Shown here: one piece after another, positions 1-51,606 of the stretch
Layout: every line of letters begins with the position of its first letter
Position numbering within the stretch: position 1 is the stretch's first letter
DNA from: Bacteroidota bacterium
GTDB taxonomy: Bacteria; Bacteroidota; Bacteroidia; B-17B0; Aurantibacillaceae
Length of the DNA: 51,606 nucleotides
Reading direction: 5' to 3'
Assembly: GCA_016185125.1 (NCBI GenBank)
Contig: JACPOC010000017.1
Coordinates: 117,219-168,824 of the forward strand
Program-made: the position numbers and the translations under genes
Notes under the pieces: model-generated
Told to the model about the DNA's origin: nothing
Databases searched by the model: none
What the model saw: the letters and a program-made list of their open reading frames with translations, nothing else

Positions 1-332
1 TTCTTTATTATCTTTGCCTGCCTTGAAATTTAATTAAAGCTATTTTATTTGTGCAATTATGCAGCAGTTTATCTTTTGTGTAATTAGTGCAATTAGTGGC
101 TTCTTTATTATCTTTGCCTACCTTGAAATTTATTTTAAAGCTATTTTATTTGTGCAATTATGCAGCAGTTTATCTTTTGTGTAATTAGTGCAATTAGTGG
201 CTTCTTTATTATCTTTGCCTGCCTTGAAATTTAATTAAAGCTATTTTATTTGTGCAATTATGCAGCAGTTTATCTTTTGTGTAATTAGTGCAATTAGTGG
301 CTTCTTTATTATCTTTGCCTGCCTTGAAATTT
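1..332. repeat. ~100-bp tandem repeat carrying the tgt promoter and start codon
   Basis: Three near-identical units occupy 1-100, 101-201 and 202-301, followed by a partial fourth unit (302-332) that runs into tgt. Each unit contains the -7 box TATCTTTG, a TTG codon and the codons for Lys-Phe. In the first and third units the TTG frame reads Leu-Lys-Phe-Asn and then stops. The units differ by only a few bases, chiefly TAATTAAA versus TATTTTAAA. The array may continue upstream of the window. I infer serial duplication of the promoter and start region of tgt. Confidence 0.95.
285..317 (+). promoter_or_regulatory. tgt promoter (-7 box 310-317)
   Basis: TATCTTTG at 310-317 matches the Bacteroidota -7 consensus TAnnTTTG. 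TTAG at 285-288, 21 bases upstream, is a plausible -33 element (consensus TTTG). The box ends 6 bases before the TTG start at 324, so the transcript would be leaderless or nearly so. The same box recurs in each upstream repeat unit. Confidence 0.7.
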
Positions 333-1454
333 ACTTTATTAAATACCGATACTCAAACCAAAGCCCGTGTAGGTTTGTTGGAAACTGATCATGGAGTGAT
401 TGAAACTCCAATTTTTATGCCTGTTGGCACGGCGGGCACAGTTAAAGCGGTGCATCAGCGTGAGTTAAAAGAGGATGTAAAAGCCCAAATTATTCTTGGA
501 AATACTTATCATTTATATTTACGGCCCGGTCTTAACGTATTAAAAAACGCCGGAGGATTACATAAGTTTAACGGTTGGGATAAACCTATTTTAACCGATA
601 GCGGAGGCTATCAGATATTTTCGCTGGCCAATAACCGTAAGCTTACCGAAGAAGGCGCAACGTTTAAAAGTCATATTGATGGAAGCAAACATTTTTTTAG
701 TCCTGAAAGTGTTATGGATATTGAGCGTACCATTGGTGCTGATATTATTATGGCTTTTGATGAATGCACGCCTTATCCCTGCGATTATAATTACGCAAAA
801 AAATCATTGGGATTAACGCATCGCTGGTTAGATAGATGCGTGGATAGATTCACAACAACCGAGCCGCATTACGGTTACAATCAGGAATTGTTTCCCATTG
901 TTCAGGGAAGCGTTTTTAAAGATTTACGAATAGAATCTTCCGAATTTATTGCTTCAAAAAATTGTTTTGGAAACGCCATTGGAGGATTAAGCGTAGGCGA
1001 ACCCGCCGAAGATATGTACGCCATGACGGAAGTTGTAACCGATATATTACCAAAAGAAAAGCCGCGTTATTTAATGGGAGTAGGCACGCCCATGAATATA
1101 TTGGAGAGTATAGCTTTAGGAATTGATATGTTTGATTGCGTGATGCCAACCCGAAATGCAAGGCACGGATTATTATTTACACAAAACGGAATTATCAATA
1201 TTCGTAACGAAAAATGGAAGAATGATTTCTCTCCCTTAGATGAAAACGGAACAACCTTTGCCGATACATCTTATTCAAAGGCTTATTTAAGGCATTTAAT
1301 AGTTTGTGATGAAATATTAGCAGCACAAATTGCTACGGTTCATAATCTTGGTTTTTATATTTGGCTGGTAAAAGAAGCGCGTAAAAGAATTGTTGATGGA
1401 TCGTTCAGAGAATGGAAAAATAAAATGGTAATTCAAATGGCACAACGACTGTGA
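324..1454 (+). CDS. tgt: queuine/preQ1 tRNA-guanine transglycosylase
   Basis: Tgt exchanges guanine-34 of GUN-anticodon tRNAs for a 7-deazaguanine precursor in queuosine synthesis. The 376-residue protein shows the N-terminal ETPIFMPVG strand, the catalytic DSGGYQIFSLA segment, GGLSVGEP and MPTRNARHG, which are Tgt signatures. I start it at TTG 324 (Met-Lys-Phe-Thr-Leu-Leu) because this matches family N termini; the longer GTG 288 reading would translate promoter repeat. The Cys-x-Cys-x2-Cys zinc ligands of E. coli Tgt are absent: the aligned stretch reads GTTFADTSYSKAYL, although the later Cys and His (CDEILAAQIATVHN) remain. I recall the same loss in other Bacteroidota Tgt proteins. The stop overlaps the next gene's GTG by 4 bases, indicating coupling. 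Confidence 0.95.
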   Translation: MKFTLLNTDTQTKARVGLLETDHGVIETPIFMPVGTAGTVKAVHQRELKEDVKAQIILGNTYHLYLRPGLNVLKNAGGLHKFNGWDKPILTDSGGYQIFSLANNRKLTEEGATFKSHIDGSKHFFSPESVMDIERTIGADIIMAFDECTPYPCDYNYAKKSLGLTHRWLDRCVDRFTTTEPHYGYNQELFPIVQGSVFKDLRIESSEFIASKNCFGNAIGGLSVGEPAEDMYAMTEVVTDILPKEKPRYLMGVGTPMNILESIALGIDMFDCVMPTRNARHGLLFTQNGIINIRNEKWKNDFSPLDENGTTFADTSYSKAYLRHLIVCDEILAAQIATVHNLGFYIWLVKEARKRIVDGSFREWKNKMVIQMAQRL

Positions 1455-2575
1455 AGTTTTTAACCATATTAGACAGATATATTTTAGGGAAGTTCTTAAA
1501 GACCTTTGCGTTTTCCATTACCTTAATATTGCTCATATTTATTGTGTTTGATATTAAGGATAAGATTCAAACATTTACCACGCAAAACATTCCTTTAAAA
1601 GAAATTATTTTCGATTATTATTTAATGTTCATTCCTTATTACGGAAATCAATTCAGCCCTATGTTTACGTTTATTGCGGTGGTATTCTTCACTTCAAAAA
1701 TGGCGCATCAAACCGAATTTGTAGCCATATTAAGCAGCGGCACAAGCTTTAGAAGAATTATGCGACCGTATGTTATGGGAGCTTTTATTATAGGATTTTC
1801 ATCATTGGTATTAAATCATTTTTTTCTTCCAAAAGCTTTTAAAATAAAAATTGCCTTCGAGGATAAATACATTAACAACGGTTATAACAGCGATGAACGA
1901 AACATTCATAAAAAAATAGGGCCCAACAGAATTCTTTATTTTGAGAGTTTTGACAATAAGATTAACACTGCTTATAAAGTAACGGTTGAAGATGTTGTAA
2001 ATGAAAAGCAGACTTATTTTTTAAGCGCTGATAACATGAAGTGGGACAGTTTAAATACGGAATGGCTTTTAACAAATGTAAACGAACGTAAGATTATTGA
2101 GCAGGATAGGCTGGATACTTTAAAGAATCAGAAACCGGTTTTTAAACAGATAAATACTTTTTCGCCCGACAAAAAAATGAAAATGAACTTTAGTCCTTTT
2201 GATATGCACCGCTTTGAAAGTAAGTATGAAGCCATGACTTATTTTGAATTGAAAGAATTTATTATTCGCGAAAGATTAAAAGGATCGGGAAGAATTGAAT
2301 TTTTTGAGGTTGAAAATTATAAGCGAAGTTCTTTTCCTTTTGCAACGTTTATTTTAACCATCATCGCAGTATGTGTTTCATCACGTAAGGTTAGGGGCGG
2401 AGTGGGCCTTCAAATTGCCATTGGCCTTTTACTAAGCTGTATTTACATTATGCTCATGTATATTTTTACCATTACGGCCACCAGTGGCATTGGTATTCCT
2501 TGGCTTGCTGTATGGACGCCCAACATAGTGTTTACTTTTGTAGCATTTTATTTTTATCGAAAGGCACAGAAATAA
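1451..2575 (+). CDS. LptF/LptG-family lipopolysaccharide export permease
   Basis: This is a YjgP/YjgQ-family inner-membrane permease of the Lpt system, which extracts lipopolysaccharide from the inner membrane together with the ATPase LptB. The 374-residue protein has three N-terminal membrane segments (about 15-35, 52-80, 103-125), a periplasmic domain and three C-terminal segments (about 295-311, 316-344, 348-370), the expected 3+3 topology. The opening LDRYILGKFLKTF is typical of the family. The GTG start overlaps the tgt stop (GTGA). From one gene I cannot say whether it acts as LptF or LptG; in this phylum the two are usually unlinked. Confidence 0.88.
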   Translation: MKFLTILDRYILGKFLKTFAFSITLILLIFIVFDIKDKIQTFTTQNIPLKEIIFDYYLMFIPYYGNQFSPMFTFIAVVFFTSKMAHQTEFVAILSSGTSFRRIMRPYVMGAFIIGFSSLVLNHFFLPKAFKIKIAFEDKYINNGYNSDERNIHKKIGPNRILYFESFDNKINTAYKVTVEDVVNEKQTYFLSADNMKWDSLNTEWLLTNVNERKIIEQDRLDTLKNQKPVFKQINTFSPDKKMKMNFSPFDMHRFESKYEAMTYFELKEFIIRERLKGSGRIEFFEVENYKRSSFPFATFILTIIAVCVSSRKVRGGVGLQIAIGLLLSCIYIMLMYIFTITATSGIGIPWLAVWTPNIVFTFVAFYFYRKAQK

Positions 2576-2591
2576 TGAGAGGCTTTAAACC

Positions 2592-2651
2592 GTCATTGCG
2601 ATCTTTTCGCGAAGCCCGTCCGAACGGATTTTCATCCGGGCGGGCAATCTC
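2592..2651. repeat. REP-like intergenic palindrome
   Basis: The element begins GTCATTGCGA and ends GGGCAATCTC and holds an imperfect GC-rich inverted repeat (CCCGTCCG against CGGGCGGG). It is much more GC-rich than its surroundings. The ends resemble the dispersed GTCATTGCGA...GCAATCTC repeats seen between genes in many Bacteroidota. It lies between the lptF/G-type gene and the GT-C gene. Confidence 0.55.
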
Positions 2652-2692
2652 TTTCACTATAGTAACGAAACTAATTAAATAACTAACGTTTA

Positions 2693-4207
2693 ATGAAAGA
2701 TTTAATTCAAACATTTAAAAATAAATATTCGCCGCTACAGCAAATTTTATTAATTGGATTGTTTGTGCGCTTACTTTCCGTTATTTTCAGTAAAGGCTTC
2801 GGTTGGCACGACGATCATTTCTTAATCATAGAGCCTGCACAAAGTTGGGTAGATGGTGAAGATGCTAATTACTGGCTTCCTTCCGCAACTGATCCTTCAC
2901 GCCAACCGCAAGGTCATCCTTTGGTTTATACCGGATTACATTATCTTATTCTTAGCTTTTTTAAAATCGTTGGCCTAAACAATCCGCAGGCAAAAATGTT
3001 TTTTATCCGTTTGCTGCATGCTCTTTGGTCTTTATTCATCATTAAATATTCCTATAAAATAACCGAGAAATTGCATAATGCTAAATCTGCGTGGTATGTA
3101 GGTTTATTTATGGCGCTCTATTGGTTCATGCCTTTTATGAGTGTGAGAAATTTAGTAGAATTTGTTTGTGTTCCGCTAATTCTTATTGGTATTTGGAATT
3201 TAATGAAAGAGGATAAAGCATTAAAGAATTTTATAATTGCCGGCATTCTTTTTGCTATTGCCATGGCTGTTCGTTACCAGGTTATATTTTTATTGGCGGG
3301 CATTGGTGTAGGAATGCTTATTAATAAAGATTCGTTTAAACAATGTGTTACACTTATTCTTTCATTTTTGTTTGTGTTTTTTTTAAGCGAAGGAGTACGC
3401 GATTATTTTTTATGGCACAAACCCTTTGCCGAATTTATGGCCTATATTCAATACAATTTGGATAACGCTACCGTTTACGGAACCGACAACTGGCACATGT
3501 ATTTTGATTTGGTGTTTGGTTTATTGGTTCCGCCCTTAAGTTTTTTGTTATTTGCAGGGTATTTTGTAAGCTGGAAAAAAACGTCTTTGCTCTTTTGGCC
3601 GGTGTTGTTCTATTTTGCTTTTCACACCTATTTTCCAAACAAACAGGAACGTTTTATTATGACGATACTTCCTCTAATAATTATTTGCGGAACAATAGGC
3701 ATGTTTATGATCTATGAAAAGAGAAAAGAAAAAATAAATCAAAAACTTTTTAAAGTATGTAAAACCTTTGTAATTGTATTGAATTTAATTTTACTGCCCG
3801 TTCTCACTTTATCTTACAGCAAAAGGCATAGGGTAGAGGCAATGACGTATTTGTATCATCAAAAAGATCATCAGGCTTTTATTGTGGAAGATAGCAATAA
3901 GGACAGCGAATTTTTAATTCCTCCCTTGTATTACTGCGGTAAATGGTTTTCGGTGTTAGGCGTTACAAAAGTTTTTACACCCGACAGTGTGTTGCGTTAT
4001 TTTAATAGGCAGGAAAAAAGTACACGCCCAAATTATGTTGTTTTTATGCAAGCTGAAAATTTAAATGCACGTGTAGATTCGATGAAGAAACGATTCCCAA
4101 GTTTAATTTACGAAACAACCATTGAGCCAAGTTTTATTGATAAAACTTTATTTTTTTTAAACCCTATGAATGATAATCAAACGGTTTTTATTTATAAGCT
4201 GAAATGA
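2693..4207 (+). CDS. GT-C (GT22-like) membrane mannosyltransferase
   Basis: This 504-residue integral membrane protein has about ten hydrophobic segments. Near the N terminus, in the first extracytoplasmic loop, is an acidic WHDDHFLIIEP motif (about residues 39-49), where GT22 lipid-linked-sugar mannosyltransferases carry HPDE-type catalytic acids. Around residue 310 a PNKQERFIM segment resembles the conserved K-E-x-R-F motif of PIG-B/ALG9-type enzymes. I infer a polyprenol-phosphate-sugar-dependent glycosyltransferase for an envelope glycan; acceptor and sugar are unknown. It is co-directional with tgt and the Lpt permease after a 117-bp gap that holds a palindromic repeat, and it ends 2 bp from the convergent PD40 gene. 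Confidence 0.75.
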   Translation: MKDLIQTFKNKYSPLQQILLIGLFVRLLSVIFSKGFGWHDDHFLIIEPAQSWVDGEDANYWLPSATDPSRQPQGHPLVYTGLHYLILSFFKIVGLNNPQAKMFFIRLLHALWSLFIIKYSYKITEKLHNAKSAWYVGLFMALYWFMPFMSVRNLVEFVCVPLILIGIWNLMKEDKALKNFIIAGILFAIAMAVRYQVIFLLAGIGVGMLINKDSFKQCVTLILSFLFVFFLSEGVRDYFLWHKPFAEFMAYIQYNLDNATVYGTDNWHMYFDLVFGLLVPPLSFLLFAGYFVSWKKTSLLFWPVLFYFAFHTYFPNKQERFIMTILPLIIICGTIGMFMIYEKRKEKINQKLFKVCKTFVIVLNLILLPVLTLSYSKRHRVEAMTYLYHQKDHQAFIVEDSNKDSEFLIPPLYYCGKWFSVLGVTKVFTPDSVLRYFNRQEKSTRPNYVVFMQAENLNARVDSMKKRFPSLIYETTIEPSFIDKTLFFLNPMNDNQTVFIYKLK

Positions 4208-4209
4208 AT

Positions 4210-5790
4210 TTAATTCGGTTTCTTCTGCAGCTTTATCTCCAAATCTCTTTCTTTTTTCTCGAATGCAAGTGGCTCAATGTCCATTACCAATGTTACGTAT
4301 CCGTCAGATTCGGCTATGGCGCGGTAGGTTTTAAGAGGATTCAGCACCAATATAAACTTCCCTGATTTAGGATTAGAAAAATAGGTGCCGTTAACTCTGT
4401 TTCCTTCATTATCTAAAATGGTTATTTTAACCTTGGCTTTCATTCCGTTTTTAAAAGCAACGCCATGTTTTACTTTCAAGTCATTATCACCAAAACGGGT
4501 ATCAATCATATAAAGATCACTTTCTCCATAAGTATCTTCTTTGATCGAAGAATAATAACCTCTTTGTCCGTCTACGCTCATCACAAAAAAAATATCATTG
4601 CCCACGTTATTTATGGGATAGCCTAAATTCTCGGCTTTTGAATATAAGTTGGTTTCGGGATCAAGTGTGCTTTTAAAAACATCGTACTCACCCATGGTAT
4701 TATGCCCTTTGCTGCTGAAATAAAGTGTTACACCATCGGGATGAAGAAAGGGCGCCTCCTCGTCATACAAAGTATTTACATTCGGGCCCAGATTATATGG
4801 TGTAGCCCATTTGTTATTCGGCAAACGTTTAATGCTGTAAATATCTTTTCCTCCGTAGCCGCCGGGTCGGTTACTGCTGAAGTAATAAAAAGCGGTATCA
4901 TTGCTAAAGCATGCGCTGGTTTCAATAAATTGCGAATTTATTTCTTTAGGCATTTTTTGCGGAACATCCCATTTACCTTCCAACGTAAGCTGTGTTATTA
5001 AAAGATCTCCCGTTACAAGATCTGCTGCGGGTCTGAAAATAATCATCCGTTGACCATCAGGACTCATGGCCACGCAGGCATCGTTGTTATCGCTATTAAT
5101 GGGAGGGCCAATATTTTCCGCTTTTTTCCACTTACCAAATTCTTTATAACTTACATAAACATCTTCAAAGTATTTTCCCTGAGCATCTTTTTTATTGTTT
5201 GAACTTCCTTCTCTTCTTGAAGTAAAATAAAGCGCAGATTCATCAGGAATTAAAATAGGAACATACTCGGGAGCAGAAGTGTTTATTTCAGGCCCCATGT
5301 TTTTAATTATGGAACGTGTGGGCTTGCTAATAAATTCCTTGCCGTTTTTACAAACATTAATTAAATAGTTGATTTCTTCCTTGTTATGCAAACGCTTTTT
5401 TGGATTGTGGTTATTGTATTTTTCCAGAAGAAGAATGGCCTCATCAAATCGTTTTTGCGAATGCTCAATTTTAGCGAGATAATATTTGGCATCAATCAAC
5501 GAGGAGGAATTAAGGTTAGGGATCAGAAACGTTAGGCTATCTTTAATTACATTTAATTTAAACAAAGAAATGGCGGCGTTTAAACCCGCTTTTTCATTTT
5601 TTGGTTCTATGGCCAAGATGTTACGGTAAAGTGGCGCAGCATGATAATAATCTTCTATATCAAAATAATTTTGCGCTTCTTTTAAAAGACTTGTAATTTC
5701 TTTGGGTTGGGCTTTAATGGTAAATCCTTGTAAAAACAGAAATGTAATAAGTGCAAAGCGTATAAATTGTTTTAGAAATTTACCCCCCAT
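4210..5790 (-). CDS. TPR/PD40 propeller secreted protein without OmpA domain
   Basis: The 526-residue protein starts at ATG 5790 (MGGKFLKQF) with a signal peptide ending near FTIKAQ. It has a TPR-like helical region (about 20-150), then several WD40-like PD40 repeats with the typical DES/ALYFTSRREG, FYYFSSNRPGG and TLYFSSKGH blades (about 165-400), and a C-terminal carboxypeptidase-regulatory-like beta domain. Many Bacteroidota envelope proteins of this architecture end in a peptidoglycan-binding OmpA domain (PorE-like); this one stops before such a domain. A further 26 residues in frame upstream contain no convincing signal. Role unknown; envelope or secretion-associated scaffold is a guess. 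Confidence 0.75.
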   Translation of the reverse strand: MGGKFLKQFIRFALITFLFLQGFTIKAQPKEITSLLKEAQNYFDIEDYYHAAPLYRNILAIEPKNEKAGLNAAISLFKLNVIKDSLTFLIPNLNSSSLIDAKYYLAKIEHSQKRFDEAILLLEKYNNHNPKKRLHNKEEINYLINVCKNGKEFISKPTRSIIKNMGPEINTSAPEYVPILIPDESALYFTSRREGSSNNKKDAQGKYFEDVYVSYKEFGKWKKAENIGPPINSDNNDACVAMSPDGQRMIIFRPAADLVTGDLLITQLTLEGKWDVPQKMPKEINSQFIETSACFSNDTAFYYFSSNRPGGYGGKDIYSIKRLPNNKWATPYNLGPNVNTLYDEEAPFLHPDGVTLYFSSKGHNTMGEYDVFKSTLDPETNLYSKAENLGYPINNVGNDIFFVMSVDGQRGYYSSIKEDTYGESDLYMIDTRFGDNDLKVKHGVAFKNGMKAKVKITILDNEGNRVNGTYFSNPKSGKFILVLNPLKTYRAIAESDGYVTLVMDIEPLAFEKKERDLEIKLQKKPN

Positions 5791-5904
5791 ACAACTACAC
5801 GATACCTTTTTGGGAAATAATAAAACTATAATAACTCCGTGCGTGCGCGAACGGAGAACAAATAACATTTATAGTTAAAACACTCTTCATTTTTCAAATT
5901 ACAA

Positions 5905-6275
5905 ATGCAAGTTTGTAAGCCGGGTCCTGTTTCATCACGGTTGCCCGTGGTATATCTATCATTTATCTATGCGACCTACCCGTTGCGGTTCCCGATAAAT
6001 CGGAATAAGACGAGCCGCCTGTCCGCAACCTATTTGGCCTTTCAACACCCGAGGTTTACCCAACTTAATTATTACTAACTAAGGTTGTGAGCTCTTACCT
6101 CACATTTTCACTATCACCCTTCCTAACGAATCAGAAAAGGCTACCTGGTTTTCTGTGGCACTTTCTGTTACCTTAACGTTTCTGTTAAAGCACCCGTTTT
6201 TTCAAACGGCGGATTGCCCTGTGTTGCCCGGACTTTCCTCTCACAATAAATTATGAGCGATAGACCAACTTGCAG
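5905..6275 (-). ncRNA. rnpB: RNase P RNA (bacterial type A)
   Basis: Read on the minus strand, the segment begins CUGCAAGUUGGUCUAUCGCU and soon has the universal GAGGAAAGUCCGGGC block (plus-strand complement near 6227-6241). Conserved ACAGAAA-type segments follow in the middle, and it ends with GGACCCGGCUUACAAACUUGC, which pairs back with the 5' end. The length of about 370 nt fits type A RNase P RNA, the ribozyme that matures tRNA 5' ends. Ends are estimated to within a few bases from the terminal helix. Confidence 0.93.
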
Positions 6276-6276
6276 T

Positions 6277-6285
6277 ATAAAGATA
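6277..6285 (-). promoter_or_regulatory. rnpB promoter -7 box
   Basis: On the minus strand TATCTTTA lies immediately before the 5' end of the RNase P RNA, a one-base variant of the TAnnTTTG box. Confidence 0.5.
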
Positions 6286-6378
6286 CGATTTTTTAGCAGA
6301 AATAGATGATTTTTATGAATAATTTAGTCAAAAAAACCTTTTATTAAGTAAATTAGGTGAAGCTGTGTTAAATAATTC

Positions 6379-6386
6379 TATTTTTG
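6379..6386 (+). promoter_or_regulatory. cdsA promoter -7 box
   Basis: TATTTTTG matches TAnnTTTG and ends 5 bases before ATG 6392. It argues against the longer GTG 6365 reading, which would translate through the promoter. Confidence 0.65.
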
Positions 6387-6391
6387 CACAA

Positions 6392-7231
6392 ATGGCTTTA
6401 GATTTAAAAACGCTGCTCACGCGTAGTTTAAGCGGTTTAGTATTTGTAGTGCTGTTGCTGGGCTGTGTAATGTGGAATTATTATTCCTTTACGGTTTTCT
6501 TTTTTACGATGGCATTGCTTGGGCTTAATGAGTTTTACAAAATTGCTGAAAAGCTCAATGCAAAACCTTTTAAACTTACGGGTTTTATTTGCGCTATTGC
6601 TACTTATCTCACTTTTGTAAATTTTTCTTTATTAAGTTCTAATGCCGGCATTGTTAGGTTAGGCACTGTATTTTTAGCAATCATTCCCTTTGTTATTCTT
6701 TCTGTAGGATTATTCAGCAAAAAGGAAGATTGCATAAAAAACACATTTTTTACTATTGGTGGAATTTTATACGCGGTGTTGCCTTTTGCCCTGCTGAACA
6801 AAACTGTATTTTACGCTAATGGTGCTGAACCGGCACAGTTTGCACCCAAGTTTATTTTAGGAATAATTTTTCTTATTTGGATCAACGATACTTTTGCCTA
6901 CTTGGGAGGGAGTTTAATAGGTAAGCATAAGCTGTTAAAAAGAATTTCGCCGGGTAAAACTTGGGAAGGCACAATAATAGGTGTGGCAATAAGTTTTGGC
7001 GTAAGCTTTTTATTTAACCGGCTTTTTGAGCTTGGTAATTACACATGGCCTCTCCTTGGAATTTTTATTCCTGTACTTGCAACCATTGGAGATTTGGTTG
7101 AGAGTAAGATAAAGCGCGAAGCGGAAATTAAAGACAGTGGAACCTTAATGCCCGGTCATGGGGGAGTATTGGACCGGTTTGACAGCCTTATTTTTGTATC
7201 GCCTTTTGTGTTTGCCCTGTTTAAACTTTAA
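6392..7231 (+). CDS. cdsA: phosphatidate cytidylyltransferase (CDP-diacylglycerol synthase)
   Basis: CdsA makes CDP-diacylglycerol from phosphatidic acid and CTP, the branch point of phospholipid synthesis. The 279-residue protein has seven to eight membrane segments. Its C terminus carries the family signature: KRISPGKTWEG, then the acidic IGDLVESKIKR and KDSGTLMPGHGGVLDRFDS with the metal-binding aspartates. Start chosen at ATG 6392 because the -7 box directly precedes it. It converges on the 96-residue minus-strand gene, overlapping it by 4 bases. Confidence 0.95.
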   Translation: MALDLKTLLTRSLSGLVFVVLLLGCVMWNYYSFTVFFFTMALLGLNEFYKIAEKLNAKPFKLTGFICAIATYLTFVNFSLLSSNAGIVRLGTVFLAIIPFVILSVGLFSKKEDCIKNTFFTIGGILYAVLPFALLNKTVFYANGAEPAQFAPKFILGIIFLIWINDTFAYLGGSLIGKHKLLKRISPGKTWEGTIIGVAISFGVSFLFNRLFELGNYTWPLLGIFIPVLATIGDLVESKIKREAEIKDSGTLMPGHGGVLDRFDSLIFVSPFVFALFKL

Positions 7232-7518
7232 AGTTTAATAGAGTGAACCCTGTTAATGGGAATTACGAGCCCTTGCTTTAAAATTACCCGTTTATCGGTA
7301 ACGCCCCAAACAGTAGTTTCTACCACTTTGCGAGATCGGTCGTCCTCAAAGAAAATCCTCATCTTAGTGCGCTCCAAATTGCCAAGCGCAAGAGCCCTTT
7401 CCAAATCTGTTTTACGCTCTTTTATTTGCTCGGCGTTAATTAACACTTCCTCCGAAGGAAACTTTAGACTGTCGATGTTTTCCTTTTCTATTGCTTCAAA
7501 AGTACTGGTTGCTCCCAT
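7228..7518 (-). CDS. conserved-looking small soluble protein
   Basis: A 96-residue protein without signal peptide or membrane segment. The N-terminal half is charged and helical (EQIKERKTDLERALALGN); the C-terminal half looks like a small beta domain (TKMRIFFEDDRSRKVVETTVWGVTDKRVILKQG, positions about 52-83), perhaps an RNA-binding-like or chaperone-like fold. I do not recognise the family. It ends within the stop of convergent cdsA and follows the PH-like membrane gene by 53 bases, so it is probably the last gene of the tilS group. Confidence 0.7.
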   Translation of the reverse strand: MGATSTFEAIEKENIDSLKFPSEEVLINAEQIKERKTDLERALALGNLERTKMRIFFEDDRSRKVVETTVWGVTDKRVILKQGLVIPINRVHSIKL

Positions 7519-7571
7519 GTTTTTATAGTTTTAAGGTTATATTATTAAAACGTATAAAAAACAAAAAGGTT

Positions 7572-8120
7572 TCAATTGTTAATAATTTTGATCTCTTTTT
7601 TTAAAGTGTTAAATAATTCGTCGTTTTTTTGGCTTCCAATGCGGTAAATTAAGCCGCTGTTATCGGTTAATTCAACAAATTCCTCGCCGCTGGTATAAAA
7701 ACGTATGGTGCCCTTATTGTGAAGGTTATAGACTGCGCGCCGCAATACATTCTTTTTATATCTGCTTTTTCTTATGGCAGTTATATTTTTTAAATCTATT
7801 TTAACTTTTCGGGCAGTCCAGAAACCATCCAAAATTAAAGTGCCTTTTAGCACAATGGTGCTGATGTGTAAAATGTAGGTTAAGCCCGCTGAAAAGGCAA
7901 GGATACTAAGCCCGAGCACAAAAAAGATTAAGCCAGATTCATCAGGGTTTTGAATGGGATAGGAACCGATTTTTAAAAATGAAACCTGCACCGGCTTAGG
8001 ATTTTGACTCCAATAATAGGCTACAAAACAAAAAATGGAAATGATGGAGCGAATAACAATACTTAAGCGGTTGTGGCCCATGTATTGCTTTTCTTCAAAT
8101 ATAATTTCCTGTTTATTCAA
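7572..8120 (-). CDS. membrane protein with PH-like cytoplasmic domain
   Basis: This 182-residue protein has two membrane segments (about 22-41 and 60-86, GLIFFVLGLSILAFSAGL) followed by a beta-rich domain (about 95-180) with LKNITAIRKSRYKKN and TIRFYTSGEEFVELTD, the layout of bacterial PH-domain (YcxB/bPH-type) membrane proteins. The start codon is TTG at 8118-8120, overlapping the last codons and stop of tilS, so translation is likely coupled. Function is unknown. Confidence 0.75.
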   Translation of the reverse strand: MNKQEIIFEEKQYMGHNRLSIVIRSIISIFCFVAYYWSQNPKPVQVSFLKIGSYPIQNPDESGLIFFVLGLSILAFSAGLTYILHISTIVLKGTLILDGFWTARKVKIDLKNITAIRKSRYKKNVLRRAVYNLHNKGTIRFYTSGEEFVELTDNSGLIYRIGSQKNDELFNTLKKEIKIINN

Positions 8121-9426
8121 GCAGGCTCAGTTTAATTAAATTTTTATCGGTAGGATTTATGCGGTAACGCTCATCGCTGCGGTAGCCAATGACCCAGATA
8201 ATTTGGCCGTTGCCGTTTACAAGCAATTTGCATTTTTCTTTTTCGTTGGTGCTTATTTTTTCATCTTTATAAAAATCACTTAGCAACTTAAAACCTTTCA
8301 TGCCAAATGGTTTAAATTTTTCGCCCGTTTTGCCGGCTCTGAGGCTTAGTGGAAAGTGAAGCTGATCTTCCCGTAAGAGCAATTCGTTTCGTTTTGGCAA
8401 GTGAAACTCTTTTTGCTTGCTGAACTTAATCATTGTACTATTCTTAAGTTCTTTAAGCGAATTAATTTTTATTTCGGGCTCAGGCAACCTGAATTCGGAA
8501 AGGATTAACTCTTCCCGCTCAATATGAAGGCGGTGAGTATCTGAATAAAAGTATTTTGTTTCCGTTGAATTTGTATGAAGGACGCGCTCAATGTTGCTCC
8601 TTTGTGTTTCCTTAAAATTAAAAGGCTTTAATAAGTGATTTAAGAGTGTAGACGCGTATTTTTCTTTTGCGAGAGACTGTCGCTTAATAACCACATTACC
8701 TTTATGGAGATGCAGCAATTCTTTTTCTTTTTTTTGAAGGTACTCATTTACAATTGCGCCCTCTTCTATGAATCGCGAACTATTTTTTACAAAGGTTTGC
8801 TCAAGCGCCGGGTTTAATTTCTTTAACAAAGGAATAACTTTTAACCGTAAAAAATTACGCCCGTATTTTTCTTCCTCATTGCTTTTATCCTTTCTGAATT
8901 TTATTTTATTTGTTCTGGCGTAAGCTTCAATCTCTTCCTTAGAACAATGTAAAAGCGGCCTTACTGTTTTTCCGTTTTTGATAGGAATGCCTTTTAAACC
9001 TTTGATACCGGTGCCGCGAAACAAATTCAATAAAACAGTTTCAACAACATCGTTGGCATGATGAGCGGTAAGAAGTTTATCCAGTTTCTCTTCCCGTATT
9101 AGTTTTTTAAACCACGAATATCTGAGGTCGCGCGCCGCCATTTGTATGCTGACTTTATTTTTTTTACTGTATAGTTTTGTATCAAACTGTTTTACAAAAA
9201 TATTTACATCTAATTTTTTTGCCAGTTCTCTGCAAAATTTTTCATCGTTCTTGCTGTCGGATCCACGCAAATTAAAATTGCAATGCGCTAAACTGAAGTT
9301 GTAGTTACCTTCTTTCAGTAACCAGGCTAATACTACAGAATCTATACCTCCGCTAATTGCAAGCAGCAAATTATCTTTCTTATTAAAAAGATCATTTTTA
9401 AGAATAGTTTCTTCAAAGCGCATCAT
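8113..9426 (-). CDS. tilS: tRNA(Ile)-lysidine synthase
   Basis: TilS attaches lysine to C34 of the CAU-anticodon isoleucine tRNA so that it reads AUA. The 437-residue protein has the N-type PP-loop SGGIDS at residues 25-30, the LTAHHANDVVETVLLNL segment (about 128-144), GIKGLKGI and a C-terminal TilS substrate-binding domain (SLRAGKTGEKFKPFGMKG). Start at ATG 9426 (or 9423) follows a perfect -7 box; the upstream reading from 9462 would run through it. It overlaps the PH-like gene by 8 bases. Confidence 0.95.
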   Translation of the reverse strand: MMRFEETILKNDLFNKKDNLLLAISGGIDSVVLAWLLKEGNYNFSLAHCNFNLRGSDSKNDEKFCRELAKKLDVNIFVKQFDTKLYSKKNKVSIQMAARDLRYSWFKKLIREEKLDKLLTAHHANDVVETVLLNLFRGTGIKGLKGIPIKNGKTVRPLLHCSKEEIEAYARTNKIKFRKDKSNEEEKYGRNFLRLKVIPLLKKLNPALEQTFVKNSSRFIEEGAIVNEYLQKKEKELLHLHKGNVVIKRQSLAKEKYASTLLNHLLKPFNFKETQRSNIERVLHTNSTETKYFYSDTHRLHIEREELILSEFRLPEPEIKINSLKELKNSTMIKFSKQKEFHLPKRNELLLREDQLHFPLSLRAGKTGEKFKPFGMKGFKLLSDFYKDEKISTNEKEKCKLLVNGNGQIIWVIGYRSDERYRINPTDKNLIKLSLLE

Positions 9427-9430
9427 ATAA

Positions 9431-9438
9431 CAAAGATA
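9431..9438 (-). promoter_or_regulatory. tilS promoter -7 box
   Basis: TATCTTTG on the minus strand ends 4 bases before ATG 9426, implying a leaderless or nearly leaderless message. Confidence 0.65.
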
Positions 9439-9581
9439 AGAATAAGGTAATACATGGGGCATTAAAAATAGCCTGTGCCGTCCAGAACCTCAGGCATCAG
9501 GCTTAGGTAATAATTACTTGTAACCTGTCGTTAGCAATGAAATGTTTCAACGCTCATTCTCTTTTGGGATACAGATCCCGA

Positions 9582-10235
9582 TTACACCTCTATCTTACCA
9601 TCTTTCATCACCAACGTTCGGTCGGCCATTTTTGCAAGGTCTGTATTATGGGTTACAATTACAAAGGTCTGTTTAAATTCATCTCTCAATTTAAAAAATA
9701 ACTGATGGAGTTCGTTGGCGTTGGCGCTGTCAAGATTTCCGCTGGGTTCATCTGCAAAAATAATTTTAGGGTTGTTCATTAATGCTCTGGCAACAGCCAC
9801 ACGTTGTTGTTCGCCGCCGCTCAACTCCGAAGGTTTGTGTGTAACACGTTCTTTAAGATTAAAAAACTCAAGTAATTCTTCAGCTCTTTTTTCAGTTTCT
9901 TTTTTATTTTTACGGGCAATAAAAGCGGGCATGCAAACGTTTTCCAACGCGGTAAATTCGGGTAATAGTTGATGAAACTGAAATACAAAACCAATATTTA
10001 AATTCCGAAAGGCGGCAAGCTTTTTATCGTTAAGTTGAGATACATTTTCGTTATTAATAAATACTTCTCCGCTATCGGGTCTGTCTAACGTTCCTAAAAT
10101 AGTTAATAGTGTGGTTTTTCCGGCACCTGAAGAACCTACTATGGAAACCACTTCGGCTTGTTTAATTTCAAGATCAACACCTTTTAGTATTTCAAGCGAA
10201 TTATATTTCTTTTTTATATTTTTGGCTACAATCAT
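9582..10235 (-). CDS. lolD: LolD-type ABC transporter ATPase
   Basis: The 217-residue ATPase has Walker [10 protein letters not shown] (34-42), the signature [15 protein letters not shown], Walker [14 protein letters not shown] and the switch VTHN. The SGNLD form and overall length place it in the LolD/MacB subfamily, which powers lipoprotein release or MacB-type mechanotransmission. Its permease is not adjacent. Start at ATG 10235 lies 8 bases after a perfect -7 box located inside the last codons of the upstream symporter gene. Confidence 0.85.
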
Positions 10236-10237
10236 TA

Positions 10238-11695
10238 TTACGACAAATATAAGTAACACATTAAAGTAATGATTAAAATTCCGATGATATCCAACAGAAT
10301 TCCTACCCTGAGCATATCTTTTATGTGAATTTGTTTGGTGCCAAAAACAATGGTGTTGGCCGCTGTGGCTACAGGCAGCATAAAGCCAAGTGAAGCCGCG
10401 AACGTTGCAGGCATCATTAACAGAAGAGGAGGGAGGTCAAGATCTTTTTGCAAGGCAATCATTACCGGAATTGCTAATTGAATGCTGGCGATGTTGGAAG
10501 CAAATTCACTGATAATGGTAACGATGATGCAAATACCAAGAATAATAAGCACAGGAGAAACGCCTTTGAGCACAACAAGACTCGCGGCCAGCCAATTGCT
10601 TAAGCCCGATACTTCAAAGCCGTAAGCTAATGCAAAGCCGGAGCCAAACATTAAAATAATATCATACCGTAATTTTTTTGCATCGTCCCAAATAAGTAAG
10701 GCTTCACCTTTGTTTGCTTTTGAGGGAATTAGAAATAATAACAATGCGGCTACCAATGCAACGAATGCATCGTCAATAAATTTTGGTACTAAAAAAAAGT
10801 GATTCCAACCTATAAATTTAAATGAATCGAAATCAATATCTGCTCTGGTGAACCACCCTAAAATGCAAAATACAAAAATTGAGAATACACATTTTTCTTC
10901 CCAAGAAAATCTTCCAAGGAGTTTGTACGATTGTTTAAAGTAAGATTTCTCGATGCTTAACTCAACTTTTTTTCTAAGGAAATAAAAGTTTAAAATAAAA
11001 TAAGTAACAGTTAAAAAGAGTAAAGAAATTGGATAACCAATGAAACTCCATTTTAAAAAATTAAGGTCTGTGTTTAAAGGAAACGCTTCTTTGTAAGCTT
11101 TAAAAAAATACATGTTTGGCGGTGTACCTACGGGGGTGGCCAATCCGCCAATTGTGGCTGAAAAGGCGAGACCAAGCAGTAAAGCAGCGGCGAACTTCTC
11201 GGCGTTTTTAGTAATGTAGTTTTTAGTTTCATTGATTAAGGCAAAAACCGCGCTAAACAACATCATGGTAGTTGCGGTGTTACTGATCCAGTTACTTATT
11301 AAATAGGTGGAAATCATCACTCCTAATAAAATGGTAGCCGGACTATTTCCTACTATGGATAAAATTTTTAAGGCAATACGTTTATGAAAATTCCATTTTT
11401 CTATAGCAAAGGCTAGCATAAAGCCTCCAATAAAAAGAAAAATAATACTATCGGAATATTGCTGCGATACAGTTTTACAATCGCTTATGCCCAATGCAGG
11501 AAGCATCAATACCGGAATGAGGGCGGTAACTGCCAGGCCCACTGCTTCGGTAAACCACCAAACACACATCCACACTGCAATGCCGGCCATTAAACTCACC
11601 TTGGGGTTGTTTTTGTCAAGATATGTAAAAGACCAAATGCAAAAGGCCAGCAAAGGACCAAGGATTTGAAAAATATGATTTCGGGTAAGCTTCAT
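10238..11695 (-). CDS. SLC13/DASS-family sodium:anion symporter
   Basis: This 485-residue membrane protein has 11 or more hydrophobic segments. It carries two family hallmarks of divalent-anion:sodium symporters: [12 protein letters not shown] with the SNT motif plus [12 protein letters not shown], and in the second half a mirrored SEFASNIAS ... [12 protein letters not shown]. VcINDY-type relatives import dicarboxylates such as succinate; sulfate or phosphate are alternatives I cannot exclude. It begins 1 base after the Nudix stop, so the two are co-transcribed. Confidence 0.9.
10244..10251 (-). promoter_or_regulatory. lolD promoter -7 box inside the symporter gene
   Basis: TATATTTG on the minus strand covers the Tyr-Leu codons near the end of the SLC13 gene and ends 8 bases before lolD ATG 10235. 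Confidence 0.6.
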
Positions 11696-11696
11696 G

Positions 11697-12140
11697 TTAT
11701 TTTACAAAATCCTTATAAAGCATTTCACCTATTTTTTTATCGATAATAAGAGTGAAATCGTTGTCGCTTATTTTTTTCAGTTCTACCCACCGCATGGATT
11801 GTGCACCCGCTTTTTTTTCGTAATCAAAAAGTTTCTCCGTTGTTTTAAAAGTAAAGGCTTGCGTGGTATCTACAAGATAATAAATGCTGATAACCTGGCT
11901 GTTGGTATCAAAGGCAGAATGAACGAAAAAATCGGTTGTGTAATAATGTTTTAAAACCGATATATCAAGATGCAACTCTTCTTTAAATTCACGAATCAGG
12001 CAATCTTTTGTGCCTTCTCCAAACTCCAGACCTCCGCCAGGAAATTTTGTAATATGATGGCCTTTAATGAATTCATCAGAAACCAGCACTTTATTATCTT
12101 TAATTAAAATGCCGTAAACCCTTACATTAAATCGTTTAGC
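11697..12140 (-). CDS. Nudix hydrolase
   Basis: A Nudix box is complete except for one residue: GGLEFGEGTKDCLIREFKEELHL fits G-x5-E-x7-R-E-U-x-E-E, with His where the consensus Gly usually follows. The FPGGGLEFGEG opening is typical of MutT-like NTP/nucleoside-diphosphate-X hydrolases. I prefer the GTG start at 12140 (Val-Ala-Lys-Arg-Phe, 147 residues), because the extra upstream residues are hydrophobic and unlike the family; ATG 12218 remains possible. It leads an operon with the SLC13 symporter. Substrate unknown. Confidence 0.8.
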   Translation of the reverse strand, partial: AKRFNVRVYGILIKDNKVLVSDEFIKGHHITKFPGGGLEFGEGTKDCLIREFKEELHLDISVLKHYYTTDFFVHSAFDTNSQVISIYYLVDTTQAFTFKTTEKLFDYEKKAGAQSMRWVELKKISDNDFTLIIDKKIGEMLYKDFVK

Positions 12141-12276
12141 CACAGAGTAAAAATATATAAATAATTTCAGAAATAAAGAAACGATTTGGACTATTTGCAA
12201 AAAAACGCAAAAGAACAATAAGATGGTAAAATATATGATGCGGGAATAGGAGCATTATTGTTATATTCGCTGTTGA

Positions 12277-12990
12277 ATGAGCAAAAACTTGGTCATAATT
12301 CCTAGCTATAATGAAATCGAGAACATTGAAAAAATGATTCGACGGGTATTTTCGTTAGCAACAGAATTTCAATTGCTGATAGTGGATGACGGATCGCCAG
12401 ATGGCACCGCCGATAAAGTGAAAGCACTGCAAAAGGAGTTTGGCGGGAAGCTTCATATAGAAGAACGAAAAGGCAAATTGGGTTTGGGAACTGCTTATAT
12501 TCATGGGTTTAAATGGGCTTTGCAGCGCAATTACGATTTTATTTTTGAAATGGATTGTGATTTTAGTCACAACCCAAATGACCTTGAAAAATTGCTTTCG
12601 GCTTGTAAAAATGGGGCAGATGTTGCAGTGGGTTCAAGATATATAAAGGGTGGAAACGTTAGTAACTGGGATATGAAGCGCATTATGCTTTCGTATTTTG
12701 CTTCTCTTTATGTGCGTGCCGTACTTTGGTTTAACGTAAAAGACACAACAGCCGGCTTTAAATGTTATAAGAGAAAGGTGCTGGAAACCATTAATCTTGA
12801 AAGAATAAAATTTATGGGTTATGCTTTTCAGATAGAAATGAAATACAGCGCCTTTAAAAAAGGATTTAAAATTGTGGAGGTGCCCATAACCTTTGTGGAT
12901 AGGGTAGAGGGAGTAAGTAAAATGAGCACCAAAATATTTAAAGAAGCATTTTGGGGTGTGCTTCAAATGCGTTTTGCGAAGAGGGATTGA
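12277..12990 (+). CDS. polyprenol-phosphate mannosyltransferase-like GT2
   Basis: A 237-residue cytosolic glycosyltransferase family 2 enzyme resembling dolichol-phosphate mannose synthase. It has IPSYNEIENIE at the N terminus, the nucleotide-binding VDDGSPDGTAD (about 35-45), GLGTAYIHGF and the catalytic metal motif EMDCDFSHNP (about 90-99). There is no C-terminal membrane segment, as in the short DPM1-type enzymes. It would charge a polyprenyl phosphate with mannose or glucose, which a GT-C enzyme such as the one at 2.7 kb could use; that link is inference. A TATATTCG box at 12259-12266 precedes it. Confidence 0.88.
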   Translation: MSKNLVIIPSYNEIENIEKMIRRVFSLATEFQLLIVDDGSPDGTADKVKALQKEFGGKLHIEERKGKLGLGTAYIHGFKWALQRNYDFIFEMDCDFSHNPNDLEKLLSACKNGADVAVGSRYIKGGNVSNWDMKRIMLSYFASLYVRAVLWFNVKDTTAGFKCYKRKVLETINLERIKFMGYAFQIEMKYSAFKKGFKIVEVPITFVDRVEGVSKMSTKIFKEAFWGVLQMRFAKRD

Positions 12991-12995
12991 AGCGA

Positions 12996-14042
12996 ATGGA
13001 TATGTCAAAAATAAAAATTTTTATAAGTTGTTTGTCACTATTAACTTTTCAATTGTATTCACAAGAAAAGCATTTAAAGAATTTAAAACAACTTACTTTT
13101 GGTGGAGATAATGCCGAGGCTTATTTTAGTCCTAATGGTAAATTTGTTTCTTTTCAAAGCAATAATAAAGCTTGGGGCTTGCAGTGCGATCAGATCTTTA
13201 AACTAACTATTAAAGCAGCAGCAAAAGATTCAACTTATAAACCAAAGATGATTAGCACCGGAAAAGGCAGAACAACCTGTAGTTATGTGATGCCAAATGG
13301 TAAAGATATTTTGTATGCAAGCACGCATTTAGGAGGCGATAGTTGTCCGCCCGCTCCCGAAACAAAAGGTAAATATTTATGGGCGGTATATAAAAGCTTC
13401 GATATTTTTGTTGCCAATGAGGATGGTAAGATAATAAAGCAATTGACTGATTCCCCGGGTTATGATGCCGAGGCAACTATTTCTCCAAAGGGAGATAAAA
13501 TAGTTTTTACTAGTGATAGAAGCGGAGATATGGAATTGTGGATTATGGATATTGATGGAAAGAACCAAAAGCAAATAACTAGCGGTTTGGGTTATGACGG
13601 CGGTGCTTTCTTTTCGCCTGATGGAAAGAAACTGGTATTCAGGGCTTCCCGCCCCACGCAGGAAGCTGAAGTACAAGAGTATAAAGAATTACTTATAAAA
13701 GGTTTGGTGGCGCCAACAAGCATGGAACTTTACACATGTAATGTCGATGGAAGTGACTTGAAGCAGGTTACAAAATTGGGAAAAGCTAACTGGGCTCCCT
13801 TCTTTCACCCTGATGGAAAAAGAATAATTTTTTCTAGTAACCATCACAGTAAAAAAGGATATGATTTTCAGTTGTTCATGATAAATGAAGATGGCAGCGG
13901 ATTAGAACAAATTACCAATGAAAGTATGTTTAATGCATTTCCTATGTTCAGTAGCGATGGAAAAAAAATTATTTTTTCATCCAACAGAAAAAACCACGGC
14001 ACAAGGGACACCAATTTGTTTATAGCAGACTGGGTTGATTAG
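12996..14042 (+). CDS. secreted TolB-like beta-propeller protein
   Basis: The 348-residue protein has a signal peptide (MSKIKIFISCLSLLTFQLYSQ) and PD40/TolB-like blades throughout: AEAYFSPNGKFVSFQS, AEATISPKGDKIVFTSDRSG, GGAFFSPDGKKLVFRA, WAPFFHPDGKRIIFSS and AFPMFSSDGKKIIFSSN. Between the first two blades lies a less typical segment with the Cys pair TTCSYVMP and GGDSCPPAPE. The start is ATG 12996 or 13002. It follows the GT2 gene by 5 bases and overlaps the convergent P460 gene by 4. Binding partner unknown. Confidence 0.8.
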   Translation: MDMSKIKIFISCLSLLTFQLYSQEKHLKNLKQLTFGGDNAEAYFSPNGKFVSFQSNNKAWGLQCDQIFKLTIKAAAKDSTYKPKMISTGKGRTTCSYVMPNGKDILYASTHLGGDSCPPAPETKGKYLWAVYKSFDIFVANEDGKIIKQLTDSPGYDAEATISPKGDKIVFTSDRSGDMELWIMDIDGKNQKQITSGLGYDGGAFFSPDGKKLVFRASRPTQEAEVQEYKELLIKGLVAPTSMELYTCNVDGSDLKQVTKLGKANWAPFFHPDGKRIIFSSNHHSKKGYDFQLFMINEDGSGLEQITNESMFNAFPMFSSDGKKIIFSSNRKNHGTRDTNLFIADWVD

Positions 14043-14515
14043 TAAAATTTAAATACTAGGGTATTATCCCTGTGCCCGGTTTGGCTGTGGCATCCCACGC
14101 AAGCCTTTGCACCATCAACGGCTTTAAACAGAAATTTACCGTTGCTTTGAACTTCACCCCAGAGCCAGTTTCCATTTCGCTTATACATATAGGCGTAGAT
14201 GTCAATCGCACCGTTTTTATAAACATCTTTCACTAAAAAAGAGCCGTTAGGAAATTTAGTATTTAAAGGAAGTTTTGCACTGTCGGTTAAAGCTTTATAG
14301 GCGATGGAATTGAAGCGAAGTTTAAAAGTGCCATGTGGCCCATGAACACCCGAAAGCAGAAGGCCTGGATTGTTTTTATAATATTGATAATTGGAATTTT
14401 GAGTACTGTCAAATAAAGCTGAATCTGAATAAGCAAGTTCAGGATTGGTGCCCACTTTTTTTGAGCAACTTACCACAAGTAAAATATGAACTAACACGAA
14501 ATATCTTAGCAGCAT
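14039..14515 (-). CDS. cytochrome P460-like haem lipoprotein
   Basis: The 158-residue protein has a lipoprotein signal with lipobox LVVSC (Cys17), so it should be membrane-anchored outside the cytoplasm. A single c-type haem motif CVGCH is at 139-143, near the C terminus. The region before it (KFPNGSFLVKDVYKNG, then YMYKRNGNWLWGEV) matches the FPDGT-x-VKEV and GGWEW pattern of cytochrome P460/c'-beta proteins. P460 enzymes oxidise hydroxylamine or bind NO; which applies here is unknown. It is convergent with the TolB-like gene. Confidence 0.78.
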   Translation of the reverse strand: MLLRYFVLVHILLVVSCSKKVGTNPELAYSDSALFDSTQNSNYQYYKNNPGLLLSGVHGPHGTFKLRFNSIAYKALTDSAKLPLNTKFPNGSFLVKDVYKNGAIDIYAYMYKRNGNWLWGEVQSNGKFLFKAVDGAKACVGCHSQTGHRDNTLVFKFY

Positions 14516-14533
14516 GTTTAAAGATAAGCAATT

Positions 14534-15673
14534 TTAAACAGTTTTTATTTGCGAAATAAATTTTAAAATAAGTTTTTCCCACACAAATTCATTTTTAATC
14601 AGGGATAGAGCCGCGGTTTTTTTATGATCTATTTCGTTGCTATTTGTATTAATAACTTCAAGAAGAATATTTGTAATGTTTTGTTTGGTACAATTTTCGA
14701 TTAACCATCCTGTTTTATCGCTTATTAAAACATTGGTGGCGCCAACATCTGTTGCAATAACAGCGAGTCCGTTTGCCATGGCCTCAAGAATAACGTTTGG
14801 CATACCTTCGCTCCAACTTGGACAAACCAAAACGTCGCAATTTTTTATTTTTTGATTGAGTAATTGTTTATCTCTTATTTCACCGTGGTATTTTACGTTT
14901 TGAAGGTTCAATTTTTTTTCAGAGGGAATGGGGCCAACGAAATGAAATTCGAAATTTTTATTTTGAATATGGGAAATAGCTTTGTTTAGTTCTTCAATAC
15001 CTTTTCGGCGCTCATACCTTCCTAAAAAAAGAAACTTTACAGGGGAAAGAGTAGGGGTTATGGTATGCGCAACTATGGAGGATTCAACGCCGGAAGGTAA
15101 TTCAATGATGTTAGATTTGTTAACCCCGATAGATTGGATGATTTCAGTGATCTTTCCTCCGTAAGAAAAAACAATATCTGCCATTTGAGATATTTTTTTA
15201 ACCGGTTTTCTAAATAAAAAATGGTGTTGAAGTTTTATTTTGAAATCGGGGGCTCTCTGAAACATTTCGTAACCGTGAAATTTTACTCCGATTTTAGCGC
15301 CCTTTATTTTGCCTGCTTTTTTTTGTTCAATCAAATACCAGCCGGTAAAACCTTTTGTGTAAATAAAATCGTATGAGGATAATTTATCTTTTAAAACGTC
15401 AAAAATTAACTTGGAGTGTAAATATGATCTGCGGATATAATGTCCCGGAATTACTGAACTTTTCGGAAAATTAACGATAATAGAAGTAATGAATTTTTTT
15501 TCCTGTTCAGAAAAGAATTCGAGTTTTGAAATATCGTAATTACTGCTGTTGAAGTGAACAAGATCAACATACACTTCATTCTGCGCTAAATATTTACAAA
15601 GGTAATAGGAATGTTTTTGCATTCCGCCCAAAACATAGGGCCAAATGCCATCAGTTATTAATGCAATGCGCAA
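14534..15673 (-). CDS. GT4-family glycosyltransferase
   Basis: A 379-residue GT-B glycosyltransferase. The N terminus has WPYVLGGMQKHSYYL, the acceptor-domain glycine loop; the C-terminal half carries FLGRYERRKGIEEL and the donor-binding EGMPNVILEAMANGLAVIATDVG with its E-x7-E motif (about 285-310). Probably adds a sugar to a surface glycan. The start is TTG 15673, one base after the pdhB stop, so it is co-transcribed with pdhB despite an unrelated role. Confidence 0.88.
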   Translation of the reverse strand: MRIALITDGIWPYVLGGMQKHSYYLCKYLAQNEVYVDLVHFNSSNYDISKLEFFSEQEKKFITSIIVNFPKSSVIPGHYIRRSYLHSKLIFDVLKDKLSSYDFIYTKGFTGWYLIEQKKAGKIKGAKIGVKFHGYEMFQRAPDFKIKLQHHFLFRKPVKKISQMADIVFSYGGKITEIIQSIGVNKSNIIELPSGVESSIVAHTITPTLSPVKFLFLGRYERRKGIEELNKAISHIQNKNFEFHFVGPIPSEKKLNLQNVKYHGEIRDKQLLNQKIKNCDVLVCPSWSEGMPNVILEAMANGLAVIATDVGATNVLISDKTGWLIENCTKQNITNILLEVINTNSNEIDHKKTAALSLIKNEFVWEKLILKFISQIKTV

Positions 15674-15674
15674 T

Positions 15675-16658
15675 TTATTTTTTAATATACATTACCTCTT
15701 TAATGGCTTTAACGGTGCGCGCTACATTAGGCAAGCTGGCTTCAATTAAAGTGGGCGCATAAGGTAAAGGGGTATCGGCTGTTGTAATAGCGATAACAGG
15801 CGCATCTAAATAATCAAAGGCTTCTTTTTGAATTTTATAAGTTATTTCGCGACTGATGCTTGCTAAAGGCCAGGCTTCTTCAACAATAACCAAACGATTA
15901 GTTTTTTTAACGGATTCGATAACGGTTTTATAATCAATAGGACGAACACTGCGCAAATCAATCACCTCTGCGTTAATGCCTTGTTCTTCTAATTCCTTGG
16001 CTGCAGCCATGGCTACTTTTAAAATTTTTCCAAATGAAACTATCGTTACATCCGTACCCTGTTTTTTTATATCTGCAAGGCCAATTGGAATTAAATATTC
16101 CTCTTCAGGCACTTCGCCTTTATCTCCGTACATCTGTTCACTTTCCATAAAAATCACCGGATCGTTATCGCGAATAGAAGTTTTTAAAAGTCCTTTAGCA
16201 TCGTAAGGATTGCTGGGCACCACCACTTTTAAACCGGGGCAATTAGCAAACCAATTTTCAAAAGCCTGAGAGTGCTGTGAACTTAGCATTCCGGCACTGG
16301 CTGTAGGGCCACGGAACACAATAGGAACGTTATATTGCCCGCCGCTCATACTATACATTTTGGCTGCGCTGTTAATGATTTGATCAATAGCTACAAGGCT
16401 AAAGTTAAAGGTCATAAATTCAATAATAGGGCGCAATCCGTTGGAAGCCGCGCCAACACCTATTCCTGCGAAACCAAGCTCGGCAATGGGAGTGTCAATA
16501 ACGCGTTTTTCGCCAAATTCGGCGAGCATACCTTTGCTAACTTTGTAGGCTCCGTTGTATTCGGCAACTTCTTCACCCATTAAAAATATTTTATCGTCAC
16601 GGCGCATTTCCTCGCTCATGGCTTCACGTAAGGCTTCTCTGAATTCAATAACTCTCAT
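15675..16658 (-). CDS. pdhB: pyruvate dehydrogenase E1 component, beta subunit
   Basis: The 327-residue protein begins MRVIEFREALREAMSEEM and shows MGEEVAEYNGAYKVSKG, IDTPIAELGFAGIGVGAA, the Ser/His-rich SSQHSQAFENWF, and VVEEAWPLASI, all PdhB signatures. With the alpha subunit, not in this window, it forms thiamine-diphosphate-dependent E1, which decarboxylates pyruvate. ATG 16658 is chosen over the longer hydrophobic upstream reading. A -7 box (TATTTTTG, complement of 16679-16686) lies about 20 bases upstream. Confidence 0.95.
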   Translation of the reverse strand: MRVIEFREALREAMSEEMRRDDKIFLMGEEVAEYNGAYKVSKGMLAEFGEKRVIDTPIAELGFAGIGVGAASNGLRPIIEFMTFNFSLVAIDQIINSAAKMYSMSGGQYNVPIVFRGPTASAGMLSSQHSQAFENWFANCPGLKVVVPSNPYDAKGLLKTSIRDNDPVIFMESEQMYGDKGEVPEEEYLIPIGLADIKKQGTDVTIVSFGKILKVAMAAAKELEEQGINAEVIDLRSVRPIDYKTVIESVKKTNRLVIVEEAWPLASISREITYKIQKEAFDYLDAPVIAITTADTPLPYAPTLIEASLPNVARTVKAIKEVMYIKK

Positions 16659-16727
16659 GGCAATAATTAAGTAGAACTCAAAAATAAGCATAAAAAAATT
16701 GTAAGAATAATTTTTATAATTGAAAAA

Positions 16728-16761
16728 AATGACTAAATTTGACATGACTAAAATTGTCATT
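16728..16761 (+). promoter_or_regulatory. candidate operator/promoter of the HTH-Fic gene
   Basis: Two 15-bp direct copies, ATGACTAAATTTGAC (16729-16743) and ATGACTAAAATTGTC (16744-16758), differ at two positions. They also create inverted repeats: AATGAC 16728-16733 with GTCATT 16756-16761, and TGACA 16740-16744 with TGTCA 16755-16759. A perfect -7 box TAAATTTG (16734-16741) sits inside the first copy. I infer autorepression by the encoded HTH domain. Confidence 0.65.
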
Positions 16762-16762
16762 T

Positions 16763-17833
16763 ATGCTAACAATACGATTAAAAGAGCTTCGCAAGCAAAG
16801 AAAAATGAAAATGAAGGAAGTTGCAGCCTATCTTAAAGTGGATTCCTCTTTTGTGAGCCGCTTTGAAGCAGGCTTCAGAAAACTGGCGCAGGAACAAATA
16901 ATTTCATTGGAAAAATTATATAAAATAAAAAATAATGAATTATTAAAACTTTGGATGGCGGATGAAATAATTGAAAATATTAAAAATTATTCCTTTGCTA
17001 AAGAGGTGATGCATTTGGTAGAAGACGGCATAACAGGCTATGAAAAATTATTAGCCAAACAAACCCGGCAGGAATTGCCCATAAAAATAATGAAGTTGCT
17101 TAACGAAATAGATGAAATTAAAAAAAGTATTGATGCTTTAAAGCCATTAAGTGCGTTGCAGTTAAAAAAACTGAATGAGTATTTTTTTATGGAATATACT
17201 TTTGAAAGTAATAAGATTGAAGGTAACACTTTAAGCTTACAGGAAACAGCTATGGTTATTAAAGAAGGGTTAACCATTGGCGGTAAAAGCGTTAGAGAAC
17301 ATCTGGAAGCTATTAACCATGATGAGGCTGTAATGTTTATTAATGAAATTGCTACAAGTAATGAAACAATTAGTGAGCGGACAATCAAAGATTTGCATTA
17401 TTTGATATTAAAAAGTATTGAAACGCCGCATGCCGGAGCATACAGAAAATCGGAGGTGAGAATTTCAGGAAGCAAACACGAGCCGCCGGCTTTTTTTGAT
17501 GTTCCTTTTAAAATGCAGGAATTGATAGTTTACTGGCAAACGCATCAGAATAATTTGCACCCGGTTATTTTGGCAGCCGACCTTCATCAAATATTGGTTG
17601 GTATTCATCCTTTTATTGATGGAAATGGCAGAACTTCAAGATTGCTGATGAATTTAATATTACTTCAAAACGGTTATTACATTGCTAATATTAAAGGAAA
17701 TTTAAAAAGCAGATTATTGTACTATAAAGCACTTGAATCGGCGCACGTTGATGGTAAATTATCTGATTTTAGATTATTGGTTGCAAAAGCGGTCAAAGAT
17801 TCATTAACCGAATTCTATAAACTCATTAAATAA
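16763..17833 (+). CDS. HTH-Fic protein (predicted AMP-transferase with built-in inhibitory motif)
   Basis: The 356-residue protein fuses an N-terminal XRE-type helix-turn-helix (about 1-60, KMKEVAAYLKVDSSFVSRFEAG) to a Fic domain. The catalytic motif HPFIDGNGR is intact at 282-290, so AMP or other nucleotidyl transfer to protein hydroxyls is expected. The alpha-inhibitory motif SNKIEGN (149-155), matching (S/T)xxxE(G/N), lies before the Fic core within the same chain, which classes it as a class II, self-inhibited Fic. ATG 16763 is used; TTG 16754 is possible. It is divergent from pdhB across an operator-like repeat. Target unknown. Confidence 0.9.
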   Translation: MLTIRLKELRKQRKMKMKEVAAYLKVDSSFVSRFEAGFRKLAQEQIISLEKLYKIKNNELLKLWMADEIIENIKNYSFAKEVMHLVEDGITGYEKLLAKQTRQELPIKIMKLLNEIDEIKKSIDALKPLSALQLKKLNEYFFMEYTFESNKIEGNTLSLQETAMVIKEGLTIGGKSVREHLEAINHDEAVMFINEIATSNETISERTIKDLHYLILKSIETPHAGAYRKSEVRISGSKHEPPAFFDVPFKMQELIVYWQTHQNNLHPVILAADLHQILVGIHPFIDGNGRTSRLLMNLILLQNGYYIANIKGNLKSRLLYYKALESAHVDGKLSDFRLLVAKAVKDSLTEFYKLIK

Positions 17834-17858
17834 CCTGCTTTTTGCGGGTTATTTTTTT
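17832..17858 (+). terminator. intrinsic terminator after the Fic gene
   Basis: AACCTGC (17832-17838) pairs with GCGGGTT (17844-17850) around a T5 loop, followed by a T-rich tract. It overlaps the end of the convergent M16 gene. Confidence 0.8.
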
Positions 17859-19132
17859 CCTACCACACATTCTATCAAATCTTTTTGCTGTAAATATTTG
17901 TTGGCAACCTCTCTAATTTGATGAGGGGTTACAGTTTGCACTGACTTAAAATAATTATCGAAATAGGAATAATCTAATCCAAATTCCCAAATGCCCTTGA
18001 ATTTATCAGAAAGCGCAAAAGGCCCGTCAACACTGCGAAGAAACTGGCCTAAAATATAATTTCTTACTGTTTCCAATTCTGAATCACTGACCAAATCATC
18101 ACGTAAAATTTTAATTTCTTTATATGTTTCATCTAGTGCCTGGGTGGTAACTTCGGCTCCCACTTCTGTTGAAATAAAAAAGTAACCTGTATTAACCAGC
18201 GACATTAAGCCGCTTCCAATACCATAAGTAAACCCTTTGTCTTCGCGGATGTTGGCCATTAGGCGTGAGCCAAAATAACCTCCCAAAATTGTATTTAAAA
18301 CCTGAAAGTGAAAATAATCAGGATGTGTTTTATTAAATAAAATTCTTCCCACACGAATAGCGCTTTGAATGGCATCTTCCCTTTCCAAAAAATGTACTTG
18401 CTGAGCAGTGGTTTGTAAAGGCACTTTGGTATTAAGGATTGGTTGCGGATTAACACCCCACTCTTTTTCACCAAAAAAACCGTTTAAAGTTTCCTGTAAG
18501 TTTTTTGGCAGATAGCCTGAAGCTACAATGGTGCAGTTTTTTGATTGATAAAATTTATTATAAAAATCCTGAATCTCTTTTAGATTAATGCGATCAAAAT
18601 CTTGTTCCTGCACATCAATGCCGTAAGGATGTTTTTCGCCAAACAACAGTTCTGAAAATTTTCGTCGGGCTATGACGCTTACTTTTTGTGAATTAATCTG
18701 ATGTTTTTGTTTTTTATTGGTTATTAAAATTCGAAGTTCCTCTTCTGAAAATACAGGATATTTAATTATCTCTTCAATAAATTTAAGGCTGTCGTTTAAA
18801 TATTTATTTAATGAAAATATTGTTATGCACGCATAATCTTGCCCCACACCTAATTCTATAAAGGATCCATAAAAATCAATTCCATCACTTATTTCATTGG
18901 CAGAAAAAGAACGGGTTCCGGTTTCTAAAAGCGAATTTGTGGCAGAGGCAATTAAAGGCGCAGGCTGATGATACATACCCGCTTTAAAGATGAATTCAAG
19001 TTTTATTAATTCCTGACTTCCGGCATTTATCGAAAAAACGTCAATACCGTTTTGCAATTTATTTTGCTCAGCTTTTATTACTTCTACTTTGCTTATGGTT
19101 TTAAATTGGGGCGCTAAGGCTCTGTTAATCAT
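17849..19132 (-). CDS. M16-family peptidase-like protein lacking the zinc motif
   Basis: A 427-residue M16B (pitrilysin/processing-peptidase) homologue. The fold features are present (LIKLEFIFKAGMYHQPAPL at the N terminus, then the glycine-rich LNTILGGYFGSRLMANIRED at about 270-290). Where active members carry HxxEH, it reads ATNSLLETGT, so zinc binding is lost. This is typical of the non-catalytic partner of a two-gene M16 pair; the catalytic gene is at 20157-21398. The HD-CoaD gene lies between them. Confidence 0.88.
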   Translation of the reverse strand: MINRALAPQFKTISKVEVIKAEQNKLQNGIDVFSINAGSQELIKLEFIFKAGMYHQPAPLIASATNSLLETGTRSFSANEISDGIDFYGSFIELGVGQDYACITIFSLNKYLNDSLKFIEEIIKYPVFSEEELRILITNKKQKHQINSQKVSVIARRKFSELLFGEKHPYGIDVQEQDFDRINLKEIQDFYNKFYQSKNCTIVASGYLPKNLQETLNGFFGEKEWGVNPQPILNTKVPLQTTAQQVHFLEREDAIQSAIRVGRILFNKTHPDYFHFQVLNTILGGYFGSRLMANIREDKGFTYGIGSGLMSLVNTGYFFISTEVGAEVTTQALDETYKEIKILRDDLVSDSELETVRNYILGQFLRSVDGPFALSDKFKGIWEFGLDYSYFDNYFKSVQTVTPHQIREVANKYLQQKDLIECVVGKK

Positions 19133-19206
19133 TTTGTAAAATTGTTTTTATTTATGGTATAAATTAAAATGTATAAATTCTTAGGTTGTTTTTCACCAAA
19201 CCATCA

Positions 19207-20160
19207 TTAATCCAGCAAATAACTTTGATGCTTATTGTGCTTTTCAAGAGTTCTTATCCCCGAAGAACTGATGTGCTCAAATTCTTTATCGCAAAAAATA
19301 TTTATAATGCGGATATCGGGCATTAACTCCTGAATGTAACGGTATTGATTTTGTTCGTATTGAAAATCGGTCGAATTCCTTAATCCTCTTACCACTACTA
19401 CTTGATAAGGCAACGAACTTATAAAGTCTGTAAGCAATCCTGTATATTCTTCCATCTGACGATTCTGGATAATTTTTGGAAGAGGCCAGGTTCGATCGTT
19501 TTTATCCGGATTTTTTCCGAATGCAATTATAACTTTATCAAATATTGATTCGGCTTTACAGAGTACATTGTAATGACCTTTGTGAAAAGGATTAAAACTT
19601 CCGCAGAAAACCCCAATGAGCGGCTTCCTTATTTTTACATACTCAATCAGCATGTTTAAATTGCCGTTTTTATTAAGGTTTTCAAGTACTTGAATCCGTT
19701 TTGATTTATAGATATTGTAATCTACAAATTGATATTCTTTAAAAATATTATTTTCAAATTCTATAAGTTCTGGCAGAGGTTTGTTTAAAATTGCAAGATC
19801 AGCATTAATTAATAACGTTGATTTTTCAGAGGTTGGAACATGATTTTTTGTACAAAGAATTAAATCCTGAATTTCTTTTGTTTGTTCTTTTGTGAGTGAA
19901 GAATTTTTTGCATGCTCAAGGAAAATTTGCGCGGACTGCTCTTCATTATCTTCTGCTTTTGGATGATAAATTGCATCGTGATAAACAGCCGCTAAAAATA
20001 ATTCATCATCGTTTTTTGCTGTTATTTCCAATTCAGAAATTACATCCAATAAATGTTTGGTGGTATGATAAAAACGATGCGTTTCATTATAACGTTCTAA
20101 AACTTTTAAAGGAAATTTAAGTTCCGTAAGTTTTTTAGCGATATAATTCAAATCTCTCAT
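19207..20160 (-). CDS. HD-domain/phosphopantetheine adenylyltransferase fusion
   Basis: The 317-residue protein joins two enzymes. Residues 1-175 match the COG4339 HD-superfamily hydrolases: FYHTTKHLLDV (30-40), the HD dyad at 61-62 in AAVYHDAIYHP, DNEEQSAQIF (71-80) and NADLAIL (119-125). Residues 180-317 are a CoaD domain: GSFNPFHKGHYNVL with the (T/H)xGH motif at 193-196, VVVRGLRNSTDFQYE (255-269) and the C-terminal ISSSGIR (297-303), which bind ATP and 4'-phosphopantetheine. The CoaD half should make dephospho-CoA; the HD substrate is unknown. ATG 20160 overlaps the M16 stop (ATGA), so it is translationally coupled. CoaE, the next CoA step, is encoded 5 kb away. Confidence 0.88.
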   Translation of the reverse strand: MRDLNYIAKKLTELKFPLKVLERYNETHRFYHTTKHLLDVISELEITAKNDDELFLAAVYHDAIYHPKAEDNEEQSAQIFLEHAKNSSLTKEQTKEIQDLILCTKNHVPTSEKSTLLINADLAILNKPLPELIEFENNIFKEYQFVDYNIYKSKRIQVLENLNKNGNLNMLIEYVKIRKPLIGVFCGSFNPFHKGHYNVLCKAESIFDKVIIAFGKNPDKNDRTWPLPKIIQNRQMEEYTGLLTDFISSLPYQVVVVRGLRNSTDFQYEQNQYRYIQELMPDIRIINIFCDKEFEHISSSGIRTLEKHNKHQSYLLD

Positions 20161-21398
20161 TTGCTTTTTGCCAGATAATATAATGTGCTGCAACTGTTTT
20201 CATTAAAAAGAAGGTTTGCCTGTTGTTTTACTTGCTCCGCGGTAACTTCGGTATAACGATCTATTTCCTGATTAATAAGATTTGCATCTCCCAATAATTC
20301 TGAAATTGCCAGATTGGTTGCTTTTGTAAGAACATCTGTTTCACTAAAAGTTAAAGTAGATTCAATTTTATTTTTACATTTTTGCAATTCAACCGGCGGC
20401 AAAATTTCATTTTTTAATTTATCAAGTTCTTCCATAACCGCTTTTTCGGCATCTTCCACCGAAACTCCGTCTGATAATTTTCCGCTCACTACAAATAAAC
20501 CTTTATCCAAATCGCCCATTACGTAAGCATTAATGTCGTTAAACAACTGCTTTTCCTTAATTAAAGTTTTATAAAGCCGTGAAGAATTCCCTCGACTTAA
20601 AATATCTGAGATTACATCAATTATATGATACTCTTTATCTCTTCGTGCGCACATTTTATAGGCTTTGTAAATTGCATTTGCAGGAACATCTCTTTCAACC
20701 GTTAGTTTTCGGGCTTCTGTTTGTTTGGGCTCCACAGGCAGTTTTCGCGCGGGTTTTTCAACTGCTTCAATTGATGCAAACCATTTTTCGCACAATTGTT
20801 TTACCTGCTCAGTATCTACATTTCCGGCAACAACCATTATGGCATTTCCGGGGTGATAATGCTTTTTAAAAAACGATCTTACATCATCCATCGTGGCATC
20901 TTCAATATGCTTAATTTCTTTGCCAATGGTAGCCCATTTATACGGGTGCGTGGTAAAAGCAAGCGGGCGAAGCAATAACCAAACATCTCCGTAAGGCTGG
21001 TTAAGATAACGTTGTTTAAATTCTTCAATTACAACACTGCGCTGTACATCCAAACTTTTATCGGTAAAAGCAAGACTCAGCATTCGGTCGCTCTCAAGCC
21101 AAAATGCGGTTTCCAGATTTTCTGCGGGAACTGTGCAATAATAATTGGTAATATCATTGGTGGTAAAAGCGTTATTTTCTCCCCCAACTAATTGCAACGG
21201 CTCGTCGTAATTAGGAATGTTCACACTTCCTCCAAACATTAAATGCTCAAACAGATGCGCAAATCCGGTTTTATTTTCGTCTTCATCGCGCGCGCCTACA
21301 TCGTATAAAATATTAAGGCAGGCCATGGGCGTACTTTTATCCTGATGAACAATAACGGTAAGATTATTTTTGAGTTTAAATTTTTCGTAGTGGATCAT
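20157..21398 (-). CDS. M16-family zinc metallopeptidase, catalytic
   Basis: The 413-residue protein keeps the inverted zinc motif HLFEH at residues 48-52 and a downstream acidic ligand region (SVVIEEFKQRYLNQPYGD, about 121-138), followed by the structural ILSRGNSSRLYKTLIKEK segment. It should be an active M16B peptidase that pairs with the inactive homologue at 17849-19132. There is no clear signal peptide, so either cytoplasmic action or non-classical export is possible. Translation is coupled to the HD-CoaD gene. Confidence 0.93.
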   Translation of the reverse strand: MIHYEKFKLKNNLTVIVHQDKSTPMACLNILYDVGARDEDENKTGFAHLFEHLMFGGSVNIPNYDEPLQLVGGENNAFTTNDITNYYCTVPAENLETAFWLESDRMLSLAFTDKSLDVQRSVVIEEFKQRYLNQPYGDVWLLLRPLAFTTHPYKWATIGKEIKHIEDATMDDVRSFFKKHYHPGNAIMVVAGNVDTEQVKQLCEKWFASIEAVEKPARKLPVEPKQTEARKLTVERDVPANAIYKAYKMCARRDKEYHIIDVISDILSRGNSSRLYKTLIKEKQLFNDINAYVMGDLDKGLFVVSGKLSDGVSVEDAEKAVMEELDKLKNEILPPVELQKCKNKIESTLTFSETDVLTKATNLAISELLGDANLINQEIDRYTEVTAEQVKQQANLLFNENSCSTLYYLAKSK

Positions 21399-21449
21399 TT
21401 TAAAAAATATTCATTCAAAATTCAGAAATTAATTCGATAAAAGCCCCAT

Positions 21450-22400
21450 TTAAGTTTTTAAATTTTTTAGGGCTTCCATAGTTTCCATAAATTCTTTATA
21501 AATTTCATCTAGCACTTCGGCGGCAGGTTTTATTTCTTTAATAGAACCGCTAATTTGTCCAATTTCCAGCTCACCTTCCTCTAAATTGCCTTCAAACATG
21601 CCTTTTTTTGCTCTGGCTTTTCCTAATAATTCTTTTAATTCATCAACGCTTGCACCTTTTTTCTCCGCTTCATCCACCTCAAAAAAGAATTTATTTTTAA
21701 TCAATCTAACGGGAGTTAATTGTTTTAAGGTAACGTGGGTATCGCCTTCTTTAGCGGAAATTACTGCGTTTTTAAAATTTTCGTGCGCACTGCTTTCGGG
21801 CGTGGCTACAAAGCGGCTTCCCACTTGAACGGCTTCGGCACCAAGAGCAAAAGCGGCCGCCATTTGAGCTCCGGTACCAATTCCCCCGGCGGCAATTAAA
21901 GGTATTTTTACCGCTTTGCGTACTTGCGGAATTAAAACCAAAGTGGTTGTTTCTTCCCGTCCGTTATGGCCGCCCGCTTCAAAACCTTCGGCAACAATGG
22001 CATCTACGCCTGCCTCCTCACATTTTACTGCAAATTTAACGCCACTTACCACGTGAACTACGGTAATTCCTTGTTGTTTTAAATGGGAAGTCCAGGTTTT
22101 AGGATTGCCCGCACTGGTAAACACAATTTTCACTCCTTCTTCAATAATTATTTTAATGTGATCTTCAATATTAGGATATAATAAAGGCACATTTACTCCA
22201 AAAGGCTTATTGGTGGCCTGTTTGCATTTTTGTAGGTGTGTTCTTAAAATTTCGGGATACATGCTTCCGGAGCCAATTATTCCTAACCCTCCGGCATTGC
22301 TAACCGCACTGGCTAATTCCCATCCGCTGCACCAAATCATTCCGGCCTGAATGATAGGTTTTTTTATGTTAAATAAGTTGCAAATTCGGTTATTTTTCAT
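21450..22400 (-). CDS. FMN-dependent NMO/FabK-family oxidoreductase
   Basis: A 316-residue TIM-barrel flavoprotein. N-terminal KKPIIQAGMIWCSGWELASA and NAGGLGIIGSGSM, the central VAEGFEAGGHNGR, and the phosphate-binding AAGGIGTGAQMAAAFALGA with VGSRFVATPES are shared by nitronate monooxygenases and FabK enoyl-ACP reductase II. Length and the C-terminal ISGSIKEIKPAAEVLDEI look closer to the FabK-like branch, but sequence alone does not decide between fatty-acid reduction and nitronate oxidation. It lies 51 bases upstream of the catalytic M16 gene on the same strand. Confidence 0.85.
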   Translation of the reverse strand: MKNNRICNLFNIKKPIIQAGMIWCSGWELASAVSNAGGLGIIGSGSMYPEILRTHLQKCKQATNKPFGVNVPLLYPNIEDHIKIIIEEGVKIVFTSAGNPKTWTSHLKQQGITVVHVVSGVKFAVKCEEAGVDAIVAEGFEAGGHNGREETTTLVLIPQVRKAVKIPLIAAGGIGTGAQMAAAFALGAEAVQVGSRFVATPESSAHENFKNAVISAKEGDTHVTLKQLTPVRLIKNKFFFEVDEAEKKGASVDELKELLGKARAKKGMFEGNLEEGELEIGQISGSIKEIKPAAEVLDEIYKEFMETMEALKNLKT

Positions 22401-22482
22401 TATATTTTACTAAAAAGGTTGAAATTAGGTATTATTTCCAAATTAAATTGCTTTGAAAATTGACATTTGCGTTTAATATCCA

Positions 22483-22490
22483 TATATTTG
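22483..22490 (+). promoter_or_regulatory. promoter -7 box of the PorG-like gene
   Basis: TATATTTG, a perfect TAnnTTTG match, ends 22 bases before ATG 22513. Confidence 0.6.
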
Positions 22491-22512
22491 TCGATACTTT
22501 TATAAGACATAG

Positions 22513-23427
22513 ATGAAGAAGATTTATACGGTTATTTTATTTTTAACTTTAAGCCTTGGTATGAAGTCGCAATGGCTTTGGGATTACGGCCTTCGGTTAG
22601 GGGCAAGCAACTATTTAGGAGATATTGGCGGCAACGAAAAAACACGTCGCGATTTTGTGGCGGATATGAAGTTGGCCAAAACCCGTTGGGACGGCGGTTT
22701 TTTTGTAAGATATAAGTACAGGCCTAAATTATCTTTTAAAGGTTCTTTTGATTATTTAAGGTTAGAAGGAGACGATAAACTTTCAAGCAATCCGGGGCGC
22801 CGTTACAGAAATTTTAATTTTAAAAATGATATTTATGAGTTAAGTGCAACGGGCGAATTTGTTTTTTTTGAAGATCCCGATCTTGGAAATACGTACCGTT
22901 ACAGAAATAGCTTCAGAGCCTATGTGTTTGGTGGAGTGGGCGGTTTTTATACCAATCCAAAATCTTTTTATAAGGGGGAGTGGGTTAAATTGAGGGATTA
23001 TCAGAACGAAGGGGTTGCGTATAAAAGCGTTGTTTTAAGTATACCAATGGGAATGGGTTTTTATTTTACGTTTAATAAAAAACACCGCATTGGTTTTGAA
23101 ATGAATTACCGTAAAACGTTTACAGATTACATTGATGATATTAGCGGAAATTATCCAAGCACACCACCAACCGACGCTTATTCGCAGGGGTTGGTTTTAA
23201 GAACTACCGAGCTTGACCCTAAAGTAAATACAGATATTGGCGCGGTAAGATCACATACCTGGGGCGCAAAACGCGGCGATCCTACCCGTAAAGATGCTTA
23301 TATGACAATGAGTTTAAGTTATAGTTATGTAATTCGCGGTAAAAGTAGTTTTTATAGAGCTCGTAACAATGGCTTTTTCACCAGAAAAGGAAAACGGAAG
23401 ATGCGTAAAATACGTGCTAAATTCTAA
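22513..23427 (+). CDS. DUF6089/PorG-like outer-membrane beta-barrel protein
   Basis: The 304-residue protein has a signal peptide (MKKIYTVILFLTLSLGMKSQ) followed by DYGLRLGASNYLGDIGGNEK, the hallmark opening of the PorG/DUF6089 barrels associated with the type IX secretion system. Alternating aromatic beta strands continue to the end (MTMSLSYSYVIRG). It ends with an unusual Arg/Lys-rich tail (FTRKGKRKMRKIRAKF). Family assignment rests on the N-terminal pattern and barrel character; a generic outer-membrane barrel is the alternative. It is followed by a strong terminator. Confidence 0.7.
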   Translation: MKKIYTVILFLTLSLGMKSQWLWDYGLRLGASNYLGDIGGNEKTRRDFVADMKLAKTRWDGGFFVRYKYRPKLSFKGSFDYLRLEGDDKLSSNPGRRYRNFNFKNDIYELSATGEFVFFEDPDLGNTYRYRNSFRAYVFGGVGGFYTNPKSFYKGEWVKLRDYQNEGVAYKSVVLSIPMGMGFYFTFNKKHRIGFEMNYRKTFTDYIDDISGNYPSTPPTDAYSQGLVLRTTELDPKVNTDIGAVRSHTWGAKRGDPTRKDAYMTMSLSYSYVIRGKSSFYRARNNGFFTRKGKRKMRKIRAKF

Positions 23428-23440
23428 AAAAAAATATTAA

Positions 23441-23474
23441 AAAAATCCCAAACAAAAATTTGGGATTTTTTATT
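23441..23474 (+). terminator. intrinsic terminator after the PorG-like gene
   Basis: AAATCCCAAA (23443-23452) and TTTGGGATTT (23459-23468) form a perfect 10-bp stem with a 6-base loop, followed by a T tract. Confidence 0.85.
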
Positions 23475-23495
23475 TTTAAACCTTCTTAAACATAT

Positions 23496-23503
23496 TATCT
23501 TTG
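23496..23503 (+). promoter_or_regulatory. promoter -7 box of the DUF1573-yajC-ybbR-coaE operon
   Basis: TATCTTTG ends 7 bases before ATG 23511. Confidence 0.65.
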
Positions 23504-23510
23504 TGCCCTT

Positions 23511-23966
23511 ATGAATAAAATTTTAATTCCTTTAATTTCTGTAATTGTTTTTGCGTGCAGTGAAGCAAAAGAGAATAATACAATTGACACGGATGTGGTG
23601 AGTAATACCGCAAGTGCAGAGGGTAAAACTAATACTGAAACTCCTGAAATTAAATTTGAAGAAGAAGTTTACGATTTTGGCAAGATGACGCAAGGCGAAA
23701 AGGTAAGCCATTCATTTTATTTTAAGAATACCGGCGGAAAAAACCTAATCATCAGCGGTGCCAATGGCAGTTGCGGTTGCACAGTGCCTACCTGGCCAAA
23801 AGAACCGATTAAAGCAGGCGACAATGGTAAGATTGATGTGGTTTTTAACAGTGAAGGCAAAAGCGGGTATCAGGAAAAAACGGTAACCCTTGTTACAAAT
23901 TGCGAACCGGCCACCAGAATTATCAGAATTAAAGCTGAAATTATTGTGCCTGAAACCGCTAAATAA
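23511..23966 (+). CDS. DUF1573 lipoprotein
   Basis: The 151-residue protein has a short lipoprotein signal (lipobox VFACS, Cys16), then an acidic linker and a DUF1573 immunoglobulin-like domain (about 45-148): EEVYDFGKMTQGEKVSHSF, KNTGGKNLIIS and the SCGCTVP motif with its paired cysteines. The domain is abundant in Bacteroidota and resembles ASPM/Hydin (ASH) folds; molecular role unknown. It is the first gene of the operon with yajC, ybbR and coaE. Confidence 0.9.
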   Translation: MNKILIPLISVIVFACSEAKENNTIDTDVVSNTASAEGKTNTETPEIKFEEEVYDFGKMTQGEKVSHSFYFKNTGGKNLIISGANGSCGCTVPTWPKEPIKAGDNGKIDVVFNSEGKSGYQEKTVTLVTNCEPATRIIRIKAEIIVPETAK

Positions 23967-24010
23967 TTAATCAAAAATATAAACAAATAAAATAAAAATA
24001 AATAAACCCA

Positions 24011-24331
24011 ATGATCGATCAATTTATCTTAATGGCTCCGCAGGCAGGCGGACAAAATTCCCTAATGTCGTTTTTGCCTCTGGTGGCAATAGTAGTAGTA
24101 TTTTATTTTTTTATGATCAGGCCTCAAATGAAAAAAGCCAAGGATCAGAAAAAGTATATTGAAGCGTTAAAAAAAGGAGATAAAATTTTAACCATTGGCG
24201 GAATATATGGTAAGATTGTAGATGTTAAAGAAGACGGTTCAATTTTAATGGAAGTGGAAGATGGCACAAAAATGAGGATTTCAAAAAACGCTGTTTCCCA
24301 TGATGCTTCGGCAACCATCACTCCAAACTAA
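24011..24331 (+). CDS. yajC: Sec translocon accessory subunit YajC
   Basis: The 106-residue protein has one N-terminal membrane segment (FLPLVAIVVVFYFFMIRPQ, about 19-37), then the conserved QMKKAKDQKKYIEALKKGD and a small cytoplasmic domain with ILTIGGIYGKIVDVKEDG. YajC associates with SecDF and SecYEG in protein export. It lies 44 bases after the DUF1573 gene and 7 bases before the YbbR gene, the usual Bacteroidota order. Confidence 0.95.
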   Translation: MIDQFILMAPQAGGQNSLMSFLPLVAIVVVFYFFMIRPQMKKAKDQKKYIEALKKGDKILTIGGIYGKIVDVKEDGSILMEVEDGTKMRISKNAVSHDASATITPN

Positions 24332-24338
24332 ATAAGGC

Positions 24339-25301
24339 TTGTTACCTTCTGAAAAAACATATTCTATCAAAAAAGGAAAGCCGGGTAAAACCACGGCTTT
24401 TTTTATTTGTCTTTTGGTGGCAGGTTTTTTGTGGCTGATAAAATCGTTAAACACTATTTATTATCAGCATATAAAAGTGCCGGTAGTTTTTAAAAACGTT
24501 CCTCAAAACAAAAAACCTCTTCAGGATATCCCCACATATTTATACATTGATATAAAAGCTGATGGACTAAAACTGTTTTTTATTTTGATGAATCAACCCT
24601 TTAAAACCGTTGAAGTTGATTTTAACGATCTTAAATCGGTTAATAAACAACAGAATTATATTTTATCGCCATCAACTATAAATTTTAGGCACAGTCTTAA
24701 ATTTGAAACAACCATCAAGCAAATAAGTCCGGATACAATTTATTTTGCCGAAAAAAGCGGTTCACAAAAAAACATACCCATAAAAGTTCCGCTCTTTATT
24801 AAATGCGATCCCGGCTTTGGTTACAATACGCCGGATATAGTTCCGGGTTTTGCTACTGTAATAGGCGACAGTAATTCCTTAAAACACATTGATACTATTT
24901 ATACCCAGGCCTTATACCTTAGTAACCTTTCGCAGAGAGCCGAAAGAAAAATTGCCATAATTAAACCGGATGAAAATGTTTATTATAATATAAATGAAGT
25001 AACCGTTAAAGTAGAAGTAGACAGGTTAATAGAGCATACCGTTAGTTTGCCAATTAATATAATCAGTTTTAATCAAAATGTAAAAAGTATAAATGTTTTT
25101 CCTTCGCGCGTAAAAGTAAAGTTTACTGTTCTTCAAAACAATTTCAATATTTCAGATACTACATTGTTTAGAGCCAGCATTAATAGTTCAAATTTTAATT
25201 CTACTAACAAAACGCCAATTATATTGAGCACGCAGCCCGGCAACATCAATATCCTTTCTATAGAACCTAAGGAAGCTGAAATATTAATTATTAAAAAATG
25301 A
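24339..25301 (+). CDS. YbbR-domain protein (CdaR-like)
   Basis: The 320-residue protein has one N-terminal membrane anchor (TTAFFICLLVAGFLWLIKSL, about 18-37) followed by extracytoplasmic YbbR-like beta repeats (for example HIKVPVVFKNVP, then IPIKVPLFIKCDPGF and HTVSLPINIISF). In Firmicutes YbbR/CdaR regulates the CdaA cyclic-di-AMP synthase, but the Bacteroidota homologues next to yajC and coaE have no proven role. The only plausible start is TTG 24339, 7 bases after yajC. Its stop overlaps coaE (ATGA). Confidence 0.88.
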   Translation: MLPSEKTYSIKKGKPGKTTAFFICLLVAGFLWLIKSLNTIYYQHIKVPVVFKNVPQNKKPLQDIPTYLYIDIKADGLKLFFILMNQPFKTVEVDFNDLKSVNKQQNYILSPSTINFRHSLKFETTIKQISPDTIYFAEKSGSQKNIPIKVPLFIKCDPGFGYNTPDIVPGFATVIGDSNSLKHIDTIYTQALYLSNLSQRAERKIAIIKPDENVYYNINEVTVKVEVDRLIEHTVSLPINIISFNQNVKSINVFPSRVKVKFTVLQNNFNISDTTLFRASINSSNFNSTNKTPIILSTQPGNINILSIEPKEAEILIIKK

Positions 25302-25888
25302 TTATTGGCTTAACCGGAGGTATTGGCAGTGGTAAAAGTATTATTGCAAAACTTTTAGAAGTTTTAGGCTGTGTAGTTTTTAACAGCGATGAGGCAGCCA
25401 AACAATGTTATCATCATCCTGAAATTAAAAAACGCGTTATTGCTTTGCTTGGCAACGAAAGCTATTTAAATGAAGCTGCCCTAAATAAAAAGCACATAAG
25501 CGACAGGATATTTTCAGAAAATACTTTGCTTGTTAAATTAAACGCCATCATTCATCCTGAAGTTTCTTTGTTATTTGATCAATTTAAAAAGGCTAATCAA
25601 AACAAAATAATAATAAAAGAAAGCGCACTGTTGTTTGAAGCGCAAATTAATAAAGGAATGGATAAAACTATTGTTGTTGCTTCTAATGATGAACTTAGAA
25701 TTAAAAGAGTAATGGCGCGCGACGGACTTACGTTTGAAGAAGTACAGCGTAAAATAAAAAGTCAAATGCCCCAAGAAGAAAAAATAAAATTAGCCGATTT
25801 TGTTATTTACAATAATGAAGATGAGTTTTTGATAACTCAAACTGTAGTAATTTATAATACAATAAAACAAAAATTTAATTTATTTTAG
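25298..25888 (+). CDS. coaE: dephospho-CoA kinase
   Basis: CoaE phosphorylates the 3'-OH of dephospho-CoA, the last step of CoA synthesis. The 196-residue protein opens with IGLTGGIGSGKS (P-loop at 7-14), then FNSDEAAKQCY, NAIIHPEV, IKESALLFEA and VMARDGLTFEEVQRKIKSQMP, all CoaE landmarks. It overlaps the YbbR gene by 4 bases and the convergent lipoprotein gene by 9. Confidence 0.95.
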   Translation: MIIGLTGGIGSGKSIIAKLLEVLGCVVFNSDEAAKQCYHHPEIKKRVIALLGNESYLNEAALNKKHISDRIFSENTLLVKLNAIIHPEVSLLFDQFKKANQNKIIIKESALLFEAQINKGMDKTIVVASNDELRIKRVMARDGLTFEEVQRKIKSQMPQEEKIKLADFVIYNNEDEFLITQTVVIYNTIKQKFNLF

Positions 25889-26671
25889 TTTATATAATTT
25901 ATTATAAGGATAATTATCTTTACCCGACTTGGTAGCTATAAGAGCTCTATCAGCTTTTAACGCCAAAACAAGACCTTTGCGCATTTTTTTTGCCACAGTT
26001 GAATCCAAGCGTCGAGCAAGGCTGAATTTTTCAACATTCACAGAGTCTCCCACGGTAAATCCCGAATATGATTTACTTGTTGAATAAAATTCGTAATTAT
26101 TTAAATCAATTGTTGTGTTCGGCTCGGTAGAATAAATGGGTTTCAGATTAAGGTTACTACCGTAAATTGCAATAATTTTTCGCTTTTCATACTGGTATTG
26201 ACCTATTACCGAATAGTATATGATTTCATTGGTAAAAAATGTGTCCTTCTCACTCACAAAATAACTCTGGCTTTTAGCAGGGTTAAATAAATTTTTAAAT
26301 GTTTGAGTAAAGGGATGCGAAACAAGTGTATCTGCTTCATGCAAAATTTCCGCGCTCACCACAACTTTTGTTACTAAAATTACTCCCAATATCCAACTTT
26401 TTGTAAAATCGGCGGTAAAATTCGAGTAATATTCGTTTTTATTCAGTAGGCGGTTATTATAAAGATCTTTTTTTGCGTCAAGCAATAGGGTATTGCTTCC
26501 CCCATTTATTAGCCCTAAAAAATTGGTGCATTTCGCCTCTCCTCTTGCTATGTCAATGTACCTGTCATTAGCGCTTAAAAGTGGACCACTTGTAATATTT
26601 CCCGAATGAAAAACCACACAGGAGCTAAGTACCGCCGAAAAAAACAACAGATATATTAATTTAGTTCTCAT
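25880..26671 (-). CDS. hypothetical lipoprotein
   Basis: The 263-residue protein starts at ATG 26671 (MRTKLIYLLFFSAVLSSC) with a lipobox LSSC, so it is probably an envelope lipoprotein. After a Ser/Gly-rich start it has one internal hydrophobic stretch (SWILGVILVTKVVVSAEIL, about 88-106) and a beta-rich C-terminal half ending in a basic KMRKGLVLALKADRALIATKSGK region. I do not recognise the family. It overlaps coaE's end by 9 bases tail to tail. A TTG at 26689 would add six residues. Confidence 0.7.
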   Translation of the reverse strand: MRTKLIYLLFFSAVLSSCVVFHSGNITSGPLLSANDRYIDIARGEAKCTNFLGLINGGSNTLLLDAKKDLYNNRLLNKNEYYSNFTADFTKSWILGVILVTKVVVSAEILHEADTLVSHPFTQTFKNLFNPAKSQSYFVSEKDTFFTNEIIYYSVIGQYQYEKRKIIAIYGSNLNLKPIYSTEPNTTIDLNNYEFYSTSKSYSGFTVGDSVNVEKFSLARRLDSTVAKKMRKGLVLALKADRALIATKSGKDNYPYNKLYKLK

Positions 26672-26799
26672 AAAGGCTATGAGTTTCAATAAACTTACTT
26701 AAAATGTTATCCATATTTAAAACAAATTTAGCTTAATTTTTATTAGTAACAACTTATTTCTATATACAGAACGTATGAAGAAACCCGGCATTTAATTAT

Positions 26800-26807
26800 T
26801 ACTTTTG
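26800..26807 (+). promoter_or_regulatory. -7 box upstream of the 143-residue gene
   Basis: TACTTTTG matches TAnnTTTG and ends 20 bases before ATG 26828. Confidence 0.5.
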
Positions 26808-26827
26808 CCCTAAAGAACATCATTTTA

Positions 26828-27259
26828 ATGCTTAGAAAAGACTTGTTAATGCGCCAGTTTGAAGAATTTGGAAAAGTGCTGGCTGTTATAATTGGTTTTA
26901 AACGCGAAAATGATTGGGAAAAGTTTCTTAAAGAAGTTAATGATACAGCTAAAAAATTCACGTCGTTACAAATTGATTATGTTGAAAATTTGTTACCCCA
27001 CACATTTGATTCTGAAATAATAAATCATCCTGCCTTATTGCCCGAACAACAAAAAATGTTAGCCGATCTTCTTTATGAAAAAATGCATTTTTACATCCAT
27101 CAATCAGATAATAAAAAATCTGCCGATCTTATAAATAAATGTATTTTATTATATCAAAAATTTACCCAAAATTTAACGCATAACGAATTTAACCTCGATG
27201 TTCATTATAAGTTGGAGCATTTAAACCAACTTAAAAATAGCGGCTCATTTAATGTTTAA
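26828..27259 (+). CDS. small helical protein of unknown function
   Basis: A 143-residue, mostly helical soluble protein without signal or membrane segment. It begins MLRKDLLMRQFEEFGKVLAV and contains a Leu/Gln-rich middle (LLPEQQKMLADLLYEKMHF) and a C-terminal helical hairpin (SADLINKCILLYQKF), resembling TPR-like repeats. I cannot name a family. It lies 34 bases upstream of queE on the same strand, but queE has its own -7 box. Confidence 0.72.
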   Translation: MLRKDLLMRQFEEFGKVLAVIIGFKRENDWEKFLKEVNDTAKKFTSLQIDYVENLLPHTFDSEIINHPALLPEQQKMLADLLYEKMHFYIHQSDNKKSADLINKCILLYQKFTQNLTHNEFNLDVHYKLEHLNQLKNSGSFNV

Positions 27260-27281
27260 CCAAAACAAAACCTTTTTTATT

Positions 27282-27289
27282 TATCTTTA
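27282..27289 (+). promoter_or_regulatory. queE -7 box
   Basis: TATCTTTA, one mismatch to TAnnTTTG, ends 4 bases before TTG 27294. Confidence 0.5.
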
Positions 27290-27293
27290 ACTC

Positions 27294-27947
27294 TTGCAAT
27301 ACAAATTACATAGTCTTGATAAGGTACAAGAAGCTCTTTTAAACGAAGGACAGCACCTGCCTTTAATGGAAGAATTTTATACCATTCAGGGCGAAGGATA
27401 CAACACCGGTAAAGCCGCTTATTTTATTCGCATAGGCGGCTGCGATGTGGGCTGCCACTGGTGCGATGTTAAAGAAAGCTGGAACGCCAATTTACATCCG
27501 CTCACGCCCGTTGAAAAAATAATTGAAAATGTAATCCACTACAAAGCAAAAAGCGTGGTGGTAACCGGTGGCGAACCTTTGATCTATAATTTAAATTATC
27601 TGACTCAGCATCTTCAAAAAAATTCCATCCAAACGTTTATCGAAACTTCAGGCGCTTACAATTTAAGCGGACAGTGGAACTGGATCTGTCTTTCTCCTAA
27701 AAAAACAATGCTTCCTAAAGAAGAAATTTATAAAGTAGCTAACGAATTAAAAATAATTATTTTTAATAACCACGATTTTAAATGGGCCGAAGAGCAAGCC
27801 GCAAAAGTTAGCGATAACTGTCATTTATATCTTCAGCCCGAATGGAGCAAACACCAACAATTAACTCCGCAAATAATTGAGTACGTAAAAAATAATCCCA
27901 AATGGATGATTTCTTTGCAAACCCATAAGTACATGAACATTCCTTAA
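27294..27947 (+). CDS. queE: 7-carboxy-7-deazaguanine synthase
   Basis: QueE is the radical-SAM enzyme that contracts 6-carboxy-tetrahydropterin to 7-carboxy-7-deazaguanine in queuosine synthesis. The 217-residue protein has MEEFYTIQGEGYNTGKAAYF (from residue 25), the cluster motif C-x3-C-x2-C in GGCDVGCHWCD, and VVTGGEPLIYNL. It starts at TTG 27294, preceded by a -7 box; starting at the internal ATG would still keep the whole motif set. Tgt, a later step of the pathway, is at the window's start. Confidence 0.93.
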   Translation: MQYKLHSLDKVQEALLNEGQHLPLMEEFYTIQGEGYNTGKAAYFIRIGGCDVGCHWCDVKESWNANLHPLTPVEKIIENVIHYKAKSVVVTGGEPLIYNLNYLTQHLQKNSIQTFIETSGAYNLSGQWNWICLSPKKTMLPKEEIYKVANELKIIIFNNHDFKWAEEQAAKVSDNCHLYLQPEWSKHQQLTPQIIEYVKNNPKWMISLQTHKYMNIP

Positions 27948-27958
27948 TCATTTCTTTT

Positions 27959-28061
27959 GGGCGGCAGCCGGGCCATTCCGGGCTTCGCTTCGCTGCGGCC
28001 TCCTCAGCCTTACCTTTCAGGATAAGGCTTGCGGTGGCTAAACCCTGCATGTCCCTGCCGC
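27959..28061. repeat. GC-rich structured intergenic element
   Basis: The ~103-bp block is far more GC-rich than its flanks. Its ends are complementary (GCGGCAG at 27961-27967, CTGCCGC at 28055-28061). Inside is a perfect 7-bp hairpin, AGCCTTA (28006-28012) with TAAGGCT (28023-28029), and a CCGG...CCGG hairpin near the left end. The layout (GGGCG start, internal hairpins, TCCC plus complement end) recalls the cloverleaf-like intergenic repeats I know from Flavobacteria. It lies between queE and the transaldolase gene. Confidence 0.6.
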
Positions 28062-28170
28062 AACCAAAATGCCTAAGCCCGCGCAAACACCATGCTCAAA
28101 ACCTGTTAAAACAAATTCTTTTAATCTTCTTACTTATAATTAACTTCACCGTTCTAATTTATTAAAACAC

Positions 28171-28818
28171 ATGAAATTTTTTATAGATACAGCCAACCTA
28201 GCACAAATAAAAGAAGCTCAAAATATGGGCGTTTTAGACGGCGTAACCACCAATCCATCTTTAATGGCTAAAGAAGGCATTAAAGGCCAGGATAATATTT
28301 TAAAGCATTACGTTGATATTTGCAACATTGTTACCGGAGATGTGAGCGCCGAAGTTATTGCCACCGATTATGAAGGAATTGTGCGCGAAGGAGAAACTTT
28401 GGTTGAATTACATCCGCAAATTGTAGTTAAAGTTCCAATGATTGCAGACGGTATTAAAGCCATTAAATATTTTACCGAAAAAGGAATCAAAACAAATTGC
28501 ACTTTGGTTTTTAGCGCCGGACAAGCCCTTTTAGCCGCCAAAGCAGGAGCTACTTATGTGTCACCTTTTATTGGAAGGTTAGATGATGTAAGTACCGACG
28601 GACTTTCCCTTATTGAAGATATTCGCCTTATTTACGATAATTACGGTTACGAAACCCAAATTTTGGCCGCCAGCGTCCGCCACCCCATGCACATTATTGA
28701 GTGCGCTAAAATTGGGGCAGATGTAGTAACCTGTCCGCTTAATGTTATTGCTTCACTTATGAAGCATCCTTTAACAGATAACGGCCTGGCGCAGTTTCTG
28801 GCCGACGCTAAAAAGTAA
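28171..28818 (+). CDS. tal: transaldolase (fructose-6-phosphate aldolase-like subfamily)
   Basis: The 215-residue single-domain enzyme has [28 protein letters not shown], the Schiff-base lysine Lys87 in [38 protein letters not shown] and [12 protein letters not shown]. The length marks the short TalC/MipB subfamily, whose members act as transaldolase or fructose-6-phosphate aldolase in the pentose-phosphate pathway. Confidence 0.93.
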
Positions 28819-28898
28819 AAAAACAGCTTTTTTTCATTAATTTCAATCAAAAAGAGATATAAAACGCATTATTTTTTTTGAATCTACATAAAAAGCAC

Positions 28899-28906
28899 TA
28901 TCTTTG
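28899..28906 (+). promoter_or_regulatory. rpsO promoter -7 box
   Basis: TATCTTTG ends 23 bases before ATG 28930. Confidence 0.6.
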
Positions 28907-28929
28907 AACCCTTAATAAAAATCGATACA

Positions 28930-29199
28930 ATGTATTTATCATCACAAGTTAAAAAAGACATTTTTAAGAAATACGCAGGAAGCGAAACCAACACAGGAAG
29001 TGCCGAAGCTCAGGTTTCTTTATTCACTCAAAGAATTGACCATTTAACCAGCCATTTAAAAGCTAACAAAAAAGATTTTGGAACTCAACGTGCCTTATTA
29101 AACTTAGTTGGTAAGCGTCGTGCCATGTTAGATTATTTAAAGAAAAATGATTTAATGCGTTACCGTGCTATCATTAAAACATTAGATATCCGTAAATAA
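28930..29199 (+). CDS. rpsO: 30S ribosomal protein S15
   Basis: The 89-residue protein contains the S15 signature: TGSAEAQVSLFTQRIDHLTSHL and RALLNLVGKRRAMLDYLKK. S15 binds 16S rRNA and nucleates the platform of the small subunit. It has a promoter of its own and a terminator directly downstream, and is followed by pnp as in many bacteria. Confidence 0.97.
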   Translation: MYLSSQVKKDIFKKYAGSETNTGSAEAQVSLFTQRIDHLTSHLKANKKDFGTQRALLNLVGKRRAMLDYLKKNDLMRYRAIIKTLDIRK

Positions 29200-29223
29200 T
29201 TTTTACTGGCAGATTTATACAAT

Positions 29224-29259
29224 AAGGCATTTCGAAACATAATTCGAGATGCCTTTTTT
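29224..29259 (+). terminator. intrinsic terminator after rpsO
   Basis: AAGGCATTTCGAA (29224-29236) pairs with TTCGAGATGCCTT (29243-29255) with one wobble pair; T tract follows. Confidence 0.85.
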
Positions 29260-29378
29260 GTTAAAATGCATGTAATTTTAAATTGTAAATCGTCAATTAT
29301 AAAATTGTAAATATTAAAAAGATAATATAAAACAAATATAACCCGTTCCGGAAACGCCGGGGCACAAAACAAACAAAT

Positions 29379-31523
29379 ATGTCACAAATAGGAATTACAC
29401 ACAGCTTTGATCTGGGAGATGGAAGATCAATTACATTAGAAACCGGTAAATTAGCCAAACAAGCCGATGGTTCGGTTGTTTTAAAATTAGGCAACACCAT
29501 GATTCTTGCTACTATTGTTAGTAACAAAGATGCAAAAGAAGGAGTTGACTTTTTACCATTAACAGTAGATTACCAGGAAAAATATGCTTCCGCAGGTCGT
29601 TTTCCCGGAGGTTTCTTCCGTCGCGAAGCAAAACTTTCTGATTACGAAGTTTTAATTTCACGAATAGTTGACAGGGCAATCCGACCTTTATTCCCTGAAG
29701 ATTATCACGCAGATACTCAATTAATGTTATCTCTTTTATCAACCGATAACGATACTTTACCAGACGCTTTAGTGGGTATTGCAGCTTCTGCAGCCATCGC
29801 AGTTTCTGATATTCCATTTAACGGACCAATCAGCGAAGTGCGTGTTGGAAAAATCGAGGGTAAACTTTGCATCAATCCCGGTAAAGCCGCGTTGGTAAAC
29901 AGCACCATCGACATGATAGTTGCAGCAAGCGCAACCGATATTTTAATGGTAGAAGGTGAAATGAGCGAAGTAAGCGAAGCAGAAATGCTTGAAGCCATTA
30001 AGTTTGGTCACGAAGCTATTAAAGTTCATATTAAAGGAATAAAAGAATTTGCCGAAAAAGCAGGCCTTAAACCTAAACGCGAATACAATCACGAAACAAA
30101 TGATGCGGATCTTAAAGTAAAAGTTCATAAAGATACTTACGATAAAGTGTACGCTGTTGCTAAAAAACTTCAGGCAAACAAAAATAACCGTAAAGAAGAT
30201 TTTAAAGCCGTTTTAGAAGAATACAAAAAAACATTCAGCGAAGAAGAATTAAAAGAAAAAGGCGCTTTGATCAGCAAATATTATCACGATGTGGAGTATG
30301 ATGCCGTGCGCCGTTTAGCTCTTGATGAAAAAGTACGTTTAGATGGCCGTAAAACAACCGATATCCGTAACATTTGGGCCGAAGTAAATTATTTACCTTC
30401 TCCGCACGGAAGCGCTGTATTTACACGCGGCGAAACACAATCGTTAACAACCGTTACTTTAGGAACTCCTAAAGATGCAATGATGATTGACGGTGCGTTT
30501 AACAAAGGCGAAGAAAAATTCTTATTGCATTATAACTTCCCTGGCTTCAGTACAGGCGAGGCAAAACCAAACCGCGGTGTTGGCCGTCGCGAAGTTGGTC
30601 ACGGTAACCTTGCCCTGCGTGCTTTAAAGCGTGTGGTGCCAATGGATACAGGTTATACCATTCGTATTGTAAGTGATATTTTAGAAAGTAACGGCTCAAG
30701 TTCTATGGCCACTGTTTGTGCCGGAACATTAGCTTTAATGGATGCAGGTATTAAAATTAAAAAACCGGTTGCAGGTATTGCAATGGGATTAATTACCGAT
30801 GATAAAGGTAACTACGCTATTCTTTCTGATATTTTAGGGGATGAAGATCATTTAGGAGATATGGATTTTAAAGTTTGCGGAACAAGAGACGGTATTACTG
30901 CTGTGCAAATGGATTTGAAAGTAAACGGATTGCCTTACGAAGTAATGGAAAAAGCAATGGAGCAAGCCAAAGCCGGACGTTTACACATTATGAACGAAAT
31001 GCTTAAAGCTTTAGACACGCCGCGTGAAGATTACAAATCGCATGCGCCGCGCTTTGAGCGTATTGTTATTCCTAGCGAATTCATTGGAGCGGTAATTGGT
31101 CCCGGTGGAAAAGTTATTCAGGAAATGCAGAAGAGCACCAACACCACCATTGTTATTACCGAAGAAGGTAAAACAGGAATTGTAGAAGTATTTGGTACAA
31201 GCAAAGACGATGTAATGGCAGCAATGGCTAAGATCAAAGGCATTGTTTCTGTTCCGGAGCCGGGCGCTATTTACGATGCAAAAGTAAAATCAATTATGCC
31301 TTACGGAGCGTTTGTAGAAATTCTTCCGGGTAAAGATGGTTTATTACACATCAGCGAATACGATTGGAAACGCATTGATACCTTAGAAGGTGTTATTAAA
31401 GAAGGCGATATTATTAAAGTAAAATATGTGGGCGATGATCCAAAAACAAAAAAGATCAAATTAAGTCGCAAAGCTTTATTACCAAAGCCGGAAGGCCACG
31501 TTGAAAAACCGGAAACTGTATAA
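29379..31523 (+). CDS. pnp: polyribonucleotide nucleotidyltransferase (PNPase)
   Basis: The 714-residue phosphorolytic 3'-5' exoribonuclease shows the full domain order: first RNase PH domain (about 10-145, with [13 protein letters not shown]), the alpha linker, second RNase PH domain (about 315-545, [12 protein letters not shown] and the catalytic [16 protein letters not shown]), a KH domain ([20 protein letters not shown], about 565-585) and a C-terminal S1 domain ([17 protein letters not shown]). Degrades mRNA in the cytoplasm. It is followed by a terminator and a repeat island. Confidence 0.97.
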
Positions 31524-31543
31524 TTATATTAATTGTTGAATTT

Positions 31544-31576
31544 AAAACCCTGATAGAAATATCGGGGTTTTTTGTT
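31544..31576 (+). terminator. intrinsic terminator after pnp
   Basis: AAAACCCTGAT (31544-31554) pairs with ATCGGGGTTTT (31561-31571), with a 6-base loop and T tract. Confidence 0.85.
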
Positions 31577-31583
31577 TTCCGTT

Positions 31584-31682
31584 TGTCATTTCGAGTAGCG
31601 ACCTTTAGGAGCTTATCGAGAAAGGACTCATGTAGCTCTCGATACAATTTTGCGCTCCGCTTCAAATTCACTCGAGCTGACA
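31584..31682. repeat. dispersed palindromic repeat, copy A
   Basis: The 99-bp element is bounded by TGTCATTTCGAGT and ACTCGAGCTGACA, which are inverted at 11 of 13 positions. The right half (about 31637-31682) recurs almost unchanged in copy B. No coding capacity is visible. Confidence 0.85.
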
Positions 31683-31798
31683 TAAAGTGTTTAATGGTAT
31701 TATTAATCAAGGAAAATCTGCTGAATCTGCGTTATCTGCGTGCTTTTTAATACGAAAGATCGCTTCGGGAGAAAATTCCCTCGCGAGGACGGCGAGTT

Positions 31799-31907
31799 TG
31801 TCATTTCGAGTAGAGCCGACGTAAGGAGGCTCGTATCCAGAAGAGGCAAGCTCAATCGCTCTCTCGATACAATTTTGCGCTCCGCTTCAAATTTACTCGA
31901 GCTTACA
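31799..31907. repeat. dispersed palindromic repeat, copy B
   Basis: The 109-bp second copy lies in the same orientation as copy A, again starting TGTCATTTCGAGT and ending ACTCGAGCTTACA. The block from CTCTCGATACAATTTTGCGC to the right end is nearly identical to copy A; the left interior differs. The 116 bases between the copies carry no gene I can support. Confidence 0.85.
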
Positions 31908-31927
31908 ATGCGCTTTGAGGCATACGT

Positions 31928-33133
31928 CTAAAACGAATGCCCCATTTTATCCTTCTTTGTTTGAAGGTACTTGGCGTTATGAGGGTTTGATTCAACGATG
32001 ATGGCTACATTTTCCACTATCTCTAATCCGTAGCCAATTAAGCCGGCTCGTTTTTTGGGGTTGTTACTCATCAGTTTTATTTTTCTAATGCCAAGGTCGC
32101 GCAGTATTTGAGCGCCCACGCCGTAATCGCGTTCATCTACTTTAAAGCCCAGTTCTACGTTGGCTTCTACGGTGTCTAAACCTTCTTCCTGCAATTTATA
32201 GGCTTTTAATTTATTTAATAATCCAATGCCGCGGCCTTCCTGATTTAAATAAACCACCGCGCCTTTTCCTGCCTTTTCAATCATTTGCATGGATTTGTGT
32301 AACTGCTCACCACAGTCGCATCGGCAGCTTCCAAAAATATCGCCGGTAACGCAGGATGAATGCATGCGCACCAACACCGGTTCATCTTTTTCCCATGCGC
32401 CTTTTACCAAAGCTAAATGTTCCTGTCCGTTGGTTTCTACTTTATAATCTATGAGTTTAAATGTTCCCCAATCGGTTGGCATTTGCACTTCAACCTGCCT
32501 GGTAACAATGCTTTCTTTGGCTAAGCGAAAGGAAATAAGGTCTTCAATACTAATGATCTTCAAATCAAATCTTTTGGCAATTTTCATCAGTTCGGGCAAG
32601 CGGGCCATGGTTCCGTCTTCGTTCAAAATCTCCACCAAAACACCGCAGGGTTCAAAGCCTGCTAAAACCGAAATATCAACGGTAGCTTCGGTATGTCCGG
32701 TTCTTCTTAACACTCCGCCCGGTTTCGATTTTAAAGGAAAGATATGTCCGGGTCTTCCAAAATCAGAGGGTTTAATGTTAGGATCTACCAATGCCTTAAT
32801 GGTTTGTGAACGGTCGGAAGCCGAGATGCCGGTTGTGCATCCAAAGCCTAAAAGATCAATAGAAACTGTAAAAGGTGTTTCGTGTAAAGAAGTGTTGGCG
32901 GGCACCATCATATCGAGTTTTAATTCATGCGCTCGCTCTTCGGTTAAAGGGGCGCAAATTAAGCCGCGGCCATGTGTAGCCATAAAATTAATAACTTCCG
33001 GGGTGGCGTTGCGGGCGGCGGTAATAAAGTCACCTTCATTTTCGCGGCTTTCATCATCCACTACAATAATAACTTTGCCATTTCGGATATCTTCCAGGGC
33101 TTCCTCAATGGTATTTAATTTTATTTCACTCAT
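31928..33133 (-). CDS. ribBA: bifunctional DHBP synthase / GTP cyclohydrolase II
   Basis: The 401-residue fusion supplies both precursors of riboflavin. Residues 1-200 are 3,4-dihydroxy-2-butanone-4-phosphate synthase, with [10 protein letters not shown] at 26-35, [11 protein letters not shown] and [11 protein letters not shown]. Residues from about 205 are GTP cyclohydrolase II, with the zinc site [20 protein letters not shown] and the catalytic [11 protein letters not shown]. The upstream gap to the divergent Nudix gene is only 47 bases, too short for an FMN riboswitch. Confidence 0.97.
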
Positions 33134-33180
33134 AATTAATCGTGTAAATTTAGTTAATTTAAGCGGGAAATATTCTTATT

Positions 33181-33810
33181 GTGCATCCTCTTATAAATAA
33201 AATATATGAAAAATTAAAGGGAGAATTGCCGGGCGAAACTGCGCAATACCTTATGGCTCCCGAAAAACGAGGCAGGATAAGAGATTACGGCGATGAAACT
33301 TTATTTAAGCTAAGCGCTGTTTTAATATTGCTTTGCGCGGATGAACATAATGAGTTTTATTTTCCTTTAACACAACGTTTTGCTTATGATGGCATTCATT
33401 CGGGGCAGGTAAGTTTGCCGGGAGGAAAAGCGGATGCTGGCGATAAGGATTTAACAGCCACAGCGCTCAGAGAGTGCGAAGAGGAAATAGGCGTTAAAGA
33501 TAATATTGAAGTGCTTGGAAATTTAAGTGCCTTATATATTCCGGTGAGTAATTTTCTGGTTCAGCCGGTGGTTGCTTATTGTTCTGGTGAAAATGTGTTA
33601 ATGTTGCCTCATGTTAGGGAGGTTAAACACATTGGAAAATTCTATTTAAAGGATTTACTGAACGAAAGCATTGTAAAGGAAGATGATATTAATCTTTACG
33701 GCGGAGGTAAAATAAAAGCCCCCTGTTTTGAAACAGAGGGCTTAAAAGTATGGGGTGCTACAGCTATGATACTGAGCGAATTTAAAGTTATTTTAAAAAC
33801 TATTTTTTAA
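33181..33810 (+). CDS. Nudix hydrolase of the CoA pyrophosphatase type
   Basis: The 209-residue protein carries the CoA-type extended motif around SGQVSLPGGKADAGDKDLTA and the Nudix box ending LRECEEEIGV, with the NudL/PCD1-like N terminus (LSAVLILLCADEHNEFYFPL, then QRFAYDGIHSGQVSLPGG). Such enzymes hydrolyse CoA or its derivatives to 3',5'-ADP and phosphopantetheine. GTG 33181 is the start. The C terminus overlaps the convergent gene by 11 bases. Confidence 0.88.
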   Translation: MHPLINKIYEKLKGELPGETAQYLMAPEKRGRIRDYGDETLFKLSAVLILLCADEHNEFYFPLTQRFAYDGIHSGQVSLPGGKADAGDKDLTATALRECEEEIGVKDNIEVLGNLSALYIPVSNFLVQPVVAYCSGENVLMLPHVREVKHIGKFYLKDLLNESIVKEDDINLYGGGKIKAPCFETEGLKVWGATAMILSEFKVILKTIF

Positions 33811-34582
33811 ACTCGGTCATGGTGTTATCGTAACACAAATAGTACTGACCTTTAGCCAGGTTTTCGGTTTTAATTTGTTTACCGAATCCTTTTTTAACTA
33901 CTACACCGTAAGCGTCATACACTTCGTAACCGGTTTCAGAGTTAAAATCAATGCCGCTGTTACCTTTAGCAATGGCAAAGGATGGTTTATTAATTGAAGA
34001 TTTTACGCTTACTTCGTTAGAATATTTGGCGAAAGAATTTAAACCTTTTTGTTTCACTCTGTATTTATTTTCGCCGCTGTGAAGCTCAACTTTAAAAGAA
34101 TAAGAATGGCTTTCGGGAGTACCAACGCCATCAACTTCGCCAATAGGAATCCATTTATTCCATTTAAATTGCTCTACAATATAAGGCAAGGTTCCTACTT
34201 CGCCTTTGGTGGTCCATGTTAACAAACCTACCGGCGAAATGTTCATGGTTAACACTTCAAAAGTTGGTTTTGGCTTAAGGTCTTCCATGTTAAGAACCTT
34301 GGGCGTACATCCGTCTTTATGCACAATTTCGATGGTGATGTTTTCGCCATATTTTAATTGTAAGGCTGCCAAATCAATTTCAAAAGCGCTTGAATTGGTT
34401 TCATCGGTGGTAAGTTTACCGTTTACTTTAATTTCTTGGGCACAAAAGCCTACGCCTGTTGTATTAAAAGCATTTTGAACGTAAACGTTCTTATTCTGAT
34501 ATTTTCCTTCAACAACAAGTGTAGCTGAATTAGCTTTTCCTAAAAAAGTAAAAACAATTGCTATGGTAAGAAGTTTTTTCAT
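33800..34582 (-). CDS. secreted protein with a T9SS-like C terminus
   Basis: The 260-residue protein has a signal peptide (MKKLLTIAIVFTFLGKANSA). The middle looks like fibronectin-III or Ig-like beta structure (TWTTKGEVGTLPYIVEQFKW, then SGENKYRVKQKG). The last 45 residues (YEVYDAYGVVVKKGFGKQIK ... LAKGQYYLCYDN) resemble a shortened type-A sorting domain of T9SS cargo, without the usual PNP motif; a periplasmic protein is the alternative. Its stop is 11 bases inside the Nudix gene. Confidence 0.78.
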   Translation of the reverse strand: MKKLLTIAIVFTFLGKANSATLVVEGKYQNKNVYVQNAFNTTGVGFCAQEIKVNGKLTTDETNSSAFEIDLAALQLKYGENITIEIVHKDGCTPKVLNMEDLKPKPTFEVLTMNISPVGLLTWTTKGEVGTLPYIVEQFKWNKWIPIGEVDGVGTPESHSYSFKVELHSGENKYRVKQKGLNSFAKYSNEVSVKSSINKPSFAIAKGNSGIDFNSETGYEVYDAYGVVVKKGFGKQIKTENLAKGQYYLCYDNTMTEFKK

Positions 34583-34636
34583 ATTTTTTTTAACTCTTGA
34601 TTTTGAAGCTACAAAGATATAATAAATATCGACGAA

Positions 34637-34828
34637 TTATAGAAATTTGCGCATTTTAACAATTAGAAATAAAATTGTTATAAACAGAATCAATCCTCCA
34701 AGCACCATATAGGATTTTTTAAAGTGAATACGGGTAATTCCGCTATCTTTTTTATAGGCCCAAATTAATCCCCCGATAAAGATCAAGAGAAAAAAAATCA
34801 TAAAAATTATTCTTCCGCCGGTAAACAT
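34637..34828 (-). CDS. small two-TM membrane protein
   Basis: A 63-residue protein starting at ATG 34828 (MFTGGRIIFMIFFL), with two membrane segments (about 9-24 and 42-60) joined by a basic loop (YKKDSGITRIHFKKSY). A perfect -7 box directly precedes the start. Longer readings from 34909 would translate the promoter. Function unknown. Confidence 0.7.
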   Translation of the reverse strand: MFTGGRIIFMIFFLLIFIGGLIWAYKKDSGITRIHFKKSYMVLGGLILFITILFLIVKMRKFL

Positions 34829-34835
34829 ATTCAGG

Positions 34836-34843
34836 CAAATATA
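34836..34843 (-). promoter_or_regulatory. -7 box of the 63-residue membrane protein gene
   Basis: TATATTTG on the minus strand ends 7 bases before ATG 34828. Confidence 0.6.
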
Positions 34844-34974
34844 AGGGCAAATAAAGCATAATTTTTTTATTAGTGATAAATTTTTGAACTTCGTTAATTT
34901 TTCTGACAACCCAAGTTAACATATTTCGCAAAATAATTTTAATAATTTCGTTTGTTTTTATTGGCGGCTTTGCT

Positions 34975-36990
34975 GTGGCGGGAATAAAAAAGGGATTTAA
35001 AGCATTAAGTATTTACAATTACTTTTTGGCAAAAAAAGAGTTTTACAAAGCTAACAAGCCTCATCCAAACGCTTTTGCCTGCTATGGTTTGGCAGTAATT
35101 TTTAGCCGTAACGACAATCCGTTTTACAACCTCGACAGTGCCTCGCGATATGCTTCGCTGGGATATTGCACTTTTGTTAAAAGCGGCAGGAGCAGGCAAT
35201 TATCTGGTTTTGAAGTAGATAACCTTTCGCTCTTATCGCTGTGCGACAGTATTGCTTTTAAAAAATGGATTATAATCAGAAAATCTAATGATACTGCGGT
35301 TTTTGATGCTTTTTTAAAAAATAATTATTTAGCAAACAATTTATTAAAAGAGCAAGCGGTTTATTTGCGTGATGAGATTGAATACAATTTTATCCTGCAA
35401 AATAACAACAGTAAATCAACCTCGGAATTTATTAATACGCATCCGCAAAGCGCTTTTTTACAGCAAGCACTTTTGTTAATTCAAAGGCAGGTTTTTGAAG
35501 AGTTAACTACCGGTGGCAATGCCGGAAAATACATTAGTTTTATCAATAATCATAAGCAAAATAATATGCTTAATACGGCTTATGAAAATTTATACAAGAT
35601 CTATAAAGATTCATCGGATGTGGAGGGACTAAAAAACTTTGTAAACAATTATCCAAAAGCCCCGCAATATTTGGATGCCTGGAAATTACTTTTTTCATTA
35701 ACGGTAAAATCATTTTCCAATAAAGAACTGGAAGCTTTTTTAGAAGCTCATCCCGCTTTTCCTTTAAAAAATTCTATTTTAAAAGAGTTGGAGCTAAACA
35801 AAATACATCTTTATCCTTATGAAAAAGAGGGTTTTTTTGGTTTTATTGATTCTTTAGCGAATGTAACTATAAAGCCTGTTTATGAGGCAGTTAGCCCCTT
35901 CAGCGAAGGTCTATCGGCGGTTAATATTAACGATTCGGTTTTTTACATTAATAAAGAAAATAAAAATCCATTCAATCAGTTTTACTCCGAGGCCTATAGT
36001 TTTAAAAATGGAATAGCTGCTGTAAAAAGCGCTAATAATTGGCTGCTTATTAACAGGCAAGGCCAAATTATTTCACAGGCTTACGAGGAAATAAATGAAT
36101 TATCTGAAGATGTTTACGTGGTTAAAATAAATGCAAAATACGGCGCCATTAATCATTTGGGCCAAACTATAATTGAACCCAAATTTCAAAAGCTGGGCGA
36201 TTTTAAAAATCAGTTTGCTTATTATATGGAGGGCGGTAAATACGGCTTTGTATCTAAAACAGGCTTCGCGCATAAAGCGGAGTTCGATTGGTTATCGGAT
36301 TTTAATGAAAACAAACTGGCTATTATTAAAAAAAATAATTTGTATGGTTTAATAAACTCATTGGGGCAAACTGTTTTAAGCCCGGAATATGATTTGATTT
36401 TAAAAGCTGCTACTAACAATTACATTCTGGTTAAAAATAATTTGTATGGTTTTTATAACGGCTTCGGGTGTTTTTTATCAGCTATTGCTTATGATTTTTT
36501 AAAAGAAAAACCTGTTGAATTTTACACCAACGGATATTTATTTAAACTGGTTAAAAATAAAGAACAAAGTATGGTGGATGCTAACGGAAAGCAAATTATT
36601 GATTTTGGAACTTTTGATGAAATAAATTTTCCGGTAAATGGATTAATGCGGGTTAAGCGGGGCAATAAATTTGGTTTTGTGGATAAAAAGTTAACGTTAG
36701 CCATTCCCTTCAAATATCTGCAAGCGCAGGATTTTATTGATAGCGTGGCCATTGTTACCATCAAAGATAAATACGCTATTATTAATATTAAGGGAAAAGA
36801 AATTTACAGTTTTGATGAAGAAATTGAAAAAATATCGCAACGATATTACACGGCCGGAGAAGAAAAAAAATTAATTGTTAGCACCTCCGGAACCGTTATT
36901 TTTAGTGAAGTTACAAATATTCAAAAGATAAAAGAAGGCCTGTTTATAATCACTTTAAATAATAAGGAAGTTAAATTACTTAAAGATTGA
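34975..36990 (+). CDS. WG-repeat protein with helical N-terminal region
   Basis: At least 671 residues from GTG 34975. Residues 1-270 are helical, TPR-like, with dividing motifs such as FINTHPQSAFLQQALL. Residues 280-670 hold about eight WG (KWG) beta repeats: EKEGFFGFIDSLANVTIKPV, NAKYGAINHLGQTIIEPKF, KNNLYGLINSLGQTVLSPEY, RGNKFGFVDKKLTLAIPF. The frame stays open upstream to 34888 and encodes a basic-hydrophobic segment (IFRKIILIISFVFIGGFAVA) typical of a signal anchor, but it has no ATG, GTG or TTG there; CTG 34903 is the nearest near-cognate codon. The real N terminus is therefore uncertain. Confidence 0.85.
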   Translation: MAGIKKGFKALSIYNYFLAKKEFYKANKPHPNAFACYGLAVIFSRNDNPFYNLDSASRYASLGYCTFVKSGRSRQLSGFEVDNLSLLSLCDSIAFKKWIIIRKSNDTAVFDAFLKNNYLANNLLKEQAVYLRDEIEYNFILQNNNSKSTSEFINTHPQSAFLQQALLLIQRQVFEELTTGGNAGKYISFINNHKQNNMLNTAYENLYKIYKDSSDVEGLKNFVNNYPKAPQYLDAWKLLFSLTVKSFSNKELEAFLEAHPAFPLKNSILKELELNKIHLYPYEKEGFFGFIDSLANVTIKPVYEAVSPFSEGLSAVNINDSVFYINKENKNPFNQFYSEAYSFKNGIAAVKSANNWLLINRQGQIISQAYEEINELSEDVYVVKINAKYGAINHLGQTIIEPKFQKLGDFKNQFAYYMEGGKYGFVSKTGFAHKAEFDWLSDFNENKLAIIKKNNLYGLINSLGQTVLSPEYDLILKAATNNYILVKNNLYGFYNGFGCFLSAIAYDFLKEKPVEFYTNGYLFKLVKNKEQSMVDANGKQIIDFGTFDEINFPVNGLMRVKRGNKFGFVDKKLTLAIPFKYLQAQDFIDSVAIVTIKDKYAIINIKGKEIYSFDEEIEKISQRYYTAGEEKKLIVSTSGTVIFSEVTNIQKIKEGLFIITLNNKEVKLLKD

Positions 36991-37036
36991 ACAACAAGGC
37001 TACAATTTTACTAATTTTATAGGCAAATTCTTACCT

Positions 37037-38125
37037 ATGTCAACAACAACTGCTTCAAAAGTTCACAATTTCAGTGCCGGTCCGGGTATTTTACCTTTAG
37101 AAGTTTTACAGCAAGCATCAGAAGCTTGTATTAATTTCGACGGATTAAATCTTTCCTTGCTGGAAATTTCGCACAGAAGTAAAAACTACGAACGGGTGAT
37201 GCTTGAAGCGCGCAACACGGTGAAAGAACTATTTGAAGTTGGTGATGATTACGAGGTTTTATATTTAGGCGGCGGAGCAAGTTTGCAATTTGCCATGATC
37301 CCTTATAACCTGATGAAAGAGGGTGGTAGTGCGGCGTATGTGAACACCGGCGTTTGGGCAACCAAAGCAATTAAGGAAGCTAAAATAATTGGTAATACAA
37401 AGGTTATTGCTTCGAGCGAAGATAAAAAATTTACTTATGTGCCAAAAGAATATGTTATTCCTTCCGATGCGGATTATTTGCATATTACCAGCAACAATAC
37501 CATTTACGGAACACAAATGAAGCATTTTCCTAAATGTGATATTCCTTTGGTTTGCGATATGAGTTCTGATATTTTTAGCAGAAAAGTAAATGCCAAAGAT
37601 TTTACATTGATCTACGCAGGCGCACAAAAAAACATGGGTCCTGCCGGAAGCACCATGGTAATGGTAAAAAAAGACGCACTTGGAAAAACAGGCCGAAAAA
37701 TGCTGTCAATGCTTGATTATCAGGTACATATAAAAGGCGACAGTATGTATAACACGCCTCCGGTTTTTCCTATTTACGTTACATTATTAACCATGCAATG
37801 GCTCAAAAAAAATGGTGGAATTGCCTGGATAGAAAAATTGAATCAGCAAAAAGCAGATGCCATTTATAATGAAATTGACCGCAACAGTTTGTTTTATGGC
37901 ACGGTTGATAAGGCCGACAGAAGCAATATGAATGTTTGTTTTCTATTAAAAAAACCTGAATTGGAAAATGAATTTGATAAATTTTGCAAGGAAGCGAATA
38001 TGAGCGGACTGCGCGGCCACAGAGATGTTGGCGGTTTCAGGGCTTCTTTATACAACGCGCTTCCCCTTGAAAGCGTTCATGTATTAGTGGAAGTGATGAA
38101 GGAATTTGAGAAGAAATTTGCATAG
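37037..38125 (+). CDS. serC: phosphoserine aminotransferase
   Basis: SerC converts 3-phosphohydroxypyruvate to phosphoserine using glutamate and pyridoxal phosphate. The 362-residue protein has HNFSAGPGILPLEVLQQA, EISHRSKNYE, LYLGGGASLQFAMIPYN, and the PLP lysine in the LIYAGAQKNMGPAGSTMV segment (Lys near 198), then GLRGHRDVGGFRASLYNA. SerA and SerB are not here. Confidence 0.97.
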   Translation: MSTTTASKVHNFSAGPGILPLEVLQQASEACINFDGLNLSLLEISHRSKNYERVMLEARNTVKELFEVGDDYEVLYLGGGASLQFAMIPYNLMKEGGSAAYVNTGVWATKAIKEAKIIGNTKVIASSEDKKFTYVPKEYVIPSDADYLHITSNNTIYGTQMKHFPKCDIPLVCDMSSDIFSRKVNAKDFTLIYAGAQKNMGPAGSTMVMVKKDALGKTGRKMLSMLDYQVHIKGDSMYNTPPVFPIYVTLLTMQWLKKNGGIAWIEKLNQQKADAIYNEIDRNSLFYGTVDKADRSNMNVCFLLKKPELENEFDKFCKEANMSGLRGHRDVGGFRASLYNALPLESVHVLVEVMKEFEKKFA

Positions 38126-38136
38126 AGTTTTAGTAG

Positions 38137-38715
38137 TTATCTAAACAATCTTTTTATAAAATTATTTTTGTTTGCGTTGGGGTAATGGCGGTTAGCGGTA
38201 ATGTTATTAAAAACCATTGCAACTACCAGTAAAATAATAGCGCCGGTAAATACAGGAAATGCTACGTATAAATAACCTAACGATTTAATTTTAACCGAAC
38301 CTATAACAGCAATTAAGGCCGTGGCGCCACCTGGTGGATGCAATGTCTTAGTTATTTGCATCAATACAATTGAAAAAGAAACAGCAAGGGGAGCAGTGAT
38401 CCACACAACTTCCGGAAGAAGTTTTTGTATGGTAACGCCAACAAGGGCAGAGATTAAATGCCCGCCTAACAGGTTTCTTGGCTGAGCGAGCGGACTTTGA
38501 ATGGCACCATAAACAAGTACGCTGGATGCTCCAAAAGACCCGATAAGAAATAAATTATCGTTAAGCGCATAAAATTTAGACTGAATAAAGGCTATAATTC
38601 CAATTCCCATAAAAGACCCTGCGAACGACCAGAAAATTTCATGGTAATCAATTAGAGTTTCTTTATAAAGCACATATTTAGTGGTTCTTAGTACCTTATT
38701 AATTTTTCTTATCAT
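38137..38715 (-). CDS. HPP-family membrane protein
   Basis: The 192-residue protein has four or five membrane segments and the signature HPPGGATALIAVIGS (about 126-140) that names the HPP family. It also has the preceding SPLAQPRNLLGGHLISALVG. Some HPP proteins have been linked to nitrite transport in cyanobacteria and plants; whether that holds here is unknown. It lies 12 bases from the convergent serC end. Confidence 0.88.
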   Translation of the reverse strand: MIRKINKVLRTTKYVLYKETLIDYHEIFWSFAGSFMGIGIIAFIQSKFYALNDNLFLIGSFGASSVLVYGAIQSPLAQPRNLLGGHLISALVGVTIQKLLPEVVWITAPLAVSFSIVLMQITKTLHPPGGATALIAVIGSVKIKSLGYLYVAFPVFTGAIILLVVAMVFNNITANRHYPNANKNNFIKRLFR

Positions 38716-38793
38716 TTAAATGAAATGCTGGGACAAAAATCGCGTTTAACGTTTGTTTTGCCAAATGGTTTTGATGACAAAATAATTTAGATC

Positions 38794-39972
38794 TTAACTC
38801 AATTTCTGATACGTTTGCCACCATCTGTCAGGAATTTCATTTTGTGTGGCGAGTTCGTAATCTTTGTAATTGCAAGGAATTAAAGTGTGCCTTTCAAATT
38901 TTAAATCTTTATGTGGCGGGTAGGGGATCTCCATCCACCATCTGTCGCTTTTTTTACTTTTATAAAAATTAATCTCGTATTTTTCGTCCTGCAACACCAC
39001 ATGAAAACGTAAATAATCGGGATTGGTTCTGCTTGGAAAATCGTTTTTACGATTATAAAAACCATCCATAAAACACCAAATCATTTGCGCGGCTAAATGC
39101 GCTGTTTTACCACTTACATCATACTCAGGATTAATCTCATAAATGCCGATAGAAGATAATTTATCGTTCATGCCGGCGTATCGCATGATTTGACAAGCTT
39201 CTTCGGCGTAAAAGCCGTTTGGCGAAGCGTTAGGGTTTGCAGGTGCATCAGAGTGTTTAATGGCAGTCATGTCAAAAGTCAGCATATCTGCCTGGCGAAT
39301 TACAGGTTCCGCTTCTTCAATCTTATCTCTTATCTGGCCTAAACGGTACACATCAAAATACAATTTGTTCATCATGTGTAAACTGCTTTGATCTACCAAA
39401 TAAGTTTGATAACCAATGTTACTGTAATTGAATAAATAATTTGGCTGATGTAAAATTATATTTCCGAGGTAAGACATATTTGTAATTTCCTCATCCGGAT
39501 TTCCAAGATCAAAAACACTGTCAACCGCTGCAATATTTATGGTTTGTTCAAGATCTTTGTAACCTAAAAACTGCGCATAGGTAAGGTCTTGCGAACCTCC
39601 GAGTATTATGGGAATAATATTTTTTCTCACCAAAAAATCAACAGTGCTTCTTAAAGCAAAATAAGTATCTTCGGTAGAATGCCCTGCATTAATATTTCCA
39701 AGATCGGCCACTTTTACTTTAAAGCTGCCGCCGTATAATTTGTATAAAAATTCACGCACTACATCCGGAGCGTTGGCACAGCCGCTGTTGTTATCTGCAT
39801 TACGGTCTTCCGTTACGCCAATAATAGCCATGTCAATTCCATCCAGTTCCGGAAAATTATCCTCGGAAGAATGAACGGAAAACAAATTACCAAACTGCAA
39901 TTCTTTTAAAGAATTAAACGTGGTAATGGCATCCAAATTAAGAGGTGTAAAAAAGTGCGCTATATCGCTCAT
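38794..39972 (-). CDS. ureohydrolase-fold (arginase/formimidoylglutamase-like) protein with degraded metal site
   Basis: A 392-residue protein with the arginase-family order of motifs but altered ligands. The GGDHS motif reads GGSQD (125-129, His lost), DAHxD reads DSVFD (151-155, His lost, both Asp kept), and SxDxDxxDP reads TFDMTAIKH (232-240, second Asp lost). Three of six manganese ligands are therefore missing. A typical FDxDxxDP loop tail survives as SDAPANPNASPNGFY. A C-terminal extension (about 320-392) is rich in Trp/Tyr (DRWWMEIPYPPHKD, DRWWQTYQ). I infer a non-catalytic or mechanistically different protein. Confidence 0.85.
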   Translation of the reverse strand: MSDIAHFFTPLNLDAITTFNSLKELQFGNLFSVHSSEDNFPELDGIDMAIIGVTEDRNADNNSGCANAPDVVREFLYKLYGGSFKVKVADLGNINAGHSTEDTYFALRSTVDFLVRKNIIPIILGGSQDLTYAQFLGYKDLEQTINIAAVDSVFDLGNPDEEITNMSYLGNIILHQPNYLFNYSNIGYQTYLVDQSSLHMMNKLYFDVYRLGQIRDKIEEAEPVIRQADMLTFDMTAIKHSDAPANPNASPNGFYAEEACQIMRYAGMNDKLSSIGIYEINPEYDVSGKTAHLAAQMIWCFMDGFYNRKNDFPSRTNPDYLRFHVVLQDEKYEINFYKSKKSDRWWMEIPYPPHKDLKFERHTLIPCNYKDYELATQNEIPDRWWQTYQKLS

Positions 39973-40151
39973 ATATTTTATTTAATAGCTAAATGTAAGG
40001 GCATTTGCAAGTGTATATTTGGCAAGCTTTTTTTTTAATTAACAAGAGTATATTAGAAACTTTGTGTTGGCTTTTCGTATTCAGTTTTATCTATTCATAA
40101 ATTTTCGGCGAAATTTATTTATCTTTCAAAAACATAATTTTATAAAGGCAA

Positions 40152-40526
40152 ATGAGTTATATTAAAAAAAGAGGTTTATCTTTTGGGTTTGCAATTCAAG
40201 GAATTAAAAAGGCGTTGAAAGAACCAAACTTTAAAATTGAGGTGAGCGCAGCGGTTTTGATTTGTATGGTGGCCGCTTATTTTAATATTTCGAAAACGGA
40301 ATGGTGCTTTATAATTGCTTGTTGCGGTTTGGTACTGGCTCTTGAACTTATTAACTCAGCAATTGAACGGCTCTGTGATTTAATAAGCATCGAAATTGAT
40401 CCTAGAATAAAATTTATTAAAGATTTAAGTGCAGGCGCAGTGCTTATAGTTTCCGTGGCTTCTCTTATAATGGGAATAATTATTTTTTATCCTTATTTAA
40501 AATCGTTTTTTAACAGTTATCTGTAA
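40152..40526 (+). CDS. dgkA: diacylglycerol kinase family protein
   Basis: The 124-residue protein has three membrane segments and the prokaryotic DgkA motif in LALELINSAIERLCDLI (E-x-x-N-x-A-I-E). It starts with RGLSFGFAIQGIKKALKEPNF, typical of DgkA/undecaprenol kinase. It phosphorylates diacylglycerol or undecaprenol at the inner membrane; the product of the first reaction is the CdsA substrate. Confidence 0.92.
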   Translation: MSYIKKRGLSFGFAIQGIKKALKEPNFKIEVSAAVLICMVAAYFNISKTEWCFIIACCGLVLALELINSAIERLCDLISIEIDPRIKFIKDLSAGAVLIVSVASLIMGIIIFYPYLKSFFNSYL

Positions 40527-40621
40527 TAACTTTATTTGAAAAGATAATTTTTATCGGGCATCTGCTGTAATTTTACAGTATAAATTCAGTTTTAATATAT
40601 TCCGTTAATACCTCCAACCGT

Positions 40622-41887
40622 TTGGAGTTTATCATTTCAAATTTGCTGGAGGATGGACTTGGTTTAAACATTGAGGTTACAAATAATTTAGATGAATTTA
40701 AAGAAAGTAACTTGCCGCGAATCAATTATTCGGGTAACGATATTCCTGATTGTTTAAACATTGAACCGCACATTATACTTTTTGATTACGGAGTAAAAGA
40801 TTATTCTATTGAAGTAAATAACAACGCGCAATTTTCTAAAATTTTTTTTAAAAACGATAATTTAGAAATTCCGTTTGATATTTTTGGAGCATCTTTTTGG
40901 CTTTTAACGCGCTATGAAGAGTATTTACCGTACAAAAGCGAACAGTTTAACCGATTTCATTATTCAAACAGTTTGGCTTACCAATACGATTTTTTACATT
41001 ACCCCCTCATTAACGTTTGGCTAAATGAATTAAAAAAAATACTTCAACAATTAAATCCCGATCTGCTTTTTAAAGAGCGGAAATATAATTTTGTAAGCAC
41101 CATTGATATTGATAATGTATATAAATACAAGAACAAAGGTTTTGTGCGCACCATGGCAGGTTATATTTCAGACCTTTTAATTAATAATAAAGCGGGTTTA
41201 AAAAGCAGAACATCCATTGTATTTAATGATACTAAAGATCCGTTTGACTGCTATGATTTTTTGATTGCCACTCATAAAGAGTTAAACATTAAAGCTATTT
41301 ATTTTTTATTGCTTGGAGATTACGGCATGAACGATAAAAATCATTCGTCCAGCGATCTCCGCTTTCAGGCATTAATTAAGCATTTGGATGATTATTCAGC
41401 GGTGGGAATACATCCTTCCTTTGGCTCTAACGATAACCTGCAGCAGCTAAAAATTGAAATTAACAGGCTTGCCAATATTACTCACCGGCAAATAGTAAAA
41501 AGCCGTCAGCATTTTTCCATGCTTAAATTCCCTAAAACTTATCTGGCTTTATTGCAAGGCGGCATTAACGAAGATTATTCGATGGGTTACACTAATATTA
41601 ACGGATTCAGAGCTTCTTATTGCTATCCTTTTAAATGGTACAGTTTGGTAGATGAGCATCAAACCAATTTGCTGATACATTCGTTTTGCCTTACCGAAAA
41701 TACTTTACAGCTTGAAGCAAAAAAACAAAGTGTGGTGTTTTTAAAGTTGGCCTTACCTTTTATTAATGAAGTAAAAAAATATCAGGGCGAATTTATTCCC
41801 ATTTTTCATAATGATACTTTTGATGAGAAAATGCAAAAGGATTATATTGAGTTTTTAAAAATGGCCAATGAGCCACCCAAAAATTAA
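40622..41887 (+). CDS. polysaccharide deacetylase-like protein (DUF7033-type N terminus)
   Basis: The 421-residue protein is soluble. The N-terminal half (IPFDIFGASFWLLTRYEEYL, about 80-99) is the DUF7033-type region that precedes NodB-like domains in Bacteroidota. The second half begins with STIDIDNVYKYKNKG (about 159-173), matching the first metal motif of carbohydrate esterase 4 with Asp in place, and continues with YFLLGDYG-like and GIHPSFGSN segments, where the HPS and His-rich motifs fall. I infer a deacetylase or lyase acting on surface glycans. TTG 40622 is the start, with no ATG nearby. It overlaps the response regulator by 4 bases. Confidence 0.78.
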   Translation: MEFIISNLLEDGLGLNIEVTNNLDEFKESNLPRINYSGNDIPDCLNIEPHIILFDYGVKDYSIEVNNNAQFSKIFFKNDNLEIPFDIFGASFWLLTRYEEYLPYKSEQFNRFHYSNSLAYQYDFLHYPLINVWLNELKKILQQLNPDLLFKERKYNFVSTIDIDNVYKYKNKGFVRTMAGYISDLLINNKAGLKSRTSIVFNDTKDPFDCYDFLIATHKELNIKAIYFLLLGDYGMNDKNHSSSDLRFQALIKHLDDYSAVGIHPSFGSNDNLQQLKIEINRLANITHRQIVKSRQHFSMLKFPKTYLALLQGGINEDYSMGYTNINGFRASYCYPFKWYSLVDEHQTNLLIHSFCLTENTLQLEAKKQSVVFLKLALPFINEVKKYQGEFIPIFHNDTFDEKMQKDYIEFLKMANEPPKN

Positions 41888-42330
41888 GCCTCTTTTTGCG
41901 GGTTGAGGGTATAAACCTGATCAAAAACCGTTGCAATAATTTTTTTTAATTCGTTATACTCGTAACTTTTTGTATAAAAGCCATGCGCGCCCAAAGCCAG
42001 CAGGTTTTCCTTTTCGTGTGAAGCCTTGCTGGTGCTTAAAATAAATACCGGAAGATGCGCCAACTGCTCATTCTTTTTTATTCGTTTTAAAGCATCTGTG
42101 CCGCTTAATAAAGGCATATTTAAATCTAAAAAAATGCAATCCGGCATTGGATCGTTATAATTTTTATACATACCGCTTCTTTGAAGATAATCCATTAATT
42201 GTATGCCATTGTACACCGAAGTTATTTTGTGCTGAGAATTCATTTCCCAAGTAGCTTTATGCATCATGTACTGATCATCAGGATCATCATCGGCAATTAC
42301 AATGTTTAATATTTTACTCTGGCTTTGCAT
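41884..42330 (-). CDS. single-domain response regulator
   Basis: The 148-residue CheY-like receiver has the acidic cluster ADDDPDD (13-19), the phosphoacceptor Asp69 in CIFLDLNMP, Ser/Thr 99-100 in FILSTS and the lysine in FYTKSY. There is no output domain. It lies 3 bases downstream of a 103-residue gene with which it forms a two-gene unit; no histidine kinase is in the window. Confidence 0.93.
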   Translation of the reverse strand: MQSQSKILNIVIADDDPDDQYMMHKATWEMNSQHKITSVYNGIQLMDYLQRSGMYKNYNDPMPDCIFLDLNMPLLSGTDALKRIKKNEQLAHLPVFILSTSKASHEKENLLALGAHGFYTKSYEYNELKKIIATVFDQVYTLNPQKEA

Positions 42331-42333
42331 AAT

Positions 42334-42645
42334 TTACATATTTGCATCACCCCAAGGTTTAGCCAACGGATCTCTTGGCTTGGGCGTAATATCAGTGGTG
42401 GTAAGTCCATTATTGCTTAAAAAATCAAAAGCATCCAAAATCTCCTGGTTTTTAAATTCAAATTTTACCGAAAATAATTTTTCATCATTTTTAACTTTTA
42501 ACGCACGTTTGGGCCTTATAATAATTTGCTTTAAAACCTCTATCCGCCCCGCGCCAATATGGGCATCTTTATCAATCCAAGAGCTATACGTTTGCTTTAA
42601 CTTTTCGGCCTCCCATAGTTTATAATAATAAATTTCTTTTGCCAT
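42334..42645 (-). CDS. 103-residue protein upstream of the response regulator
   Basis: Start at ATG 42645 (MAKEIYYYKLWEAEKLKQTY). It is soluble and without signal peptide, with a basic middle (RPKRALKVKNDEKLFSVKFE) and a proline-rich C terminus (DITPKPRDPLAKPWGD). I do not recognise it. The 3-base gap to the receiver gene implies a shared message and suggests, without proof, a shared function. Confidence 0.72.
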   Translation of the reverse strand: MAKEIYYYKLWEAEKLKQTYSSWIDKDAHIGAGRIEVLKQIIIRPKRALKVKNDEKLFSVKFEFKNQEILDAFDFLSNNGLTTTDITPKPRDPLAKPWGDANM

Positions 42646-43125
42646 AATAAATAGTTCTAAAGCGTACAAAATTTAGCTGATTCTCTGATAAAGTACATTA
42701 GTGGTAATTTTTAACCATTAAAACACCTATTCATAATTAATACTTAAAAAATTGTGCCATAACCACATACCAATAACCATTCAACAAAATGAGGCTCAAC
42801 TTCTACATCAATTTACCCCAAAAATTTGCGACTAAAAACTCTCATTATTTTAATAATTACATCTATAATTGTATTAAAAATCTTATAAAAAGAAAGTCTG
42901 TTTTTATTAAAATTAATAAAAGAAGAGTAAAAACTATTCTTTTTTTGTGTTTTTTATGACGTAACATGCTAATAATCAATGTTTAATAATTATTTTTGTT
43001 CTTAATTTACTTTTAGAATTTTATTACGGAAATATTGTAAGATTGTTTTTGGTTAATTAAATTGATTGTACTATATTTGCATCCCTTTTTAAGGGGAAAT
43101 TAATTAACGCTTAGATTTTTTTATC
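42646..43125. other. 480-bp AT-rich intergenic region upstream of rpmB
   Basis: No open frame with a convincing start and no clear hairpin was found. The region is strongly AT-rich and ends with the rpmB promoter. It separates the divergent 103-residue gene from rpmB. Confidence 0.6.
43072..43079 (+). promoter_or_regulatory. rpmB promoter -7 box
   Basis: TATATTTG, a perfect consensus match, leaves a 46-base leader before ATG 43126. Confidence 0.65.
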
Positions 43126-43365
43126 ATGTCACGTATTTGTCAATTAACAGGAAAAAAAGCAATGGGTGGGAACAAAGTGTCCTTCTCCAATGCAAAAACA
43201 CGCCGCCAGTTTAAAGTAAACTTAAAGCACAAACGTTTTTTTATTCCTGAAACAGGTGAGTGGATCACGCTTCGTGTATCAACTTCTGCATTAAAGAATA
43301 TTAATAAAAAAGGCATCAGTGCATGTCTTAAAGAAGCTAAAGAAAAAGGAATTTTAGCAAAATAG
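43126..43365 (+). CDS. rpmB: 50S ribosomal protein L28
   Basis: The 79-residue protein starts MSRICQLTGKKAMGGNKVSF and has the L28 core TRRQFKVNLKHKRFFIPETG. It is part of the large subunit and the first gene of rpmB-rpmG-DUF4295. Confidence 0.97.
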   Translation: MSRICQLTGKKAMGGNKVSFSNAKTRRQFKVNLKHKRFFIPETGEWITLRVSTSALKNINKKGISACLKEAKEKGILAK

Positions 43366-43383
43366 TTTAAATAAGAACAGAAC

Positions 43384-43566
43384 ATGGCAAGGAATAAAAA
43401 CAGAATTCAGGTGATTTTAGAATGTACTGAGCATAAAGAGAGCGGTAAACCCGGAACTTCTCGTTACATTACTACAAAAAACAAAAAAAACACAACCGAG
43501 CGCATTGAGTTAAAAAAATACAACTCCATTTTAAAGCGCATGACGGTTCATAAAGAAATTAAATAA
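43384..43566 (+). CDS. rpmG: 50S ribosomal protein L33
   Basis: The 60-residue protein ([20 protein letters not shown]) contains [20 protein letters not shown], the L33 signature. The zinc-ribbon cysteines of the C+ form are mostly missing (one Cys remains), so it is a C- paralogue. It follows rpmB by 18 bases. Confidence 0.96.
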
Positions 43567-43642
43567 CTAAAAAGTTAACCGTTATAAGTTAAACGTTGAA
43601 TCACGAATAACTTATAACCAATAACATTTAAAATAAAATAAA

Positions 43643-43798
43643 ATGGCAAAGAAAGTAGTTGCGACGTTAAAGTCAGGAAAAGGTAAAGATTTTACTAAAG
43701 TTATTAAAATGACAAAATCCGATAAAACCGGAGCATATTCATTTAAGGAAGAAATTGTTCACAACGATCATATCGCCGATTTTTTAAAGAATAAATAA
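43643..43798 (+). CDS. DUF4295 small basic ribosome-associated protein
   Basis: A 51-residue basic protein, MAKKVVATLKSGKGKDFTKV onward, ending DHIADFLKNK. It follows rpmG by 76 bases and precedes ftsY, the usual Bacteroidota order. Size, charge, and company fit a ribosomal protein specific to this phylum; a Bacteroidota-specific protein, bL38, has been described in the Flavobacterium johnsoniae ribosome, and this may be it, but I cannot confirm that identity from sequence alone. Confidence 0.85.
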   Translation: MAKKVVATLKSGKGKDFTKVIKMTKSDKTGAYSFKEEIVHNDHIADFLKNK

Positions 43799-43830
43799 TA
43801 TTCATTAAATAATTTTTATTACACAATACA

Positions 43831-43863
43831 AAAAATTCTTTCCTGAGAAGGGGAGAATTTTTT
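43831..43863 (+). terminator. intrinsic terminator after the rpmB operon
   Basis: AAAATTCTTTCC pairs with GGGGAGAATTTT with two wobble pairs around a six-base loop, then T residues. Confidence 0.75.
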
Positions 43864-43906
43864 GCTTTTTGGCAAATCTTAATTCATACTTCTTAATTCT
43901 TATATC

Positions 43907-43914
43907 TAACTTTG
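43907..43914 (+). promoter_or_regulatory. ftsY promoter -7 box
   Basis: TAACTTTG ends 4 bases before ATG 43919, another near-leaderless arrangement. Confidence 0.65.
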
Positions 43915-43918
43915 CTTC

Positions 43919-44881
43919 ATGAACTTCTTTTCAAAACTATTTACCAAAGAAAATAAAGAAAGCCTCGATCAGGGCCTGTCAAAAAGTAAAGACAGTTTTT
44001 TTGGCAAACTTGGCAAAGCAATTGCCGGAAAAGATACCGTTGATGAAGCTGTGTTAGATAATCTGGAAGAAATTCTAATAGCCGGCGATGTTGGCGTGAG
44101 CACCACCATAAAAGTAATTAAACGCATTGAAGAACGTGTAGCCCGCGATAAATACGTTTCTACAACCGAACTGAATCAAATTTTAAAAGAAGAAATTGCG
44201 GCACTTGTTAACGAAAATTATAAGGATAAAAAGATAGCCCATTTTTCGGATGAACTCCCTTGCAAACCTTATGTTATTATGGTGGTGGGCGTTAATGGCG
44301 TTGGCAAAACCACCACCATTGGCAAACTGGCGCATCAATACAAACTGGCCGGTAAATCTGTAATTCTTGGTGCTGCCGATACATTCAGAGCCGCCGCGGT
44401 TGATCAGCTCATCATTTGGGCCAATAGGGCAGGGGTTCCTATTGTAAGCCAGGGCATGGGCGCCGATCCGGCCAGCGTGGCCTTTGATACGCTAAGCAGC
44501 GCCAAAACAAAAAACGCCGATGTGGTAATTATTGATACTGCTGGCCGTTTACATAATAAAGTTAATTTAATGAATGAATTAACCAAGATTAAAAACGTAA
44601 TGAAAAAAGTACTCGATAATGCCCCGCACGAAGTAATGCTGGTGCTTGACGGAAGCACCGGGCAAAACGCCGTGGAGCAATGCCGGCAATTTACGCTTGC
44701 TACCGATGTTACTTCACTGGCCGTTACAAAATTAGACGGCACAGCAAAAGGCGGAGTGGTGATAGGCATTTCCGATGAGTTTAAAATTCCGGTTAAATAC
44801 ATTGGCGTAGGCGAAAAAATGACCGATTTACAGGTATTTAACGCCCCCGAATTTGTTAATAGTTTGTTTGGGAAGGTATAA
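43919..44881 (+). CDS. ftsY: signal recognition particle receptor FtsY
   Basis: The 320-residue SRP-family GTPase receives ribosome-nascent chains from SRP at the inner membrane. It has G1 GVNGVGKTTTIGKLA (about 127-141), DTFRAAAVDQL, G3 DTAGRLHNK, G4 TKLDGTAKGG and the closing GVGEKMTDLQVF. The acidic N-terminal A domain of E. coli FtsY is absent, as usual outside the Enterobacteria; a short basic start (NFFSKLFTKENKES) may touch the membrane. Confidence 0.97.
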   Translation: MNFFSKLFTKENKESLDQGLSKSKDSFFGKLGKAIAGKDTVDEAVLDNLEEILIAGDVGVSTTIKVIKRIEERVARDKYVSTTELNQILKEEIAALVNENYKDKKIAHFSDELPCKPYVIMVVGVNGVGKTTTIGKLAHQYKLAGKSVILGAADTFRAAAVDQLIIWANRAGVPIVSQGMGADPASVAFDTLSSAKTKNADVVIIDTAGRLHNKVNLMNELTKIKNVMKKVLDNAPHEVMLVLDGSTGQNAVEQCRQFTLATDVTSLAVTKLDGTAKGGVVIGISDEFKIPVKYIGVGEKMTDLQVFNAPEFVNSLFGKV

Positions 44882-44964
44882 CTCCTAACTTATGAAATTC
44901 ACATGATTTAGGTGGCTTCTCAAATTAATTTTATAATATTACATTTAATTAATTTACAATTATT

Positions 44965-46050
44965 ATGAAATCGTTTATAATTATTTTCTTTTCGGTTATA
45001 TGCCATTCCGCTTTTTGCCAGGCTCCGGCTTTTGAAGATCTTAATTTTGAAGAAGATTCCATTACCAAAGCTTACAAACCTTCCGGTAAAAATTACGCGT
45101 TCATAAAATCAAAACGCGGAACAAGCGGTGTTAATAAAACATCAAAAGCAGATTCCATTCTCGCACTCTCCATTTCTGATATTGTTTTGGTTTATTCTGA
45201 AATAAATTCATCTAGCACCCATAGCAGAGAAGAAGCCAATCGCGAACGTTGGGAAAATCTTTTAAAAACCTATCCCGAATTATTTCAATTCAGCACCAAT
45301 TATAAAAATTTGCTTCAATATAAAAGCAATGATACAGCGGCTATAAAGCAAGCGCAGGGATTTTATGTTTATTTTTCATCGGGCAAAGAAACCAAAGAAG
45401 CGGAGACAAAACCAACAGATGAAAAACCAAATTCTAAATTGGAACCTGTAGCCGAAAACAAATCTAAAAAAGAAAAAAAATCAAAGTCGGAAGAAAAAGA
45501 AGAGCCCGCGGTTAAAGTAAAAAAAGAAAAGAAAGTTAAAGAACCGAAAGAAGCAATAACAAAAAACGAAGATAAAGAAGTTAAACCTTTAGAGCCCGAA
45601 CCCGCGCCTCCCATTGTAAAAAGAGAAGGTTATACTATTCCAAAAAAATCGAAGGATTCAAAAGCCTGCCGCTCGCCTTTTTATGGAGCAAGTGATGATG
45701 ATCTCAATAACTTCTTTACCACAAATATCATCCTTTCAAAAAAACAAAAAAAGCATAGCAAACAACTCATTTCAACAGTTAAGCTGCAATTAAATTTTGA
45801 CGGCTCCATTAAAAAATCAATGGTAACAGGTTTGGATGAAGAATTGAATTTGCAGGTAACAAACGCACTCAAAAATATGGATTTATGGAACCCCGCTGTA
45901 AAAAACGGATTAACCGTAAAATCGGAAGTAAAAATGACTTTGATTTACGATAAGGATTCAAAAGGCATGAAACCCTCCGATATACTCATCACTCCACGCC
46001 CCGGCCCTAAATGCGAACAAAAAACCGATGCTGAACTTTTTGGCGAGTAA
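44965..46050 (+). CDS. secreted protein with Lys/Glu linker and TonB-C-like domain
   Basis: The 361-residue protein has a cleavable-looking signal peptide (MKSFIIIFFSVICHSAFCQ). An N-terminal domain (about 30-135) is followed by a very Lys/Glu-rich linker (about 138-215, KSKKEKKSKSEEKEEP) and a C-terminal domain (about 250-325, LISTVKLQLNFDGSIKKSMV, then LNLQVTNALKNMDLWNPAVK) with the beta-alpha-beta pattern of TonB C-terminal domains. Unlike TonB it appears to lack an uncleaved membrane anchor. It starts 83 bases after ftsY. Function unknown. Confidence 0.75.
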   Translation: MKSFIIIFFSVICHSAFCQAPAFEDLNFEEDSITKAYKPSGKNYAFIKSKRGTSGVNKTSKADSILALSISDIVLVYSEINSSSTHSREEANRERWENLLKTYPELFQFSTNYKNLLQYKSNDTAAIKQAQGFYVYFSSGKETKEAETKPTDEKPNSKLEPVAENKSKKEKKSKSEEKEEPAVKVKKEKKVKEPKEAITKNEDKEVKPLEPEPAPPIVKREGYTIPKKSKDSKACRSPFYGASDDDLNNFFTTNIILSKKQKKHSKQLISTVKLQLNFDGSIKKSMVTGLDEELNLQVTNALKNMDLWNPAVKNGLTVKSEVKMTLIYDKDSKGMKPSDILITPRPGPKCEQKTDAELFGE

Positions 46051-46201
46051 TGGTATATTTTAAATGGCTTTAAAGCTTTTAAAGGTTTAACTTAAATTTA
46101 AGAAAATTATTTGAATATTATCACAGTGTTAAATATTCTAAATATTTGATAATCAGATAATTAAAAATATTTTTTTCTTTAGTAATCCCCTAATTCATTA
46201 G

Positions 46202-46209
46202 TATATTTG
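46202..46209 (+). promoter_or_regulatory. rpsA promoter -7 box
   Basis: TATATTTG, perfect match, gives a leader of about 85-90 bases before ATG 46301. Confidence 0.65.
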
Positions 46210-46222
46210 TAGCCCGCTTTTA

Positions 46223-46277
46223 TTGAGGCAAAGGCGCAAATTAATTATTAATACTAACCTCTCAAATGGTGCCTCAA
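46223..46277 (+). promoter_or_regulatory. hairpin in the rpsA 5' leader
   Basis: TTGAGGCA (46223-46230) and TGCCTCAA (46270-46277) form a perfect 8-bp stem enclosing 39 bases. It ends 23 bases before the start codon. This may be an autoregulatory structure; I see no T tract that would make it a terminator. Confidence 0.5.
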
Positions 46278-46300
46278 ACATTTGATACAAGTAAAATAAA

Positions 46301-48088
46301 ATGGCAGAACAAACATTAACCGGTAACGCTGATTTCGATTGGAGTTCTATTGGTAAAAAACAAGACAATTACACAACAGAAGAGAAAGATCGTTTCGATG
46401 AGTTGTATGGTAAATCGTTAAACACTATTACCGATCTTCAGATTATTGAAGGTAAAGTAGTAGCAAAAAATAACCGTGAGGTTGTGGTAAACATTGGTTA
46501 TAAATCAGATGGAGTTGTTCCTCTTTCTGAATTCAGATATAACCCTGATCTTAAAATTGGCGATACTATTGAAGTATTTGTTGAAACTGCTGAAGATGCA
46601 AACGGACAGTTAGTTCTTTCTCACAAAAAGGCACGCGCCGGAAAAAGCTGGGATAGAGTTAATGCCGCTCTTAACACAGATGAAATTATTAAAGGTTTTG
46701 TTAAATGTCGCACAAAAGGCGGACTTATTGTTGATGTATTCGGTATCGAAGCATTTTTACCGGGTTCGCAAATTGATGTAAAACCAATTCGTGATTACGA
46801 TATTTACGTTGGTAAAACAATGGAATTTAAAGTGGTGAAAATCAACAATGAATTTAAAAACGTTGTAGTTTCTCATAAAGCTTTAATTGAAGCTGAAATT
46901 GAAAGTCAAAAACGCGATATCATTTCTAAATTAGAAAAAGGACAAGTATTGGAAGGAACTGTAAAAAACATTACTTCTTATGGTGTGTTCATCGATTTAG
47001 GTGGAGTTGACGGATTAATACATATTACCGATCTTTCTTGGGGTCGTATCAACCATCCTGAAGAGATTGTTAAATTAGATGAAAAAATTCAGGTGGTAAT
47101 TCTTGAATTTGATGATGATAAAAAACGTATTGCTTTAGGTTTAAAACAATTAACCAAGCATCCTTGGGAAGCTTTAAACTCTGAATTAAAAATTGGAGAT
47201 AAAGTAAAAGGTAAAGTAGTTGTAATTAACGATTACGGCGCCTTTATTGAAATTGCTCAAGGTGTTGAAGGTTTGGTTCACGTTAGTGAAATGAGCTGGA
47301 GTCAGCACTTACGCAGCGCGCAGGAATTTGTAAAGGTTGGCGATGAAATTGACGCGCAAATTTTAACTCTTGACCGCGAAGAGCGTAAAATGAGTTTAGG
47401 AATGAAGCAATTAACTCCCGATCCTTGGAATATGATCATGGAGAAATACTCTAAAGGTTCTAAGCACACAGGCACCGTGCGTAACTTCACTAACTTTGGT
47501 GTGTTTGTTGAATTAGAAGAAGGTGTTGATGGTTTAGTTCACATCTCTGATCTTTCATGGAGCAAAAAAATAAAGCATCCAAGCGAATTCTGTAAAGTAG
47601 GAGAAAAGATGGATGTAACTGTTTTAGAAATTGATGGCGAGAACCGTCGTTTATCTTTAGGCCACAAACAATTGGAAGAAAATCCATGGGATGTATTTGA
47701 AACAGTATTTACCATTGATTCCGTTCACAAAGCAACCGTTATTACCGTTAACGATAAAGGTGCAACAGTTGGTTTACCTTATGGTGTGGAAGGCTTCTGT
47801 CCTGCCCGTCATTTAGCTAAAGCCGACGGAACAAGCGCTAAAGCTGAGGAAGTTATTGATTTTAAGGTAATTGAGTTTAGCAAAGATGCCAAGCGCATTG
47901 TTGTTTCTCACGCTCGTTTACATGAAGAAGTAAAAGAAGAAGCAAGAAAAGTTGAAAAATCAACTAAAAAAGCTGATTTTGAAGATAGCAAAAAAGCTGT
48001 GAAAAAAGTGAAAGATAACCAGGAGAAAACCACTTTAGGTGATATCTCTGCCTTATCTGATCTTAAAGAAAAAATGGATAAAAAATAA
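46301..48088 (+). CDS. rpsA: 30S ribosomal protein S1
   Basis: The 595-residue protein has six tandem S1 (OB-fold) domains, for example VNIGYKSDGVVPLSEF, GVDGLIHITDLSWGRI, GVEGLVHVSEMSW and GVDGLVHISDLSWSKK, with the IxGxVVxxNxREVVV and NYGAFIE variants. A charged C-terminal tail (EEARKVEKSTKKADFEDSKK) follows. S1 helps mRNAs onto the ribosome, which matters where Shine-Dalgarno sequences are unused, as in this phylum. Confidence 0.96.
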   Translation: MAEQTLTGNADFDWSSIGKKQDNYTTEEKDRFDELYGKSLNTITDLQIIEGKVVAKNNREVVVNIGYKSDGVVPLSEFRYNPDLKIGDTIEVFVETAEDANGQLVLSHKKARAGKSWDRVNAALNTDEIIKGFVKCRTKGGLIVDVFGIEAFLPGSQIDVKPIRDYDIYVGKTMEFKVVKINNEFKNVVVSHKALIEAEIESQKRDIISKLEKGQVLEGTVKNITSYGVFIDLGGVDGLIHITDLSWGRINHPEEIVKLDEKIQVVILEFDDDKKRIALGLKQLTKHPWEALNSELKIGDKVKGKVVVINDYGAFIEIAQGVEGLVHVSEMSWSQHLRSAQEFVKVGDEIDAQILTLDREERKMSLGMKQLTPDPWNMIMEKYSKGSKHTGTVRNFTNFGVFVELEEGVDGLVHISDLSWSKKIKHPSEFCKVGEKMDVTVLEIDGENRRLSLGHKQLEENPWDVFETVFTIDSVHKATVITVNDKGATVGLPYGVEGFCPARHLAKADGTSAKAEEVIDFKVIEFSKDAKRIVVSHARLHEEVKEEARKVEKSTKKADFEDSKKAVKKVKDNQEKTTLGDISALSDLKEKMDKK

Positions 48089-48120
48089 GTACTCCCCGAA
48101 CGACGCGTTCGTTCAGGGCA

Positions 48121-48149
48121 CTAAAACCTAGCCATGGTTTTAGTTTTTT
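48121..48149 (+). terminator. intrinsic terminator after rpsA
   Basis: CTAAAACC (48121-48128) and GGTTTTAG (48136-48143) form a perfect 8-bp stem with a 7-base loop and T6 tract. Confidence 0.8.
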
Positions 48150-48161
48150 GAGAGCCAAAAC

Positions 48162-48195
48162 AACCCATTCCCATTGCCGTGGGGATGGGTTTTTG
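48162..48195 (+). terminator. second terminator-like hairpin after rpsA
   Basis: AACCCATTCCCA (48162-48173) pairs with TGGGGATGGGTT (48180-48191) with one wobble, then TTTT. A decayed copy of the same module occurs near 49834-49866. Confidence 0.8.
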
Positions 48196-48271
48196 GTTTT
48201 AATAGGTGAGGAAAACCCTTTTGAAATTCTGCATGGCATGAATATTGTCTATTTTAATTGATTATACCGCT

Positions 48272-49780
48272 ATGCTAAAAAAAATTATATTCTCAATTTG
48301 CCTGCTAAACGTTTTCGTTTGTTGTTTGGCGCAAACAGGATCATTAGACACTACGTTTGGCACCGGTGGAAAGGTAATAACAAATTTTGGGCCTGGTTCA
48401 GGTGGCCAAATTAATTCACTGGCAATGCAATCAGATGGAAAAATAATTGCCTCAGGTTCAATTAAACATGATTTTGGTGTGATTAGATACAATGCCAATG
48501 GCACAATGGATCTTAGTTTTGGCAATGGAGGTAAAGCAATAGCATCTATGCCTGGTAATGTCATTGATGCTGCTAAAAAAGTCCTTCTTCAGCCAGATGG
48601 AAAAATTATTTTAGTAGGGATTACTTATACAAGTTATGATAATGATGACATTTTATTAGTAAGATTTAATTCCAATGGCTCTTTAGACAGCACTTTTGGT
48701 AATAACGGCATTGTATTTACTTCTTTTGGAAGTGATAACGACAGGGCTAATTCAGCCGTACTCCTGAACGACGGTAAGATTTTAGTTTGTGGATCGGCGG
48801 AGAATGCTTCAATGTATAACGAACTACTTTTACTGCGTTATAATAGCAACGGAACTCTTGATACAACTTTTAACGGTACCGGTTATGTCAAAGGCCTTTC
48901 TACATATGGCACAGCAAGCGATATTATACAATTACAGAACGGCCAATTTATTTTAATGTGTGGAGTTTTATTAGTGCGATTTAATCCTAACGGTACCTTA
49001 GATAATACTTTCTCCCAAAACGGAATGGTTAATAGCAATTCTTTAGGTCGCATCGCAATAGGAATTCAAAGTAACGGTAAAATTATTGTAGCAGGATGGA
49101 GAGAGCCGGAATTTGGTTCGGCAGATTTTGCGGTTCTCCGTTTTAATCCCAACGGAAGTTTAGATAGCACCTTCGGCACAAATGGAATGTCAACTTTTGA
49201 TTTTCAGAGGCGTGATTTCTGCTTATCAATGACAGTCCAAAGCAATGGAAAAATACTTCTTGCAGGTTGGTCAGATTCTTATGGTACATATTCCAAATTT
49301 GTTGTGGTGTGCTTTAAGGAAGATGGAAATGTAGATGCCGGATTTGGAGTTGGAGGAATAACAACAACTGATTTCGGAACTTTTTCACAAATTAACTCCG
49401 TCATTATCCAAGCTGACGGCAAGATTCTAGCAGGCGGGGAGAGGACATATGAAATTGCATCTAGTATCTTTCAAACAGATTTTGCCTTAGCGCGGTATAA
49501 TAATGAAAACATAACTGGTTTAAAATATAACAGTAAAAACATTGATGAAGTCCATGTCTTCCCAAATCCATCCTCAGGCATCTTTACCATTGATTTTAAC
49601 AACAAAAATGCTAATACTAAAATCTGTATCTATGATGTATTAGGTAAATGTATTTGGAGTAAATATTGTGGGAATAATGTAAAGGCAATAGCTGATTTAA
49701 GTGCTCAGCCTCAAGGAATTTACTTTATTGAAATTTTATCTGAGGGTAAAAAAACTGTAAAAAAAATTATAGTTAATTAG
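48272..49780 (+). CDS. delta-60 repeat protein with T9SS sorting domain
   Basis: The 502-residue protein starts at ATG 48272 with a signal peptide (about 1-20, LLNVFVCCLAQ). Seven delta-60 (DUF5122) beta-propeller repeats of about 55-60 residues follow, each with LDTTFGTGGKV-like, QSDGKIIASG-like and RYNANGTMD-like parts. The last ~80 residues (VHVFPNPSSGIFTIDF, then YDVLGKCIW and YFIEILSEGKKTVKKIIVN) are a type-A C-terminal sorting domain, so the protein should be exported by T9SS and attached to or released from the surface. Substrate unknown. Confidence 0.93.
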   Translation: MLKKIIFSICLLNVFVCCLAQTGSLDTTFGTGGKVITNFGPGSGGQINSLAMQSDGKIIASGSIKHDFGVIRYNANGTMDLSFGNGGKAIASMPGNVIDAAKKVLLQPDGKIILVGITYTSYDNDDILLVRFNSNGSLDSTFGNNGIVFTSFGSDNDRANSAVLLNDGKILVCGSAENASMYNELLLLRYNSNGTLDTTFNGTGYVKGLSTYGTASDIIQLQNGQFILMCGVLLVRFNPNGTLDNTFSQNGMVNSNSLGRIAIGIQSNGKIIVAGWREPEFGSADFAVLRFNPNGSLDSTFGTNGMSTFDFQRRDFCLSMTVQSNGKILLAGWSDSYGTYSKFVVVCFKEDGNVDAGFGVGGITTTDFGTFSQINSVIIQADGKILAGGERTYEIASSIFQTDFALARYNNENITGLKYNSKNIDEVHVFPNPSSGIFTIDFNNKNANTKICIYDVLGKCIWSKYCGNNVKAIADLSAQPQGIYFIEILSEGKKTVKKIIVN

Positions 49781-49833
49781 CCGTTTAAGGTCTTTTCCCA
49801 AGCCTTCTTTTATTTCCTATTCACCGTGCTTCC

Positions 49834-49866
49834 GATTGCCGTCGGGATGGGTTTTTGGTTTTATAT
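49834..49866 (+). repeat. decayed copy of the 48.16-kb terminator module
   Basis: The stretch ATTGCCGTCGGGATGGG followed by TTTTTGGTTTT repeats the 3' half of the hairpin at 48174-48200 with one difference; the 5' arm is no longer complementary, leaving only a 3-4-bp stem. It follows the delta-60 gene and may still end transcription weakly. Confidence 0.6.
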
Positions 49867-49978
49867 CAAATGGCTTTTACATATAATCCTATTGTCTTTC
49901 CGACGATAGGAGGAATCTTTGATGAGGGAATGCGTGATGCCTTAACGAAGAACTATTCTCTTAATGTTAAGCGATTTA

Positions 49979-50392
49979 TTTGTCACTTTTGTCGCGCAAA
50001 AGTAACCAAAACGCTTCTGTTCTTTTGAAAGAAAAACCGCAGACAGTACAATAGCTTGTCCTGCTGCTATTTCTGCAAAAGATCAGAAAATAGCATTAGC
50101 TGAGCGACTAAATGTATAACGCTAGCTTAACCATACCGGACTCATATAAATTCTCGTGAAAAACTCTTTTGATGTTTAAAAGGAGTTCGAGAAAGACTAT
50201 CGCAACAATTGGCAGTTATTTTGTATCCTGGTCTTTTGAGAAAGCTTGAGCGGGAGGCTTGGCTGTTCGAGCCCAAAAAAGATTTCGTATGGGCGAGTTC
50301 CACGACTCAGCTTAAACATCAAAAAGAGTTTAGAGAATTTTTATGAAGCCTTGAGTTTTTGTTTCTTTTTGGTCAAGCAAAAAGAAAGAAAC
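49979..50392. repeat. ~0.41-kb non-coding element with hairpin ends and an internal long inverted repeat
   Basis: The left end forms ACTTTTG/CAAAAGT (49985-49991 with 49997-50003); the right end forms CTTTTTG/CAAAAAG (50365-50371 with 50378-50384), and the two ends resemble each other as inverted repeats. Inside, 50148-50178 and 50313-50342 are complementary over about 30 bases (AACTCTTTTGATGTTTA against TAAACATCAAAAAGAGTT). No gene is supported. This looks like a non-autonomous mobile or hairpin element. Confidence 0.6.
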
Positions 50393-50429
50393 AGTTCTTT
50401 TATAAAAATTGCCAATTCACTAATTGCGT

Positions 50430-50575
50430 GATACTTCCATATTTTAATATTTCTCAAACAGTATTGCCTTAATACTTACCGATTTTAATGTTTCTCAAAC
50501 AGTATTGCAATGATACGTACTGATTCTACTATTTCTCAAACAGTATTACCGTGATACTTACAGCTTTCAAAAACT
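50430..50575. repeat. 41-bp tandem repeat with palindromic junctions
   Basis: Three units (50430-50470, 50471-50511, 50512-50552) and a partial fourth share TTTCTCAAACAGTATT. At each junction GTATT, five bases and a GATAC or AATAC form a palindrome (for example GTATTGCCTTAATAC), with variable centres. Confidence 0.85.
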
Positions 50576-50730
50576 ATTAAAGAGAGTGTAAAGTAAATTA
50601 TATTAACAGGTTATGATACACCTTTTTTTACTTATATTAAATTATTGGTGAAGAATAAGAATATGTGTGTGAAGACATTGGTTTGGCCCAAGGTTTCTTA
50701 ATATTTTTTATGGATACGGTATTAAAAACA
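50576..50730. other. short AT-rich gap
   Basis: I see no gene, hairpin or repeat in this stretch between the 41-bp array and the 183-residue gene. Confidence 0.5.
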
Positions 50731-51282
50731 CTACACTTTTTCAGCATGCTTATTGTGGTGATGTTTACTCAAAGCTTTTTTTATAAAAGGTTTCGAAAGT
50801 AAATGATAGGTTAAAGAACCGGAGATGAAAAAACCAAGCGCATACCACAAATTTGGCGGACGTTTATCAACTGTGTTTACACTGTTAACCCGGTTAAAAT
50901 CATTATTGATGATCCAATTAATATCTTTTATTAGAAAATAGGGCGCAACAATAACCATTTGCGAAACCCCAATAATCCTTATGGATGTGTAAATATTAAT
51001 ATTTGACCGGATATCGGGTGTGTTTAAAAGATTAGGTTTTAAATTTTGACCAAAAGGTCCGGCTTTTAAATAAGTTTGCCCTTCATCAATACTATAAAAT
51101 TGTTTGTTATAAATAAAAGGAGTAGGAATAATCCATGTAGTTGAACTTTTATAAAAAATAGAATCAATTTTTTTTTCAAAAGTCTTGGCATAATTAAACG
51201 TGTTGAATTGCGCTGGCTTTTGCGCGGATACTTTAAAATATAAACAAATAAGGGTTAAGGGTATTATAAACTTTTTCATCAT
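50731..51282 (-). CDS. hypothetical secreted or membrane protein
   Basis: The 183-residue protein has a signal peptide (MMKKFIIPLTLICLYFKVSAQ), a middle region with IPTPFIYNKQFYSIDEGQTY, and two weakly hydrophobic stretches (RIIGVSQMVIVAPYFLI, about 102-118; WYALGFFISGSLTYHLL, about 146-162). It ends in a His/Lys-rich tail (KHHHNKHAEKV) that could bind metal or be incidental. I do not recognise the family. Confidence 0.7.
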   Translation of the reverse strand: MMKKFIIPLTLICLYFKVSAQKPAQFNTFNYAKTFEKKIDSIFYKSSTTWIIPTPFIYNKQFYSIDEGQTYLKAGPFGQNLKPNLLNTPDIRSNINIYTSIRIIGVSQMVIVAPYFLIKDINWIINNDFNRVNSVNTVDKRPPNLWYALGFFISGSLTYHLLSKPFIKKALSKHHHNKHAEKV

Positions 51283-51397
51283 ATTCGTAGGTTTATTATA
51301 AATTTAATCAAAATTCATTCATGTTATTCTAAATTCTACTATTTAAAAACAAGGTTTGTGATTTACTTCAAACCTGCGGCTTCTTTTTTTTATTTCG

Positions 51398-51405
51398 TAC
51401 CTTTG
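51398..51405 (+). promoter_or_regulatory. -7 box of the macro-domain gene
   Basis: TACCTTTG ends 4 bases before ATG 51410. Confidence 0.6.
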
Positions 51406-51409
51406 CTTA

Positions 51410-51606
51410 ATGTCTGTGAAAAGTAAAATAGAAGTTATAAAAGGCGACATTACTAAAATTACGGTCGATGCCATTGTTAACGCGGCCAACACTTCTTTAC
51501 TCGGTGGCGGTGGGGTAGACGGTGCCATTCACCGGGCAGGCGGACCTGATATAATTGCTAATTGCCGTAAAATAATCATCAAACAAGGCGGTTGCCGAAC
51601 CGGAGA
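51410..51606 (+). CDS. macro-domain protein (O-acetyl-ADP-ribose deacetylase type), 5' part
   Basis: The frame runs off the window after 65 residues. It begins [20 protein letters not shown] and has [20 protein letters not shown] and the GxGGVxGAIxxAGG motif, the ADP-ribose-binding signature of MacroD-type enzymes, which remove ADP-ribose or deacetylate O-acetyl-ADP-ribose. Confidence 0.92.

What the first reader, a model, noticed from the sequence alone, without database searches (positions are those of the whole stretch)
19207..20160. HD hydrolase fused to phosphopantetheine adenylyltransferase
CoaD is normally a stand-alone protein of about 160 residues. Here a COG4339-type HD domain with an apparently complete metal site precedes a CoaD domain with all its main motifs. 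The HD part might remove a phosphate from a CoA intermediate or a nucleotide and so regulate or proofread CoA synthesis.
Basis: partly seen in the sequence, partly recalled or inferred. Interest (0 to 1): 0.65.

Follow-up and report, generated by a model that had tools for sequence, protein, structure and literature searches.

The report
Phage-related hydrolase-CoaD fusion enzyme
This bacterium's only detected copy of an essential coenzyme A enzyme is joined to a second, hydrolase-like enzyme; the pair also occurs in very large bacterial viruses and seems to have been taken over from them, and related bacteria appear to have lost the hydrolase part repeatedly.

Summary
Window 19207-20160 (-) is one intact 317-aa ORF: an HD phosphohydrolase half (residues 1-179) and a divergent CoaD half (180-317), the only coaD candidate found in a 99.9% complete genome. 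Twenty-eight intact fusions align and the key HD residues are invariant. In 87 genomes of the order I count 34 with the fusion (one with a stop codon), 36 with only a short form that kept the HD tail but lost the metal-binding head, 9 with a classical CoaD and 8 without match. The long/short label changed at least four times; I read these as losses.

Homologues led further: 16 of 56 viral loci hold the fusion. Huge phage records carry the two domains as separate genes, fused with a decayed CoaD, or fused in opposite order. In a CoaD tree the own-order bacteria nest inside viral sequences.

Best reading: a phage-lineage bifunctional enzyme replaced the host coaD; the HD half is a dispensable clean-up or proofreading hydrolase, as in NadD-YqeK. 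Its substrate is not shown. Standing in for AcpH is unlikely: all 34 fusion genomes have AcpH.

The parts
19207..20160 (-). HD-CoaD fusion gene, 317 aa, only coaD candidate found in the genome
19777..20160 (-). HD catalytic part, residues 1-128: R29, H32, H36, H61-D62, N72-E73, T104, H107, D121
   Evidence: invariant in 28 of 28 fusions; R29, H32, H36, H61, D62, N72, E73, T104, D121 in 20 of 20 relatives without CoaD, H107 in 18 of 20; HD half modelled alone with pLDDT 94.2
19624..19776 (-). HD C-terminal helices ('tail'), residues 129-179; kept in the bacterial short forms
   Evidence: E136, F140, Q144, Y151, R155 invariant in 43 of 43 own-order rows, 24 long and 19 short; a fused-tail profile finds 22 of 26 own-class and 4 of 6 other-class short tails at E <= 1e-3, against 1 of 3250 shuffles
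19210..19623 (-). CoaD (phosphopantetheine adenylyltransferase) domain, residues 180-317: GSFNPFHKGH, NPDK, RGLRN..DFQYE, HISSSGIR
   Evidence: TIGR01510; E. coli PPAT 5jbn_B Z 16.2, rmsd 2.3, 135 aligned; signature positions shared with 24 classical CoaDs
20157..21398 (-). upstream neighbour (M16-type peptidase by its HxxEH motif, recalled); its end overlaps the ATG of the fusion gene; found upstream in all 52 loci L003-L054, long and short
17849..19132 (-). downstream neighbour (second M16-like protein, name recalled)

Best explanation
The gene encodes a bifunctional enzyme. The C-terminal half is the cell's phosphopantetheine adenylyltransferase, of a lineage found here mainly in viral contigs, which has replaced the classical coaD in most of this order. 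The N-terminal half is a metal-dependent HD phosphohydrolase that works next to it as a dispensable clean-up or proofreading hydrolase. It most likely splits wrong or damaged nucleotide products and intermediates of the adenylyltransferase step (for example dephospho-CoA analogues made from another nucleotide, or stray adenylylated compounds). Shown here: the fusion, its conservation, the single copy, the placement in the tree, the repeated absence of the head. Inferred from family knowledge: PPAT activity and metal-dependent hydrolysis. Inferred by analogy only: the substrate and the proofreading role.
For: PPAT: only TIGR01510 candidate besides a weak NadD-like match; H196, K220, R261, D265, E269, S299 identical in all 32 divergent bacterial and all 24 classical rows of the tree set, R258 in 29 of 32 (K in 3) and 24 of 24. 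HD active: R29, H32, H36, H61, D62, D121 invariant in 28 of 28; an R three residues before the first H is the phosphohydrolase mark named in PMC8177086 (passages); HD dN/dS about 0.07-0.13 in close pairs. Dispensable accessory: 36 of 87 genomes have only the short form, at least 4 changes forced. Functional link: reversed fusion in LR756500; both genes apart in LR745206 and LR756502. Analogy: NadD-YqeK, an HD domain fused to the same class of adenylyltransferase, splits NaAD and its analogues, and a strain with the inactivating mutation had no growth defect. Phage lineage: own-order clade (96/95) inside three successive supported nodes that add only viral rows (97/80, 95/82, 95/92); AU test rejects one bacterial clade (p 0.022) and one viral clade (p 0.019).
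Against: No assay, ligand or expression data. The HD half is not YqeK-like by sequence; no YqeK model was among its 23 NCBIfam matches. In more distant pairs HD dN/dS is 0.3-0.5 with dS near saturation, and CoaD is far more constrained (0.003-0.05 in close pairs). More genomes of the order have the short form alone (36) than the long one (34). Viral CoaD-only relatives lie near Sir2 and ribose-phosphate pyrophosphokinase genes, which hints at NAD rather than CoA. The tree rests on 147 columns with many open forks; in the larger tree one viral row (L239) falls inside the own-order clade, joined to a long bacterial branch (L104). Transfer in the other direction is not excluded.
Confidence: 0.4

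Rival explanations
1. The HD half controls phosphopantetheine supply: it releases phosphopantetheine from holo-ACP or CoA, or dephosphorylates it or its oxidised forms, so that the fused CoaD recycles it or is throttled.
For: Fusion to the enzyme that uses phosphopantetheine. Hydrolases of carrier-protein phosphopantetheine (PptH, AcpH; PMC8557913, listing with start of abstract) and PANK4/DUF89 (listing) exist. All 34 long-form genomes have AcpH (PF04336) but only 27 of 36 short-only ones, which could mean a link to phosphopantetheine turnover, though four of the nine short-form absences are one genus (g19). That AcpH is a non-canonical HD protein is recalled.
Against: If the HD half did the work of AcpH, the two should replace each other; instead AcpH is present in all 34 long-form genomes, own genome included.
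Confidence: 0.2
2. The HD half, and perhaps the viral CoaD-like protein, belongs to a phage programme of NAD or nucleotide-signal metabolism (salvage or counter-defence). Bacteria took the module for its CoaD activity only, which is why the head is often missing.
For: Sir2 relatives in 10 and ribose-phosphate pyrophosphokinase in 10 of 65 viral or phage loci examined, some of them near-identical contigs; NAMPT in L224 and L227. The separate HD genes of LR745206 and LR756502 lie within about 1.3 kb of a Sir2 gene.
Against: The viral CoaD domains keep the PPAT signature positions (15 fused and 31 CoaD-only rows), and the six viral CoaD proteins scanned all score best with TIGR01510, ahead of NMN adenylyltransferase models. 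In the bacteria the HD residues are invariant in 28 of 28 intact fusions.
Confidence: 0.2
3. The HD half is now mainly structural or regulatory for CoaD (binding a nucleotide, aiding oligomerisation), not a hydrolase in vivo.
For: The tail is kept in the 19 own-order short rows and recognisable in the six other-class short forms. The CoaD half ends early compared with classical CoaD (aligned to residue 148 of E. coli PPAT).
Against: Metal and active-site residues are invariant in intact fusions, and E142 is not kept in the four short forms compared. Viral CoaD-only proteins, many of about 141-170 aa, lack the tail too, so CoaD of this lineage does not need it. A phage copy keeps HD with a decayed CoaD, so the HD part is kept for its own sake there.
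Confidence: 0.12
4. Artefact: frameshift or misassembly joining two genes.
For: All 52 loci come from metagenome-assembled genomes by their titles.
Against: 27 further intact fusions at 61-74% identity to the own protein, a one-contig genome (G001), and viral fusions.
Confidence: 0.01

Closest known systems
NadD-YqeK fusion (JCVISYN3A_0380; PMC9426524)
   Same: an HD phosphohydrolase fused to an HxGH adenylyltransferase of cofactor synthesis; inactivation of the HD part tolerated
   Different: other adenylyltransferase (NadD), other HD family (YqeK); domain order differs (HD behind NadD, recalled and implied by the mutated residue 230)
CoaD / phosphopantetheine adenylyltransferase (TIGR01510)
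   Same: fold and signature residues
   Different: divergent clade, below the TIGR01510 cut-off, shorter, PFHxGH where 23 of 24 classical rows have T for the first H, with an HD half or HD tail in front
HD phosphohydrolases of the COG4339 kind without CoaD (name recalled; PHROG phrog_19425 'phosphohydrolase')
   Same: the motif residues of the HD half
   Different: mostly frames of 206-275 aa, about 30 further C-terminal residues, R at position 140 (20 of 20) where four fusions have F or Y; no function found here
Archaeal bifunctional PPAT/NTP phosphatase (NF002250, seen only as a weak NCBIfam match)
   Same: PPAT joined to a phosphatase, by its name
   Different: only the adenylyltransferase part matched, weakly
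Phage CoaD as an auxiliary gene (PMC11097641, PMC8093824: one passage of each read)
   Same: coaD in phage genomes
   Different: no HD partner is mentioned in the passages read

Membership tests
CoaD (TIGR01510) | PPAT signature residues (H196, K220, R258, R261, D265, E269, S299; roles recalled) | tested here: met
   own protein and comparison with 24 classical rows
CoaD (TIGR01510) | score over the curated cut-off of 103.3 bits | tested here: not met
   82.5 bits; 83.1 bits in the whole-genome search
CoaD (TIGR01510) | PPAT enzyme activity | not testable with these tools
   needs an assay or complementation
HD-domain phosphohydrolase superfamily | H...HD...D metal motif with R three residues before the first H (PMC8177086) | tested here: met
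   R29, H32, H61-D62, D121 invariant in 28 of 28; rule
HD-domain phosphohydrolase superfamily | HD fold | tested here: met
   HD half alone: pLDDT 94.2; the 50 rows are PDE catalytic domains, best Z 13.9, rmsd 3.7, 178 aligned (5vp0_C); Foldseek lists PDEs and HD hydrolases first, but none with E <= 0.001, and Z near 13 can be a common helical arrangement
COG4339-kind HD family (name recalled) | shared motif residues over the HD length | tested here: met
   17 invariant columns in 6 fused and 8 unfused rows; own match E 9.4e-14 to an unfused query
YqeK (Ap4A hydrolase) | two extra histidines between HD and D (PMC8177086) | tested here: not met
   only H107 is invariant between D62 and D121 in 28 fusions; rule
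Cyclic-nucleotide PDE | PDE-type active site and sequence family | tested here: inconclusive
   fold resemblance only; no PDE family among the Pfam matches
AcpH (PF04336) | match to PF04336 | tested here: not met
   own protein matches only PF01467 at E <= 1; a separate PF04336 gene exists in the own genome
NadD-YqeK-like proofreading pair | hydrolysis of wrong products of the fused adenylyltransferase | not testable with these tools
   needs an assay; only the architecture is analogous

The most novel reading that the evidence does not exclude
Large phages carry a two-enzyme CoA module in which an HD hydrolase checks the product of a viral CoaD. At least two bacterial lineages of the same phylum independently replaced their essential coaD with it. 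Once domesticated, the proofreading head was discarded again and again while its C-terminal helices stayed in front of CoaD. The opposite-order fusion in another huge phage would be an independent invention of the same pair.
Probability: 0.35. Interest if true: 0.88.

Novelty: new variant of a known kind. Interest (0 to 1): 0.7.

Why it matters
If right, an essential gene of central metabolism was replaced by a phage-lineage copy in most of a bacterial order; I recall few such cases. The natural long and short forms at one conserved locus are a ready-made test of what an HD head does for an adenylyltransferase: the same CoaD with and without it. If the HD half proofreads, metabolite proofreading by HD-adenylyltransferase fusions (so far NadD-YqeK) becomes a recurring principle. 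It would also give a first lead to the function of an HD family that occurs unfused in 19 of 198 sampled genomes of the phylum, with no confident Pfam match and no close solved structure in the searches made here, and it may explain why huge phages carry it.

Tried and rejected
Assembly artefact: rejected. Second coaD in the own genome: none found. HD half as a stand-in for AcpH: made unlikely by PF04336 in 72 of 87 genomes, among them all 34 long-form genomes. Lost HD heads surviving as separate genes in short-form genomes: none of the 36 has a match as strong as the fusions (E below 1e-50); 4 of the 36 (G016, G017, G070, G073) have a distant HD match, three of which I saw and judge by eye to be another HD family. 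HD remnants upstream of short genes: none in the five gaps read (L033, L035, L037, L040, L045; two of them tiny). Direct match of short tails to unfused HD proteins: weak, 2 of 32 at E <= 0.01 against 4 of 3250 shuffles, and hhalign gave nothing; the link runs through the fused tails. Solved structure of the HD family by sequence: only YedJ at E 0.019 and one chance-level hit, one chance-level hit for a single sequence. The metal-site geometry was not measured: no model coordinates were available to scripts. Plasmid records: 53 with a match, none covering 80% of the query; only 8 rows seen.

Papers: none with 'phosphopantetheine adenylyltransferase', 'HD domain' and 'fusion'; one with the first two terms, seen in the listing only and unrelated by title; 12 listed for 'bifunctional' and 'fused', not read; none for COG4339; phage coaD, 8 and 1 listed, one passage of each of two papers read. 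So these searches gave no description of this fusion; most subscription papers are not covered. An earlier count gave higher counts of viral fusions (18 and 17) than the 16 that a recount supports.

Recalled, from no call: COG4339, M16 and GxxExxY-type names, E. coli PPAT residue roles, AcpH as a non-canonical HD protein, the origin of the LR records in a huge-phage survey, the position of YqeK behind NadD.

Full report
What is there. Window 19207-20160 (-) is an uninterrupted 317-aa ORF whose ATG overlaps the end of the upstream gene. Residues 180-317 match pantetheine-phosphate adenylyltransferase (TIGR01510, E 3e-23, 82.5 bits, cut-off 103.3) and solved PPATs. Residues 1-179 match no Pfam family with confidence; among 14 fused and unfused HD rows, 5 touch PF01966 HD, best E 0.0045. 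These 14 rows share 17 invariant columns. AlphaFold2 gives pLDDT 91.4 and pTM 0.88 for the whole protein and 94.2 and 0.88 for the HD half alone. The CoaD half aligns with E. coli PPAT at Z 16.2, rmsd 2.3 over 135 residues (5jbn_B). The HD half aligns with PDE catalytic domains at Z 13.9, rmsd 3.7 over 178 residues (5vp0_C), although Foldseek gave no match at E <= 0.001. Mostly helical models can reach Z near 13 by a common arrangement, so this supports the HD fold and shows no function.

Only coaD candidate. In the own genome (99.9% complete) TIGR01510 finds this gene and one weak match of model positions 2-64 in a 199-aa frame, which I take for NadD. One search covered 41 genomes: the 16 class-level relatives all have a CoaD over the cut-off. 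Of the 24 other members of the genus, 22 have the divergent form below the cut-off (G010 has a second, classical-type match over it as well), G005 (73% complete) has no match and G008 only a weak NadD-like one.

Conservation. In 28 intact fusions (own plus 27 of the 28 long loci; L013 left out for a stop codon) Y24, R29, Y31, H32, H36, H61, D62, N72, E73, S76, T104, H107, D121, E142 and R155 are invariant. In 20 HD proteins without CoaD, R29, H32, H36, H61, D62, N72, E73, S76, T104, D121, E142 and R155 are 20 of 20, and H107 18 of 20. An arginine three residues before the first histidine is the phosphohydrolase mark given in the HD superfamily review PMC8177086 (passages read). Among the 20 least diverged pairs printed, close pairs have an HD dN/dS of 0.07-0.13 and a CoaD dN/dS of 0.003-0.05; more distant pairs have HD values of 0.3-0.5 with dS near saturation. 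So the HD half is constrained, but less than CoaD.

Long and short forms. One search covered 87 genomes of the order. By reading its rows I count 34 with the long form (33 without stops; G010 has an in-frame TAA), 36 with only a short form in frames of about 200 aa, 9 with a classical CoaD and 8 with no match; G094 has both long and short. Short forms begin within or just before the HD tail and lack the H and HD motifs. They keep E136, F140, Q144, Y151 and R155 (43 of 43 own-order rows, 19 of them short). All 52 loci L003-L054, long and short, have the same gene upstream. A profile of fused tails finds 22 of 26 own-class and 4 of 6 other-class short tails at E <= 1e-3, against 1 of 3250 shuffles. 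A profile of unfused HD proteins finds only 2 of 32 short tails at E <= 0.01, against 4 of 3250 shuffles, so the homology runs through the fused tails. E142, invariant in long and unfused forms, is L, Q, L, R in the four short forms compared. The label long/short needs 9 changes on a CoaD tree of 89 rows and 8 on a tree of 54 rows made from CoaD plus the upstream protein; at least 4 are forced by well-supported branches in each. The trees cannot tell gain from loss, but a tail homologous to the HD tail in short forms makes repeated loss of the head the simpler reading. Recombination between long and short alleles would look the same.

Outside the class. The fusion also occurs in one family of another class of the phylum (f37): four long forms (G125, G269, G596, G599) and six short (G376, G385, G504, G608, G613, G616) among 99 genomes of that order. 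G125 and G376 have ordinary bacterial neighbours such as TrkA, tail-specific protease, thiolase and RNase Y. G330 (f59) has a long form beside a classical CoaD; its neighbourhood is uninformative and it groups with a viral sequence (100/98), so it may be a phage contig in the bin.

Viruses. tblastn against phages and a scan of IMG/VR changed the picture. Of 56 viral loci, some near-identical, 16 hold HD and CoaD in one frame, one (L255) holds them in two frames, and the rest match in the CoaD part only. H32, H36, H61, D62 and D121 are all present in 14 of the 16 by profile alignment; L243 has lost H61 and D121 and its CoaD motifs; L259 was misaligned in that table and its motifs are visible by eye in its sequence. 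In huge phage records: LR745206 and LR756502 have HD and CoaD as separate genes; LR756501 has HD fused to a CoaD that lost its motifs, plus a separate CoaD (LR756503 shows the same matches and was not fetched); LR756504 has HD and no CoaD match at E <= 1e-3; LR756500 has a 388-aa protein with CoaD first and HD second. Some neighbours are phage-like: a gp32-type single-strand binding protein and ribonucleotide reductase (L216), a phage NAD-dependent ligase (L220), NAMPT (L224). For L215, L217, L218 and L219 the flanks were little informative (a phage family and a sigma-factor match in L218 and L219, a short match in L215, none in L217), so the viral label there rests on IMG/VR. Of the CoaD-only loci L222 and L225-L233, all ten carry a ribose-phosphate pyrophosphokinase, eight a Sir2 relative and nine a tRNA-His guanylyltransferase-like gene; two pairs of them look like near-duplicates.

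Tree with viruses. In 103 rows the divergent bacterial and viral CoaDs separate from 24 classical bacterial ones (99/82); there one viral row (L239) falls inside the own-order clade, joined to the long branch L104. After removal of 17 long-branch or unsure rows (86 left) the own-order bacteria form one clade (96/95) inside three successive supported nodes that add only viral rows (97/80, 95/82, 95/92). The AU test rejects all divergent bacteria as one clade, p 0.0037 with G330 and p 0.022 without it, and rejects all viral rows as one clade, p 0.019. I had seen trees before running these tests, the columns are few (147), and the forks at the base of the divergent clade are open. I read this as phage-to-bacterium transfer at least twice; the direction rests on the nesting and on the classical outgroup. 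Whether the fusion or the single CoaD came first in viruses is not resolved.

Function. PPAT activity is inferred from signature positions that agree with classical CoaD and from the lack of another candidate. The HD half is very likely a metal-dependent phosphohydrolase. The closest documented arrangement is NadD-YqeK, in which an HD domain fused to the NAD adenylyltransferase hydrolyses NaAD and its wrong analogues, and a strain with the HD site inactivated showed no growth defect (PMC9426524, section 9). That matches a conserved but expendable head here. Standing in for AcpH is unlikely: PF04336 is present in 72 of 87 genomes, in all 34 long-form ones and in 27 of 36 short-only ones. That uneven split could hint at a link with phosphopantetheine turnover, but related genomes are not independent. 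A phage NAD-metabolism role remains open because of the Sir2, pyrophosphokinase and NAMPT neighbours. The opposite-order fusion and the co-occurrence in phages argue that the two activities belong together, whatever the substrate.

Verdict. The finding is larger than reported: a phage-lineage HD-CoaD module that took the place of coaD in most of a bacterial order, with repeated absence of the HD head. The combination is a new variant of a known kind, an HD hydrolase fused to an adenylyltransferase.

Noticed in passing
L274 (LR756500.1 33088-38501, reversed), ORF at 2492-3649: 462-kb phage record with a 388-aa frame holding CoaD and HD in the opposite order.
   Followed up: partly
L210 (LR756501.1), frame from about 3908: HD half intact but CoaD half without GxFxPxHxGH, RGLR and ISSS motifs; a separate CoaD gene lies elsewhere in the same record (L273).
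   Followed up: partly
L222, L225-L233: Viral CoaD genes with ribose-phosphate pyrophosphokinase (10 of 10), tRNA-His guanylyltransferase-like (9) and Sir2 (8) genes nearby.
   Followed up: partly
order of the window's genome, 87 genomes: AcpH (PF04336) is in 34 of 34 long-form genomes but 27 of 36 short-only ones; not corrected for relatedness.
   Followed up: no
L106 / L013 (G010): Long-form gene with one in-frame TAA between the HD metal part and the HD tail; real or a sequencing error, not known.
   Followed up: no
L105 (G010:C67): 420-aa frame with a classical-type CoaD followed by what looks like a dephospho-CoA kinase (P-loop seen by eye); could be contamination of the bin.
   Followed up: no
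G094: L107 and L108: One 99% complete genome holds both a long and a short form on different contigs.
   Followed up: no
G008: 98% complete genome of the genus in which neither the own protein nor TIGR01510 found a CoaD (only a weak match of positions 2-64 in a 214-aa frame).
   Followed up: no
L033 5491-5966 and L040 5511-5973: A small ORF of similar sequence sits between the upstream gene and the short coaD in both loci (GxxExxY-like by recall).
   Followed up: no
L125 (G247:C6): The COG4339-kind HD domain is the C-terminal part of a 407-aa frame with an unrelated N-terminal part.
   Followed up: no
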